DNA of 50,372 nucleotides, from contig JAHJQX010000036.1 in NCBI GenBank assembly GCA_018818965.1, positions 1 to 50,372 on the forward strand. Direction: 5' to 3'. Positions within the stretch are counted from its first letter, which is position 1, and each line of letters opens with the position of its first letter. Made by a program: the position numbers and the translations under genes. Below are positions 1 through 50,372 of this stretch, one piece after another. The notes beneath the pieces are model-generated. The model was not told where the DNA came from and made no database searches. It saw only the letters and a program-made list of their open reading frames with translations. This DNA comes from Patescibacteria group bacterium. GTDB lineage: Bacteria > Patescibacteriota > JABMPQ01.

Positions 1-1
1 G

Positions 2-100
2 AAGGTGTTGAAATACAATAACGAACGAACTGTTCTAGCTGAATTTAATGCTTATCACCCCGACTTCTATGGCGGAACAAATGTGACAGCAATTAAGTAA
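2..100 (+). CDS. C-terminal fragment of an FG-GAP/VCBS-like beta-propeller repeat protein (5' end outside window)
   Basis: An open frame enters from the left edge and ends with TAA at 98-100. The 32 visible residues end in EFNAYHPDFYGGTNVTAIK. This matches the repeat unit at the C-terminus of the subtilase at 46042-49353, where units read FFAFHPDSRTGVDVAAGD and NFLAYGSNFRGGIDVVGG. The protein is therefore probably another secreted or surface protein ending in FG-GAP-like propeller blades. Only the last blade is visible, so the catalytic or binding part, if any, is unknown. A strong terminator follows 25 bases downstream. The frame and stop are seen; the family is inferred from the within-window similarity. 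Confidence 0.6.
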   Translation, partial: KVLKYNNERTVLAEFNAYHPDFYGGTNVTAIK

Positions 101-125
101 TTAATCTCCGCTTTAAAGTATTAAT

Positions 126-160
126 AAAACTCCCGGCGAAGTTGTCGGGAGTTTTGCTTT
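126..160 (+). terminator. Rho-independent terminator after the FG-GAP gene
   Basis: A perfect 10-bp stem pairs 126-135 (aaaactcccg) with 146-155 (cgggagtttt) around a 10-base loop. The T-rich 3' arm continues into gctttact. It ends the gene stopping at 100 and separates it from tsaD. Confidence 0.85.
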
Positions 161-211
161 ACTAAAGAATTAGAGAAGTGTAAGGTAATATAGAATTAAT
201 TTTTTATCTCC

Positions 212-1255
212 ATGCTCATCCTCGGCGTTGAAACTTCCTGTGACGAAACTGCCGCCGCTGTCGTTAAAGACGGCGGTTTAGTATTGTCCAATATTGTTTC
301 CTCACAGACTGAATTGCACGCCCCTTACGGAGGAGTAGTGCCCGAGGTGGCGGCTCGCGATCATGTTAAAAATATTATCCCGATTGTCGACCAAGCTTTG
401 CAAAAAGCCAAGGTGAACCTAAAAAAAATAGATGCAATCGCCGTTACCAAAGGTCCGGGATTAGTAACTTCACTCTTGGTGGGGGTGGATACTGCTAAAA
501 GCCTTGCTTACACGACCAAAAAAAATATCGTCGGTATTAACCACTTAGAGGCCCATGTTTATGCCAGTCAGCTCCAGGAAGATGGCCAAGAGAAGCCAGT
601 GGGACTAAAATTCCCCTTGATTTACTTGATCGCTTCCGGTGGACACACGGAATTGGTTTTGATGGAAGATCATCTTAAACACACAACCATTGGTGCCACT
701 CGCGACGATGCCGCTGGCGAGGCTTTTGACAAAATTGCTAAATTGTTAAAACTCGACTATCCGGGTGGCCCCGAGATCGCTGAGCGAGCTAACTCTGGTA
801 ATTCCCGCTCCTACGCCTTCCCCCGTCCGATGTTGGAGCAAGGATACGAATTTAGTTTTTCGGGACTAAAGACTGACGTATTACGTCTAGTCAAAAAAAA
901 TAAATACAAACTCCCTCCGCAAGCTATTAATAATATCTGCGCTTCTTTCCAGGCGGCCGTGGCAGAGGTGCTAACTACTAAGACAATCAAAGCTGCTCAA
1001 GAACACCAAGCACGCATGATTGTGATAGGAGGCGGAGTTTCAGCTAATCGCTTGTTGAGGTGGACTTTGCAAAAAAAAGCACAAAATGAACTAGAAGAAG
1101 TAAAGCTTCTAATCCCGGATGTTAAATATTGTACTGACAACGCCGCGATGGTAGCTGCCCTCGGTTTTTATTATGCTCGGGAGGGAAAATTCAACGCGTG
1201 GGACAAACTGAAGGTAGAACCAAATTTGAATTTTAGCCAAAGTAAAAAGTGCTAG
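212..1255 (+). CDS. tsaD: tRNA N6-adenosine threonylcarbamoyltransferase TsaD
   Basis: TsaD (Kae1/Gcp family) transfers the threonylcarbamoyl group from threonylcarbamoyl-AMP to A37 of ANN-decoding tRNAs, working with TsaB and TsaE in most bacteria. The 347-residue length is normal for the family. It opens with the ASKHA-fold signature LGVETSCDET, carries the metal-binding HLEAH pair (His111 and His115), ASGGHTEL, the DDAAGEAFDK segment and the late CTDNAAM motif containing the last metal-ligand Asp. The ATG at 212 places the family N-terminus correctly; no Shine-Dalgarno sequence is seen in front of it. It is monocistronic, convergent with the FemAB gene. No tsaB or tsaE lies nearby. Identification is secure. 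Confidence 0.97.
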   Translation: MLILGVETSCDETAAAVVKDGGLVLSNIVSSQTELHAPYGGVVPEVAARDHVKNIIPIVDQALQKAKVNLKKIDAIAVTKGPGLVTSLLVGVDTAKSLAYTTKKNIVGINHLEAHVYASQLQEDGQEKPVGLKFPLIYLIASGGHTELVLMEDHLKHTTIGATRDDAAGEAFDKIAKLLKLDYPGGPEIAERANSGNSRSYAFPRPMLEQGYEFSFSGLKTDVLRLVKKNKYKLPPQAINNICASFQAAVAEVLTTKTIKAAQEHQARMIVIGGGVSANRLLRWTLQKKAQNELEEVKLLIPDVKYCTDNAAMVAALGFYYAREGKFNAWDKLKVEPNLNFSQSKKC

Positions 1256-1331
1256 AGTATAAAAGAGATTGGAAGCAACTTTGCAACAATAGCTCCCCAA
1301 AATAAGCATCCAATTCCTAGATGTTTTTTTA

Positions 1332-2333
1332 TTATCTAAACTTCTTAAGTAAATTATACCCCCGATACCAAACTGGCTGATAAACTAGTTCCATCGCCCC
1401 CACCCAATTCTTCTCCTCACCGCCAAATCCTCGCTTAAAGCGGGTAATACCTGACCAGGGATGATTATTATCAGCGTCTGACGGTGCAATCCCGCCGAAA
1501 TCATATAGTCTCATTCCTCTTTTTTTAGCTTCCTTGACCGCTTCCCACTGCAGCAAATGTGGAGCCATTAGACGTCGGTGTTTGTGACTAGAAGCTCCAT
1601 GTAAATAGGTGGCCTTATCACCAAAAAATGAAACAATGGCGGCAGCGATAATTTCACCTTTTCGCTCAGCTAAAAACAACCTGAGCAAATTGTCCCTACC
1701 TAAAATTTCTATCTGCTTTTGGTAATACTCCGGGGGATGAGCGCTAAACTTATCACGTTCCGTAGTTACTTCCATCAAAGTATAAAACTTATTAACGTCA
1801 GTTGTATTAGTGCTTCGCCTTATAACCACTCCTTTTCGCCCTGCCAAGCGGATATTGTAACGAGCTTTGTGGTGCATATCAGCTAGTAGATCCTCCTCGC
1901 TTTTGGTTAAATCAAGAAATAACGTATCTTTTGGTTGCACTTGTTTCTCCGCCATATTGAAGTCCATCTCTCGCAAAAACTTTGCCAATTCTGATTTTTC
2001 TTCCACTTCCGGATCAACTCGCAAAAAAATTGCCTTCTCCTGTTTAGCTATCTTTTTAATTTTTTCAAATAATGATCGGGGGCTGGTAATTTGGCTATCT
2101 CCGACAACTGGTCCTCGTGGACAATACAAATAACTTTTTCCCAGCGGCAACTCATACTTTATCACTTGGGTAACAGCTAAAATCTTAGCGTTGTCCCCGA
2201 CTGCTAGTCGCCAAACCGGCCGGCCACATTGCTCTTGGAACTGTCCCCACTGCCAAGATTGTAGGAGATGAGCGTCATTGCATAGTAAAAAGCTATTCCA
2301 CTGATTTTTGTCTTTGATTTCTTTGCTGTCCAT
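1332..2333 (-). CDS. FemAB/FmhB-family peptidoglycan-bridge peptidyltransferase
   Basis: A GNAT-fold protein of the FemABX family, whose members use aminoacyl-tRNA to add amino acids to the lipid II stem peptide or the cross-bridge. Visible family features are the N-terminal HLLQSWQWGQFQ segment, the central YNIRLAGRKGV stretch and the C-terminal LQWEAVKEAKKRGMRLYDFGG motif followed by the GITRFKRGFGG segment. I chose the ATG at 2331-2333 (MDSKEIKDKNQ), one base after the ruvA stop; a TTG five codons upstream would overlap ruvA and is less likely. The 333-residue length fits a two-GNAT-domain member. It is probably co-transcribed with ruvA. Some relatives act on other acceptors, so the exact substrate is not resolved. 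Confidence 0.85.
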   Translation of the reverse strand: MDSKEIKDKNQWNSFLLCNDAHLLQSWQWGQFQEQCGRPVWRLAVGDNAKILAVTQVIKYELPLGKSYLYCPRGPVVGDSQITSPRSLFEKIKKIAKQEKAIFLRVDPEVEEKSELAKFLREMDFNMAEKQVQPKDTLFLDLTKSEEDLLADMHHKARYNIRLAGRKGVVIRRSTNTTDVNKFYTLMEVTTERDKFSAHPPEYYQKQIEILGRDNLLRLFLAERKGEIIAAAIVSFFGDKATYLHGASSHKHRRLMAPHLLQWEAVKEAKKRGMRLYDFGGIAPSDADNNHPWSGITRFKRGFGGEEKNWVGAMELVYQPVWYRGYNLLKKFR

Positions 2334-2334
2334 A

Positions 2335-2913
2335 TTACTTTTTACCAATTCCCTGCAAAGCTAATTTCACCTTCTCCCCCACATCCTTAACATCATCCGA
2401 TATACCTTCCAGAGCCAGTTTCGCCTCTTGTCTACTATAACCTAGACGCATCAGAGCATTGATAGCGTCACCATCTTTTTCCGAGGCCATCACTTTATTG
2501 CCATCCACCAAAACGTCCATTTTGTTCTTGAGTTCCAAAATAATCAGTTCGGCCCTTTTCCGTCCGATCCCTGGCACTCGCGTTATAAAATCGACATTAG
2601 AAGTGCCAATTGCCTGCTTGATATCATCAACGGAAGATATTTCTAAAACAGCTAAACCTACCCGTGGCCCAACACCAGAAACTGAGGTGATAATCTCGAA
2701 AAATTCTAACTCTGCCATCGTTAAAAACCCGAAAAGATTGAGGGCATCTTCCCGAATATGTTGATAAACAAACAATTCGACTTCCTCCTCCGCACCTCTG
2801 ATCCCACTCAATGCTTTATGAGTGGTATAAACACGATAACCCACTCCACCCACTTCTAAAATAACAAAACCTTCTCTGACTAATTTAATTTTTCCTTTTA
2901 AATATGAAATCAT
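2335..2913 (-). CDS. ruvA: Holliday junction branch migration protein RuvA
   Basis: RuvA binds four-way junctions as a tetramer and loads the RuvB motor. The 192-residue frame from the ATG at 2911-2913 begins MISYLKGKIKLV, the usual start of domain I. Domain II carries the two helix-hairpin-helix motifs (SGVGPRVGLAVLEI and VPGIGRKRAELIILELK), and domain III ends the protein (DAINALMRLGYSRQEAKLAL). The open frame continues 24 codons upstream into the rpoC terminator, but those residues do not resemble RuvA. A TATAAT-like box nine bases before the ATG suggests a very short leader. ruvB and ruvC are not in the window. The FemAB gene begins one base beyond its stop. Confidence 0.95.
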   Translation of the reverse strand: MISYLKGKIKLVREGFVILEVGGVGYRVYTTHKALSGIRGAEEEVELFVYQHIREDALNLFGFLTMAELEFFEIITSVSGVGPRVGLAVLEISSVDDIKQAIGTSNVDFITRVPGIGRKRAELIILELKNKMDVLVDGNKVMASEKDGDAINALMRLGYSRQEAKLALEGISDDVKDVGEKVKLALQGIGKK

Positions 2914-2922
2914 ACTATTTCT

Positions 2923-2928
2923 ATTATA
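2923..2928 (-). promoter_or_regulatory. Possible -10 box for ruvA-femAB
   Basis: The minus strand reads TATAAT here, 9 bases before the ruvA ATG, just after the rpoC terminator. No convincing -35 box is present, and the short spacing would give an almost leaderless mRNA. Confidence 0.4.
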
Positions 2929-2940
2929 TATAACTTGGCC

Positions 2941-2970
2941 AAAAAGAAAAACTGGTATATGCCAGTTTTT
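2941..2970 (-). terminator. Rho-independent terminator of rpoBC
   Basis: An 8-bp stem pairs 2947-2954 (aaaactgg) with 2962-2969 (ccagtttt). On the minus strand it is followed by tttttcttttt. It lies 24 bases past the rpoC stop and before the ruvA start. Confidence 0.8.
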
Positions 2971-2994
2971 CTCTTGGAAAAGCAATAATCTTTA

Positions 2995-5900
2995 CTATTT
3001 GGCCTCTATCCCTGCCTTATTTCGGTATCCTGTACCACTGGGAATCAATTTACCGATAATCACATTTTCCTTAAGACCCCGCAACTCATCAGTTTTACCA
3101 ACTATGGAAGCATCAATTAGAACCCGGGAAGTTTCTTGAAAAGAAGCCGCCGATAAAAAGCTAGGCGTAGTCAAAGAAGCTTTAGTTACCCCTAATAGTA
3201 ATTCGGTCGATTCGGGTGGCCGCTTGCCTTCTTTTTTAAGCTTTGCCCTAATAACTTCAAAGCGTACTCGATCCTCAATCGAACCCACCAACAAATCACT
3301 GTCGCCAGTTTCTACAATTTTCACCCGGGACAACATCTGGCGGATAACAATTTCGATATGCTTATCACTCACGTCCTGACCCTGGCTAGAATAGATAAAT
3401 TGTGCTTCTTTTAAGATATACTTCTGCACTCTAGTCCGACCGCCAACCTTAAATAAATGCTGCAGATCAAGAGTACCTTCGGTTAATTGTTGGCCTTTAG
3501 CCACTATCTCGCCCTGTTCAACCCAGATAACCGCGTTGCTAGGCAGAACATATTCCTTCTCGTCTCCTCCCTCGTGTATGACTGATAGCTTGTCACCTTC
3601 TATTTTCACAAAGCCAGCTTTTTGGGCTTTGATATCTTTGCCTTTAGCGTCTTGAGCTAAAATTGCGTCCTTATCAATATGATCACCGTCTTTTGCCTTA
3701 GTCTTACCGCCCGCGATATTATAATTATCTTTTTTAACCTCGGAAGAAATAATCCGCAAAATCTTTTGGTCTTTTTCCTCCTCGATATGAACCAGACCAT
3801 CAATATCAGCGACAACAGCCGGTTTCTTGATACCCCGAGCTTCAAAAAGTTCCTCCACGCGCGGTAGACCCTGCGTGATATCTCCTTCACCAGCTACACC
3901 ACCCGTATGGAAAGTACGCATCGTTAGCTGAGTACCTGGTTCACCAATCGACTGCGCCGCGATAATTCCTACCGCCTCGCCAATCGCTACTAATTCATTC
4001 CGCCCTAGATCCCAACCATAACATTTTTGGCAAACCCCTTTGCATAGCTTGCAAGTCAACATCGATCTGATTTTTATGTTATCGAGATCGCTTTGGTCTA
4101 TCTTTTCCGCCATTTCCCGACCGATAACCTCATCCTTAGCAACAATTTTGTCCTTACCAATAGTAATATCTTCCATAGCTGTACGTCCTACTAGACGAGA
4201 GAAAAAATCCTTGTTCATATCCTCGCTGACTTGACGGTTAATCTCAATCCCTTCTTTGTCGCCACAGTCCTCTTTCTCGACCACCATGTCCTGAGCAACA
4301 TCAATCAGACGACGGGTCAAATATCCAGCGTTAGCTGTTCGTAGAGCCGTATCAGATAAACCTTTACGAGCACCATGTGTCGAAATAAAATATTCTAATA
4401 CACCCAGACCTTCCTTGAAGCTGTTCTTAACCGGTAGCTCAATCGTTTTACCAGACGGAGCGGCCATAAGACCTCTCATACCAGACATCTGAACAATTTG
4501 CGGCCAACTACCACGCGCGCCAGACTCAACCATCATGTAAACTGGGCCATATTTATCCAGAGCATTAACTGCTACTTCCGTGATTTCGTCTTTGATCTTT
4601 GACCAAATTTCAATAATTTTGCGATAGCGTTCCTCATCGGTTAACAGACCCATTTTAAACTGCTGTCTCACTTCCTCTACTTGTCCACGTGCTTTTTCCA
4701 TCAACTGTGGCTTCTCTGGTGGTACGTGTAAATCATCCATGCTCCAAGATAAACCTGATTTTGTTAGATACTTGAAACCAATGTCTTTAAGATTATCAAC
4801 TAACTGAACCGTCCGCTCTTGGCTAAATCGCTCTAGGCACTGGGAAATAATCTTGGTAATTGATTTCTTGTCTAGAGTTTTATTCACAAACCACATCTCT
4901 TTGGGCAGAATTTGGTTGAATATCGCCCTACCAACGCAAGTTTCTTGTATTTGACCATCAATCCGTATTTTGATCTTGGCACGGATATCAACTTGATTGT
5001 TTTGGTAAGCCAAGAGAGCTTCCTCAATGTCAGTAAAATATTTACCTTCACCCAAAACACCCGGCTTTATATTGGTCATATAATAGCACCCCAAAACAAT
5101 ATCTTGCGAAGCGGTAGTACTAGGGGCACCAGTAGCTGGCTTTAATAAATTTTTCTCTGATGCCATCAATGTTTTGGCCTCCTCTCGTGCCAAAGGAGTA
5201 ATCGGGACATGAGCCGCCATCTGGTCACCATCGAAGTCAGCGTTAAAAGAGGCACAAACCATTGGATGAACCTGAATAGCCTTACCTTCAATCAATCGAG
5301 GTTGAAAAGCTTGGATACTGAGACGATGCAGAGTCGGGGCACGATTAAGCAATATGCGGTGATCCTTAATAACCTCCTCTAACATATCCCAAATCTCCTC
5401 TTTGCCTTCTTCGATTAACCTAGTAGCGGAGCGAACATTATAGGCCAGTTCATTGGTAATAAGTTTATTGATAACAAAGGGCTTGAACAGCTCTAAAGCC
5501 ATGATCTTTGGGATACCACACTCATGCAGACTAAGTTTGGGCCCGACTACAATTACTGAACGACCAGAATAATCTACCCGCTTCCCTAGTAGATTCTGAC
5601 GGAAACGACCTTGTTTTCCCTTAAGCATATCAGCCAAAGATTTTAGCGGTCTTTTTTTACCAGTCGAGGCAGCGGCGGCCGTGCCATGGCGAGCGGAGTT
5701 GTCAATGAGAGCATCGACTGCTTCTTGGAGCATTCTCTTCTCATTACGGCGAATAACTTCGGGCGCATCTAATTCGATCAGGCGCCGGAGACGATTATTG
5801 CGATTGATCACCCGTCGGTAGAGATCATTAAGATCAGAGGCAGCAAAACGTCCGCCATCCAATTGCACCATTGGCCGCAGGTCAGGCGGTAGCACCGGCA

Positions 5901-6804
5901 AGACAGAGACCATCATCCATTCCGGTTTAACTTGAGCATTGGCCATACCATAAATAAGATTAATCCGCCGTTTCATTTTCTTTCTTTGCGAGGCTGGTAC
6001 TTGTTTACTCTCGGCTTCTAGATGCTTCGCTAATTTCGCCAGGTCTATTTCTGCCAAAAGTTTACGGACTGCCTCCGCTCCAATGCCCGCTTGGAAAACT
6101 TGTCCATATTTCAGTGACAGATCCCGATATTCTAGTTCAGAGATAATCTTCATCTTTTTCAGTCCTTTTAAGACTGATTTCTCTTGTTTGAAAACTTTTT
6201 CTAACCCTGCCAGTTCTTTCTCTTGGTTTTTGTTGATTCGAGAAATGTCGTCCTTACCGGATTTGCCCTTAGCTCCCTCTTTAGAACGAAGTTCATTAAT
6301 AGTATCTTTATATTTCTTGTTTATGCTCTTTTTCTTAGACTTATACTCGCCATCCAGTGACTCCAAAGCTTGCGCCTTAGCTTGCTCATCAACACTGATA
6401 ATAATATAGTCTGCAAAATAAATAACTCGCTCTAACTTCTGGAAAGATAGATCTAAGAGCAGGCCGATCTTTGATGGTACCCCACGCAGAAACCAAATAT
6501 GTGATACTGGAGCTGCTAAGGCAATATGTCCCATCCGATCACGCCGAACAATTGAGCGGGTAACTTCCACACCACACTTGTCACAAACTACTCCTTTGTA
6601 GCGGATACGTTTGTATTTACCACAATAACATTCCCAGTCTTTAGTTGGACCAAAAATTTTCTCACAAAACAGCCCATCTTTTTCTGGACGCTGCGTGCGG
6701 TAATTAATTGTCTCCGGTTTCTTTACTTCTCCGTGTGACCAATCCAGAATGGTATCGGGGGAAGCTAGTTTTAATTTTATGGCTTTGAAGTCAGATAGGA
6801 TCAT
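2995..6804 (-). CDS. rpoC: DNA-directed RNA polymerase subunit beta' (RpoC)
   Basis: The largest catalytic subunit of RNA polymerase, 1269 residues. The N-terminal zinc site is [20 protein letters not shown]; the catalytic Mg-binding loop NADFDGDQM holds the three aspartates; the second zinc site is [13 protein letters not shown]; the trigger-loop region reads [20 protein letters not shown]. Between about residues 150 and 215 there is a lysine/glutamate-rich, coiled-coil-like insertion in the clamp region. The ATG gives the expected [19 protein letters not shown] start; no Shine-Dalgarno site is evident. It lies 47 bases downstream of rpoB in the same unit and is followed by a terminator. Confidence 0.98.
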
Positions 6805-6851
6805 GAAAATTAGTTAAAAGTTAAAAATGTAAAACCGAAAGATATGGGAAA

Positions 6852-9800
6852 TTAGCTTTTTCTGTTATCCTGGCCTTCTTTTTTATCAAAATCCTCGTTG
6901 GTCTTACTGCCAATCAAGTCAACATCTAGGCCTAAACTCTTCAGCTCTTTTACTAGGACACCAAATGATTCGGGGACATTGGGTTTTCTAATAGCTTCTC
7001 CCTTAATAATCGCTTCGTAAGTTTTCGAGCGTCCTAAAACATCGTCAGACTTAATCGTCAACATTTCTTGTAGAGTATGAGCCGAGCCGTAGGCTTCCAG
7101 AGCCCACACTTCCATCTCACCAAAGCGCTGACCACCAAATTGTGCCTTACCACCAAGCGGCTGCTGGGTAATTAAAGAGTAAGGACCAATCGAACGCTGA
7201 TGGATCTTATCTTCCACTAAATGATACAGCTTTAGAATATACATGATACCCACCGTTGTCTTCTCAAGAAATTTCTCGCCTGTCTTGCCATTGCACAGCT
7301 GCACCTGGCCATTTTCGGGGACACCCGCTTTTTTGAGTTCTTGCTTGATAATATCTTCTGGGATCCCATCGAGGGCGGGAGTAGCCACCGTATAGCCTAA
7401 ACGTTGAGCCGCCCAGCCCAGATGAGTTTCTAAGATTTGGCCTAAGTTCATACGAGAAGCTACGCCCAGTGGATTTAAAATAACATCAACCGGTGTCCCG
7501 TCTTCTAAATGAGGCATGTCTTCAGCCGGCACTACTTTGGAAATGACACCTTTGTTACCATGGCGACCGGCCAATTTGTCTCCTACCTGAATTTTACGCA
7601 TCTGGGCAATAGAAACTTGGATAGTTTTAATGACGCCAGTGGGTAATTTATCGCCTGCCTCGCGTGAAAATATTTTAATGTCGACAACTTTACCCTGTTC
7701 GCCGTGTTCCAGATAGAGTGAAGAATCTTTTACATCCCGGGCTTTCTCACCAAAAATAGCGCGCAGCAGTCTTTCTTCAGCTGTTAACTCAGTTTCACCT
7801 TTAGGAGTAATTTTACCTACCAAAATATCACTGGAGGAAACTTCTGCTCCTAGACGAACAATGCCTTCTTCGTCGAGATCTTTAAGTTTCTCTTCCCCAA
7901 CATTGGGGATATCGCGAGTAACGATCTCTGGACCTAATTTAGTATCACGCACATCCATTGAGAAATCTTCAATATGAATAGAAGTGTAACGATCATCACG
8001 TACCAAGCGGTCGGAAATTAAAATAGCATCTTCAAAATTCCCACCATGCCAAGACATAAAGGCTACCAGCACATTTTGACCTAAAGCTAATTCACCATTA
8101 TCAGTAGCTGGTCCATCTGCTAATGTCTCGCCTTTCCCCACTTTTTGCCCTACATTGACAATCGGATGCTGGTTGATGCAAGTCGAAGTATTAGATCTTA
8201 AATAATTGTGTAATTTGTATTCATCAATTCCTCCTTTATTGTTTCTAACTTTTAGGTGATTGCCGTCGACTGCCATCACCTCACCCGCTTCTTTACTGAC
8301 TACTACTGCTCCCGAATCAATCGCAACCCTTCCCTCTACTCCCGTACCAACGATCGGTGCTTGTGGTTTCACGCAAGGCACCGCCTGCCGTTGCATATTT
8401 GTGCCCATTAGGGCTCGATTAGCATCGTCATTTTCCAGAAAGGGGATCAAAGAAGTAGCTACACTAATAATTTGTCGGGGGGAGACATCGATATATTCGA
8501 TCTTGCCAGTGGCTTCCATTGATGGCTCGCCCTCCACTCGCACTTCAGCACGATTATTGACAAAATAACCATTCTCGCCCATCGGAGTAGTGGCTGGAGC
8601 AGTAACTGTCCTCTCTTCCTCAAAAGCATCCAAGTAGACAATCTCATCGGTAACACGAGATTTAATTCTGATTTCTTCTAAATTTAGTTTTTTTAACTTA
8701 CTGACGTCGTCTTTTTTGATAACGTCTCCCTCTTTAACAATAACTTTCTTACCTTTAGCATCTTTAATATCCTTGTAGCTAATTTCACCAACAGCTTTTT
8801 CTATTTTATTACCCTCAATGGCACGTAATACTTTACGATAAGGAGTTTCGACAAAGCCGTATTCATTAATCCGGGCATAGGAAGCAAGATGGCCAACTAA
8901 GCCAATATTTGGACCCTCAGAAGTGGCAATCGGACAAACCCGACCGTAATGAGAAGAGTGAACATCACGGACATCAAAGCCGGCTCGTTCTCGAGAGAGA
9001 CCGCCAGGTCCCATAGCTGATACTCGCCGTTTATGTTCCAACTCCGATAAAGGATTTGTTTGATCCATAAACTGAGACAGCTGGGAAGACATGAAAAATT
9101 CTCGAATAGCCGCGATAATCGGTCGAGCATTGACCAGCTGAGTGGGGGTCATGGTATCAGTATCCTGTGTACTCATGCGATCACGGGCAATACGCACCAT
9201 CCGAGTCAGACCAACCCGCATTTTATTCTGGGCTAATTCGCCAACGGCTCGTAAACGACGATTACCCAAGTGATCAATATCATCCGGAGACCCTTTAACA
9301 ACGTTAAGGCGGACAATTTCTTTCATAATTGCTACCAGATCTTCCTTGCGAAAAACACGGTTCTTCTTGTCGATGGGAGCATTCATGCCTAAACGCTGAT
9401 TGGCCTTAAATCGACCAACCTTGCCAAAATCATAGCGATCAAAATCGAAAAACATTGCCTCAATTAACGAACGGGCATTATCAGCTGTAGCCAAATCGCC
9501 GGGACGGATCCGTTTGTAAACTTCAATTAAGCCATCTTCCTCAGTTTTGGCGTCATCCTTTGCTAGAGTACTGGCAATAAATTTTTTATCTGGCAGAGTA
9601 TCAACCTCAGTAAACATTTCCTTGATCTTTTCATCAGGACCAAGACCAAAAGCCTTCATTAAAGAAGTAGCTGCCACTTTCCGCTTACGATCAATTTTTA
9701 CACTGATCACTCCATTGGCATCGGTCTCAAATTCCAACCAAGCCCCTCGATTAGGGATTACTTTGGCTCCAAAAAGTTGTTCATCTTTAACCACATTGAC

Positions 9801-10229
9801 AGTGAAAATAACACCGGGAGAACGGATTAGCTGACTAACCACTACTCTTTCTACACCATTAACGATAAAAGTTCCCCGATCAGTCATCAAGGGAAACTCA
9901 CCTAGATATATTTCTTGTTCTTTTAATTCACCCGTTTCTTTATTAACTAGTTGCACTTTTGCCTTAACGGCCGCCTCGAAAGTAGCATTTTTGGACTTAG
10001 ACATTTCCTCGTCCATTTTCGGTTCGTCAATAATAAAGTCGACGAAATTTAGCTCCAGCTTCTTTTCCGAAAAATCACGAATAGGAGAAATTTCCGCGAA
10101 AAGTTCTAAAATTCCTTCCCGGAGAAACCATTCGTAAGAGTCAATCTGAATTTCGGTCAGAGGGGGAAGATCGATAATTTCATGACGTTGGGAGAAAAAT
10201 TTGCGGGGTGAGTGTTTGGTAGAGAACAT
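6852..10229 (-). CDS. rpoB: DNA-directed RNA polymerase subunit beta (RpoB)
   Basis: The beta subunit of RNA polymerase, 1125 residues from the ATG at 10227-10229 ([12 protein letters not shown]). A TTG 27 codons upstream would extend it into the leader with residues unlike RpoB, so it was rejected. The rifampicin-pocket region is complete ([20 protein letters not shown], then [19 protein letters not shown]). The C-terminal catalytic region is intact ([34 protein letters not shown]). The stretch that in most bacteria reads CPIETPEGPN is [10 protein letters not shown] here. It is the first gene of rpoBC, behind a promoter at 10388-10415 and a hairpin-bearing leader of about 150 bases. Genes for L10/L7-L12 do not precede it. 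Confidence 0.98.
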
Positions 10230-10301
10230 TTTTTGCGCCGTTAGAGTTATAAATTCAGGGCGTAATACCCTGTCGAAGTGATGAAAACAAGACGCAACTA
10301 A

Positions 10302-10359
10302 ATAAAACAAAAGACTCCTTCCGATTAAAGAATGAGTTTTTGCCTACTTAGGAGGTCTT
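10302..10359 (-). promoter_or_regulatory. Possible transcription attenuator in the rpoB leader
   Basis: On the minus strand aagacctcct (10350-10359) can pair with aggagtctt (10311-10319) with one bulged base, around a loop of about 30 bases. The 3' arm runs straight into ttttgtttt. The hairpin lies between the rpoB promoter and start codon, so it could act as a partial terminator. The loop is long, so this is only a candidate. Confidence 0.4.
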
Positions 10360-10387
10360 AGCCAACATAATTAATTTTCATAACTTT

Positions 10388-10415
10388 ATCCTAGCAGTTT
10401 TCTATTTGTCGTCAA
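10388..10415 (-). promoter_or_regulatory. rpoBC promoter
   Basis: The minus strand has TTGACG (10410-10415), a 16-base spacer and TAGGAT (10388-10393), about 160 bases before the rpoB ATG. The rest of the gene-free stretch 10230-10639 holds the leader hairpin, an AT-rich segment around 10520-10560 and no coding region I believe in. Confidence 0.6.
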
Positions 10416-10639
10416 GGGAATTTAAGGGATTTGTCGTTCTAGTAGTCTTGAAAACCATTGAGAGGCTGGGCAAGCGGGCGGACGGGGGAAATCCAATGTG
10501 TTGAACGACAGATTACGTTATTTTGTAGCAATTGTATATATTATGTAGATAAGTCAGTACTCTTTTTGCAACCAACCAAAACAACATTACCCAGAACCCT
10601 TTACTATAAAGGCACAACAGTTAATTTAAACAAAATGCC

Positions 10640-10668
10640 TTTACTTTTTCACTTTATTAAGGTATAGT
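10640..10668 (+). promoter_or_regulatory. Promoter of the GC-rich lipoprotein gene
   Basis: TTTACT (10640-10645), a 17-base spacer and TATAGT (10663-10668), 50 bases before the ATG at 10718. An 8-bp inverted repeat, taaaggca (10607-10614) and tgccttta (10636-10643), overlaps the -35 box and might be an operator. Confidence 0.6.
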
Positions 10669-10717
10669 ACAAATACTTGTAGCTTGAACAAAAAACTCCA
10701 GCCGACTAGGAGAGAAA

Positions 10718-11236
10718 ATGAAAACCGCCGTTTTTTTTGTTTCGTTGCTATTTCTCCTTGCTGGTTGCCCGGGAGAGCTGGATTACCCGCTCCCCCAGCC
10801 AGAGTCGCAGAAGCCCAATCCCCCGCAGTACGTTGCTGCGCCCGATGGGGGATCATTCCAGACGCCAGATGCGGAGCCACCCGCAGACCAATACCCCACG
10901 GCAAAGTTCGCTGAGCCTTGCAAAGGCAAAGCCTGCCTACGGGGATTTTGCGGACCGCTCGGGTACTGCACTGATGAGTGTCGGGTGGATCACTGCACGC
11001 TCGGTGGCAGCGTCCCCTGGGCACAGCAGGTGAAGATGGGGAATTGCTACACAGATCCCAACTGGACAAACGCCACCGAGAGGGATACCTGTGCTTACAC
11101 CTGTAAAGAACAGGGGTACGGCGAGAAGCCGAAGATCGAAAATTTCCCCTGTCCCCCGGGACTGAATTGCGGCAAAAAAGTGGGACCGTTACTCAGCAAC
11201 AGCATCGAGTACATCTGGTTCTGCCAAGCACCCTGA
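10718..11236 (+). CDS. Cysteine-rich predicted lipoprotein, GC-rich and probably acquired
   Basis: I do not recognise this 172-residue protein. Residues 1-17 form a lipoprotein signal peptide ending in the lipobox LLAGC, so Lgt and LspA (present at 44-46 kb) should process it. A proline-rich linker follows (about 20-60). The mature domain has 12 cysteines, beginning with the spaced cluster CKGKACLRGFCGPLGYCTDE, which suggests disulfides outside the membrane. The start is fixed by a strong aggagag Shine-Dalgarno site at 10708-10714, unusual for this window. The gene is visibly more GC-rich than its neighbours and has its own promoter and terminator between the divergent rpoB and the downstream uvrA. 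The cysteine pattern recalls short secreted proteins of Myxococcota, but that comparison is from memory. The antisense frame over it is a shadow of the GC-rich sequence. Confidence 0.8.
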   Translation: MKTAVFFVSLLFLLAGCPGELDYPLPQPESQKPNPPQYVAAPDGGSFQTPDAEPPADQYPTAKFAEPCKGKACLRGFCGPLGYCTDECRVDHCTLGGSVPWAQQVKMGNCYTDPNWTNATERDTCAYTCKEQGYGEKPKIENFPCPPGLNCGKKVGPLLSNSIEYIWFCQAP

Positions 11237-11255
11237 TGTTCCTTCGCCCTCTCCC

Positions 11256-11285
11256 AGAGTCATGCCTACGCATGCTCTTTTTTTA
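11256..11285 (+). terminator. Rho-independent terminator of the lipoprotein cassette
   Basis: agag(t)catgc pairs with gcatgctct around a ctac loop, with one bulged T, and is followed by ttttttt at 11278-11284. It closes the lipoprotein unit 20 bases after its stop. Confidence 0.75.
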
Positions 11286-11310
11286 TTGGCAAAATTATGC
11301 CCCGGTACCA

Positions 11311-11339
11311 TTGCCACCTAGTAAATTTCACGCTACAAT
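11311..11339 (+). promoter_or_regulatory. uvrA promoter
   Basis: TTGCCA (11311-11316), a 17-base spacer and TACAAT (11334-11339), 54 bases before the uvrA ATG. It probably also drives the overlapping nucleotidyltransferase gene. Confidence 0.7.
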
Positions 11340-11393
11340 ACTAGTTAACAATATTCAGTGTCAACCAACTTCCAGTCAATAAAAACACACCCC

Positions 11394-14225
11394 ATGCCTG
11401 ATAAAATTTCCTTAAAAAACGTCCGCGTTCATAATTTGAAAAATATTAGTCTAGATATCCCTCGCAACCAGCTGGTAGTTGTTACTGGTCTGTCCGGTTC
11501 TGGTAAATCTTCTCTAGCCTTCGACGCCCTCTACGCTGAAGGACAACGCCGCTACGTGGAAAGTCTCTCCACCTACGCCCGTCAATTCCTCAATGTTATG
11601 GAAAAGCCGGACGTTGAGCAAATTACTGGTCTTTCTCCTACTATTGCTATCGATCAAAAAAACGTCGCTCGTAATCCTCGTTCTACCGTCGGCACCATTA
11701 CCGAAATTTATGACCACCTTCGTCTTCTCTACGCTCGGCTGGGTCAGCCTCACTGCCCCCAATGTCGTAAGCCAGTATCTCGACAGTCGGTGAAACAAAT
11801 CGTCCAACAAATAAAAAAGCAGGCCACCGCTCAAATATATATCCTGGCTCCGTTAGTACGTGAGCAAAAGGGGCAACACAAAAACGTCTTGGCGGAAATT
11901 AAAAATGCTGGTTATTCTCACCTACGTTTAGACGGTACTATTTACAGCACTGCTGAAGCTGCCGACATTGATATTAGCACCCGGCAATTTCACACTATCG
12001 AAATCGTGATCAGTGATTTTGATTTGCGCAAATCAATCACTGACGCTCATCTAGCCAGTATCCTGGAGACAGCCTTGGATTTAGGTAATGGTATTGTCAC
12101 CGTCCACCTGATTGAAAAAGGGGAAGATTTACTTTACAGTCAGCTATACAACTGTCCACACTGTAATATCAATATCCCCGAATTAAACCCCCGCCATTTT
12201 TCTTTTAATAGCCCCTACGGAGCTTGCCCCAGGTGTTCAGGGTTAGGTACTAAACTAGAGGTAGACCCGGCCTTGATTGTCCCTAATAAAAATCTCACTT
12301 TGGCGCAAGGAGCGATTAGACCTTGGTCTAGCTCAGCTGCCGGCCAACAAAATAAGTACCTGAATATTTTAGAAGCCTTGGCTGATAAATACAGTTTCTC
12401 GCTCCACACCGCTATCGAAAACCTTTCTCCAGCTGACTTGGAAAAAATTCTCTTTGGCACTAAAAATGATACTTTGCAAGTACGTGACGAAAAAGGAGAA
12501 GAAAAATCCATTAAATTCGTTGGCGTAGTGCAAGATTTGGAGCAACAATATCAGGATACTGATTCCGATTATATTCGGAGTGAAATTGAACGCTACATGC
12601 GAGTCAAGCAGTGTCCTATTTGCCACGGCAAAAGATTAAATCCTACCGCCTTAGCAGTAACGGTTGCCGGAGAGACCATCGATACTGTAACCAGCCTGAC
12701 TATCAAACAAGCAGTCGTCTTCTTCGCCCAATTAGCTCAAGACAAGAAGCTAAAAGCAGTCGAAAAAAAGATCGCTAGTCAGATACTACAGGAAATATCT
12801 ACCCGCTTAGCCTTTTTGCAAGACGTTGGTTTGGAATATTTGACTCTCGACCGTGGAGCCAACTCGTTGGCGGGTGGGGAAGCACAAAGAATCAAACTAG
12901 CTACTCAGATCGGCCTAGGCTTAGTCAATATTATCTATGTCCTCGATGAACCTTCAATTGGTCTTCACCAAAGAGACGTCGCTAAATTGATTTCTACCCT
13001 TAAACAGCTTCGCGACTTACACAACTCGGTTATCGTGGTAGAACATGATACTAGCACTATCCTAGCTGCTGATTATGTTATCGACATTGGTCCTGGAGCC
13101 GGCAAATATGGTGGAGAGGTTATCTTTACCGGTACCCCCCAACAACTCATGAAACACCCTAAATCCCTCACTGGTCAGTACCTAGCCAACAAATTAAGTA
13201 TTCCTACTCCGATCAAACACCGTCCGGGTAATGGCAAAATAATTACCATCCAAAAAGCAGCTGAATTTAACCTAAAAAATATTACCGTAGACATCCCTTT
13301 GGCCAAACTAGTCTGCGTCACTGGTGTTTCTGGTTCCGGCAAGAGTACTCTGATCGATGATGTTTTGGGGCGGGCGCTAGCTCGCGAATTTCACCGTGCC
13401 AAAGCCTTGCCAGGTAAACACGAAAAAATCACCGGCCTAGAACACATTAACAAAGTAGTTCGGATTGATCAGTCCCCTATCGGACGCACCCCCCGCTCTA
13501 ATCCTGCCACTTACACTGGGGTCTTCAACTATATTCGTGACCTATTTACCCAAACGCCGGAAGCCAAAATGCACGGCTACAAATCTGGTAAATTCAGCTT
13601 TAACGTTAAAGGAGGACGCTGCGAAACCTGCCAGGGTGATGGTCTGGTAAAAATCGACATGAACTTCCTGGCTGATGTTTACGTCGAGTGCGATGAATGC
13701 CACGGTCAGCGCTACCAGCAACAAACTCTCGAAATTCACTATAAAGGAAAAAATATCGCTGAGGTTTTGACAATGACGGTTAGTGAAGCGCTTACCTTTT
13801 TCGCCAATACTCAATCAATCAGGCAAAAGTTAAAAATTCTCCAGGAGGTGGGGTTAGGTTATCTCCAATTAGGTCAACCAGCTACTACTCTATCCGGTGG
13901 AGAAGCACAAAGAATAAAGTTAGCGGCAGAATTGTCTCGTCGAGCCACTGGTAAAACACTCTATATTCTCGACGAACCAACTACTGGTTTGCATTTTGAT
14001 GATATCAAGAAATTACTAGGTGTGCTCAACAAGCTTGTCGATACTGGCAATACCGTTCTAGTGATCGAGCATAATCAGGATATTATTAAGTCGGCTGATT
14101 GGGTGATTGACTTAGGTCCCGAGGGCGGAGACAAGGGTGGTTACGTGGTAGCCGAAGGGACACCACAAGATATCGCCAAGGTTAAAAAATCTTACACCGG
14201 ACAATATCTAAATCAGATATTATGA
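11394..14225 (+). CDS. uvrA: Excinuclease ABC subunit A (UvrA)
   Basis: The damage-sensing ATPase of nucleotide excision repair, 943 residues. The first ABC domain has Walker [12 protein letters not shown], a zinc module with CPHC...CPRC, and the signature [17 protein letters not shown]. The second has Walker [11 protein letters not shown], the DNA-binding zinc finger CETC...CDEC and [17 protein letters not shown] followed by [13 protein letters not shown] chose the ATG at 11394 ([18 protein letters not shown]), which fits the family N-terminus; a GTG 12 codons upstream is in frame but adds unrelated residues and overlaps the promoter spacing. The TGA stop overlaps the next start by 4 bases (ATGA), so the two genes are translationally coupled. 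uvrB and uvrC are not in the window. Confidence 0.97.
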
Positions 14226-15199
14226 CAGATCTAGAAAAAGCAATCCTGGCTGCGGTTATCTATTTCGATATGTTTGCCTATCCGCTGACTGCCACCGAAA
14301 TTTGGCAAGGGTTATATTTTGAACCGGCAATTGATAACTCACCAACCAACAAACAAGACGCTTATTCAATCGCCGAGGTTATAAAATGTCTGCAAACTAG
14401 TAACAATATAAAAAGGTATACTACCAGCCAGAACGGTTTCTATTTCCGCCAAGGCCGTTCAGAAATTTTAGCCACTCGTCACCAGCGTTACTTGATCGGA
14501 CAGCCGAAATGGCGTCGAGCCTGCTGGATTATTAAAATATTACGTTTGACGCCTTTCGTCCACCTCTTGGCTGTCTGCAATAAAATTGCCTATGATAATG
14601 CTGACGATGATAGTGACATTGACCTTTTTATTATTATCAAACCAGGTCGCATCTGGACGGCTCGGATGATTGTTACCCTTATTACTAGCCTGTTGGGAGT
14701 TAGAAGACATGGCGATAAAATAAAAGATCGGGCGTGTTTAAGTTTTTACATCACCGAGCGAGCTTTGGATTTAGCTCAGCTAGCTCATACTACCCCCGAT
14801 ACTCATTTTATGTACTGGATTACTCAGATTGCCCCTATTTTTAGCCTAAATAATACTCAGTCAACTTTCTGGCAAGCTAACAACTGGATCAAAAAGCACC
14901 TACCGAATTCTACTTCTTACCAGGGAGTAGACTATCAGCGCCAAGTTACAAATGGTGTGCTAACTAACTTGGTCAGGAGAATGGAAGAAAAAATATTATC
15001 GGGGTGGGTGGGTGACAAATTAGAAGAAAAATTAAAGAAGTTGCAACTTAAGAAAATGAGCGCTAAAACAAAAAGTGCTCGTTGGCAAGATAATACCGAC
15101 GTGGTAGTGACCGATGACGTGTTGAAGTTCCACGAACGGGACGCCCGGGTAAAATGGCGGCAGGAGTTTATCAAAAGGCTAGCTACTTTAGAAAACTAG
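14222..15199 (+). CDS. Pol-beta-type nucleotidyltransferase-domain protein with N-terminal helical domain
   Basis: 325 residues. Residues 1-90 look like a winged-helix-type segment (FDMFAYPLTATEIWQGL, then YSIAEVIKCLQTSNNIKRY). Around 118-142 comes the nucleotidyltransferase core AVCNKIAYDNADDDSDIDLF, with the paired acidic residues of the SDIDL motif. The Gly-Ser normally preceding this motif in the superfamily (GSxxxG) is replaced by Cys-Asn. The C-terminal third is basic. Its ATG overlaps the uvrA stop, so it is co-expressed with uvrA. Proteins of this type are common and uncharacterised in CPR genomes. The acceptor (tRNA, protein or small molecule) cannot be told from sequence, and reduced activity is possible given the altered loop. 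Confidence 0.7.
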   Translation: MTDLEKAILAAVIYFDMFAYPLTATEIWQGLYFEPAIDNSPTNKQDAYSIAEVIKCLQTSNNIKRYTTSQNGFYFRQGRSEILATRHQRYLIGQPKWRRACWIIKILRLTPFVHLLAVCNKIAYDNADDDSDIDLFIIIKPGRIWTARMIVTLITSLLGVRRHGDKIKDRACLSFYITERALDLAQLAHTTPDTHFMYWITQIAPIFSLNNTQSTFWQANNWIKKHLPNSTSYQGVDYQRQVTNGVLTNLVRRMEEKILSGWVGDKLEEKLKKLQLKKMSAKTKSARWQDNTDVVVTDDVLKFHERDARVKWRQEFIKRLATLEN

Positions 15200-15267
15200 G
15201 CTGCCTGTGCTTCACTGGCGGGCAACTCATAGCTGTGTCGCGACACTTCGACAGCGAGGCGATTACG

Positions 15268-16611
15268 TCAAAAGACTTTGTTGATTGCCTCTTTAACTGT
15301 GTCCACCATGATAATTTCACAATTTTTACAAGTTGGTTTGTCTTTTACTTTGGGTAAAATCACTTTGGTAAAACCAAGCTTTTGCGCTTCGTTTATCCTT
15401 TTGATCACCTGAGAGACTGCCCGCACTTCTCCCGCCAACCCTACTTCACCCAACACAATCATTTTGGAATCTAAGTTTTTATTCAAGAAGGAAGAAGCTA
15501 CTGACAAGCAGACTGCCAAATCAACCGCTGGCTCTTTAATTTTAAACCCGCCAACAATATTTAAATAAACATCGCGATCGTGTAGTTTTAAGTCTGCTCT
15601 CTTAGTCAAAACAGCCAACAGAAGCTGCAGGCGATTGACATCATAGCCCGAAGCCGTGCGCTTAGGGTAACCGAAGACGGTACGATCAGTCAGACCTTGA
15701 ACTTCTACCAAAAAAGAACGGTTGCCCTCTAGGGTAGCGGTGACGACTGAGCCTGGCGCCTCCACTTGGCGCTCAACTAGAAACAACCCGGCTGGGTTTT
15801 TTACCTCCACCAAGCCCTGATCTCTCATCTCAAAAACTCCCACCTCGTTGGTCGAACCAAATCTGTTTTTTACCGCACGCAATATCCGGAAGGAATGATA
15901 GCGATCGCCTTCCAAATATAAAACTACGTCTACCAAATGTTCCAACGTTTTCGGACCAGCGACATTACCTTCTTTAGTGACATGACCAGCGATAATTATC
16001 GGGATATTTAGAGATTTTGCCAATTCAATTAACTTGTACGCCGCTTCCCGTACCTGCGTAACACTACCGACCACCGAAGATATCTCATTGGACAAGACTG
16101 TCTGAATAGAATCAATTATGACTAGTGCTGGCTTTGTATCCCTAATCGTCGCTACAATATTATCAATATTCATTTCCGACAAAAAATTGAGGTTCTCGAT
16201 CGAGACCCCTAATCTCTGCGCTCGCATTTCTATCTGGCCGGCTGATTCTTCCCCGGAAACATAGAGGGTTGTGGGCACCTGACCACTACAGCCTGTTTGC
16301 AATAATAAAGTGGATTTGCCAATCCCCGGCTCGCCGCCAAGCAAAATAACCGAGCCCGGCACAATACCACTACCTAGCACCTGATCAAGCTCATTGATGC
16401 CAGTACTAATTCGGCGATCGGTGAATCCGCTAGCCTTAGCCAAGATCATCGGCTTAACAACTCGGCCGCTACTACCACGACTAGTAGCCGGTATTGACTT
16501 AGTTGCGACTGCTAGACAATCCCACTCTCCACAAGCTTCACATTTACCGCTCCAGCGCAAATGCTCAGCGCCGCATTTTTGGCAAAGATATATTTTGTCT
16601 GATTTAGCCAT
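15268..16611 (-). CDS. radA: DNA repair protein RadA
   Basis: A RecA-like ATPase/helicase that drives branch migration in recombination and natural transformation. The 447 residues show the N-terminal zinc finger (CQKCGAEHLRWSGKCEACG), Walker A GGEPGIGKSTLL at about residue 91, the RadA-specific KNRFGSTNEVG motif, and a C-terminal Lon-protease-like domain (NIVGGFKIKEPAVDLAV; VGLAGEVRAV). The start ATG at 16609-16611 gives the zinc finger at the right distance. It has its own promoter and runs convergent to the uvrA pair. The 68-base gap 15200-15267 contains only a short palindrome, tgtcgcgaca. Confidence 0.96.
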   Translation of the reverse strand: MAKSDKIYLCQKCGAEHLRWSGKCEACGEWDCLAVATKSIPATSRGSSGRVVKPMILAKASGFTDRRISTGINELDQVLGSGIVPGSVILLGGEPGIGKSTLLLQTGCSGQVPTTLYVSGEESAGQIEMRAQRLGVSIENLNFLSEMNIDNIVATIRDTKPALVIIDSIQTVLSNEISSVVGSVTQVREAAYKLIELAKSLNIPIIIAGHVTKEGNVAGPKTLEHLVDVVLYLEGDRYHSFRILRAVKNRFGSTNEVGVFEMRDQGLVEVKNPAGLFLVERQVEAPGSVVTATLEGNRSFLVEVQGLTDRTVFGYPKRTASGYDVNRLQLLLAVLTKRADLKLHDRDVYLNIVGGFKIKEPAVDLAVCLSVASSFLNKNLDSKMIVLGEVGLAGEVRAVSQVIKRINEAQKLGFTKVILPKVKDKPTCKNCEIIMVDTVKEAINKVF

Positions 16612-16633
16612 GGCATTATTATTTTATTTTTTA

Positions 16634-16662
16634 AGTATAACCGAGAAAGATCTGATCGTCAA
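16634..16662 (-). promoter_or_regulatory. radA promoter
   Basis: On the minus strand TTGACG (16657-16662), a 17-base spacer and TATACT (16634-16639), 22 bases before the radA ATG. Confidence 0.75.
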
Positions 16663-16669
16663 AATCATC

Positions 16670-16705
16670 TAAAAATAATCCCTCAAGATTATGATATTGA
16701 GGGAT
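16670..16705 (-). terminator. Terminator at the end of the T4SS-like operon
   Basis: A perfect 9-bp stem pairs 16678-16686 (atccctcaa) with 16697-16705 (ttgagggat). On the minus strand it is followed by tattttta. It lies 36 bases past the last gene of the 19-kb operon and just upstream of the radA promoter. Confidence 0.75.
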
Positions 16706-16740
16706 CTAATAAAATTCTTCAGTTTATCTATTTGATAGAA

Positions 16741-17895
16741 TCATTCTACTACGTACAATTTTTGGTCGATGTTGTTCAAAAAATATATTTTCTGATCATC
16801 CTGAGATAAAAGTATATTGTTTATATTATAAACTTTAGCGTTATCCAATCTAGTCACAGGTTCTATTCCACTCGTTTCGATATTGTATTTGACAATAACA
16901 TCATTAGAATCAACACCAAAAACTTTTTCGGATAAAGCACAAACCAGAATTGGTTTCTTGTGCTGTACTATACATTTCGATAAAAAATTATCAATACCTG
17001 TATATCTCCGATTGCTTCCATCTTCATCCATAATCCATATTTGAGGAATAAAATTTTCATTATCAAAAATAACATACAATACTTTACCGAAACTAGGGGC
17101 AAACAATATTTCTCCAATATCCCCCCAATCATCCATTTTTGAAACTTCTTTATTTCTAACATTCACTTTTTCAAACTCAGAGCCAGAAACATCTGAAGAT
17201 TCATAGGCATAATATACAGTCTGATTATCAGGGAACCAACCGAACACTATACCATCAGATGCCTCTTCATCAACGGGTTGGATATCAATTAAATTAACAT
17301 AATTGGATCCGTCTGGGTTGGAAACAGAAAAATAATTCTCATCCGATATGTAATTTATATACTGATAAGCAATCCTCCCACCGTTCAGAGAATAACTTAT
17401 ATCTTTTATATTCTTTGACAACTCGAAAACAGAATTATCAGTAACTTTATACAAGTAAAAGCCTTTAGTAGTGTTCAGATAGGCCTCATCATTCTCTGGT
17501 GACCAAATAAGTTCTTCGGTATCTTGTAAAAGGTCGTCGGAAAAATATACTTCCTGTTTATCGCTTTTGAGAGAACGCTTCATAATAGCATCCAGATCAT
17601 CCGATAAATAATAAATACTACCACCATCGGTGGAAACATGAGGAGAAATAATATTATCGTCAATCAGCAAAGAAATTTCTTTGAAATCATTCTGCTTTTC
17701 CCCATCGTCAGTCAGTAATTTGGCAAAATCATTATAGAGCTGCGATGGTAATTCTGTCTGATCTGGTTCTTTCTTTATAATACTTTCTGACAGTTGCTGA
17801 TCCTCTTTAGTCACAAAAGCAACAACAAAAACTGCTGCTGCTACTAATACCAGTAAAATCAAAGCAAGGATTATAACTTTACTTTTCCTCATCAT
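16741..17895 (-). CDS. Membrane-anchored TolB/PD40-like beta-propeller protein (second copy)
   Basis: 384 residues. A single N-terminal membrane segment (about 8-28, VIILALILLVLVAAAVFVVA) is preceded by MMRKSK, so the bulk should be outside the cytoplasmic membrane. The rest has PD40-type propeller blades: GGSIYYLSDD, DEAYLNTTKGFYLY, NQTVYYAYESS, QIWIMDEDGSNRR and KIYFLNNIDQKLYVVE. It is the last gene of the operon; its start abuts the stop of the NlpC/P60 pilin gene (17896). It has the same layout as 19064-20368, which also follows a pilin gene, so the pair looks duplicated. No enzymatic motif is visible. A scaffold or pilin-partner role is inference from position only. Confidence 0.7.
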   Translation of the reverse strand: MMRKSKVIILALILLVLVAAAVFVVAFVTKEDQQLSESIIKKEPDQTELPSQLYNDFAKLLTDDGEKQNDFKEISLLIDDNIISPHVSTDGGSIYYLSDDLDAIMKRSLKSDKQEVYFSDDLLQDTEELIWSPENDEAYLNTTKGFYLYKVTDNSVFELSKNIKDISYSLNGGRIAYQYINYISDENYFSVSNPDGSNYVNLIDIQPVDEEASDGIVFGWFPDNQTVYYAYESSDVSGSEFEKVNVRNKEVSKMDDWGDIGEILFAPSFGKVLYVIFDNENFIPQIWIMDEDGSNRRYTGIDNFLSKCIVQHKKPILVCALSEKVFGVDSNDVIVKYNIETSGIEPVTRLDNAKVYNINNILLSQDDQKIYFLNNIDQKLYVVE

Positions 17896-19032
17896 TTAAT
17901 CTTTATGCCAATAATGATCATATTTCATTGCCGATATTTTCACGCACTGGTTGCCTTTACAATTACTAGCCCCGCCCTTGCCAGCTCGAAATCTTCCCGT
18001 AGACGGTCCTTCCTGTGGTATTTTTTCGCAACTGGCACACTTATTTGTGCCCTCAGAATCAACTGCTAGCTTGGGACAATTTTTTTCACAAGTACTCACT
18101 CCACTTCCCGAATGAATACTACTACCACCACCAACATGAATGCCGATATGAGCACCACCGTTAACAACAACGTCACCAGATTGTACTCCGGATTGACCTT
18201 CATGTCTTTTCCAGCCATTTTTTAACAACCAACTTTCTAAACTAGAGACATTGACAATAATGCCATTACTACATCCGTCATCTTTTAAAACAGTGGAAAC
18301 AAACCAAGCACAGTGACAAGGACCAAAGCAAGTTCCTTGGTATTTATTGGCTTTAGCGACAAGATTTTTGCCACATGCCGAAGATGAACAGCACCATTTT
18401 TCTTCGGCAGTACCATCACACTTTTTAACAGTCGCGCTTCCACTCTTTTCTTCCTTCACTTTCCCACTACAACACTCACTTTTATTAGCTACCTGCACCC
18501 CATCTCCTTTACAGCTGCTACTGATTTCTTTGTCCTTGATACAAGGCTTGCTTTTATTAGAACATTTAGTTTCTGTTTTCTCACATTCCGATTGACTTTT
18601 ATATGCTTTCACACCTTCACAGCGAGAAACGTCAGGGATACTATAATCACCGCTCACCAAATTTACTGCCGGTATTTCAATTTTACACTCGATTAAATAA
18701 GGGTTAAGTGCCCAAAATAGAACATAAGAAAGAAAAGCGATAAACAAACCAGTTAAAGCCCCTTTAATTAAATCTTTGGCCTTCTCCAGCTTGCTAGAGT
18801 CTCCACTCGATATCAACCATAATAGTCCACCAAATAATACCGCAGCAAAGGCTAACGCTCCCGCTATTTTCATGGCAAAATCAAAAACAGCCTTCCAATA
18901 GGCGCAAGGATCATCTGTAGCCCCGAAGAAGCCAGACGTTGAAGACGCCAGAGCTGATTCAACCCCAACGCTTTCTCCCAGAAAGGCTACTAGCAACAGA
19001 ACAATCAAAAGAAACCATCCGATTTTGAACAT
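17896..19032 (-). CDS. T4SS-type pilin (VirB2-like) fused to an NlpC/P60 cysteine peptidase domain
   Basis: 378 residues in two parts. Residues 1-30 are a signal peptide ending near ALAS. Residues 48-75 and 92-112 are two hydrophobic helices separated by a short charged loop (SSGDSSKLEKAKDLIKG), the layout of CPR T4SS pilins (VirB2/TrbC type); a matching segment is in 20408-21100. A cysteine-rich linker follows (about 138-220). From about 230 comes an NlpC/P60-like core: HCAWFVSTVL with candidate nucleophile Cys241, SGDVVV, AHIGIHVGGG with His295, then IHSGSG with His307. NlpC/P60 enzymes cleave peptidoglycan stem peptides. The tail is again cysteine-rich. One open frame spans both parts with no break. 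The pilin and P60 calls are pattern recognition; the Cys-His arrangement is clear. Confidence 0.75.
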   Translation of the reverse strand: MFKIGWFLLIVLLLVAFLGESVGVESALASSTSGFFGATDDPCAYWKAVFDFAMKIAGALAFAAVLFGGLLWLISSGDSSKLEKAKDLIKGALTGLFIAFLSYVLFWALNPYLIECKIEIPAVNLVSGDYSIPDVSRCEGVKAYKSQSECEKTETKCSNKSKPCIKDKEISSSCKGDGVQVANKSECCSGKVKEEKSGSATVKKCDGTAEEKWCCSSSACGKNLVAKANKYQGTCFGPCHCAWFVSTVLKDDGCSNGIIVNVSSLESWLLKNGWKRHEGQSGVQSGDVVVNGGAHIGIHVGGGSSIHSGSGVSTCEKNCPKLAVDSEGTNKCASCEKIPQEGPSTGRFRAGKGGASNCKGNQCVKISAMKYDHYWHKD

Positions 19033-19063
19033 AGACTAGAAGCTGCGTTTTCTTATTAAAGAA

Positions 19064-20368
19064 TTACGTTGCTGGCCCTTCGATTACTTTCCGCGGGACA
19101 TTCAAGGCGTAAGTATAGTTATCAACTCGATTCTTGTAATAGAATATCTTGTAATCGTTAGAAACGCTCTTGGCCTCGACATCAAAAATACCGGCGAATT
19201 CGTTTGAAGCAGCAATTAGTTCCACTGTTTGATCGGCTGTATTTATTTTGTAAAAAGAGTCAGTGGAGACAAAACGGCCATCCCGGTAATCATTGGGCAT
19301 CACCATATTGTCAGGCCAAAAATCAGGCACACCACAGTAAACAGTCTTATTATCTTTAGCCCAAGCACATTTACTAACTAGGGTTTTAATACCTAAATCC
19401 TTGGGCTTTTCTAGACAACTGGCATCCACTACGTATAAGCTCAAGCCACGGGGATTTTTAGCGTCTGATTGGTTAAAAATAATTTGCTGTTTATTGGGAG
19501 ACAACCCGGCCTCTACCATGGAAACAGAATATTGCTCACCCACACAAGCTCGGTAAGTACTATCATCAGTTTTAACTCCCGTATATAAATTCATCTCTGT
19601 ATAACCCGTCATCTCTAGTTCATTGGGACCAGCCGCGATGTTCTTATCATCTAGCCAAGTCAAATCTGCGTTAGGCTGGGTATGACGGTAGACCGACTGA
19701 TAGTTGCTCGTATCATAAGGGTCAGCGACGGAAATATTGGAAGTGTCGCTTTCTTCATCTTGATATACGTAAGCGATTTGATCCTGATCGGGAGAAAGAG
19801 TGACTGCCTGAAAATTTTCGTTGTAAGAAACTGTTTCCTGTGTATTCAAGTCAAAGAGAGAATATTTTTTATCCTGGCCATCATTTTCGGAAAAAGCAAT
19901 AACCGCTTTGTCTTTATTTTCTGACCACTCGATATCATAAACATTCTGGAAATTGGCAGAAGTGATAGCCTTAGCGTTAGAACCATCGAGGTCAGACATA
20001 TATAACTCACCCTTTTCCGGATCATAGTAATAAAGACTCTGGCCATCGGGGGATATAGTAGTGGCGATAGTATTATTCTCATTGATAGAACGGACGGTTG
20101 GCACGTCTACTTCAATCGATTCTATTTCCTCCCCTTTTTCTAAGGCTAGCTTACGATCCTTTTCAATCTTGGCAATTTTTTGCTCTAAAGTCAGGCCAGA
20201 AGCCGTCTCGTCATCGGTCAGAGACAAACGCACTCTTTCTTCTTGGGTGACTTTAGCTTCTTCGGGGATTTCGGCTGGCTTCCGCAGGAAGAAATAATAA
20301 ACAGCCGCACTGGCTACCGCCAGGACAGCCACCGCTGAGACCACAACTATGATTACCTTTTTGGACAT
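19064..20368 (-). CDS. Membrane-anchored TolB/PD40-like beta-propeller protein (first copy)
   Basis: 434 residues with an N-terminal membrane helix (about 4-27) after MSKK, then a charged linker predicted helical (residues 40-80, rich in Glu/Lys), then propeller blades such as TTISPDGQSLYYYDPEKGEL, VTLSPDQDQIAYVYQDEES, AGLSPNKQQIIFNQ and CAWAKDNKTVYCGVPDFW. The SPDGQ/SPDQD motifs are typical of TolB-type PD40 repeats. It lies directly after the pilin gene 20408-21100, as its paralogue at 16741 lies after the second pilin. It is probably an extracytoplasmic protein-interaction scaffold. No catalytic motif is seen. Confidence 0.7.
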   Translation of the reverse strand: MSKKVIIVVVSAVAVLAVASAAVYYFFLRKPAEIPEEAKVTQEERVRLSLTDDETASGLTLEQKIAKIEKDRKLALEKGEEIESIEVDVPTVRSINENNTIATTISPDGQSLYYYDPEKGELYMSDLDGSNAKAITSANFQNVYDIEWSENKDKAVIAFSENDGQDKKYSLFDLNTQETVSYNENFQAVTLSPDQDQIAYVYQDEESDTSNISVADPYDTSNYQSVYRHTQPNADLTWLDDKNIAAGPNELEMTGYTEMNLYTGVKTDDSTYRACVGEQYSVSMVEAGLSPNKQQIIFNQSDAKNPRGLSLYVVDASCLEKPKDLGIKTLVSKCAWAKDNKTVYCGVPDFWPDNMVMPNDYRDGRFVSTDSFYKINTADQTVELIAASNEFAGIFDVEAKSVSNDYKIFYYKNRVDNYTYALNVPRKVIEGPAT

Positions 20369-20407
20369 AGCGAAAATGTTAATCTAATTATAGTGCTACC
20401 GTTTGAT

Positions 20408-21100
20408 CTACTGACATTTATATAAAACTACCCCATATTTTTCCTCTTTGGTCAGCGTGCATTTGGTTCCACTTTTACAAGTGTACTGACCGGATGGTCC
20501 TCCCCATTTTTGCGGTTTATCCATGCTCCCCACACAACTATCACCCGCAGAGCCACATATAGCTCCTGAGGGAAGAACGCATTTACCACCCAGGCATTTG
20601 TAATCCAAAGTTAGTGCTACACTACCTTTCCCGGTGAACGGGAGTCCACAATACTCAAAATTAACATACGCGCCTAGGCACTGATTATCATTAGTGCAGG
20701 ATGCTTCATTATTATTGGTGGTTGGCGTTACTTTCGCCAAATCCACACTAGTAATCTCAAGCTTAAGCTCTACCAGCCGCGGATCCAGAGTACGCAAGAG
20801 TACAAAAGAGCCCAGTACAAGAAACAGCCCCATCAAGGCCGCAGCAAACATTTCTTTCGACTTAGTAACGTGCTCTTCATTACCACTAGCTCGCATGTAA
20901 TTAACCCCGGCTAGCACAATAAACATCATCGCCAACGCCCCGACAATCATCGCCCCAAACCAATAAACCTCATTGATATACTGGGTAACATCGCCCGATG
21001 AACTAAAGAAAGCTGCTCCAGCTCCATGAGTTGGAATAACAACTATCACTCCCAGCAGAAACAACCAGCCTAATTTTTGAAAATATCGAGCCATGAACAT
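20408..21100 (-). CDS. T4SS-type pilin (VirB2-like) with cysteine-rich C-terminal domain
   Basis: 230 residues. A signal peptide (MARYFQKLGWLFLLGVIVVI through GAGA) is followed by two hydrophobic helices, about 45-68 and 85-106, joined by MRASGNEEHVTKSKEMFAA. This is the same short charged loop as in 17896-19032 and as in VirB2/TrbC-type pilins. Residues 130-230 form a cysteine-rich domain (ASCTNDNQCLG, DYKCLGGKCVLPSGAICG, GQYTCKSGTKC) with no known catalytic motif, replacing the peptidase of the sister pilin. Two ATGs are possible (21100 and 21094); both leave the signal peptide intact. It lies between the giant surface protein and a propeller gene. Confidence 0.7.
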   Translation of the reverse strand: MFMARYFQKLGWLFLLGVIVVIPTHGAGAAFFSSSGDVTQYINEVYWFGAMIVGALAMMFIVLAGVNYMRASGNEEHVTKSKEMFAAALMGLFLVLGSFVLLRTLDPRLVELKLEITSVDLAKVTPTTNNNEASCTNDNQCLGAYVNFEYCGLPFTGKGSVALTLDYKCLGGKCVLPSGAICGSAGDSCVGSMDKPQKWGGPSGQYTCKSGTKCTLTKEEKYGVVLYKCQ

Positions 21101-21126
21101 ATGTATTTACAACGCTTTTCGGACAA

Positions 21127-24100
21127 CTAACTCCTCCCTCTATTCCCCAAAAAGCCAAAAGTAAAGACCATCACTAGCGCAGCGGCACTGAGGGTGATAA
21201 ATATATTGAAGGCATTTTTAACGCCATCAGGAATAAAGCCTTCGATGAAGCTTTTGGCCGCACCAGCACCACCCGGTGAATTATCCACTACCTTTATCTT
21301 AAGCTCACCTTTATTCGACTCTTCGACTTTGCCCGTAGCTGACAAGCTATCTATTTGTACTTCCAGAACCTCCTCAGTAACATTGCCCTGTCCGGCGACT
21401 ATTTCTATTTCCCCTAATCTATTTTCTACCGTGGATTGGTTGACTTGATTCCCACCCCTCTTCCAAGTAAAAACATATTTTTGTTTCTTGTCAGTCGGTC
21501 GATAATACTGGGCAATAGCTTGAACTTTTATTTTATCCCCCTTGTTAGCCTGATAAGAAACTTTACCATCCTTGGTAGTCGGTTGTTTCTTAATACTAGC
21601 CGAGAGTACTGGTGTTACATCCACATAAGCTCCCATTACTTTAATACCCTCACGCAGACGAGCCACTAGTTTATTCTTACTATCATATACTTTCACCTCG
21701 ACATAGTGGTCATTTTGTTCACTGGCATCGGAAGTAGAAGTGCCTTTATTGGTAGCAGTCGACCGCGCGGTGGCGGTAGCTTCAACTATATTTTCCCGGA
21801 ATTTGCTGCCTTTGCCACTTTTGTCGGTCTGTTCCGCTCCATCTACCGACCAACGGTAGACTAGCTCATTCATGAAAGCCTCCTCATTGGCAGCCCGCTG
21901 AGTTTTATTGGTAGCAACACCTGTTTTTTGGGTCCCAGTAGAAACACCACAAGAAGCCTCATTATAACCATCGAGATCTACTTTATACTCTATCTGATCA
22001 CCTTGACGAACTCCACCCTTGGTTTTGGCATCAACCCCACCCGTACTTTTATCGTTGGTGGGTGTACATTTGCCCGCTTTTTTGTCGGTGTCATTACACT
22101 TGATTGCTTTAACAAAATGCGCCCCCATTAGTACGGGGATCTCTGTTTCGGTAATAGTAGTCTCGTCTGAACTAGGGTCAAAGACCTCCAGCATTACCTT
22201 AACTCCCGCGCAGGCCTGGCTGACTCCCTGGGCAGCCGTAAATTTCAAGGTATTTTTACCAAAGCCAGATTGTTCCCCTAGAGCCTTGGCAAACGACATG
22301 TACTGGGGTGTACAAGGACATTCAAAAGTGGAGTATTTACTGCCATCATTAACTGACGGAACCGGAATGTCATTGATGTACCAGCGGTAATATAAAGCTT
22401 TGGGATCGACACTCTGAATGTTGCCCACCGCTGCCTGAATCATAATATCATCAGCGATAGTGACATTTCCAGGAGTAACAGCTAGCTTTACCTCCAGAGA
22501 TAAGCCCCCACTTTCTTTCATCTTCTTGACGGCATCAGCCCGCGCATAATCCTTTTGCCCTTTATAACTAGAACGGGTGGACTTACCATAGGCTCGGACA
22601 GTGATTTTATAATCCTCACCTGTCTTAGTCTTGTTCAGCTTGACGTTGATGGCATTCTGCTCCAAGCCATAAAAATCAGCTTCATCTGGCACACCATCTT
22701 TGTCTGTATCAGCAATAGTGGGATCGGTGCCAGCCACAAATTCCTCATAATTAGTGAATACTCCGTCTCCCGGAGCATTTTCCATGCCAACAGCTGACGA
22801 GCCAGGCGCTTTACTCTTTTCAATGTATGGTCCAAGACCGGCGGCTGACCAGGGCTTACTGCTAGTACTTTCCTGAAAATTTTCCCAGCTAAAACCGTCG
22901 ACGTCCCAATCAACATCGGGTGCAACAGCATTGATAAAATTCATAATATCGGTTTTTTGCCCCGCGGCATCGGTACTACAACAAGGAGGAAATTCTATTT
23001 TTTTCACTTCTGAATCTCCAGCTTGGACTTCCTTGCCCGCCATCGCCCCAAAATAACGCATTTCCCATAAATCAGGTAGTCCGTCTCCATCCCGGTCACG
23101 GTACATGGGGTAACCCTCATCGCTACCGCCCGGGCGCGGCGAACCTTCTTTCCATTTAAGTTTATCCGCTTCATTTTCGGTCATACCAGAAAACACACGG
23201 TACATTGCCACCACGTTTTCGTTACCCTTGGTAAGACTATAGCGATTTACATTCCAGCTAGGCGAGAATAATACACTTGCAATTTCATTGAACGCCGGAC
23301 CAAAGCTTGATCTCCTGGAAACCCCACAGAGGGCATGCTGTTTGGCCAAATCTGCCCCCTCAATATCATAATCATATAAACATTGTTCCCAAGTATAATC
23401 AGCTTTATAGTCAACGGTTCTACCAGTGCGCGTTTTATAGCTAGTCACGTCCTTGTCAAAATACGTCTTAAAGAAATCAACAAACTCCTTCCCATTATAT
23501 AATACTTCCGGGACATAAGTGTATCTTACTTTGACCATACCATTTTTGACTGAGCCCCATACAACTTCGGAATTATAATAGTGTACAGCACAATTATTGC
23601 AGTGTGGCGCTGGTATTAAATTGTTATAAGCGTTCTCATATTCTGGCGTAATAGTTTCTACATCTGAACCCTCGGATTGTGACTTTATCATCTCTCCTGT
23701 CGCTACTGGTTCTGTCCAAGCATCTGCCATGCTTTTACTTAAATTGGTGGCTTTGGCAACGCTTACATATTCATAAGTCTCATAGACACGACATTTACGT
23801 TTACCACCAACAATATTACTTTCACATTTCACATCATACCCCGCTTCTGCCAACTTCTGAGAATAAGTGTCTATTTTATTAACATCAACCATTCGGAAAG
23901 ATTCGCTGCCGCTAACTTCAAAAGCAGCTTTACCTTCACCTAAAGGGTCAAGTAAATAAGTATTTTCTGCAGCATTTTTATAGAGTGAGTTACCATTTTT
24001 ATCAAGCTTGTGTCTGTAGGGAGCCGACTTATACCATAGGCGAGGATCCATGAAAGGTAAATTTTCCTCCCCAAATAAAGTGACAACGGTTTGTATATTT

Positions 24101-24789
24101 TCCATCGTATTAGTAAACTCAAGGTGATTATCGTAGTACGCAGTTGGCCCTCCACAATTCATTTTTCCTTGGCAACCCCAGCCCTTAGGCATATAGCCAT
24201 AGGATACGCTCAATGGAATCAATCCTGTCCTTATCCAAGACGAACTACTCATCGGGAAAATAGGAGTCCGACAAAACCCCTTTCCCCCGTACAATCGACC
24301 CCATTCATTCTTAATCATCGGAACGTACTTGGCGCCGGCATCTTCCTTCTCCGTTCTAATACTTTTGCCGTTTTTATCCTTGGTGACATATTCGATGTAC
24401 ACCTTTTCCTTGTCAGTGGCCGTTTTGCCGCTTTTCCGCTTGATAACTTTAGCCCCCTCGGGATATTCCTTGCCCGTCCCGTCAACTACCCGCTGATAGA
24501 TTTGGTCAGAGGAACCAGCGTAGAGGCTGTTAAGTGGCGTGTCATCAATACACCAGTTATCAAACATATTCTCCCCCATAAACTCGGTGTGCTTGGCATA
24601 CAAAGCAATCTCTGCCCCGGGCTGGACGGTGGAGGGGACAGTCGAGATCTCGACTGTGGGCGTGGTCGGCAATTCTACCTCTATCTTAGTATCATCCGCT
24701 GCTTGGGAAAAACCAAAGCCGACTATCAGACCTACTGCCAGACAGCTCATCAGCAAAGCAAATTTGTACTTTTTGATATAAATGGGCAT
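21127..24789 (-). CDS. Giant secreted surface protein with TSP3-like Ca-binding repeats, Ig/PKD-like region and C-terminal membrane anchor
   Basis: 1220 residues. A signal peptide covers about 1-30 (FALLMSCLAVGLIVGFGFSQA). A long N-terminal region of unknown fold holds scattered cysteine pairs. Around residue 570 (RDRDGDGLPDLWEMRYFG) and 700 (DTDKDGVPDEADFYG) are thrombospondin type 3/EF-hand-like calcium loops. The region 730-1170 has repeated segments such as LSLEVKLAVTPGNVTIADDI and KIKVQAIAQYY that look like Ig/PKD-type beta domains. A single membrane helix at about 1195-1213 (IFITLSAAALVMVFTFGFLG) ends in GNRGRS, so the protein is anchored C-terminally and mostly outside. It is inside the T4SS-like operon, directly upstream of the first pilin. 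An adhesin or exported structural role is inference. I find no better-known homologue. Confidence 0.7.
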   Translation of the reverse strand: MPIYIKKYKFALLMSCLAVGLIVGFGFSQAADDTKIEVELPTTPTVEISTVPSTVQPGAEIALYAKHTEFMGENMFDNWCIDDTPLNSLYAGSSDQIYQRVVDGTGKEYPEGAKVIKRKSGKTATDKEKVYIEYVTKDKNGKSIRTEKEDAGAKYVPMIKNEWGRLYGGKGFCRTPIFPMSSSSWIRTGLIPLSVSYGYMPKGWGCQGKMNCGGPTAYYDNHLEFTNTMENIQTVVTLFGEENLPFMDPRLWYKSAPYRHKLDKNGNSLYKNAAENTYLLDPLGEGKAAFEVSGSESFRMVDVNKIDTYSQKLAEAGYDVKCESNIVGGKRKCRVYETYEYVSVAKATNLSKSMADAWTEPVATGEMIKSQSEGSDVETITPEYENAYNNLIPAPHCNNCAVHYYNSEVVWGSVKNGMVKVRYTYVPEVLYNGKEFVDFFKTYFDKDVTSYKTRTGRTVDYKADYTWEQCLYDYDIEGADLAKQHALCGVSRRSSFGPAFNEIASVLFSPSWNVNRYSLTKGNENVVAMYRVFSGMTENEADKLKWKEGSPRPGGSDEGYPMYRDRDGDGLPDLWEMRYFGAMAGKEVQAGDSEVKKIEFPPCCSTDAAGQKTDIMNFINAVAPDVDWDVDGFSWENFQESTSSKPWSAAGLGPYIEKSKAPGSSAVGMENAPGDGVFTNYEEFVAGTDPTIADTDKDGVPDEADFYGLEQNAINVKLNKTKTGEDYKITVRAYGKSTRSSYKGQKDYARADAVKKMKESGGLSLEVKLAVTPGNVTIADDIMIQAAVGNIQSVDPKALYYRWYINDIPVPSVNDGSKYSTFECPCTPQYMSFAKALGEQSGFGKNTLKFTAAQGVSQACAGVKVMLEVFDPSSDETTITETEIPVLMGAHFVKAIKCNDTDKKAGKCTPTNDKSTGGVDAKTKGGVRQGDQIEYKVDLDGYNEASCGVSTGTQKTGVATNKTQRAANEEAFMNELVYRWSVDGAEQTDKSGKGSKFRENIVEATATARSTATNKGTSTSDASEQNDHYVEVKVYDSKNKLVARLREGIKVMGAYVDVTPVLSASIKKQPTTKDGKVSYQANKGDKIKVQAIAQYYRPTDKKQKYVFTWKRGGNQVNQSTVENRLGEIEIVAGQGNVTEEVLEVQIDSLSATGKVEESNKGELKIKVVDNSPGGAGAAKSFIEGFIPDGVKNAFNIFITLSAAALVMVFTFGFLGNRGRS

Positions 24790-24868
24790 ACCTTTATATT
24801 ACTTCATTTTACTTAAAATCGGAAGAATAAATGAAAAATTGCGATGCTAACCTACCTAGAACACAGAG

Positions 24869-25828
24869 TTAGAATATGGAGTTATAAATAATTACCACAA
24901 TCCAAATAACAAATATGGCAAGCGCAATCCAACCCCCAAATTTTACTGCGAGCGGCCAGATAATATTAATGATCAACCACCAAGCAGCTCGAGCCATGAT
25001 GCGCGCGGCTGCTTTGGCTGCTTTGGCGGCCTCCTTAGCTGCTTTGGCGGCTGCCTTGACTCTATCAGCTGCTTTCTGGGAAGCACCTTCTTGCCCTCCT
25101 TCGCCTCCCTCATTGGTCGGCTTATCACTTTCTCCCTCTCCCTTTTGCTCTTGCTCATCTCCCTCTTTGTTCCCTTCACCTTCCTCTTCCCCATCCTCGT
25201 CTTCGTTTTTTCCTTCTTCCTCATCCTCATCCTCATCTTCTTCGTCCTCGTCCTCTTCTTCCTCATCCTCATCTTCTTCTTCGTCCTCTGCTCCATCAAA
25301 ACTATCTAGCTCAGGATTATTATCTCGAATCATTCTCCCTCCAAACATATCCGGCCTACTTAATAACTCATTAGTAAGTCCCTGCTGCTCTTCATCAAAC
25401 CCATCCTCTCCTGTTTCCGTTGAATCACTCCCCCCAGCAGTTCGACTCAACGGTCTAGACATCAAGTCGTTTTTATTGTTCAACTTCACCAGGCGACGCA
25501 GGCGACGCATGTGTGCCTTTTTTAAACCCCTAGATCTTTTCCCTCCATCGTGTTCCATCTCTAAAACCGAGACGGCTCTGCCAATATTATAACCTGGTTT
25601 AAAATTAACTTCTCCCCCGGCAAAAAATCCAGCGATATCAGCGATATCTTGGCTTTCACCCTGCCGAAAATCTTTAAACCTCTGCCAATAGTGAGATCCA
25701 AACCAAGTCGGTAAATATTTTTTGATATTAAATTCTTGACGTCGCCGGCGCGTACGTAAAGAACGAAAATATTCTCCAAAATAGTTCTCTCGTTCTAATC
25801 TGTTTGTTGTTTTAACCGAGTCAGCCAT
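24869..25828 (-). CDS. Acidic low-complexity protein with basic N-terminus and C-terminal membrane helix
   Basis: Not recognised. 319 residues in clear blocks: a basic, Arg-rich N-terminal region (about 1-130; RSLRTRRRRQEF, KAHMRRLRRLVKL), a neutral linker, an almost uninterrupted Glu/Asp run (about 178-235), a Gly/Glu segment, an Ala/Lys helix (ADRVKAAAKAAKEAAKAAKA), and one C-terminal membrane segment (about 287-317). With no signal peptide, the body is probably cytoplasmic with a tail anchor. The Glu/Asp codons make a long purine-rich strand at about 25165-25300; the antisense Ser-rich frame there is an artefact of it. It sits between the lipoprotein and the giant surface protein in the T4SS-like operon. 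Confidence 0.65.
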   Translation of the reverse strand: MADSVKTTNRLERENYFGEYFRSLRTRRRRQEFNIKKYLPTWFGSHYWQRFKDFRQGESQDIADIAGFFAGGEVNFKPGYNIGRAVSVLEMEHDGGKRSRGLKKAHMRRLRRLVKLNNKNDLMSRPLSRTAGGSDSTETGEDGFDEEQQGLTNELLSRPDMFGGRMIRDNNPELDSFDGAEDEEEDEDEEEEDEDEEDEDEDEEEGKNEDEDGEEEGEGNKEGDEQEQKGEGESDKPTNEGGEGGQEGASQKAADRVKAAAKAAKEAAKAAKAAARIMARAAWWLIINIIWPLAVKFGGWIALAIFVIWIVVIIYNSIF

Positions 25829-25842
25829 TTATCCAACTAAAT

Positions 25843-26562
25843 TTATTTCCAAAAAGCACTGTCCAACTTCCAATCTTTGCTTTCTTGAACAAAATACATC
25901 TCTAATAATTGGAAATCTTTCTGGGGGGATTTAGTGACTTCGGTAATTTCTTCCCGTTGGCAGGTAACCAATACTTTATAACTAGTCGAACTTGAGTCAA
26001 GCACCGCTGACGACAATGCTTTGGTGGTAATACCGTAGAAAGAGCCGCCGCTATTGCTAGTAGTCGTTCCGGCTGTCTTGTTGTCAATCCAAGCACTCAT
26101 CTTTTGTGAAGTATAAGGTTTAATGTCTGACAAATTTTTATAAGATTGTTTATCTTTGTTGGTAAAAGTGCCATAAATCTCGGCCAAAGTTTCGGCCAGT
26201 TTGAGAATGTCTTTTTCTGTCTGCGAAGTGGTTGAGGTTGTGGTAGTGTCAGTCGTATTAGTGCTATTGGCATCCGAGGTGGTGGTAGAGTTGGTGTCAG
26301 CCGTATTAGTAGAGCTGGTGTTAGTATCAGTAGCTGTGTTAGTCGAATCTGTAGTGGTATTGGTGTCCGTGGTGGCGGTATTAGTATCAGTAGGAGAAGT
26401 AAAGGTTACCTCATCAGTAGGAACAGCTGTGTTGGTTTCTTCAGTGGTAGTGTCGATGGGTTCATCACTTTTTTTACAACCAAAAGCGGCTAAGAGCAGT
26501 ATCAACAACCCAGCTACCCCCAGCTGAGTTATTCTTTTGAATTGAAGATTAAATCTTGCCAT
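25843..26562 (-). CDS. Predicted lipoprotein with Thr/Asn-rich linker and NTF2-like C-terminal region
   Basis: 239 residues. The N-terminus (ITQLGVAGLLILLLAAFGC) is a hydrophobic signal ending in a Cys at about 29, followed by KKSDE. The lipobox is imperfect (AFGC). Residues 35-110 are low-complexity TNT/TDT repeats typical of an extended surface spacer. The C-terminal part (DILKLAETLAEIYGTFTNKD to LEMYFVQESKDWKLDSAFWK) looks like an NTF2-like fold as often found on CPR lipoproteins, but this is a structural guess. It lies directly downstream of virB4 and might be the outer partner of the apparatus, in the place of VirB7. Confidence 0.65.
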   Translation of the reverse strand: MARFNLQFKRITQLGVAGLLILLLAAFGCKKSDEPIDTTTEETNTAVPTDEVTFTSPTDTNTATTDTNTTTDSTNTATDTNTSSTNTADTNSTTTSDANSTNTTDTTTTSTTSQTEKDILKLAETLAEIYGTFTNKDKQSYKNLSDIKPYTSQKMSAWIDNKTAGTTTSNSGGSFYGITTKALSSAVLDSSSTSYKVLVTCQREEITEVTKSPQKDFQLLEMYFVQESKDWKLDSAFWK

Positions 26563-26576
26563 ATATTTTAACTAAA

Positions 26577-28541
26577 TTAAACGTCAGCTGGTATTTCCTC
26601 CCCCTCGGTAGTAGCCGCATCAAGCTCCGCTGCTTCGGCATCGTCAGCCACTTCTTCCAGCTCTTGCTCGGCAAATTCTCCCTTGGCTTTCTCAATTTCC
26701 AGCAATTGTCGTGGGTCAGTCGTAATCACCTGATCTTCAGAATAGGAGGCGACTACTTTCATTGCCACATGCTTGGGACCAGCGAAAAATATTCCTTCGC
26801 CCACATCTGATTCCATCAATAAATATTTCTCTTGCTCCGTCAGACGAAACGTTTTGGTCAAAACATCAATATTGGCCGATGACTGCTTCATTAGAATTTG
26901 CATAGCGGAGTTGGTTACAATCGCCTTGCCGTAATCGGAGGTGAGAAAATCATTAACGTCCTGGCTAATAGTAGTCAAACCCACATAATATTTACGTCCT
27001 CGCTTAGCTAAACTAAACATAAAACGAGCTGAGTCTTCGTACTGCATCATCCACCAGGCCTCATCAATCACAATCAACCGCTTTTTCATCTCAGCGCGGA
27101 CTATATTCCAGATATAGTTAAGTATAACATACATGGCAATCGGTCGCAGTTCGTCTTCCAGATCACGAATGCTAATAACAACTAAGCCAGTTTGTAAATC
27201 TACGTTGGTTAACTCATTAAAGAGGCCAGCAAAGGTTCCTTCGGTATATTTTTTAACCCGCGGAACCAGTTCCTCCGCCCCAGTCATCCCCTCTAAAATA
27301 CTCTGGAAATCTTGCATGGTCGGAGGGGTAATCTGTGATAGATCGCTGTTTTCGGTAATATCCCGCTTGGCATAGGTCTCGTTGAGGGCGCTATCAACTA
27401 AAGCGTCTTCTTCTTTGGTCATTCGTCCCATCATCAAACGCAGCAGGCCTTTTAGATTGATAACGGCAGAGCGAATAATATCAGCGGTGGTCATATCAGA
27501 TACTGCCGGTGGTAAATCAAAAGGGTTAATACGATACTTAGAATCCAACGATACCCGCAAATAGGTACCACCAACTGTTTCTGCCAAATAGCGATACTCA
27601 TTTTCTGGATCAACTACAATTACATCAGTTCCAAACATCAGACTGCGAAGGATTTCTAACTTAACAGCGTAACTCTTCCCGGCCCCTGAAGTAGCAAAGA
27701 CGACTGAGTTAGCATTAGGCAAAGAAAAGCGATCAAATAAAATTAAACTGTTGTTGTGGCGGTTGATACCATAAAGTATCCCCTCATTAGAAGTTAGTTC
27801 TGAAGAAACAAAAGGATAGGAAGTTGATAACGGACTGGAATTCATGCTGTTAATAACGTTCAGCTCATCTTTGCCGTAGGGCAGAGTAGAATTAAAACCT
27901 TGCTCCATCTGAAAAATAGCTTTTTTGGAGTAAATCAAGCGTTGCCCCAGGATACTTTCGATAGTTTTGGTCTTTTCTTCCAACGCCTTCTTACTATCAG
28001 CGTACAGGGTTATATAGAGGGCAAAGTAGAAAAATCTTTCTGTGCCTTGTACCAGCTTGTCCCGCAACTCTTCAACATCCATCAAAGCTGTTTCAAGCAT
28101 TGGGTCACGAACTTGTCCTTTCTCTTGCTGGGCGGAAATAGTAGACTGAATCTGGCCTGTTTTCCCTTTTAACATTTTCAAGATCTTTTGCGTTTCTACC
28201 GGGGTAATAAACATTGATACATCCAACTCTTCGTTAAGATTAACAATCGGAGCGAACCAACCCGTAGTAACATAGCGCGGATAAGTAAAGATAAACAGCG
28301 TACGCACAAACTGCTGATTAAGACGTATATGGTCAGCCTCGATCTTCATCGCCGCCGGAGCAATAATGTCCCTAACTGTTACTACCCCCTTCTTGAAAAC
28401 CTCCTCTATTTTGAGTAGCTGCTCTTGTTCTTTTTGTGTTAGGTTGGCAAAGTCTTGCTTGCCGATAGGAACATCGCTAGCATTTGCAGTCACGGCTGCT
28501 GACTCTCCTGGGGTCGGATTGTTATTGTTGTTTCCTGCCAT
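26577..28541 (-). CDS. virB4: VirB4-family type IV secretion ATPase
   Basis: 654 residues. The N-terminal VirB4 domain occupies about 60-250 (IAPAAMKIEADHIRLNQQFV; FITPVETQKILKMLKGK). The C-terminal RecA-like motor has Walker A ATSGAGKSYAV (283-293), DVIVVDPENEY, Walker B RLIVIDEAWWMM (488-499) and the downstream TTISQDVNDFL motif. VirB4 ATPases energise pilus assembly and substrate transfer at the inner membrane. The C-terminus is acidic. It follows the TraC-like gene by 9 bases and the lipoprotein gene lies 14 bases further on. It is the only ATPase in this operon: no VirD4 or VirB11 is found. Assignment to the VirB4/TraC superfamily is secure; the transported substrate is unknown. Confidence 0.95.
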   Translation of the reverse strand: MAGNNNNNPTPGESAAVTANASDVPIGKQDFANLTQKEQEQLLKIEEVFKKGVVTVRDIIAPAAMKIEADHIRLNQQFVRTLFIFTYPRYVTTGWFAPIVNLNEELDVSMFITPVETQKILKMLKGKTGQIQSTISAQQEKGQVRDPMLETALMDVEELRDKLVQGTERFFYFALYITLYADSKKALEEKTKTIESILGQRLIYSKKAIFQMEQGFNSTLPYGKDELNVINSMNSSPLSTSYPFVSSELTSNEGILYGINRHNNSLILFDRFSLPNANSVVFATSGAGKSYAVKLEILRSLMFGTDVIVVDPENEYRYLAETVGGTYLRVSLDSKYRINPFDLPPAVSDMTTADIIRSAVINLKGLLRLMMGRMTKEEDALVDSALNETYAKRDITENSDLSQITPPTMQDFQSILEGMTGAEELVPRVKKYTEGTFAGLFNELTNVDLQTGLVVISIRDLEDELRPIAMYVILNYIWNIVRAEMKKRLIVIDEAWWMMQYEDSARFMFSLAKRGRKYYVGLTTISQDVNDFLTSDYGKAIVTNSAMQILMKQSSANIDVLTKTFRLTEQEKYLLMESDVGEGIFFAGPKHVAMKVVASYSEDQVITTDPRQLLEIEKAKGEFAEQELEEVADDAEAAELDAATTEGEEIPADV

Positions 28542-28550
28542 TTAAATAGA

Positions 28551-29381
28551 TTATTCGGTCTCGATATTGAGTCTCTCTAGCTCAGCCAGTACCTCTGTGC
28601 CGGCCAAATCAGGATTGTAATTAGCATAAAACAATTCTACTACTTCTTGTGTGTTAAGCTGGGCGGAACGAATTCCCATCCCTCGCAATCCCCCGACTAC
28701 CTGAGTAACTCGTTGGGATAATTCCTGGATAGCCCGGTCGTAACTAGCTATTTCCACCTTTACTTCTCGAGCGGGGCTAACTATTTCCTTTGCTCGATCC
28801 ATAATGGACGTACTTCCAACCTTAGGTGCTCCCATGTAAGGAACCACCACGTAGTAGTGATTAGAGGTAATATTTGCTAATTCTACTAGCTGTTTAATAT
28901 ATTCTTTATACTCAGAGATTTGCATCCGAAGAAGTTCATTCTCTTGCATTTTCTCGGCGTCGCTAAGTTTTTCTAAATAATTTTTAATGTTGAGAACCCG
29001 AGATTGAACAATAATTTGCACCGTAAATTCCAAAGAGTTAAGAAAATCTTGGTAGCCGAAGATCATTGATTTTTGCTCATCCTCAGACATCAGCGAAAAA
29101 TTAACTGAAGAAGCCATCACCACCGAACGGAAACCCCCATCTTCTAACTCGACGATACCATCTCTGATCCCTTTTATTTTGAGATATTTCTGGGTACTGA
29201 CTCCCGCCTTACTAGCCGAACCACGGGAATCGCTCTTACCCGGCAACAAGCCAGTTAGAGAAGAAAAAAAAGATTTCGGCGCTGCTTTCTTCACGGAAGA
29301 AGTTGATGCCGGTGATGAAGTTTTTTCCTCTTTCTTCGTTTGTTCCTGATAGGGTTGGACAGGCATTTTTTTCTTAGCCAA
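28551..29381 (-). CDS. TraC-like/VirB4-N-like T4SS-associated protein
   Basis: 276 residues. After a low-complexity Lys/Ser N-terminus (1-60) a folded part begins with STQKYLKIKGIRDGIVELED, continues through MASSVNFSLMSEDEQKSMIF and QIIVQSRVLNIKNYLEKL, and ends with a helical region (YDRAIQELSQRVTQVVGGLR). This resembles the N-terminal, motor-less domain of VirB4/TraC proteins and the 'TraC-like' proteins regularly found between PrgI and VirB4 in CPR and Gram-positive conjugation-type operons. It has no Walker motifs. The neighbouring VirB4 already has its own N-domain, so this is not half of a split gene. Membrane helices are absent; it is probably cytoplasmic and bound to VirB4 or PrgI. Confidence 0.7.
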   Translation of the reverse strand: MAKKKMPVQPYQEQTKKEEKTSSPASTSSVKKAAPKSFFSSLTGLLPGKSDSRGSASKAGVSTQKYLKIKGIRDGIVELEDGGFRSVVMASSVNFSLMSEDEQKSMIFGYQDFLNSLEFTVQIIVQSRVLNIKNYLEKLSDAEKMQENELLRMQISEYKEYIKQLVELANITSNHYYVVVPYMGAPKVGSTSIMDRAKEIVSPAREVKVEIASYDRAIQELSQRVTQVVGGLRGMGIRSAQLNTQEVVELFYANYNPDLAGTEVLAELERLNIETE

Positions 29382-29402
29382 ACTATTTTATTTTCAATAC
29401 TA

Positions 29403-29822
29403 CTAGGCTCTATCTAAAGTATTAGAAACTTCTTGTAATTTACTCTTGACCAGCCGTTGACCTTCTGTAAAAACCATATTTTCCATTTCCTTCTGCGCTG
29501 TTACTTTCTTTTCTTTTGAGGAAGCCTTAATCTTTTCTAGAGCCGGTTCCCGGAACCAAACCCGCAAGCGAGGATTAGAAAAATAATGGATAATAGAAAG
29601 TAAAAATATTTGGAAGGGTCGGCCGTTGATTTTGACAAAAGAGAAAGCCACTACAACTATCACTACTATTAGAGCTAGTATAATAAACAAGCTAAGATCA
29701 GCCAACGACCAGATAATCAGCAACATAACACCTCCGATCACCATATACAAAAACTGACGCACAGTCAGTGGCCCGATTACCTTGTCTTCTACTTCGATAA
29801 ATTGCGGAACAGCGTATTGCAT
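29403..29822 (-). CDS. PrgI-family inner-membrane T4SS protein
   Basis: 139 residues. The N-terminus YAVPQFIEVEDKVIGPLTVRQ is the PrgI-family signature, followed by two adjacent hydrophobic helices (about 25-45 and 48-65), the sequence KINGRPFQIFLLSIIHYF and a basic/helical C-terminal tail. PrgI proteins are the small inner-membrane partners encoded next to VirB4 in Gram-positive type IV secretion systems, where they take the place of VirB3. It is 21 bases upstream of the TraC-like gene. Role as VirB3 analogue is established for the family; activity here is inferred. Confidence 0.9.
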   Translation of the reverse strand: MQYAVPQFIEVEDKVIGPLTVRQFLYMVIGGVMLLIIWSLADLSLFIILALIVVIVVVAFSFVKINGRPFQIFLLSIIHYFSNPRLRVWFREPALEKIKASSKEKKVTAQKEMENMVFTEGQRLVKSKLQEVSNTLDRA

Positions 29823-29838
29823 GAGGTCGGTTATTATT

Positions 29839-31170
29839 CTAGAACATTCTACTAATCTCCACGATTGCTTTGAATTCTGCTTCGGTTAAATACGGGCGAT
29901 CGCTGTTTTTCTTGGTTTGAGATATTTCCTTGATAGGCTTTTTAGTTTTCATGCTTTCCTCCCCCATATCGATATAAAGTCGATAAAGAGGTGACTGCTG
30001 CCAGTGCTGCTTAGCCTCGCCCTTTTCCAACGGTGAAGCACCTATTAATTTGAATATTTCTGCTTTGATTTCCTCGGCCGCCTGATAGGGATCAGAAGCT
30101 AGACCACGAAAATACTGGATGGATATCTTACTGATACTAGGAATGGAATCCAAATGAAGCTTTTCCTTTACTACGGCGGTGGCTGGTGGCTGGAGCGGAC
30201 TAGCTTTGGCTGCTCCAGTTTGTTTTAGATTAACTACGTTGGTTGATTTTGAAGCTGATGAAGTTGGTGGCTGTGGACGGGCAAGTGGCGAAGTGGGTGA
30301 CTGACCTACTTCAGAAGCCGGAGATTTAGTTCCCGGGGAAGTGGTTGGTGGCGGTGCTGGAGTACCCGGCTGTTTTCTGCCCGGCTGGCTACTACCTGGT
30401 TTTACTTTGGTCACTGGCTTAGAACCGGCGGGGCTAGCTGGACTGGCACTTCCAGCTGCAACCGAGAAATCTAAAGTATAAGCCCCCGGACTAACTGCTT
30501 CTAGGCCGTAATTATCCAAGGCACCTACTTCCCACGAAGAAATCCGCATCAGATCGTAGAAGTAAAGTAGATCATGCAAGTGGTCTTTGGCTGATTTGGA
30601 CAACTTCTGGCAATTAGGATTCTGACTAAGATATTTTAGCAGTTGTATTTTATCGTGGTAACCAACCCCAGCAAAATTTTCGTAGCTAGCTAACCAATTA
30701 CGAACGGAGGGACTTTTATTTTTACCACCAATATTGATTTCCGTCTGGCCAATCCGTTCTCTATTTTGTTTGAGAATTTCGATAATCTTTTTCTTTAGAT
30801 CATCTCGCAACTCTATCGGCGTGCCAACTAGTTTAGTTCGCACCCGCGCAAATAAATCAATATACTCATTGTCCAAATACTTAACAAAATAATCTCTGAT
30901 AAAATCAAGAAAATCGCCGTCGGCCAGAGCATGCAAAACAACGAGAGTCAACTTAGCTAACGCAGGTTGGTATTTCTGAGCCTGAGTTGAGACTTTACTG
31001 GGGTCTTTCCCATCGACCATTTTTTTCAGACGGATAAACAACTCATACGACTCTTTGACGTAATTATGTTTGATGGCATCATCAGCAAACTTATCGATAC
31101 TGGCTAAGATCCCTGGAGTATCCAGCTTGTCGAGATCGATCTGATAGCTTTTTAGTAAACTAGTAGACAT
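29839..31170 (-). CDS. Uncharacterised T4SS-linked protein with proline-rich linker
   Basis: Not recognised. 443 residues, without signal peptide or membrane segment. Residues 1-225 are helical and compact (ILASIDKFADDAIKHNYVKE; YFVKYLDNEYIDLFARVRTK). Residues 240-335 are a Pro/Ser/Thr-rich, probably disordered linker (PGTPAPPPTTSPGTKSPASE). Residues 345-443 form a second, charged helical domain (KISIQYFRGLASDPYQAAEE; RPYLTEAEFKAIVEISRMF). It lies between VirB6 and PrgI, so it probably acts on the cytoplasmic face of the machine. A chaperone, adaptor or substrate-receptor role would fit the missing VirD4 but is a guess. Confidence 0.65.
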   Translation of the reverse strand: MSTSLLKSYQIDLDKLDTPGILASIDKFADDAIKHNYVKESYELFIRLKKMVDGKDPSKVSTQAQKYQPALAKLTLVVLHALADGDFLDFIRDYFVKYLDNEYIDLFARVRTKLVGTPIELRDDLKKKIIEILKQNRERIGQTEINIGGKNKSPSVRNWLASYENFAGVGYHDKIQLLKYLSQNPNCQKLSKSAKDHLHDLLYFYDLMRISSWEVGALDNYGLEAVSPGAYTLDFSVAAGSASPASPAGSKPVTKVKPGSSQPGRKQPGTPAPPPTTSPGTKSPASEVGQSPTSPLARPQPPTSSASKSTNVVNLKQTGAAKASPLQPPATAVVKEKLHLDSIPSISKISIQYFRGLASDPYQAAEEIKAEIFKLIGASPLEKGEAKQHWQQSPLYRLYIDMGEESMKTKKPIKEISQTKKNSDRPYLTEAEFKAIVEISRMF

Positions 31171-31201
31171 ACAGATTACTTAAATTTAAAGCGGTAGATT
31201 T

Positions 31202-33661
31202 CTAAGGTAATTCGGCGTTGGCGACAGCAAAGAAGTCTTTTAACCCAAGAGTATCGGTTGATGCATGACGATGGGTGCCAGTGTGAGTGGTAACTCCACC
31301 TACTGCCCGATGTTCAACTGCACAACCCTTGGCATACATAATACGCATGCGCTTCTTTAATGTTCGCGCTTCTTTATCCCAGTGTTCTACTTCTATCTGT
31401 TTTCCCCTCCTAACAGCACCAGCCCTTTTCCTGGCTATTTTAGAAGCAGCGCTATTGGGAATAGCTGCATCCATATTTTGGACAGCTCGTCTTTTCATAT
31501 GCTGATAGTTAGGCTGACGGACTAATGAGGCGGCATTTCCGGTTAAATCGGTATCTTCAACAGTTGCTTTCAGGGCATCAATATAATCTTGTCGAGCCTC
31601 GGATATTCTTTCGACATCAACCTCGTCCTCATGCTCGAGCTCATTCCAACCCGGTTCATGTATTTCACCTAATTTGCCCTCTCTCTCAACAGCCACATTG
31701 TTACTATGTTGTTTTCGGTTTCGTTCACGACCACCTATCTTACGTCTTTTGTCCTCGCGGATCCAGGCTTGTTGCTCTTGGCTTGACCAGACCCATCTTT
31801 TTCTGGCAGTGTCGTAGGTAGTCCGACCGGATAAAACCGGCTGACCATTTTCCGTGGGAATTTCTTGCAGTTCGGCCATCGCCTGACAAGCTAGTTCACT
31901 ATTGCCCAATTCTGCTCGTTGAAACTCTTTCCACAAATCAGGGTGATAAAAAGGCTTATCGCGATCAGCTCCAGTGACGATCGGATTACCATTCTCATCC
32001 CGTAGTTTTAAGAACCTCTTAAAATGCTTGGCCCAATTTTCAGGATCAGTCAAAGCATCATTTTGGTTACTGGTCTGCTCAAGCTTTTTAAAATAGGCTA
32101 GTTTTTCTTCCATCGATCGAGCTCCCTTATACCCTTGGACTAATTCTGGGCTAGAATCAGTACCAATTTCGTCTTCTTTCTTTTTCTCGAGAGCCCGCTG
32201 GGCTCGCCGAGCAAAGGTCGTTCTTTCTCCACCAATAACCCGGTTGAGTGCGTCATAGACCTCGCCCGTCGGCCTTCCTAATGCTTCTTCTTCTACTCGC
32301 GTGCGCCGCTGCCGCCAAGCTTCCGGCAGTAGTGTCGCCTTAGCTGGCAGACGCGCTAATGACCCCGGCAAGCCAACCAATGCTCTGGTTCCTTTTTCTG
32401 CATAGCGACCATAATTCCATTTACCAATCTTCTTGCTTCCTAATTTTCCCATAGCATTATTAAACCCCTGCCCAAGTCGACTCTGGCTCAACCAAGTAGC
32501 GGCAGTTCCTCGCCCTACCCCCAGCAACGCCCGCCGCGCTGTCCTGCCCAGTGGTCGCGCTCCCCAGTTCCAGGCTGTTTTGCCCAAGAATCTAGATCCC
32601 CCCTTAGCCAATCCTAGTGCCATACCAGAGGCCATCGGTGACAGCGACTTGGCCATAAAGATAGCCAGATAGAGAAAAACGATCATTACCGCCATCCGAT
32701 AGAAACCATTGACTGTCAATATACTTGTACCAGAATACAACTGTCCTTTGACATCATTGGCATTAACCATTAACCCTTTACCGCCCTTATCCTGGGTGAT
32801 ATTATAGGCGACCATTGAAGCTAAATAGACCAAGAAGCCAACAATTGGTCCATAAAAGACATATTTAAAAAACTTTTCCCACCATTGACTAGCGTATTGT
32901 GCTGTTTTGGGCAAAATGTTTAGAACAAAGGCGACTGGTGACAGAATAACCAAAGCCATTAGCGCAACATTACGGACAATAATCATTATAGACAATAGTG
33001 ATAGGGCTACCATCACAAAACCCATAATAATGACCGTAAGAACTATAGCGATCACTATTTCCTTGATTACTGTGTATTGACCAGCATCCTGTAGGTTTCG
33101 AAAGGCCGAGTCGGCCACTGTTTGCGGCATTGCTTTAAAGAGAGCCATAGAAAACGTCTCGCCAAAAGTATAGCCATTAATATTCAGAAAAGTCTTCATC
33201 AAAATATTGGAAAAATCAATGAAGATCCCGGCGATTGTTTTACTGAAATTTACCAACAAAGCAGCGTAAACCAACTTGGGCAGCAATGCTTTATACTGAT
33301 AAGATTCAATCCGCAGAATGGTAGCGAAGGCGATAATTAGCAAGGAAATAACGAAGAACATATTTAATACGTCTCGCGTTATTCCCCAACCAGTAATCAC
33401 TACCGGATCATTCATGATATCAGGGCTACTATGATAAACATGGCTAAACACCTGGCCAGATAATACCAAAAGGAAAGTCTCAACTTGCAGAATCAAAGCC
33501 ATCACATATCCGATCACTAAAAATAAAAACTTTAGTAAATCTTCAGCGCTTGGTATCCATCCTGCCGAAACCACATGAATGGGCAATAAAACTGCTGACC
33601 CGATAGCCAGACTTACTTTTACCAGCCAAAATATTTTTTTATTCTTGGTTTTGTTTTTCAC
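31202..33661 (-). CDS. VirB6/TrbL-like polytopic membrane protein with long C-terminal extension
   Basis: 819 residues. The first half is a VirB6/TrbL-type channel: a signal-like N-terminal helix (about 10-32), then hydrophobic segments near 40-68, 90-113, 128-150, a long pair at 200-250 (VIAIVLTVIIMGFVMVALSL, MIIVRNVALMALVILSPVAF), 265-285 and 322-345. The loop after LSPVAFVLN with ASQWWEKFFKYVFYGP is typical of the TrbL/VirB6 family. Residues from about 360 on are soluble, basic and Arg-rich, and end in a charged tail of some 450 residues of unknown fold. It would form the inner-membrane channel energised by VirB4. Family call rests on topology and the short conserved loop. Confidence 0.8.
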   Translation of the reverse strand: MKNKTKNKKIFWLVKVSLAIGSAVLLPIHVVSAGWIPSAEDLLKFLFLVIGYVMALILQVETFLLVLSGQVFSHVYHSSPDIMNDPVVITGWGITRDVLNMFFVISLLIIAFATILRIESYQYKALLPKLVYAALLVNFSKTIAGIFIDFSNILMKTFLNINGYTFGETFSMALFKAMPQTVADSAFRNLQDAGQYTVIKEIVIAIVLTVIIMGFVMVALSLLSIMIIVRNVALMALVILSPVAFVLNILPKTAQYASQWWEKFFKYVFYGPIVGFLVYLASMVAYNITQDKGGKGLMVNANDVKGQLYSGTSILTVNGFYRMAVMIVFLYLAIFMAKSLSPMASGMALGLAKGGSRFLGKTAWNWGARPLGRTARRALLGVGRGTAATWLSQSRLGQGFNNAMGKLGSKKIGKWNYGRYAEKGTRALVGLPGSLARLPAKATLLPEAWRQRRTRVEEEALGRPTGEVYDALNRVIGGERTTFARRAQRALEKKKEDEIGTDSSPELVQGYKGARSMEEKLAYFKKLEQTSNQNDALTDPENWAKHFKRFLKLRDENGNPIVTGADRDKPFYHPDLWKEFQRAELGNSELACQAMAELQEIPTENGQPVLSGRTTYDTARKRWVWSSQEQQAWIREDKRRKIGGRERNRKQHSNNVAVEREGKLGEIHEPGWNELEHEDEVDVERISEARQDYIDALKATVEDTDLTGNAASLVRQPNYQHMKRRAVQNMDAAIPNSAASKIARKRAGAVRRGKQIEVEHWDKEARTLKKRMRIMYAKGCAVEHRAVGGVTTHTGTHRHASTDTLGLKDFFAVANAELP

Positions 33662-33682
33662 AAAAACTATTAAAATCCATTT

Positions 33683-34768
33683 CTAATTAGACAAATTTGG
33701 TGGTGCCGTTACTCCTGATGGAGTTACCACGTCAGAAGGAAACTCAATCAAGCGATTTTCTCCCGATCTACTGTAATTGGGGGTAGGAGCGATAGTAGTA
33801 CCGGTGTCACTACCAGAATCAACTAAATACTCTGATAAATATTTTTTCAAGGGATCAAGCGCGTATGTTTCGATAGCGGAACTAATCGCCATCTTTACTA
33901 AAGCTAACATGTCTAAAGCAACCTGGCTCTTTAGAGTTTGACCAAACTCCTCACTAGCCGCTCCCTCATTTTTCTTAATCGCTTCGGCCAATTGTGCCTC
34001 TACCGTTGTCTTACGACAGTAATCAGGCCGGAATTCTTGATCAACTTTGCCATCACCATCAGCATCGAGCCCTTTTAAAGTAAAGCCGTACTCCTTGGCC
34101 TTAGCACTAGTAGTGGTACAATCTCTGGTAGTCAACAAACCTTTACCGCTAAATAATTCCTGTTTACCCGATTCTTCCTTTTTCCCACTCTCGTCCATAA
34201 TATTTATCATCGCATCCAGCGACATATTTATATCATTATTCGAATCAGAGACAGAAGAGTCAAGCATCCCAGGCAATTTCTTACGAACCTCATCCATCTT
34301 ATCTTTTACTGAAATGTCCCCAACGATTAATTTAGCTATTTCGCTGCGATCATAGGTACAATCAGGAGTATAATCATCCTTGACAAATTTTGTTATAGCT
34401 AGACGTAAATTCCAATTAATAGTTGCGCAGAGAGAAAAACCAGTCATCTGTTTGAAAACTACGTTAGCTGCCTGGAAGACCACGTCCTGTAAAATCCACT
34501 TTTCAAACTGTTCGGAAGTCATCATAAAATCCGAATTAGTCGCTGCCGCCATGATCATGTCCTTTATTAGGGGATAAACGGCTAGCTTCCAGATAGCAAT
34601 TAAAATGTCCTCAATCAACTTGCCCAGGTTTTTCAATGTTAGGGTCGGCCAACCAGCTTCCACTGGCTTAGGAAAGGCAAAAACACCCAAACCAGAACAA
34701 ACAAACATCACACAACAAACCAGGAGGGTAATAAGTAATTTAGTACTCAAGCTATTAGTTCGTGACAT
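33683..34768 (-). CDS. Secreted helical T4SS-linked protein
   Basis: Not recognised. 361 residues with a signal peptide or anchor (about 9-32, LSTKLLITLLVCCVMFVCSG) and cleavage near PVEAG. The next 80 residues are amphipathic helices (LGKLIEDILIAIWKLAVYPL). Three cysteines lie around 118-143 and a Ca-loop-like DADGDGKVDQEF precedes another Cys. The remainder is helical, with a Ser/Thr/Pro tail. It is 21 bases upstream of virB6 and second in the operon. Position and composition recall VirB5-type minor pilins, but there is no motif proof. Confidence 0.6.
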   Translation of the reverse strand: MSRTNSLSTKLLITLLVCCVMFVCSGLGVFAFPKPVEAGWPTLTLKNLGKLIEDILIAIWKLAVYPLIKDMIMAAATNSDFMMTSEQFEKWILQDVVFQAANVVFKQMTGFSLCATINWNLRLAITKFVKDDYTPDCTYDRSEIAKLIVGDISVKDKMDEVRKKLPGMLDSSVSDSNNDINMSLDAMINIMDESGKKEESGKQELFSGKGLLTTRDCTTTSAKAKEYGFTLKGLDADGDGKVDQEFRPDYCRKTTVEAQLAEAIKKNEGAASEEFGQTLKSQVALDMLALVKMAISSAIETYALDPLKKYLSEYLVDSGSDTGTTIAPTPNYSRSGENRLIEFPSDVVTPSGVTAPPNLSN

Positions 34769-34777
34769 GGCTTTTTA

Positions 34778-35959
34778 CTAGATATTTGTTTTCAAATTTC
34801 TTTCTTCCGCTATCTGATCTAAAATGCCTAAATAATTATCGATAACTTGCGTTTTTAAAATATAAGTCAGCTCCGAGTAATCGTTCATAACGCCGATCAC
34901 ATCGTCTTGACTACCGGTGTTAAGGTAACTGCCTTCGCCGATACGTTCAGTTAAATATTCAGCTCGCAGCAAAGAAGCAATAATTTTTTTGTGAACATCA
35001 ATTAATTTGTCTTCCTGTGGCACTTCTAGTTCGTATACTCTTTGCAAGGAATTTGAGACAGCAGCTGAAAACTGATAGACCAAATCTTCCCGAGAACTGT
35101 TTACGGCCAACAAGCCATAATCACCGCCTTCTCCCTGAAAATCAAAGCTTTGGTAAAATATTTCTCCCATGTTAGAGATATAATTGCGCACCTTCTCGTC
35201 ATTTGGATCAGCCATAATGCGAATGTCACTATCACTAACTTCGGGTAACTGCACCTGGCCGGCTATTTTTTCTACATCATTCTGTGTTTCAATGTAGCCG
35301 ACCATATTGTCTTGAAATGTTTGCGCATCGCTGGCCGAAAATGCTTGCTCCAGATAATTAACTTGCTGGATATCTTTATCATTTACTTCGATAACATTGT
35401 CGGCTGTTTTATTTCCACTTTCACTCTCACCATTTTCATTGCTATTGTTGTCATTGGTATCATCAGGCAAACGACCATCCTCACTAGCGTTGGCTACTGC
35501 CTTAATTGAAACGTAATCTGATAAATTAGCACTCAGGGGATTATTACCAGAAACAATTTCCTCTCCGTCCTGGTAACCATCAAAATCAGAATCGGCTAAA
35601 CGCGGATCGGTACCATATTTTTTTTCATCTGTCCCAACTAAACCATCACCGTCCAGATCCATATTATCATATGATTGTACTACTAGAGGATCATAACCAT
35701 CGGCTACTTCTTCACCATCGCTATAACCATCGCCATCGGTATCAGCCTGATAGACATTAGTATTTTTTTCTCTTTCTTCCTTGTCGGACAATCCATCACC
35801 ATCGGTATCGACAGTCTCACTAATAACAGCTGTTACTTTTTTGTTAGCGTTATCACCTTGGCCGAGACCAAACTTTACTACAGCCAACCAAGCTCCAACT
35901 GAAATAACCAAAACTCCTCCCACAACAACCACTAACAGCTTAATGCGTTTTGTTTTCAT
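34778..35959 (-). CDS. Membrane-anchored protein with thrombospondin type 3-like calcium repeats
   Basis: 393 residues from the ATG at 35957-35959 (MKTKRIKLLVVVVGG). This start has an aggatc Shine-Dalgarno-like site 5-10 bases upstream and lies after the promoter at 35994-36022; the longer frame would start inside the promoter and is rejected. A membrane helix (about 7-30) is followed by four Asp-rich loops: DTDGDGLSDKEE, DTDGDGYSDGEE, DLDGDGLVGTDE and DSDFDGYQDGEE, each with the alternating Asp pattern of TSP3 calcium-binding repeats. The remaining 220 residues are helical and acidic (EVNDKDIQQVNYLEQAFSAS). It heads the T4SS-like operon and is probably an extracytoplasmic, calcium-stabilised anchor or stalk. 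Confidence 0.8.
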   Translation of the reverse strand: MKTKRIKLLVVVVGGVLVISVGAWLAVVKFGLGQGDNANKKVTAVISETVDTDGDGLSDKEEREKNTNVYQADTDGDGYSDGEEVADGYDPLVVQSYDNMDLDGDGLVGTDEKKYGTDPRLADSDFDGYQDGEEIVSGNNPLSANLSDYVSIKAVANASEDGRLPDDTNDNNSNENGESESGNKTADNVIEVNDKDIQQVNYLEQAFSASDAQTFQDNMVGYIETQNDVEKIAGQVQLPEVSDSDIRIMADPNDEKVRNYISNMGEIFYQSFDFQGEGGDYGLLAVNSSREDLVYQFSAAVSNSLQRVYELEVPQEDKLIDVHKKIIASLLRAEYLTERIGEGSYLNTGSQDDVIGVMNDYSELTYILKTQVIDNYLGILDQIAEERNLKTNI

Positions 35960-35993
35960 AATTGATCCTACTCGCTTGTACCAGATTGGATTT

Positions 35994-36022
35994 ATTATAG
36001 TATAAAAGCTAGAAAGTGACAA
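35994..36022 (-). promoter_or_regulatory. Promoter of the T4SS-like operon
   Basis: On the minus strand TTGTCA (36017-36022), a 17-base spacer and a perfect TATAAT (35994-35999). It sits 35 bases before the first ATG. No other comparable promoter was noticed inside the operon, whose genes are mostly tens of bases apart. Confidence 0.85.
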
Positions 36023-36041
36023 ATGTTATTCGTTTTATTCT

Positions 36042-36064
36042 GCTTGAAAATGTTTATTTCAAGC
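36042..36064. terminator. Hairpin after rsmA (weak terminator candidate)
   Basis: A perfect 8-bp stem, gcttgaaa (36042-36049) with tttcaagc (36057-36064), lies between the rsmA stop and the operon promoter. There is no good T-run on the minus strand, so termination is uncertain. Confidence 0.35.
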
Positions 36065-36081
36065 CAAATGTTAATAAACTG

Positions 36082-36939
36082 TTATGAAATTGTTGATCTT
36101 TTGTGGATAACTACATAACAATACAGCTTTTCCCATTCTTTTAGGGAAAGCGTCTCAGCTCGCCTGGTGTGGTTAATACCAGCTGCCGTCAATATTTTCT
36201 GAGCCTCTCGGTTAGAAATTTTCCAGCCAGCTGAGAGATTATTATGGAGTTGCTTTCGACGACTTGAGAAACCGACTCGCAAAGTTTGAAAAAATTCATC
36301 CGGATCTGAGGTCGTAACGCGTGGTTTTTCCAGTAAAGATATTTTAAGTATGGCCGCCTCTATTTCGGGTGCCGGATAGAAAGACCGACGATCGATAATT
36401 GAAATTATTTTCGGCTGACCGTAAAATTGCACCGACAACGATAGTAAGCTATGGCTCCCTGGCTCGGCCACCACCCGCTGAGCGACTTCCTTTTGTACTA
36501 TTAACACAAGCTCACTCGGTTTCTGCTCGCTCTCCAGAATAAAACGCATAAAATGAGAAGTGATATAAAAAGGTAAGTTGGCCACGACCTTATATGAATG
36601 ATCTCTCAAGCCATTTTTAATAAAGTCTAGCTTGAATATATCCTGCTCAACAATTTCAATATTTTTTTGTTGTCTAAATCTGGCTCGCAAATGTGAAATA
36701 AGGCGTCGATCTTTTTCGACAGCCAACACCCTGCCAGCTCGATTAGCAATCGCTTCTGTTAATACTCCCAGACCAGGACCAATTTCTAAGACCGTATCGT
36801 CTGCTTGAATATCGGCCGCAGCGACCATTTTATTGATTACCGACTGGTCAATTAGAAAATTCTGTCCCAGCCTCTTATTGACAGCTAAGCCCTCATCTCT
36901 TAGTAATTGCTTAATTTGTCTAATGCTATTTTGAGACAT
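36082..36939 (-). CDS. rsmA: 16S rRNA dimethyladenosine transferase RsmA (KsgA)
   Basis: Dimethylates the two adjacent adenosines of helix 45 in 16S rRNA. 285 residues with the family N-terminus NKRLGQNFLIDQSVI, SAM motif I VLEIGPGLGVLTEAI, the acidic ligand in VLAVEKDRRL, catalytic motif IV VVANLPFYITS and a C-terminal region with SSRRKQLHNNL. The motif has Phe where many members have Tyr (NLPY), which is also common. The ATG at 36937-36939 fits the family start. The prenyltransferase gene begins 41 bases away on the other strand. Confidence 0.96.
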   Translation of the reverse strand: MSQNSIRQIKQLLRDEGLAVNKRLGQNFLIDQSVINKMVAAADIQADDTVLEIGPGLGVLTEAIANRAGRVLAVEKDRRLISHLRARFRQQKNIEIVEQDIFKLDFIKNGLRDHSYKVVANLPFYITSHFMRFILESEQKPSELVLIVQKEVAQRVVAEPGSHSLLSLSVQFYGQPKIISIIDRRSFYPAPEIEAAILKISLLEKPRVTTSDPDEFFQTLRVGFSSRRKQLHNNLSAGWKISNREAQKILTAAGINHTRRAETLSLKEWEKLYCYVVIHKRSTIS

Positions 36940-36980
36940 AATGTCTTATCAATTAACAGCCGACTTGTTACATTTAAAAC

Positions 36981-38483
36981 ATGCAAATAAAATCCTTCAT
37001 TGAAAAAATTGAAAACGCTCCCACGACATTTTGGCAAATTCTAGTTGCTCTATTCTCAGTGTCAGCGTTACGTATCTTTGCCGAAACATTTTCTGATCTC
37101 GACAACCGTTGGCAAATACTGCCGCCTGACTCCTTCATTCACTATTGCCTGTGGTTTATCTTAACATTTCTCACCATCACGCTGGCCTTAGTTTTGATTA
37201 CTAAGCAGAAGATGGTATCCCTGTTAAAAGCACAAATCATGTTCTTCCCTGTCATCCTCCTCGCCCCTTTTATCGATCTAATCCTCAGTAGCGGGCAAGG
37301 AGCCGATATTGCCTATATCATGGGGCGAGAAGCCAAGGAGCTACTTTACATGTTTCTGACATTCTTCGGCTCGTTAGATAATTTTGAAATTTCGATTGGG
37401 ATGCGAATTGAGATAATCATAGCAGGTTTACTGGCCGGCTACTATGTTTACTTGAAGCGCAATAAAATATTGCCAGCTCTACTTGGATTTCTTTCTGTTT
37501 ATATAATCGCTTTCATCTATCTTGCTCTCCCTAATATTGTCTCTCTTGTTGTTAACATAGAATACTCTGACAAACTATATTCATTTGTGATTTTGATTCT
37601 CGCTCTAATCAGTTTATTGGTTTTGTTCTTTTTATACGACCAGTCGAAATTTGTCGCCTTCTGGCGTAATACTCGTCCCTACCGTATCGTCCATTACCAA
37701 CTGATGCTATGGGGAGGCTGGCTACTAGGTAAAACATTATTTAGCTATGAAATAGCTGGCTGGCAGATGATAGCGGCTGCCATAGCTCTGCTCCTGGCTT
37801 GGTTGGCTCAAGTGGGACTCAATGATCTCAGTGACACCAAAATCGACGCCATCTCCAATCAAGACCGACCATTGATCAAAAAAGTGATCAGTATCCCCGA
37901 GTATCAAACTGTAACTTTTGTATTAACTCTCTTGGCTCTATTATTCGCTTACACTGTCTCTTATCAATATTTGATCTTTGTGGCGATCTTTATGATTATT
38001 TATACTATCTACTCTCTACCACCCTTGCGTCTGAAGCGAGTACCGGTTCTATCAATTTTCCTAATCGCTGTGGCCGCCCTGGTCGTTTTTATGGCCGGTT
38101 TTTCTTTACCAGAGCACAAATATCTGGCTTCTTTGCCAACCTACATTATCGCGCTTATCCTGATAGCCTTTTCTTTGGCTGCTCACATGAAAGATGTCAA
38201 AGATATTGCTGGCGATCGAGCGGCCGGTATCAAAACCTTACCTGTTTTACTCGGCGAAGAGACAGGCAAAAAAATAGTGGGAGCTCTGGTAGCAATTTCA
38301 TATCTAGCCGTTACTTTAATTATCCCTCGTTTCTTTGGTGGGTTACTGTTGGCAGCCATCGCCGGGGGAATAATTAACTACTGGTTGATTAACAAAAAAG
38401 ACTACCAGGAGAAATTTGTGTTTGTTACTTACTTCGGGTTCCTGGCAATTTTGATTTATTATTTGGGAAAGATTTATTTGTAG
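36981..38483 (+). CDS. UbiA-family prenyltransferase with extra N-terminal membrane domain
   Basis: 500 residues, very hydrophobic. The C-terminal 290 residues are a UbiA-type intramembrane prenyltransferase: the first Asp-rich motif is NDLSDTKIDAISNQDRPL (about residue 277), the second KDVKDIAGDRAAGIKTLP (about 403). These bind the Mg-pyrophosphate of the prenyl donor. The first 210 residues hold about six additional membrane helices with no family signature that I recognise (LRIFAETFSDLDNRWQILPP, YIMGREAKELLYMFLTFFGS). UbiA enzymes usually have about 300 residues, so this is a fusion or an N-terminal extension. The aromatic or lipid acceptor is unknown; no quinone or isoprenoid gene lies nearby. 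The N-terminal MQIKSFIEKIEN start is the only good ATG. Confidence 0.85.
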   Translation: MQIKSFIEKIENAPTTFWQILVALFSVSALRIFAETFSDLDNRWQILPPDSFIHYCLWFILTFLTITLALVLITKQKMVSLLKAQIMFFPVILLAPFIDLILSSGQGADIAYIMGREAKELLYMFLTFFGSLDNFEISIGMRIEIIIAGLLAGYYVYLKRNKILPALLGFLSVYIIAFIYLALPNIVSLVVNIEYSDKLYSFVILILALISLLVLFFLYDQSKFVAFWRNTRPYRIVHYQLMLWGGWLLGKTLFSYEIAGWQMIAAAIALLLAWLAQVGLNDLSDTKIDAISNQDRPLIKKVISIPEYQTVTFVLTLLALLFAYTVSYQYLIFVAIFMIIYTIYSLPPLRLKRVPVLSIFLIAVAALVVFMAGFSLPEHKYLASLPTYIIALILIAFSLAAHMKDVKDIAGDRAAGIKTLPVLLGEETGKKIVGALVAISYLAVTLIIPRFFGGLLLAAIAGGIINYWLINKKDYQEKFVFVTYFGFLAILIYYLGKIYL

Positions 38484-38487
38484 CCAC

Positions 38488-38634
38488 ATAGCCTTTGGGA
38501 CATGCCTCGAAAGCACGTTGTATTTTCCCAGCGAGAAAATCCAACTTCGCGATCGGCTTCGCTCCTCCGACATACGTCGGAGACCATGCCCGCTCAGCCG
38601 ATCGAGATCTTTCTCGGTATATCCCAAAGGCTAT
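38488..38634. repeat. Nested inverted-repeat element between convergent genes
   Basis: Four nested stems share one centre. Outer stem: 38488-38500 (atagcctttggga) with 38622-38634, 13 bp perfect. Next: cgagaaaatc (38532-38541) with gatctttctcg (38606-38616), 10 bp with one bulge. Next: cgatcggct (38550-38558) with agccgatcg (38596-38604). Inner hairpin: ctccgac (38565-38571) with gtcggag (38576-38582). It begins 4 bases after the prenyltransferase stop and overlaps the pcrA stop. It has no T-run, so it is not an ordinary terminator. A folded RNA, a palindromic mobile remnant or a DNA cruciform are all possible. Confidence 0.75.
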
Positions 38635-40811
38635 TTATCTTCTATCTTTTGCAACTGCGCATACTCCTTAATAAGTGCCTTGATGCCAGAACGAGTGAAA
38701 GCGATTTTGAGAACATTATCTTCAATCTCTTTTACTGTCCCTAATCCAAATTGGGGATGAACAACTTTGTCACCAACCACCAACTCGATATCATCATCCT
38801 CACTGACATATTGAGCTTCATCTGCGTCAGTCGTAATAGATGGGCTACTGCTATAAACAGAAGGTTCCGCGGTCTTACTGTTAACATAATCTAACAAATA
38901 CGCTGGAATATCTTCCAGAAAACGCGAGCTAGGATTGGATTGGATATTACCAAATATTGACCGCGACTGCGCGTAAGTTAAATACAGCTTTTCCTGAGCC
39001 CGTGTCATCCCCACATAACATAGACGACGCTCTTCCTCTAGCTCAGCTGGCTCGAGCAAGCTCCGTGAGTGGGGAAATATATTTTCCTCCATTCCGACCA
39101 TAAACACCGCTGGATATTCCAAACCTTTGGCGGAATGAACTGTCATCATGGTTACCGCTTCCGCCTGTTCATCAATCTCATCGGTATCAGCCAGCAGTGA
39201 TATCTCTTCCAAAAATGAACTCAGCCTTTCTTCATTTACCACATCGGCAAAATTATTGGCCACACTCTTCAGCTCCTGGATATTATCCCAACGCGCCTCG
39301 CCTTCAATTGTGCCATCGAGAATAAAGTCCTTATAGCCAGTCTTCTCCACTATACAATCTATCAATTCAGCCAGCGATAATTTACTCGCTCGTTCCTGAG
39401 CATTTTTCATGACCCGATAAAAATCAGCTAGCTTTTTATTACCCCGCTCATCAGCTAACATTTTTACAGCACCCAGACCATCGCCCCCATTTTGCTGGGT
39501 CAAAACATCAAGATGCTGCAAAGTCACCTTGCCGGCTCCCCGCGCTGGTACGTTAATAATACGTTGCAAACTAATAGAATCATGCGGGTTATGCAACACT
39601 TTTAAATGCGCTAGAATATCCTTGACCTCTCGCCTTTCATAAAATCTCACGCCACCAATAATCTTATAGGGAATGTTGCGCCGAATAAAAACTTCTTCTA
39701 GGGCTCGCGACTGCGCGTTGGTGCGATAGAGAATTACAAAGTCATTGTAAGTGCGGTCCGGACCATTTACCGCCTCCTCTATTTCACCAACGACAAAACT
39801 ACCTTCATCTCGCTCATCCTGAGCTTCGTAGACTACAGCTTTATCGCCAGCCGGCTTTTTAGTCCAGAGTTTTTTATCTTTTTGCTGATAATTTTTGGTA
39901 ATCACTTCGTGAGCCACATCGAGAATATTCTGTGTTGAGCGATAATTTCTTTCCAGCTTGATTACCTGTGTCCCGGGGTAATCTTTCTCGAAATCTAAAA
40001 TATTTCGTACATTCGCCCCCCGCCACCCATAAATCGATTGCCAATCATCACCCACGACAAAAATATTTTTATGTTTTTGTGATAATAAATTCAGTAAAGT
40101 GTACTGCGCCTGATTGGTATCTTGATACTCATCAACTAAAACATGCTGAAAGCAACGCTGGTATTTATCCAAAATGGCTTTATTCTGCTCAAAAAGCTTT
40201 ACTGTCGTCATGATTAGATCATCGAAATCTTGCGCTTGATTTTCTTGTAAAAGCTGCTGATACGCTTGATAAATTTTGACTGCTAGGTGTTGAATGTCTG
40301 TCTCAGCGTGCTTCTCATACTCAATCGGCGTCATCAATTCATTTTTGGCTGACGAAATTAACGTCTTGACCAGACGAGGATTAACTTGGCTAGCGGGAAT
40401 TGACAATCTATCCATCACGACCTTAATCGCCTTCAGGCTGTCATCACTATCATAGATTACAAAATCAGATTTATACCCCATAGCCTCAATCTCTTGCCGC
40501 AGCAGGCGAGCACAGATAGAATGAAAAGTGCCCAAGGTTGGCGTCGAGCCAAACATCGCCCGGCTCATTGCCCGGCTGCTAGGCATTAATTGCTGAACTC
40601 TCTCTTTCATCTCACCAGCTGCCTTATTAGTGAATGTTACTCCTAAGATCAAGCCCGGATTTGCTCCCTGAGAGATAAGATAGGCAATCCGATGGGTTAG
40701 CACCCTGGTCTTGCCCGATCCCGCTCCAGCTAATACTAAAACCGGACCCTCTTTTATCTGGGCGGCTGCTTGTTGTTGTTCGTTGAGTGCTTGGAGAATT
40801 TTGTCTGGCAT
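38631..40811 (-). CDS. pcrA: ATP-dependent DNA helicase PcrA/UvrD
   Basis: A superfamily 1A 3'-5' helicase acting in excision repair and replication restart, 726 residues. Motifs in order: Q motif LNEQQQAAAQIKEGP, Walker A LAGAGSGKTRVLTHR, Walker B VDEYQDTNQAQY, motif III GDDWQSIYGWRG, motif IV RNYRSTQNI, motif V MTVHSAKGLEYPAVFM and motif VI YVGMTRAQEKLYLT. The C-terminal Tudor-like domain is present (VGDKVVHPQFGLGTVKEIED), as needed for RNA polymerase or UvrB contacts. Length and motif spacing are normal. It is convergent with the prenyltransferase gene, and its last codons lie in the nested palindrome. With uvrA in the same window, a role in excision repair is likely. Confidence 0.97.
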   Translation of the reverse strand: MPDKILQALNEQQQAAAQIKEGPVLVLAGAGSGKTRVLTHRIAYLISQGANPGLILGVTFTNKAAGEMKERVQQLMPSSRAMSRAMFGSTPTLGTFHSICARLLRQEIEAMGYKSDFVIYDSDDSLKAIKVVMDRLSIPASQVNPRLVKTLISSAKNELMTPIEYEKHAETDIQHLAVKIYQAYQQLLQENQAQDFDDLIMTTVKLFEQNKAILDKYQRCFQHVLVDEYQDTNQAQYTLLNLLSQKHKNIFVVGDDWQSIYGWRGANVRNILDFEKDYPGTQVIKLERNYRSTQNILDVAHEVITKNYQQKDKKLWTKKPAGDKAVVYEAQDERDEGSFVVGEIEEAVNGPDRTYNDFVILYRTNAQSRALEEVFIRRNIPYKIIGGVRFYERREVKDILAHLKVLHNPHDSISLQRIINVPARGAGKVTLQHLDVLTQQNGGDGLGAVKMLADERGNKKLADFYRVMKNAQERASKLSLAELIDCIVEKTGYKDFILDGTIEGEARWDNIQELKSVANNFADVVNEERLSSFLEEISLLADTDEIDEQAEAVTMMTVHSAKGLEYPAVFMVGMEENIFPHSRSLLEPAELEEERRLCYVGMTRAQEKLYLTYAQSRSIFGNIQSNPSSRFLEDIPAYLLDYVNSKTAEPSVYSSSPSITTDADEAQYVSEDDDIELVVGDKVVHPQFGLGTVKEIEDNVLKIAFTRSGIKALIKEYAQLQKIEDK

Positions 40812-40863
40812 ATATACGATTAGGTAATAATTAGTATAAGCTTTTACTGTTACTTTTAAAATA

Positions 40864-40918
40864 TCTTTTGCTATTTTAGACGTATATCCCCTTTAATAAG
40901 CCTGAAATAGCAAAAAGA
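40864..40918. repeat. Inverted repeat in the pcrA / LysM-CHAP intergenic region
   Basis: ttttgctattt (40866-40876) and aaatagcaaaa (40905-40915) are perfect 11-bp arms that extend to about 16 bp with one bulge and one wobble. The gene-free stretch 40812-41169 also holds a second palindrome, a promoter and a structured leader, listed separately. For pcrA, a TATACT box lies at 40833-40838 on the minus strand, without a clear -35. Confidence 0.65.
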
Positions 40919-40983
40919 TCACTATACACAGCCTTTCCCGAGGTAATTAAGGTTAAATCCACTTTTACCCCTTTTTAAGCCTA

Positions 40984-41007
40984 AATAACAAAATACAATT
41001 TGTTATT
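40984..41007. promoter_or_regulatory. Palindrome overlapping the -35 box of the LysM-CHAP gene (operator candidate)
   Basis: aataacaaa (40984-40992) and tttgttatt (40999-41007) are a perfect 9-bp inverted repeat whose right arm overlaps the TTGACA. The preceding bases (40968-40996) are an imperfect direct repeat of 40888-40917: both carry cccctttN(0-2)taagcctRaataRcaaaa. Confidence 0.5.
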
Positions 41008-41033
41008 GACAAACACAACCAGGAGAGTAGTAT
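41006..41033 (+). promoter_or_regulatory. Promoter of the LysM-CHAP hydrolase gene
   Basis: A perfect TTGACA (41006-41011), a 16-base spacer and TAGTAT (41028-41033). Transcription would start near 41040, giving a leader of about 130 bases. Confidence 0.65.
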
Positions 41034-41037
41034 AGCA

Positions 41038-41158
41038 GGTGACCAGATGGTAATATCTGGTTTTAAAAATTAAAGAAGGTTCAATTAATTAAAAAGTTTT
41101 AACTGGATAGTGGATGACAATCTGTTAACAGTGGAAACGGTCACCAGTTAAAAGAAGG
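41038..41158 (+). promoter_or_regulatory. Structured 5' leader with mutually exclusive helices
   Basis: Three helices cannot all form together. (1) accagat (41042-41048) with atctggt (41055-41061), followed by tttt. (2) ggtgacc (41038-41044) with ggtcacc (41139-41145). (3) ttttaactgg (41097-41106) with ccagttaaaa (41144-41153), ending at the aagaagg Shine-Dalgarno site (41152-41158). The sequence aaagaaggtt occurs twice (41072-41081, 41151-41160). The layout is that of an RNA switch on translation, but I do not recognise a known riboswitch class. Confidence 0.5.
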
Positions 41159-41169
41159 TTACTAATTCT

Positions 41170-42441
41170 ATTAGTACCAAAAAACTCCTGACTCTTCTAA
41201 AAGCCCGACAAAATGGGCAGAGTCAAACCGAATCTTCAAACAAAATTGATAAATACAAATTTCTCGTCTCTAAGGTAACTAGCAAAGTAAAGGAAATCGT
41301 AACCGACCGCAGTAAACATATTGTTTCTGTCGGTGTTTTAGTGGTGACCATAGCCTTTGCTGGCTTTAACGTCTATGCTCAAGGAAACGAGCAACCGGGC
41401 AACAACGACAAAAGTATCCTGCTAGGATTTTTAGAGGGGCAAGAGGAAGATAATTACGAAATCGTTACCAATAATCTTGACCGGAAAAAGAACCGTCAAG
41501 AAAACGATCGTTTCTCGATTGTCTCAATTGCCAGCGCCACTGCCAATTCGCCTGCTTCTTTGACCACCGCCACAACTGGCAGTAATTTAGCTGCTAAAGA
41601 ACAAAAACAAGAAATGGCGGCCGTGGGTGGTAACACTCTGGTTAAAAATAGCCCAACAGATACCACTATTTCCTACAAACCACGGACTGATATCACTACC
41701 TATACTGTGAGGGAAGGTGATACTATCCACTCGATTGCTAACAAGTTTGGCGTGGACGCAGCTACTATTCTTACAGAGAGTGAAAAATACGCTGATGATA
41801 TTATTAAACCAGGAGATAAACTTACTATCTTACCTGTTTCTGGTACCACCGAAAGAGTTGATAAAGGCGAAACTTTAGCCGGTATTGCTAAGAAACACGG
41901 AGCTGATATGGAAGGGATTATGGCTTTCAACGAGTTGGTTAATGACACTGATATCGAGGTAGGCCAAATCCTGGTTGTTCCCGACGGTGAACGTAAGATT
42001 GAAAATAGACCACAACCAGAAGTTGATACTTCTACTCGTTATGCTTACAATTCTACTAGTACTTCTAGTAATCGAACGTCATCAGTAGTACAGAGAGACC
42101 AAACTACACCCGTTGTTAGCAAAGGGCCCAGCGCCGGTAATCGTTTCTCTTGGGGATGGTGTACTTGGTACGCAGCCCAAAGACGAGGAGATGTTACTTG
42201 GCGAGGCAACGCCGGCCAATGGCTAAACAATGCCCGCGCTCAAGGTAGAGCGACCGGTCGTACTCCGGCCAAAGGAGCGATCATAGTAACCTCAGAGAGT
42301 TGGTGGGGACATGTTGGTATTGTCGAAAATGTACAAGGTGATAAAGTGACTATCTCGGAGATGAATTATAAAGGATTCGGTATAACTAGTACCAGGACCG
42401 TGTCTAACCGGAGTGGAGTGATTAAGGGTTATATTTATTAA
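41170..42441 (+). CDS. Secreted LysM-LysM-CHAP peptidoglycan hydrolase (probable ATT start)
   Basis: A secreted wall hydrolase. Two LysM modules (YTVREGDTIHSIANKFGVDA; VDKGETLAGIAKKHGADMEG) bind glycan. The C-terminal CHAP domain contains the catalytic Cys in FSWGWCTWYAAQRRGD and the His in SWWGHVGIVENV, followed by ISEMNYKG. CHAP enzymes are amidases or endopeptidases on peptidoglycan. The first ATG/GTG/TTG codon in frame is a GTG at 41341, which would cut the hydrophobic signal helix in half. The frame is open from 41152 and encodes a natural N-terminus, (M)STKKLLTLLKARQ ... HIVSVGVLVVTIAFAGFNVYA, if the ATT at 41170 is used. An AGAAGG Shine-Dalgarno site lies 11 bases in front of it. I therefore chose 41170; the conservative alternative is 41341. 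Gene identity is firm, the start less so. Confidence 0.8.
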   Translation: MSTKKLLTLLKARQNGQSQTESSNKIDKYKFLVSKVTSKVKEIVTDRSKHIVSVGVLVVTIAFAGFNVYAQGNEQPGNNDKSILLGFLEGQEEDNYEIVTNNLDRKKNRQENDRFSIVSIASATANSPASLTTATTGSNLAAKEQKQEMAAVGGNTLVKNSPTDTTISYKPRTDITTYTVREGDTIHSIANKFGVDAATILTESEKYADDIIKPGDKLTILPVSGTTERVDKGETLAGIAKKHGADMEGIMAFNELVNDTDIEVGQILVVPDGERKIENRPQPEVDTSTRYAYNSTSTSSNRTSSVVQRDQTTPVVSKGPSAGNRFSWGWCTWYAAQRRGDVTWRGNAGQWLNNARAQGRATGRTPAKGAIIVTSESWWGHVGIVENVQGDKVTISEMNYKGFGITSTRTVSNRSGVIKGYIY

Positions 42442-42470
42442 CAGAGTGCGTACCTTTTAATTTTATACGA

Positions 42471-42500
42471 AAAACCGTCCGAGCAATCGGACGGTTTTTT
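42471..42500 (+). terminator. Rho-independent terminator of the LysM-CHAP gene
   Basis: A perfect 11-bp stem pairs aaaccgtccga (42472-42482) with tcggacggttt (42487-42497) around gcaa, followed by T residues to 42500. Confidence 0.9.
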
Positions 42501-42552
42501 GGTTAGAGTGGAAAATTAGGAACAGGTTTAACTAATTATCCGGGCTAGTAAT

Positions 42553-42708
42553 TTATTTTAATATATCCGGATTACCTTCCAGAGATTTTAATAACTCACC
42601 TGTCGTCAAGCCAACTTTCTCTGCAATACGCGACAATAAGAGATTTTCTCTCAGCGCTTCTTCTGTCTCTTCCGCGAATATTTGATTCAGGCCAATATCT
42701 TTAAACAT
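42553..42708 (-). CDS. Small helical protein, HTH-like, downstream of comM
   Basis: A 51-residue frame from ATG 42706-42708 to TAA 42553-42555, 8 bases after the comM stop and in the same orientation. The sequence starts MFKDIGLNQIFAEETEEALR and has a helix-turn-helix-like segment (LSRIAEKVGLTTGELLKSLE). It reads as a real protein: acidic first helix, regular hydrophobic spacing. It resembles the short UPF0175-type HTH proteins, but that is only an impression. No Shine-Dalgarno site is visible, so translation may be coupled to comM. Confidence 0.5.
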   Translation of the reverse strand: MFKDIGLNQIFAEETEEALRENLLLSRIAEKVGLTTGELLKSLEGNPDILK

Positions 42709-42716
42709 CTTTACTA

Positions 42717-44246
42717 CTAGCCATTCTGCGCTCCACTCCGCCCCCGATACTGGAGTGCCTCAGCAATATGAGTCGCCTGAATCCTATCAGCCTCAGCCAA
42801 ATCAGCAATCGTCCGCGCCAACTTTAATACCCGAAAATATCCGCGCGCTGAGAGCTTTATCTTCTCGACAGCTGATTTTAACAATGCTTGCGACTCACTA
42901 TCAACAACGCAATATTTCTTTATCTCCACGCTCCCCATTTCCGAGTTAGTAACCTGGCTACTACAATATCTCCTCTCTTGAATGACTCGCGCTGCTTGCA
43001 CTCGTCGCTGTACATCCGCCGATGATTCTTGCGCACGCTCCCCCGTCAATTTCTCATAACTTACTCGCGGTACTTCTACGCGTAGATCTATCCGGTCAAG
43101 TAGTGGTCCGGAAATCCGCTTCTGGTAACGAACAAGCTCGGCCGGTGAACAGCTACATTCTTCGTCTGCGCTCTGATTAAAGCCGCAAGGACAAGGGTTC
43201 ATTGAGGCCACCAGCATAAATTTAGCTGGGAAAGACAAAGTCTGCTGAGCGCGAGAAATTTGAACAACGGCGTCCTCTAGTGGTTGGCGTAAATTCTCCA
43301 ATACTTGCCGACCAAATTCCGGCAGCTCATCGAGAAATAACACTCCCCGGTGAGCCAAGCTGATCTCTCCCGGTCGCGGCCAAGCGCCACCACCGACCAG
43401 CGACGCCCCGCTGGCTGTATGATGCGGCGAGCGAAAAGGACGACTAGTGATTATCGGCTCGCCAGCTGGCAACCTACCGGCGATGCTATAAATCTTGGTA
43501 GTTTCCAAAACCTCCTCAGTCGTCATCTGCGGAAGGATAGAAGGCAAAGCTCGAGCCAACAATGTCTTGCCAGAACCGGGCGGACCATGCAAAAGAAGAT
43601 TGTGCATTCCGGCCGCCGCAATCTCGAGCGCTCGCTTGGCGTGTTCCTGCCCTTTGACCTGAGCCCAATCGGGTTGTTTACTATTTTCAAATTTTTTCGC
43701 TCGTCCGACTTCACCAGAGCGAAATGGTTTTATTTCACCATACCCTCGCAAATGTTCAACCAGCTGACCAAGTGACTGCACTGGTATTATTTGAACGTCA
43801 GGCACCAGGCTAGCTTCCCGAGCATCAGCCTGAGGAATATATATTGTCATCTGCCCTAGCTCTCTGGCCAGAGAAGCGACTGACAAAATACCATTTACGT
43901 GACGTAGACTGCCATCGAGAGCCAGCTCACCAATAAAAATCTTGTCCGCTCCATCAAAATCCAGCTCACCGGCCGCCTGCAGAATACCGAGCGCGATCGG
44001 CAGATCATAGGCCGAGCCTTCCTTGCGCAGGCTGGCAGGCGCTAAATTAACTGTCACTCGCGTAGTGGGAAATGAAAGCTCGCTATTTTTGATAGCTGAA
44101 CGTACTCGATCCCGTGCCTCCTGGACAGCTACGTCGGGCAAACCAACGATCGAGACATGCGGCAAACCCCGCGCGACATCTACCTCCACTTTTACTAACT
44201 CACAATCAAGACCAATAATGGCCACACTGGTGACATTGGCTGTCAT
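42717..44246 (-). CDS. comM: YifB/ComM-family Mg chelatase-like AAA ATPase
   Basis: 509 residues. An N-terminal Lon-protease-like domain (DVARGLPHVSIVGLPDVAVQ, NLAPASLRKEGSAYDLPIAL) precedes an AAA+ core with Walker A LHGPPGSGKTLLARAL (about residue 210), Walker B GVLFLDELPEF, and the MNPCPCGF cysteine motif. ComM promotes branch migration of incoming single-stranded DNA during natural transformation. A strong AGGAGGG Shine-Dalgarno site lies 6 bases before the ATG. It is third in the lgt-lspA-comM unit, 21 bases after lspA. Together with RadA it suggests DNA taken up from outside is integrated. Confidence 0.93.
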   Translation of the reverse strand: MTANVTSVAIIGLDCELVKVEVDVARGLPHVSIVGLPDVAVQEARDRVRSAIKNSELSFPTTRVTVNLAPASLRKEGSAYDLPIALGILQAAGELDFDGADKIFIGELALDGSLRHVNGILSVASLARELGQMTIYIPQADAREASLVPDVQIIPVQSLGQLVEHLRGYGEIKPFRSGEVGRAKKFENSKQPDWAQVKGQEHAKRALEIAAAGMHNLLLHGPPGSGKTLLARALPSILPQMTTEEVLETTKIYSIAGRLPAGEPIITSRPFRSPHHTASGASLVGGGAWPRPGEISLAHRGVLFLDELPEFGRQVLENLRQPLEDAVVQISRAQQTLSFPAKFMLVASMNPCPCGFNQSADEECSCSPAELVRYQKRISGPLLDRIDLRVEVPRVSYEKLTGERAQESSADVQRRVQAARVIQERRYCSSQVTNSEMGSVEIKKYCVVDSESQALLKSAVEKIKLSARGYFRVLKLARTIADLAEADRIQATHIAEALQYRGRSGAQNG

Positions 44247-44267
44247 AGATCTCCCTCCTTATTAAAT

Positions 44268-44732
44268 TTAAATTAAAGTCTTGGACTTTTCCAGCTCTCG
44301 CCACAACAATATCACCACGCCGGCGACAATTGTCATGTCAGCGACATTAAAAGTTGAACCAAAGGAAAAATGAATATAATCTACCACGTAGCCCCAATAT
44401 AACCGATCAAACAAATTGCTGGCTGCTCCCATCAACACCATCCAACAAGCCAACCAAATCCACGACTGACCTTGTCGCAACTGCCGCCCATAACGCCAGA
44501 CAATTAATATCAAAGAGGCTGCAATCAAAGGATAAATTAGATAAAGTGGTAAAGGAATGCCAAAGGCAATTCCGCGATTCTGATAGAATCCAATGTCGAG
44601 AAAATTCGGCCAAATAAAAAACCCTCCCTGCTTGGCTAACATAAATTTTATTCCCTGATCCAAAAAGATTAGAGCCAAAATACCTAAAACTGACAACACC
44701 AACTTACTTGCCGATCTGCCAACAGCTGCCAT
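44268..44732 (-). CDS. lspA: Signal peptidase II (LspA)
   Basis: The aspartic protease that removes lipoprotein signal peptides after diacylglyceryl transfer. 154 residues with four membrane segments and the family motifs FLDQGIKFML, QNRGIAFGIP, catalytic NLFDRLYWGYVVDYI and catalytic FNVADMTIVAG. Its ATG directly follows the TAG of the lgt-traR gene, so translation is coupled. It completes the lipoprotein pathway with Lgt next door; candidate substrates are at 10718-11236 and 25843-26562. Confidence 0.96.
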   Translation of the reverse strand: MAAVGRSASKLVLSVLGILALIFLDQGIKFMLAKQGGFFIWPNFLDIGFYQNRGIAFGIPLPLYLIYPLIAASLILIVWRYGRQLRQGQSWIWLACWMVLMGAASNLFDRLYWGYVVDYIHFSFGSTFNVADMTIVAGVVILLWRELEKSKTLI

Positions 44733-45938
44733 CTAAGAATTTTTACTGCTGCAGTCTAAACAAACTCCAGCGTGAGGCAGTGCTTCCAGCCTTTCGGGTT
44801 TAATATCTTTACCACATTTTTCACACTGACCATATTTTCCCTGCTTTATTCTGTCCAAAGCCTTTCTCACATCACGCAGCTGTAATTCTAGCGTAGCTTC
44901 CAGAGACAATTTATTCTGGTAGTTCGATACTTCCGTCGCCTCGTTGGAAATATCCATCACTTCACCGTCAAAGTTTTCGAACTGGGCGTCATAATCATCT
45001 TTTAAGTTCTTGTCTTTTTTGGCAATTTTAGACAACTGGTTTTTCAGAATCTGCTTTTTGTTTTCTAGTTTTCCCTTTAACTCAGTTATTTTTTCTTCGT
45101 TCATCTTTTTATTATCCTTTCTATTTATTAGAGGAATATTATTAGTGTAGTCCTTTTGCACTCGCCAACTTAATCCTATTATACCGCATATTAATAGAAT
45201 TAGGCTAGAGAAATGGGCACTAGTGATATCAACGGTTCCTAGAGTAAAAAAAATCTTGGCTGGCACCCGGACAAATTCGATAAAAAACCTAGTTAAAGCT
45301 ATCAGAGACAACCCGAGAAAAAATCCAGCCCCAGAGAAAGTAAAAACACCTCTCGTCCCCTTTAGGCGCCACTGGGATAATATAAACAAGATAACCCCAA
45401 CTGATAGATAAGCTAGAAATTCGTAAATCTGGGTGGGATGTCGGATAATATCTTCACCGCGGATAAAAAAGTTAACGCCCCAAGGTAGACTTGTAGCCCG
45501 CCCGATATCTAGCCCGGAGAAAAAGCTACCCAACATACCCACAGCGTGGCCAAAGCTAACCGAGATCATGGCGGCATCAAGCCAACCCCATAATTGACGT
45601 CGTTCGCGCGTCCAAAGCCAGAGTACGGCGGTAGCTGTTCCTACTACTAGTCCTCCAGAAAATACCACCCCTCCTTGCCAAAATTTCACGATTTCCCAAG
45701 GTTGGCTTATAAAAAAAGACCAGTACAGCAAAACATACCCCAAACGAGCGCCAACCAAACCCAATAAAATAATCCAAAATACGTTATCCAAAATATGTCT
45801 CGTTTCCAGCTGATGCCGTCTCAATTCTAAATAGAGAATTAGGATGCCGAGAATAATCGCTAACAGCAAAAACACTCCATAGAAATAAATGGCAAAGGTG
45901 TGACCGTAAATAGAAAATGTGATTAATTCGGGGAACAT
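44733..45938 (-). CDS. lgt: Prolipoprotein diacylglyceryl transferase (Lgt) fused in frame to a TraR/DksA-type zinc-finger protein
   Basis: 401 residues in one open frame. Residues 1-265 are Lgt: several membrane helices, the GGVVFSGGLVVGTATAV loop, LPWGVNFFIRGEDIIRHPTQ, IYEFLAYLSVG and FFIEFVRVPAKIF. Lgt moves diacylglycerol from phosphatidylglycerol to the lipobox cysteine. The His of the usual FHGG motif is Ser here (FSGG). Residues 279-401 are a TraR/DksA-like protein: coiled coil (EEKITELKGKLENKKQILKN) and zinc finger CEKCGKDIKPERLEALPHAG with CLDC. An internal ATG at 45102-45104 has an AAGGAT site 9 bases upstream, so the zinc-finger part may also be made alone (44733-45104). A real fusion, a missed stop from a sequence error, or overlapping translation are all possible. 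Confidence 0.85.
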   Translation of the reverse strand: MFPELITFSIYGHTFAIYFYGVFLLLAIILGILILYLELRRHQLETRHILDNVFWIILLGLVGARLGYVLLYWSFFISQPWEIVKFWQGGVVFSGGLVVGTATAVLWLWTRERRQLWGWLDAAMISVSFGHAVGMLGSFFSGLDIGRATSLPWGVNFFIRGEDIIRHPTQIYEFLAYLSVGVILFILSQWRLKGTRGVFTFSGAGFFLGLSLIALTRFFIEFVRVPAKIFFTLGTVDITSAHFSSLILLICGIIGLSWRVQKDYTNNIPLINRKDNKKMNEEKITELKGKLENKKQILKNQLSKIAKKDKNLKDDYDAQFENFDGEVMDISNEATEVSNYQNKLSLEATLELQLRDVRKALDRIKQGKYGQCEKCGKDIKPERLEALPHAGVCLDCSSKNS

Positions 45939-45940
45939 AT

Positions 45941-45999
45941 TTCTGGTTGGATTTAAGTCAAATTTACTTTATCACAATTTTTTTATAGTTCAACCAGAA
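45941..45999 (-). promoter_or_regulatory. lgt promoter flanked by a 9-bp inverted repeat
   Basis: On the minus strand TTGAAC (45988-45993), a 16-base spacer and TAAAGT (45966-45971). The arms ttctggttg (45941-45949) and caaccagaa (45991-45999) are perfect and enclose the promoter, one overlapping the -35 and the other next to the ATG. Confidence 0.5.
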
Positions 46000-46000
46000 T

Positions 46001-46028
46001 AAAAACTGCCCGCGAAGGGCAGTTTTTT
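46001..46028. terminator. Terminator of the subtilase gene (bidirectional shape)
   Basis: A perfect 10-bp stem pairs aaaactgccc (46002-46011) with gggcagtttt (46017-46026) around gcgaa. On the minus strand it runs into tttttattc, 16 bases past the subtilase stop. Confidence 0.85.
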
Positions 46029-46041
46029 AGGAATACGTTAC

Positions 46042-49000
46042 TTAATTTTGCCATCTTCCCCCAACGACATCTATCCCTCCCCGAAAATTACTGCCGTAAG
46101 CCAAAAAGTTAACAGAGGTCATAGGATAATACATCTCAAAAGCTCTGACGTGAGGACCACCAGTATTACCAGCACCCGTTACAATTTCAGCCTCACCGTC
46201 ACTGTCAACATCAACTAAATCCACATTGGCTCCACTCATTACTCCTCGAGAGTACGCCCGGAAAGAAGTAATTACTGTTTTCTGATTATCATAACGATAA
46301 ACTTTCACCCAAGCTTCACCATTGGCCAACTGAGAAACAGCAATCTCATCTTTGCCATCGCCATCAACATCGCCAGCCGCCACGTCAACACCGGTACGCG
46401 AGTCAGGATGGAAAGCAAAGAATTGGATTGGTTTGACATTGCCATCCGATTCAAACACTCTAATTTGGGGACCGCCACCGGTACCGGCTCCAACAATAAT
46501 CTCATCTCGACCGTCAGCGTCGATATCACCAGTTGTCACTCTGGTACCCCCTTTGAAATTTCTACTGTAAGCAAAGTAGTTTAAGTTGATAGAATCTCCC
46601 CTACCATTAAAAGCTCTTATCTGCGGACCGCCACCGGGACCAGCACCAGTAATAATGTTTATCTCATTGGGCGTAGCTTGAGCTTCTGACACGGTAACCC
46701 CAGAAGTATAATTTAAAGAACCATCGAAGGAAAAGATAGAATAGAAGTAAGTAGCGCCATTAACTAAACCAGTATCAAGATAAGATGTCCCCGCTCCTTG
46801 ATACACAACAACACCATCCTGAGCATTGGCAGGATGACTGCCTTCTTGGCGGTTGATCCTCACCCCAGCAAAATCAGCATCGGATGGATTATTCCAGTTA
46901 AGCAATATTTTACCATCAAGCGGTGTGATCTTAAGACCGCTAACCACACCGGGAGGTTTGGTGTCGCCGCTAATCGGACCAGCCGTTTCGTAGACACCGC
47001 TAGAATATTCTCCCACTTCATTGTAAGAGAAAGCTCCATAGTAATAAGTTGTCTCAGTAGCTAACCCAGTATCTACGTGGAATGTGTCCTGACCACGATA
47101 AACTTCAGTGCCGTCTTCCGGCCCTTGGGGATTCCCACTCTCTTTCCTGACAATTTTGACGCCGCTGAAATTAGGATCATCGGGATTAGCCCAAGTCAAA
47201 ACCGCTTGTCCATTACCAGCGCTCAAACGGAAGTCAGAAATCGTGGCTGGGATGCCAGCTTGCGGGGTAGCATTACCACCCGTTCCCGAAGAATAATTGG
47301 GCACTTCATCGTAGCTAAACACAGCATAGTAGTAGGTTGTCCCGTTAGTAAGACCTGTATCAAGATGTGAGGTGCCATGACCATCATATATTGTAGAACC
47401 ATCCGTGACGCTCTGAGGAACGTTTTCTTCTTTTCTGACAACCTTCACCCCAACAAAATCATTAGTAGTAGGATTAGTCCAAGACAATTGGACCTGTCCA
47501 TTACTCGCCTCCAGACTAAGACGAGAGATGCTCCCGGGAGCAGTAGTATCGGGTGCCGTAGAGAAAACTACTGCTCTGGTTTGGTTAATGTTTATTCCAT
47601 CCGTGACATCTCGGGCGGAAATTATCGAAGTACCTGCTTGGGTAGAAGTGATGTTGGCTAAAAACTTACCCTCAGAGTTAGTGTGAGTTTGGAGAGGAAT
47701 AATAGTATCAGCATTTCTATTTGAGTTAAGAGATACTTCTTTGCCAGAAACAGGTATATTATAAATATTCTTTAAAGTTACGGTGATCGTACCATATTGG
47801 CCTAAATATATAGAAGAAGAATCTATTCCCACGATAGAATACGAAGCACTCACTGCCGAAGGTTCTCCTCCTAAGGCAGCTAGGGCGTTAATGCGGCCAT
47901 GGCCAAAATACGGGTCAAAGCCGATATCCCCCAGATCGTCAGCCGTGGTTTCCAATACCTGTTCAACTTCTTGGTTGGTGTAATTAGGGCTTTCTGACCA
48001 AATAAGGGCGGCTGCCCCGGCTACGTGAGGACAAGCCATTGATGTTCCGCTTGCTCTAGTATATTTATCACCAACAGCTGATCCCATCGAAGTACCAACT
48101 GCTTTTAAAGATAGAATATCCACTCCAGGAGCGGCTACATCTACCTCATCGCCGTAGTTAGAAAATGAGGCTCTACTGTCAGTATAATCAGTGGCGGCCA
48201 CCGTGATAACATTCTCCATGCCGGCGGGCTGGTAATCACTAGTATCCCAATTGCTATTTCCGGCAGCGGCCACAAACACTGTCCCTTTACTATAAGCATA
48301 ATTAATAGCATCTTGGAGAGTTTGTGAGCGCCCCCAACCTCCCCAGCTATTACTTAAAACATCAGCTCCATTGTCAGCTGCATACTTGATAGAGAGGGCG
48401 GCATCGGAGAGCCAACCAGAACCATTTGCCCCGAGAAATTTTACTCCCATTATCTGGCTATTCCAGGAGGTTCCAGCCACGCCTTTGTTATTGTTAGTGA
48501 CGGCGGCGATAGTTCCCGAACAATGAGTGCCGTGACCATGATCATCGATCGGGTCAGCGTCACCATTATAAAAATCGTAGCCGTAAACGTCATCGACATA
48601 GCCATTGCCATCGTCATCAATGCCATTACTCGCCACCTCATCCGTATTAGCCCAAATATTATCCGCCAGATCTTCATGATTATAATCAACTCCAGTATCA
48701 ATAACGGCGACTACTACGTCAGCACTACCGACATTAACATCCCAGGCATATTCGGCACTGATTTTCTTTAGCCCCCAAAGATCATCATAAGCTTGGCCCC
48801 AAGTGCCGGACGAACTTAGATAGGGATCATTGGGTGTGCGAGAAGTTTCTACTTTATAGTTAGGTTCGGCATATTCTATGGCTGGATCATTTTTATACTC
48901 TGTAACAATCCTTTGGACATCCGCTTCTTCTGGAAAACTAATTTTATAAACAGTCGACAAATCTGGACTAATAACGCCTTGGGGTAACTTTTCTTTCTTT

Positions 49001-49353
49001 TCAGAAGTGACGTTTTTCGCTTCATCCCCAAAAACCTTTTCTACTTTTTGAGCTTGGTTCTGCTGGCTGATTTCATCTACGGAAACTAGCCCCATCTTTT
49101 GAGGTTTGGCTTCCTTCTCCAGCTGACCTTTGACGGCGGGCTTAAATTTAACGATAACTTCTCCAGGAATATATTCTAACACTCCCTGTCCCTCTGGCGA
49201 AGACGCCGCGGGATTATTATTAATATCATTCATCGTCCCTAAAAGTAGAAGACTAACCAAAAATCCAGCTAGCCCGGTAACTACCAGTGTTTGTGAAAAA
49301 AACACAGCTCTCGGCTTCTTTGATGAAGATTTGTTAGTTTTTGGCTGTGACAT
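46042..49353 (-). CDS. Large secreted subtilisin-like serine protease (S8) with Ig-like, FnIII-like and FG-GAP repeats
   Basis: 1103 residues. An N-terminal membrane/signal helix (about 22-42) is followed by a propeptide (about 55-170, VLEYIPGEVIVKFKP through AIEYAEPNYKVE). The S8 catalytic triad is complete: Asp in VVVAVIDTGVDYNHEDL (about 219), His in DHGHGTHCSGTIAA (about 277), Ser in SGTSMACPHVAGAAALIWS (about 439). The Ca-loop-like NGIDDDGNGYVDDVYGYDF lies between Asp and His. Next come a bacterial Ig-like domain (about 500-595), three FnIII-like repeats each with a TGL-TYYY type motif (about 605-895), and four FG-GAP-like units (ITGAGPGGGPQIRAF, DIDADGRDEIIVGAG). It is monocistronic with its own promoter and terminator. 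It is probably exported and wall- or surface-associated; substrates are unknown. Confidence 0.93.
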   Translation of the reverse strand: MSQPKTNKSSSKKPRAVFFSQTLVVTGLAGFLVSLLLLGTMNDINNNPAASSPEGQGVLEYIPGEVIVKFKPAVKGQLEKEAKPQKMGLVSVDEISQQNQAQKVEKVFGDEAKNVTSEKKEKLPQGVISPDLSTVYKISFPEEADVQRIVTEYKNDPAIEYAEPNYKVETSRTPNDPYLSSSGTWGQAYDDLWGLKKISAEYAWDVNVGSADVVVAVIDTGVDYNHEDLADNIWANTDEVASNGIDDDGNGYVDDVYGYDFYNGDADPIDDHGHGTHCSGTIAAVTNNNKGVAGTSWNSQIMGVKFLGANGSGWLSDAALSIKYAADNGADVLSNSWGGWGRSQTLQDAINYAYSKGTVFVAAAGNSNWDTSDYQPAGMENVITVAATDYTDSRASFSNYGDEVDVAAPGVDILSLKAVGTSMGSAVGDKYTRASGTSMACPHVAGAAALIWSESPNYTNQEVEQVLETTADDLGDIGFDPYFGHGRINALAALGGEPSAVSASYSIVGIDSSSIYLGQYGTITVTLKNIYNIPVSGKEVSLNSNRNADTIIPLQTHTNSEGKFLANITSTQAGTSIISARDVTDGININQTRAVVFSTAPDTTAPGSISRLSLEASNGQVQLSWTNPTTNDFVGVKVVRKEENVPQSVTDGSTIYDGHGTSHLDTGLTNGTTYYYAVFSYDEVPNYSSGTGGNATPQAGIPATISDFRLSAGNGQAVLTWANPDDPNFSGVKIVRKESGNPQGPEDGTEVYRGQDTFHVDTGLATETTYYYGAFSYNEVGEYSSGVYETAGPISGDTKPPGVVSGLKITPLDGKILLNWNNPSDADFAGVRINRQEGSHPANAQDGVVVYQGAGTSYLDTGLVNGATYFYSIFSFDGSLNYTSGVTVSEAQATPNEINIITGAGPGGGPQIRAFNGRGDSINLNYFAYSRNFKGGTRVTTGDIDADGRDEIIVGAGTGGGPQIRVFESDGNVKPIQFFAFHPDSRTGVDVAAGDVDGDGKDEIAVSQLANGEAWVKVYRYDNQKTVITSFRAYSRGVMSGANVDLVDVDSDGEAEIVTGAGNTGGPHVRAFEMYYPMTSVNFLAYGSNFRGGIDVVGGRWQN

Positions 49354-49398
49354 GTTTTTTTGTTTTGATTTTTTAAGAGAAACCTTAATATTTCTTTT

Positions 49399-49427
49399 AT
49401 TATAGCATATTTTGAACTCTGAGTCAA
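49399..49427 (-). promoter_or_regulatory. Promoter of the subtilase gene
   Basis: On the minus strand TTGACT (49422-49427), a 17-base spacer and a perfect TATAAT (49399-49404), 45 bases before the ATG. Confidence 0.85.
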
Positions 49428-49510
49428 AGATAAAACAAGACCGTTATCAGCAATTTTGTTTATTTCCCCTAGACCCAGCTATCGTTGTTATATAAAATAC
49501 TCTTATAAGG

Positions 49511-49583
49511 GGGCCCGTAGCTCAGTGGTTAGAGCACTCGGCTCATAACCGATTTGTCGGAGGTTCAAATCCTCCCGGGCCCA
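49511..49583 (+). tRNA. tRNA with CAT anticodon (tRNA-Met elongator, or lysidine-type tRNA-Ile2)
   Basis: 73 bases without an encoded CCA. The acceptor stem is gggcccg (49511-49517) with cgggccc (49576-49582) and discriminator A. The D arm is gctcagtggttagagc, the anticodon loop ctCATaa sits on a tcgg/ccga stem, and the T arm is ggaggttcaaatcctcc. G1-C72 pairing and an anticodon stem without three G-C pairs argue against initiator tRNA. Elongator Met and CAU-type Ile2 cannot be separated by eye with certainty. Confidence 0.9.
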
Positions 49584-49671
49584 TTGAATGATTAACTATC
49601 TAAGTGATAAAGTTTTAGGTTCTCACCCTACGGGTGACCACCCGTAGGGTGGAAATCCTCCCGGGCCCATT
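49567..49671. repeat. Direct repeat of the tRNA 3' end (19 bp, two copies)
   Basis: aaatcctcccgggcccatt occurs at 49567-49585 (the 3' T-arm strand and acceptor of the tRNA plus two bases) and again at 49653-49671. The 67 bases between include the hairpin at 49624-49651. Such a duplication is what integration into a tRNA 3' end leaves, though no integrase is present. Confidence 0.85.
49624..49651. repeat. Perfect 11-bp inverted repeat between the tRNA 3'-end copies
   Basis: caccctacggg (49624-49634) pairs with cccgtagggtg (49641-49651) around the six-base loop tgacca. It resembles a REP-type palindrome and abuts the second tRNA-end copy. Confidence 0.7.
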
Positions 49672-49674
49672 TAA

Positions 49675-49706
49675 AAAACCACCTCGAGATCGAGATGGTT
49701 TTTTTA
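49675..49706 (-). terminator. Terminator of the partial repeat-protein gene
   Basis: On the minus strand aaaccatctcg pairs with cgaggtggttt (one G-U wobble) around a four-base loop and is followed by ttttt. The wobble is only allowed on the minus strand, which fits the gene ending at 49727. Confidence 0.75.
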
Positions 49707-49726
49707 TTATATCTATTTTTTATAAT

Positions 49727-50372
49727 TTATGGCTTGTAAGTAACAAATTGAAAACCTGTCTGTTGGCCAGAGGTTCCGCCATCATCCATAAAGTCTATAT
49801 CAAGCTTGCCATTGCCATGACTTACCATGCCAAAATAATTATTAGAAATAGGAGTAACAACAGTGACATATTCTTGAGATATATAATTTTCCCCATCAAT
49901 TGTAATCTCATAATATTGCCCTCCTGCCTGCCAAGTCACCGTTATGTTTGAAGTGGCCGCAGTAATAGTGCCATCACTGGCAACACTGCCATAAGCAATA
50001 GGTAAATTAGCTCCGCCCGTACCATTGATTTTAGCAGGGGTGACACTGTCATCTACTAGATCAGCCGTAGCAATCGTCCCATCCACAATCTTAGCTGAGG
50101 TGACAGCCGAATCAGCAATCTTGGCAGTAGTCACAGCCGAGTCAGCTAGGTCAGCGGCGGCTATCGTCCCATCTAAGATGTTAGTAGAAGTAACGATGCC
50201 TGTGCCTGTAAGCCCTGACGTTGCTACTGTGCCCGCAAAGTAACCGTTCTTGAAATTGTAGGTTGAGGTTCCCAGGTCATAGGTATTGTTGGTCTGGGGT
50301 CTAATAGTATCAGCTAGTTTAAGAGGATTATCTCCACCTACTTCGGTACGATAGATCTCACCATCTATTCTA
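49727..50372 (-). CDS. C-terminal part of a tail-fibre/adhesin-like repeat protein (5' end outside window)
   Basis: The frame runs from the right edge (50371) to TAA at 49727-49729, about 214 residues, and has no start within the window; a GTG at 50134 is internal. Visible features: a segment like those in S74-type tail-fibre proteins (YDLGTSTYNFKNGYFAGTVA), then four or five degenerate 10-12 residue repeats of the type AADLADSAVTTAKIADSAVT, then a beta-rich C-terminal domain (SNITVTWQAGGQYYEITIDG; KLDIDFMDDGGTSGQQTGFQ). Repeats of this kind form trimeric stalks in fibres and adhesins. Function is inferred from repeat style only. Confidence 0.7.
   Translation of the reverse strand, partial: RIDGEIYRTEVGGDNPLKLADTIRPQTNNTYDLGTSTYNFKNGYFAGTVATSGLTGTGIVTSTNILDGTIAAADLADSAVTTAKIADSAVTSAKIVDGTIATADLVDDSVTPAKINGTGGANLPIAYGSVASDGTITAATSNITVTWQAGGQYYEITIDGENYISQEYVTVVTPISNNYFGMVSHGNGKLDIDFMDDGGTSGQQTGFQFVTYKP

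Follow-up and report, generated by a model that had tools for sequence, protein, structure and literature searches.

Patescibacteria are ultrasmall bacteria of a parasitic type. In known T4SS, the wall hydrolase VirB1 and the pilin VirB2 are separate proteins, and a 2025 survey of Patescibacteria T4SS counted them separately, using PF18895 for VirB2 (PMC12102498). According to its passages on these proteins, VirB1 is mostly missing in the phylum, most VirB2-bearing genomes are without it, and pilus biogenesis was inferred to be VirB1-independent; the passages on pilins, VirB1, hydrolases and fusions mention no pilin-hydrolase fusion. Within the literature searched (subscription papers and preprints lay outside its scope), PF18895 is named in that survey only, and searches aimed at pilin-hydrolase fusions turned up no account of one. 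The part of PMC10936435 that lists T4SS-pilin proteins of host-attached Paceibacteria does not mention fusions either. In the sole Patescibacterium so tested, the T4SS is essential (PMC11665869). T4SS wall hydrolases as such are known; Gram-positive VirB1 proteins, for instance, are membrane-anchored and carry external SLT, CHAP or LytM domains (PMC12857230). What we rate as new at the locus described here is that a putative hydrolase of this kind has a pilin as its anchor and heads that can be exchanged.

The window, i.e., the whole stretch of 50,372 nucleotides that was analyzed, contains an unbroken ORF of 378 aa at 17896–19032. A first-pass annotation had described this ORF, without giving its strand, as a signal peptide and two-helix pilin segment fused to an NlpC/P60 peptidase, in contrast to the separate VirB1 and VirB2 of known T4SS. 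The single frame and this contrast stand, and the strand is minus, as for all features listed below. Hydropathy analysis gave three hydrophobic segments (residues 1–29, 48–78 and 87–114), the first forming the signal peptide region (18946–19032), with a putative cleavage site, and the latter two being separated by a Lys-rich loop. PF18895 matches residues 46–105 with 31.0 bits (Pfam cut-off 26.6), and the two-helix hairpin was delimited to residues 43–116 (18685–18906) by this match, alignment and hydropathy. Thus, a PF18895 match above cut-off, a signal peptide and a two-helix hairpin, by which a T4SS pilin is recognized, are all present. Two of the 23 Cys residues of the protein, Cys43 and Cys116, border the hairpin and are invariant across six aligned pilins, one per genome of the class with G002 left out. 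A Cys-rich linker (residues 125–214; 18391–18660) follows; likeness to the same-genus protein ends here, and the heads diverge. The peptidase head (residues 215–378; 17899–18390) was placed by profile comparisons and by alignment with a relative in genome G004. Its predicted nucleophile Cys241 (18310–18312) lies in HCAWF, aligned with DCSGF of NlpC/P60, the predicted catalytic base His295 (18148–18150) in AHIGI and the predicted third catalytic residue His307 (18112–18114) in IHSGS, exactly the residues and the order claimed previously. The fusion protein had no matches in NCBIfam and PADLOC, and none when used alone as a query against genome contigs and plasmids.

An assembly join, chimera or frameshift between the two parts, which had been named as a possible source of the fusion, is ruled out by alignments of two independent genomes and by an even G+C content of the ORF (0.41–0.42). 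An independent genome of the same genus aligns to residues 25–213 (47%, E-value 5e-47), and G004, which belongs to the same order but to a different genus and family, spans pilin, linker and head in one alignment (residues 17–308, 28% identity, E-value 8e-29). Both alignments cross from pilin to linker, and that of G004 also extends into the head.

The assignment of the head depends on the type of comparison. In single-sequence Pfam searches, NLPC_P60 reached 14.5 bits (cut-off 23) and Amidase_5 15.5 bits (cut-off 21), both sub-threshold; the HMM comparison with NlpC/P60 families that the first-pass annotation suggested as a check thus gave no match above cut-off, whereas profile-profile homology was obtained. 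An alignment of two heads compared with 29 NlpC/P60 domains of Patescibacteria in hhalign gave a probability of 96.0% and a score of 53.9, with at most 18.6 in 100 column shuffles and 14.7 against an SLT profile as controls. A profile of these 29 domains scored the window head with 9.4 bits and the G004 head with 17.0 bits, the best of 200 shuffled heads reaching 1.9. At E ≤ 1, the two-head profile matched nine PDB sequences, every one a wall hydrolase of NlpC/P60 type or from a phage, each with a weak E-value (0.02–0.64); phmmer searches of PDB with two NlpC-headed relatives had no match. The Cys, both His, a GD motif and a GGGxxIHS stretch are kept in G004. AlphaFold2, run on the single sequence without an alignment, yielded uninformative models, with a pLDDT of 43 for the whole protein and 41 for the head alone. 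Judging from the profile comparisons and motifs, we regard the head as an NlpC/P60 peptidase of divergent sequence, for which a papain-like fold would be expected.

In the window, the fusion gene is linked to a VirB4 cluster. Reading the minus strand from 36 kb to 15 kb, the order begins with a TSP3 protein, an unknown protein, a VirB6/TrbL-like polytopic protein (31202–33661; weak Pfam match below cut-off), another unknown protein, a PrgI/VirB3-type protein (29403–29822) and VirB4 in two genes, the N part (28551–29381) and the C part (26577–28541; NF045971, 368 bits, cut-off 325). A lipoprotein-like protein, an acidic membrane protein and a 1220-aa protein follow, then another PF18895 pilin, which ends in a short Cys-rich tail and lacks a recognized head (20408–21100), a beta-propeller protein (19064–20368), the fusion, a membrane-anchored beta-propeller-like protein (16741–17895), itself a conserved neighbor, and finally radA (15268–16611), identified from its sequence and forming a conserved cluster boundary. 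The division of VirB4 (276 and 654 aa; 26577–29381) recurs in G006 (272 and 621 aa) as well as in L126 and L130 from beyond the class, and is therefore a conserved split rather than a frameshift. The headless pilin at 20408–21100 has kin in G001 and G006 on a branch of its own. The T4SS operon also encodes, at 24869–25828, a protein in which a very long run of Asp/Glu precedes an Ala/Lys segment and the C-terminus forms a hydrophobic helix. No further wall hydrolase was recognized inside the T4SS cluster; a LysM-CHAP protein is encoded about 5 kb beyond it (41341–42441). The genome (1.2 Mb, 100% complete) contains no SLT domain, either in the fusion protein or elsewhere, and no NlpC/P60 candidate other than the fusion. 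A four-gene array of pilins is located on another contig than the fusion.

Seven genomes of the class (G000–G006, five families) were compared. A pilin-type gene follows the propeller gene in all seven, radA adjoins the fusion-type gene wherever the contig extends far enough, and T4SS genes are found upstream in most. Each of these genes combines the pilin with a wall-active domain, the type of which varies: NlpC/P60 in G000 and G004, SGNH ahead of the pilin and SLT behind it in G001 and G005, SLT with Amidase_2 and SLT with SGNH in the two copies of G002, C39_2 in G003 (where the contig ends within the fusion) and Amidase_2 in G006. Pfam E-values for the relatives' heads are 4e-12 for SLT, 1e-9 for GDSL, 3e-21 and 2e-15 for Amidase_2 and 3e-9 for C39_2; wherever the SLT and SGNH motifs were inspected, they are intact. 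All of these domains, like NlpC/P60, fit work on peptidoglycan. The two genomes of the window's own genus are alike in the pilin and in most of the linker (47%, residues 25–213), and the likeness ends where the head starts. In G002, whose VirB4 is on another contig, the pilin-hydrolase/propeller unit is doubled: two tandem pilin-hydrolase genes (L042, 2826–9207), each with a propeller-type membrane gene, have near-identical pilins and different heads. This pair is a duplication with head exchange. Hence, the first-pass annotation was right about the domain pair and the catalytic residues, but the one fusion it described is a member of a conserved gene family in which the anchor is kept and the wall-active heads are exchangeable.

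Across the phylum, a profile built from these pilins had matches at E ≤ 1e-15 in 52 of the 380 genomes sampled, and about 51 of the 74 places among the matches listed, counted by eye, lie in an ORF of at least 290 aa. To the 56 proteins examined, Pfam (E ≤ 1e-3) assigned SLT (6), GDSL_2 (4), C39_2 (3), Amidase_2 (2) and one each of M15_4, GH18, SLT_3 and NLPC_P60; PKD domains occur in four, and most have no recognized enzyme. The search for the same domain pair in other Patescibacteria, proposed earlier, succeeded not only in G004 but also in L178, outside the class, where PF18895 (45 bits) and NLPC_P60 (34 bits) are both above cut-off in one ORF. The pilin-domain tree (80 columns) leaves many forks unresolved, but a branch with an SH-aLRT of 96 sets apart 56 rows, every one with an extension; the array pilins, L178 and that G002 fusion which the tree includes fall outside this group. 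The enzyme label requires 10 changes on this tree compared to 15.0 in shuffles (0 of 500 as low). Since strongly supported branches force at least five changes, enzyme heads were gained and lost repeatedly. The idea that NlpC or SLT genes of the phylum commonly occur as pilin fusions was rejected: among the 30 best loci of each type, a convincing pilin domain was present in one for NlpC/P60 and in none for SLT. Several further extensions were observed. Those of L119, L132, L137 and L139 show motifs of the SHxxN...HYxGxxxDI...H type with the look of M15/LAS zinc peptidases, possibly hydrolase heads; the two that were scanned, L119 and L137, gave no M15/LAS Pfam match. In G344, three extended pilins lie close together (L124, 8981–10285, and neighbors), one with a weak beta/gamma-crystallin match. 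A PF18895-type pilin domain in G369 (C24, 7479–7703) lies inside a 4734-codon open frame, which may encode a giant surface protein anchored by its pilin domain.

As for function, the first-pass annotation had offered two roles, wall opening during assembly or cutting of a neighboring cell's wall. The reading we put first, with a probability of roughly one half, is a membrane-anchored, head-swappable peptidoglycan hydrolase linked to the T4SS, which would use a VirB2-type hairpin as its anchor and do the job of VirB1. After removal of the signal peptide, the hairpin would be seated in the cytoplasmic membrane, its Lys-rich loop facing inward and its two outer ends perhaps pinned by a Cys43–Cys116 disulfide; the Cys-rich linker would remain outside, as would the NlpC/P60 head. 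The head would cleave stem-peptide bonds of peptidoglycan through Cys241, His295 and His307. Held beside the VirB3/VirB4/VirB6 machine, the protein could clear the cell's own wall for the apparatus, as VirB1 does elsewhere. Related genomes keep the hairpin and the gene's place but have another head: a C39 peptidase, an amidase or a lytic transglycosylase accompanied by an SGNH esterase. Two points favor this VirB1-like role on the own wall: monoderms offer a precedent in their membrane-anchored VirB1 (PMC12857230), and a separate SLT gene is lacking. On the other hand, the LysM-CHAP hydrolase at 41341–42441 counts against it, as VirB1 function could come from there, and head exchange inside one genus would be odd if the own wall were the substrate.

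That exchange favors the host wall as substrate instead, and the most serious alternative, still tentative, is that the protein acts as a tool directed at the host. Its pilin part would then be a minor or tip subunit of a T4SS pilus, or be shown at the contact site, the head would cut the neighbor's wall, and heads would be swapped to match host walls. Changes of head type between genomes of one genus and across the class are what is expected of host-facing proteins, some heads in the phylum (GH18, PKD or crystallin-like) are not bacterial wall enzymes, and T4SS-pilin proteins are among the highly expressed extracellular proteins of host-attached Paceibacteria, according to the relevant part of PMC10936435. 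However, the array pilins, which are compact, branch separately and are located on another contig in the own genome, and a head of 250 residues is bulky for a packed filament subunit. A bolder version, which we regard as rather doubtful, would extend this to the phylum: a second T4SS pilin lineage carrying exchangeable enzymatic heads on the apparatus or pilus would cut the host wall, as a contact-dependent device that replaces VirB1 and is host-adapted by head swapping.

How far the hairpin is tied to the T4SS outside the class bears on a further, unlikely explanation: it may have no T4SS role now and be a generic two-helix anchor displaying many surface proteins, some of them enzymes of ordinary wall turnover. 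The same pilin branch indeed bears many unrelated extensions, mostly without a recognized enzyme, and outside the class these genes are usually away from VirB4. Several outgroup fusions (SLT, M15, SLT with SGNH, GH18) adjoin radA and the propeller, and their neighbor is a clpA/clpB-type gene, not VirB4; the large proteins beside these units had been considered as VirB4, which was rejected, five of seven being of the ClpA/ClpB type. Because the propeller/pilin/radA unit is not beside VirB4 in most other lineages, the T4SS link there is one of co-occurrence only. In the window's class, however, the gene sits in the VirB4 operon in conserved order, in G190, outside the class, a headed pilin lies beside VirB4 and PrgI, and VirB4 is present, nearby or elsewhere, in all 19 headed-pilin genomes tested. 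Finally, it is very improbable that the head is no NlpC/P60 peptidase, or a dead one serving as a peptidoglycan-binding adhesin, as proposed for inactive VirB1 homologs of Gram-positive systems (PMC12857230): despite the Pfam scores under cut-off, the profile-profile probability is 96% with clean controls, and Cys, His and His are kept in G004 at 28% overall identity.

A wall hydrolase behind a pilin domain would account for part of the VirB1 absence in Patescibacteria, since heads of the NlpC, amidase, C39 and M15 types would escape a search with a VirB1 profile, while the protein would be scored as VirB2 when pilins are searched for. Pilin-anchored hydrolases may also explain how T4SS machines pass walls without the usual separate enzyme. 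The natural head swaps provide ready test pairs for distinguishing the own wall from the host wall as substrate.

Compared with known systems, the fusion shares the hairpin domain and signal peptide with the VirB2-like pilins of Patescibacteria (PF18895; Mbov_0395-type NF045849), but has about 260 extra residues with a peptidase head, two Cys flanking the hairpin and a place on a separate branch. Its head has the Cys, His, His order and the GD motif of the NlpC/P60 endopeptidases MepS/Spr, LytE and RipB, the profile match covering the core; unlike these, it is divergent and joined to a pilin hairpin by a Cys-rich linker. L178, from another family of the phylum, has the same domain pair in the arrangement pilin, Big_2 and NlpC/P60, but with an Ig-like spacer instead of the Cys-rich linker, a pilin outside the headed branch and a gene not beside VirB4 in the stretch read. 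Finally, the VirB1 family (the Gram-positive PrgK of pCF10, TraG of pIP501 and Orf14 of Tn916, and Gram-negative VirB1) comprises T4SS-linked peptidoglycan hydrolases, which is what we propose for the fusion. It differs from them in its anchor, a PF18895 pilin hairpin, and in its NlpC/P60 head, the type of which varies among related genomes; the SLT domain typical of VirB1 is missing from the fusion itself, but is carried by its relatives in G001, G002 and G005.
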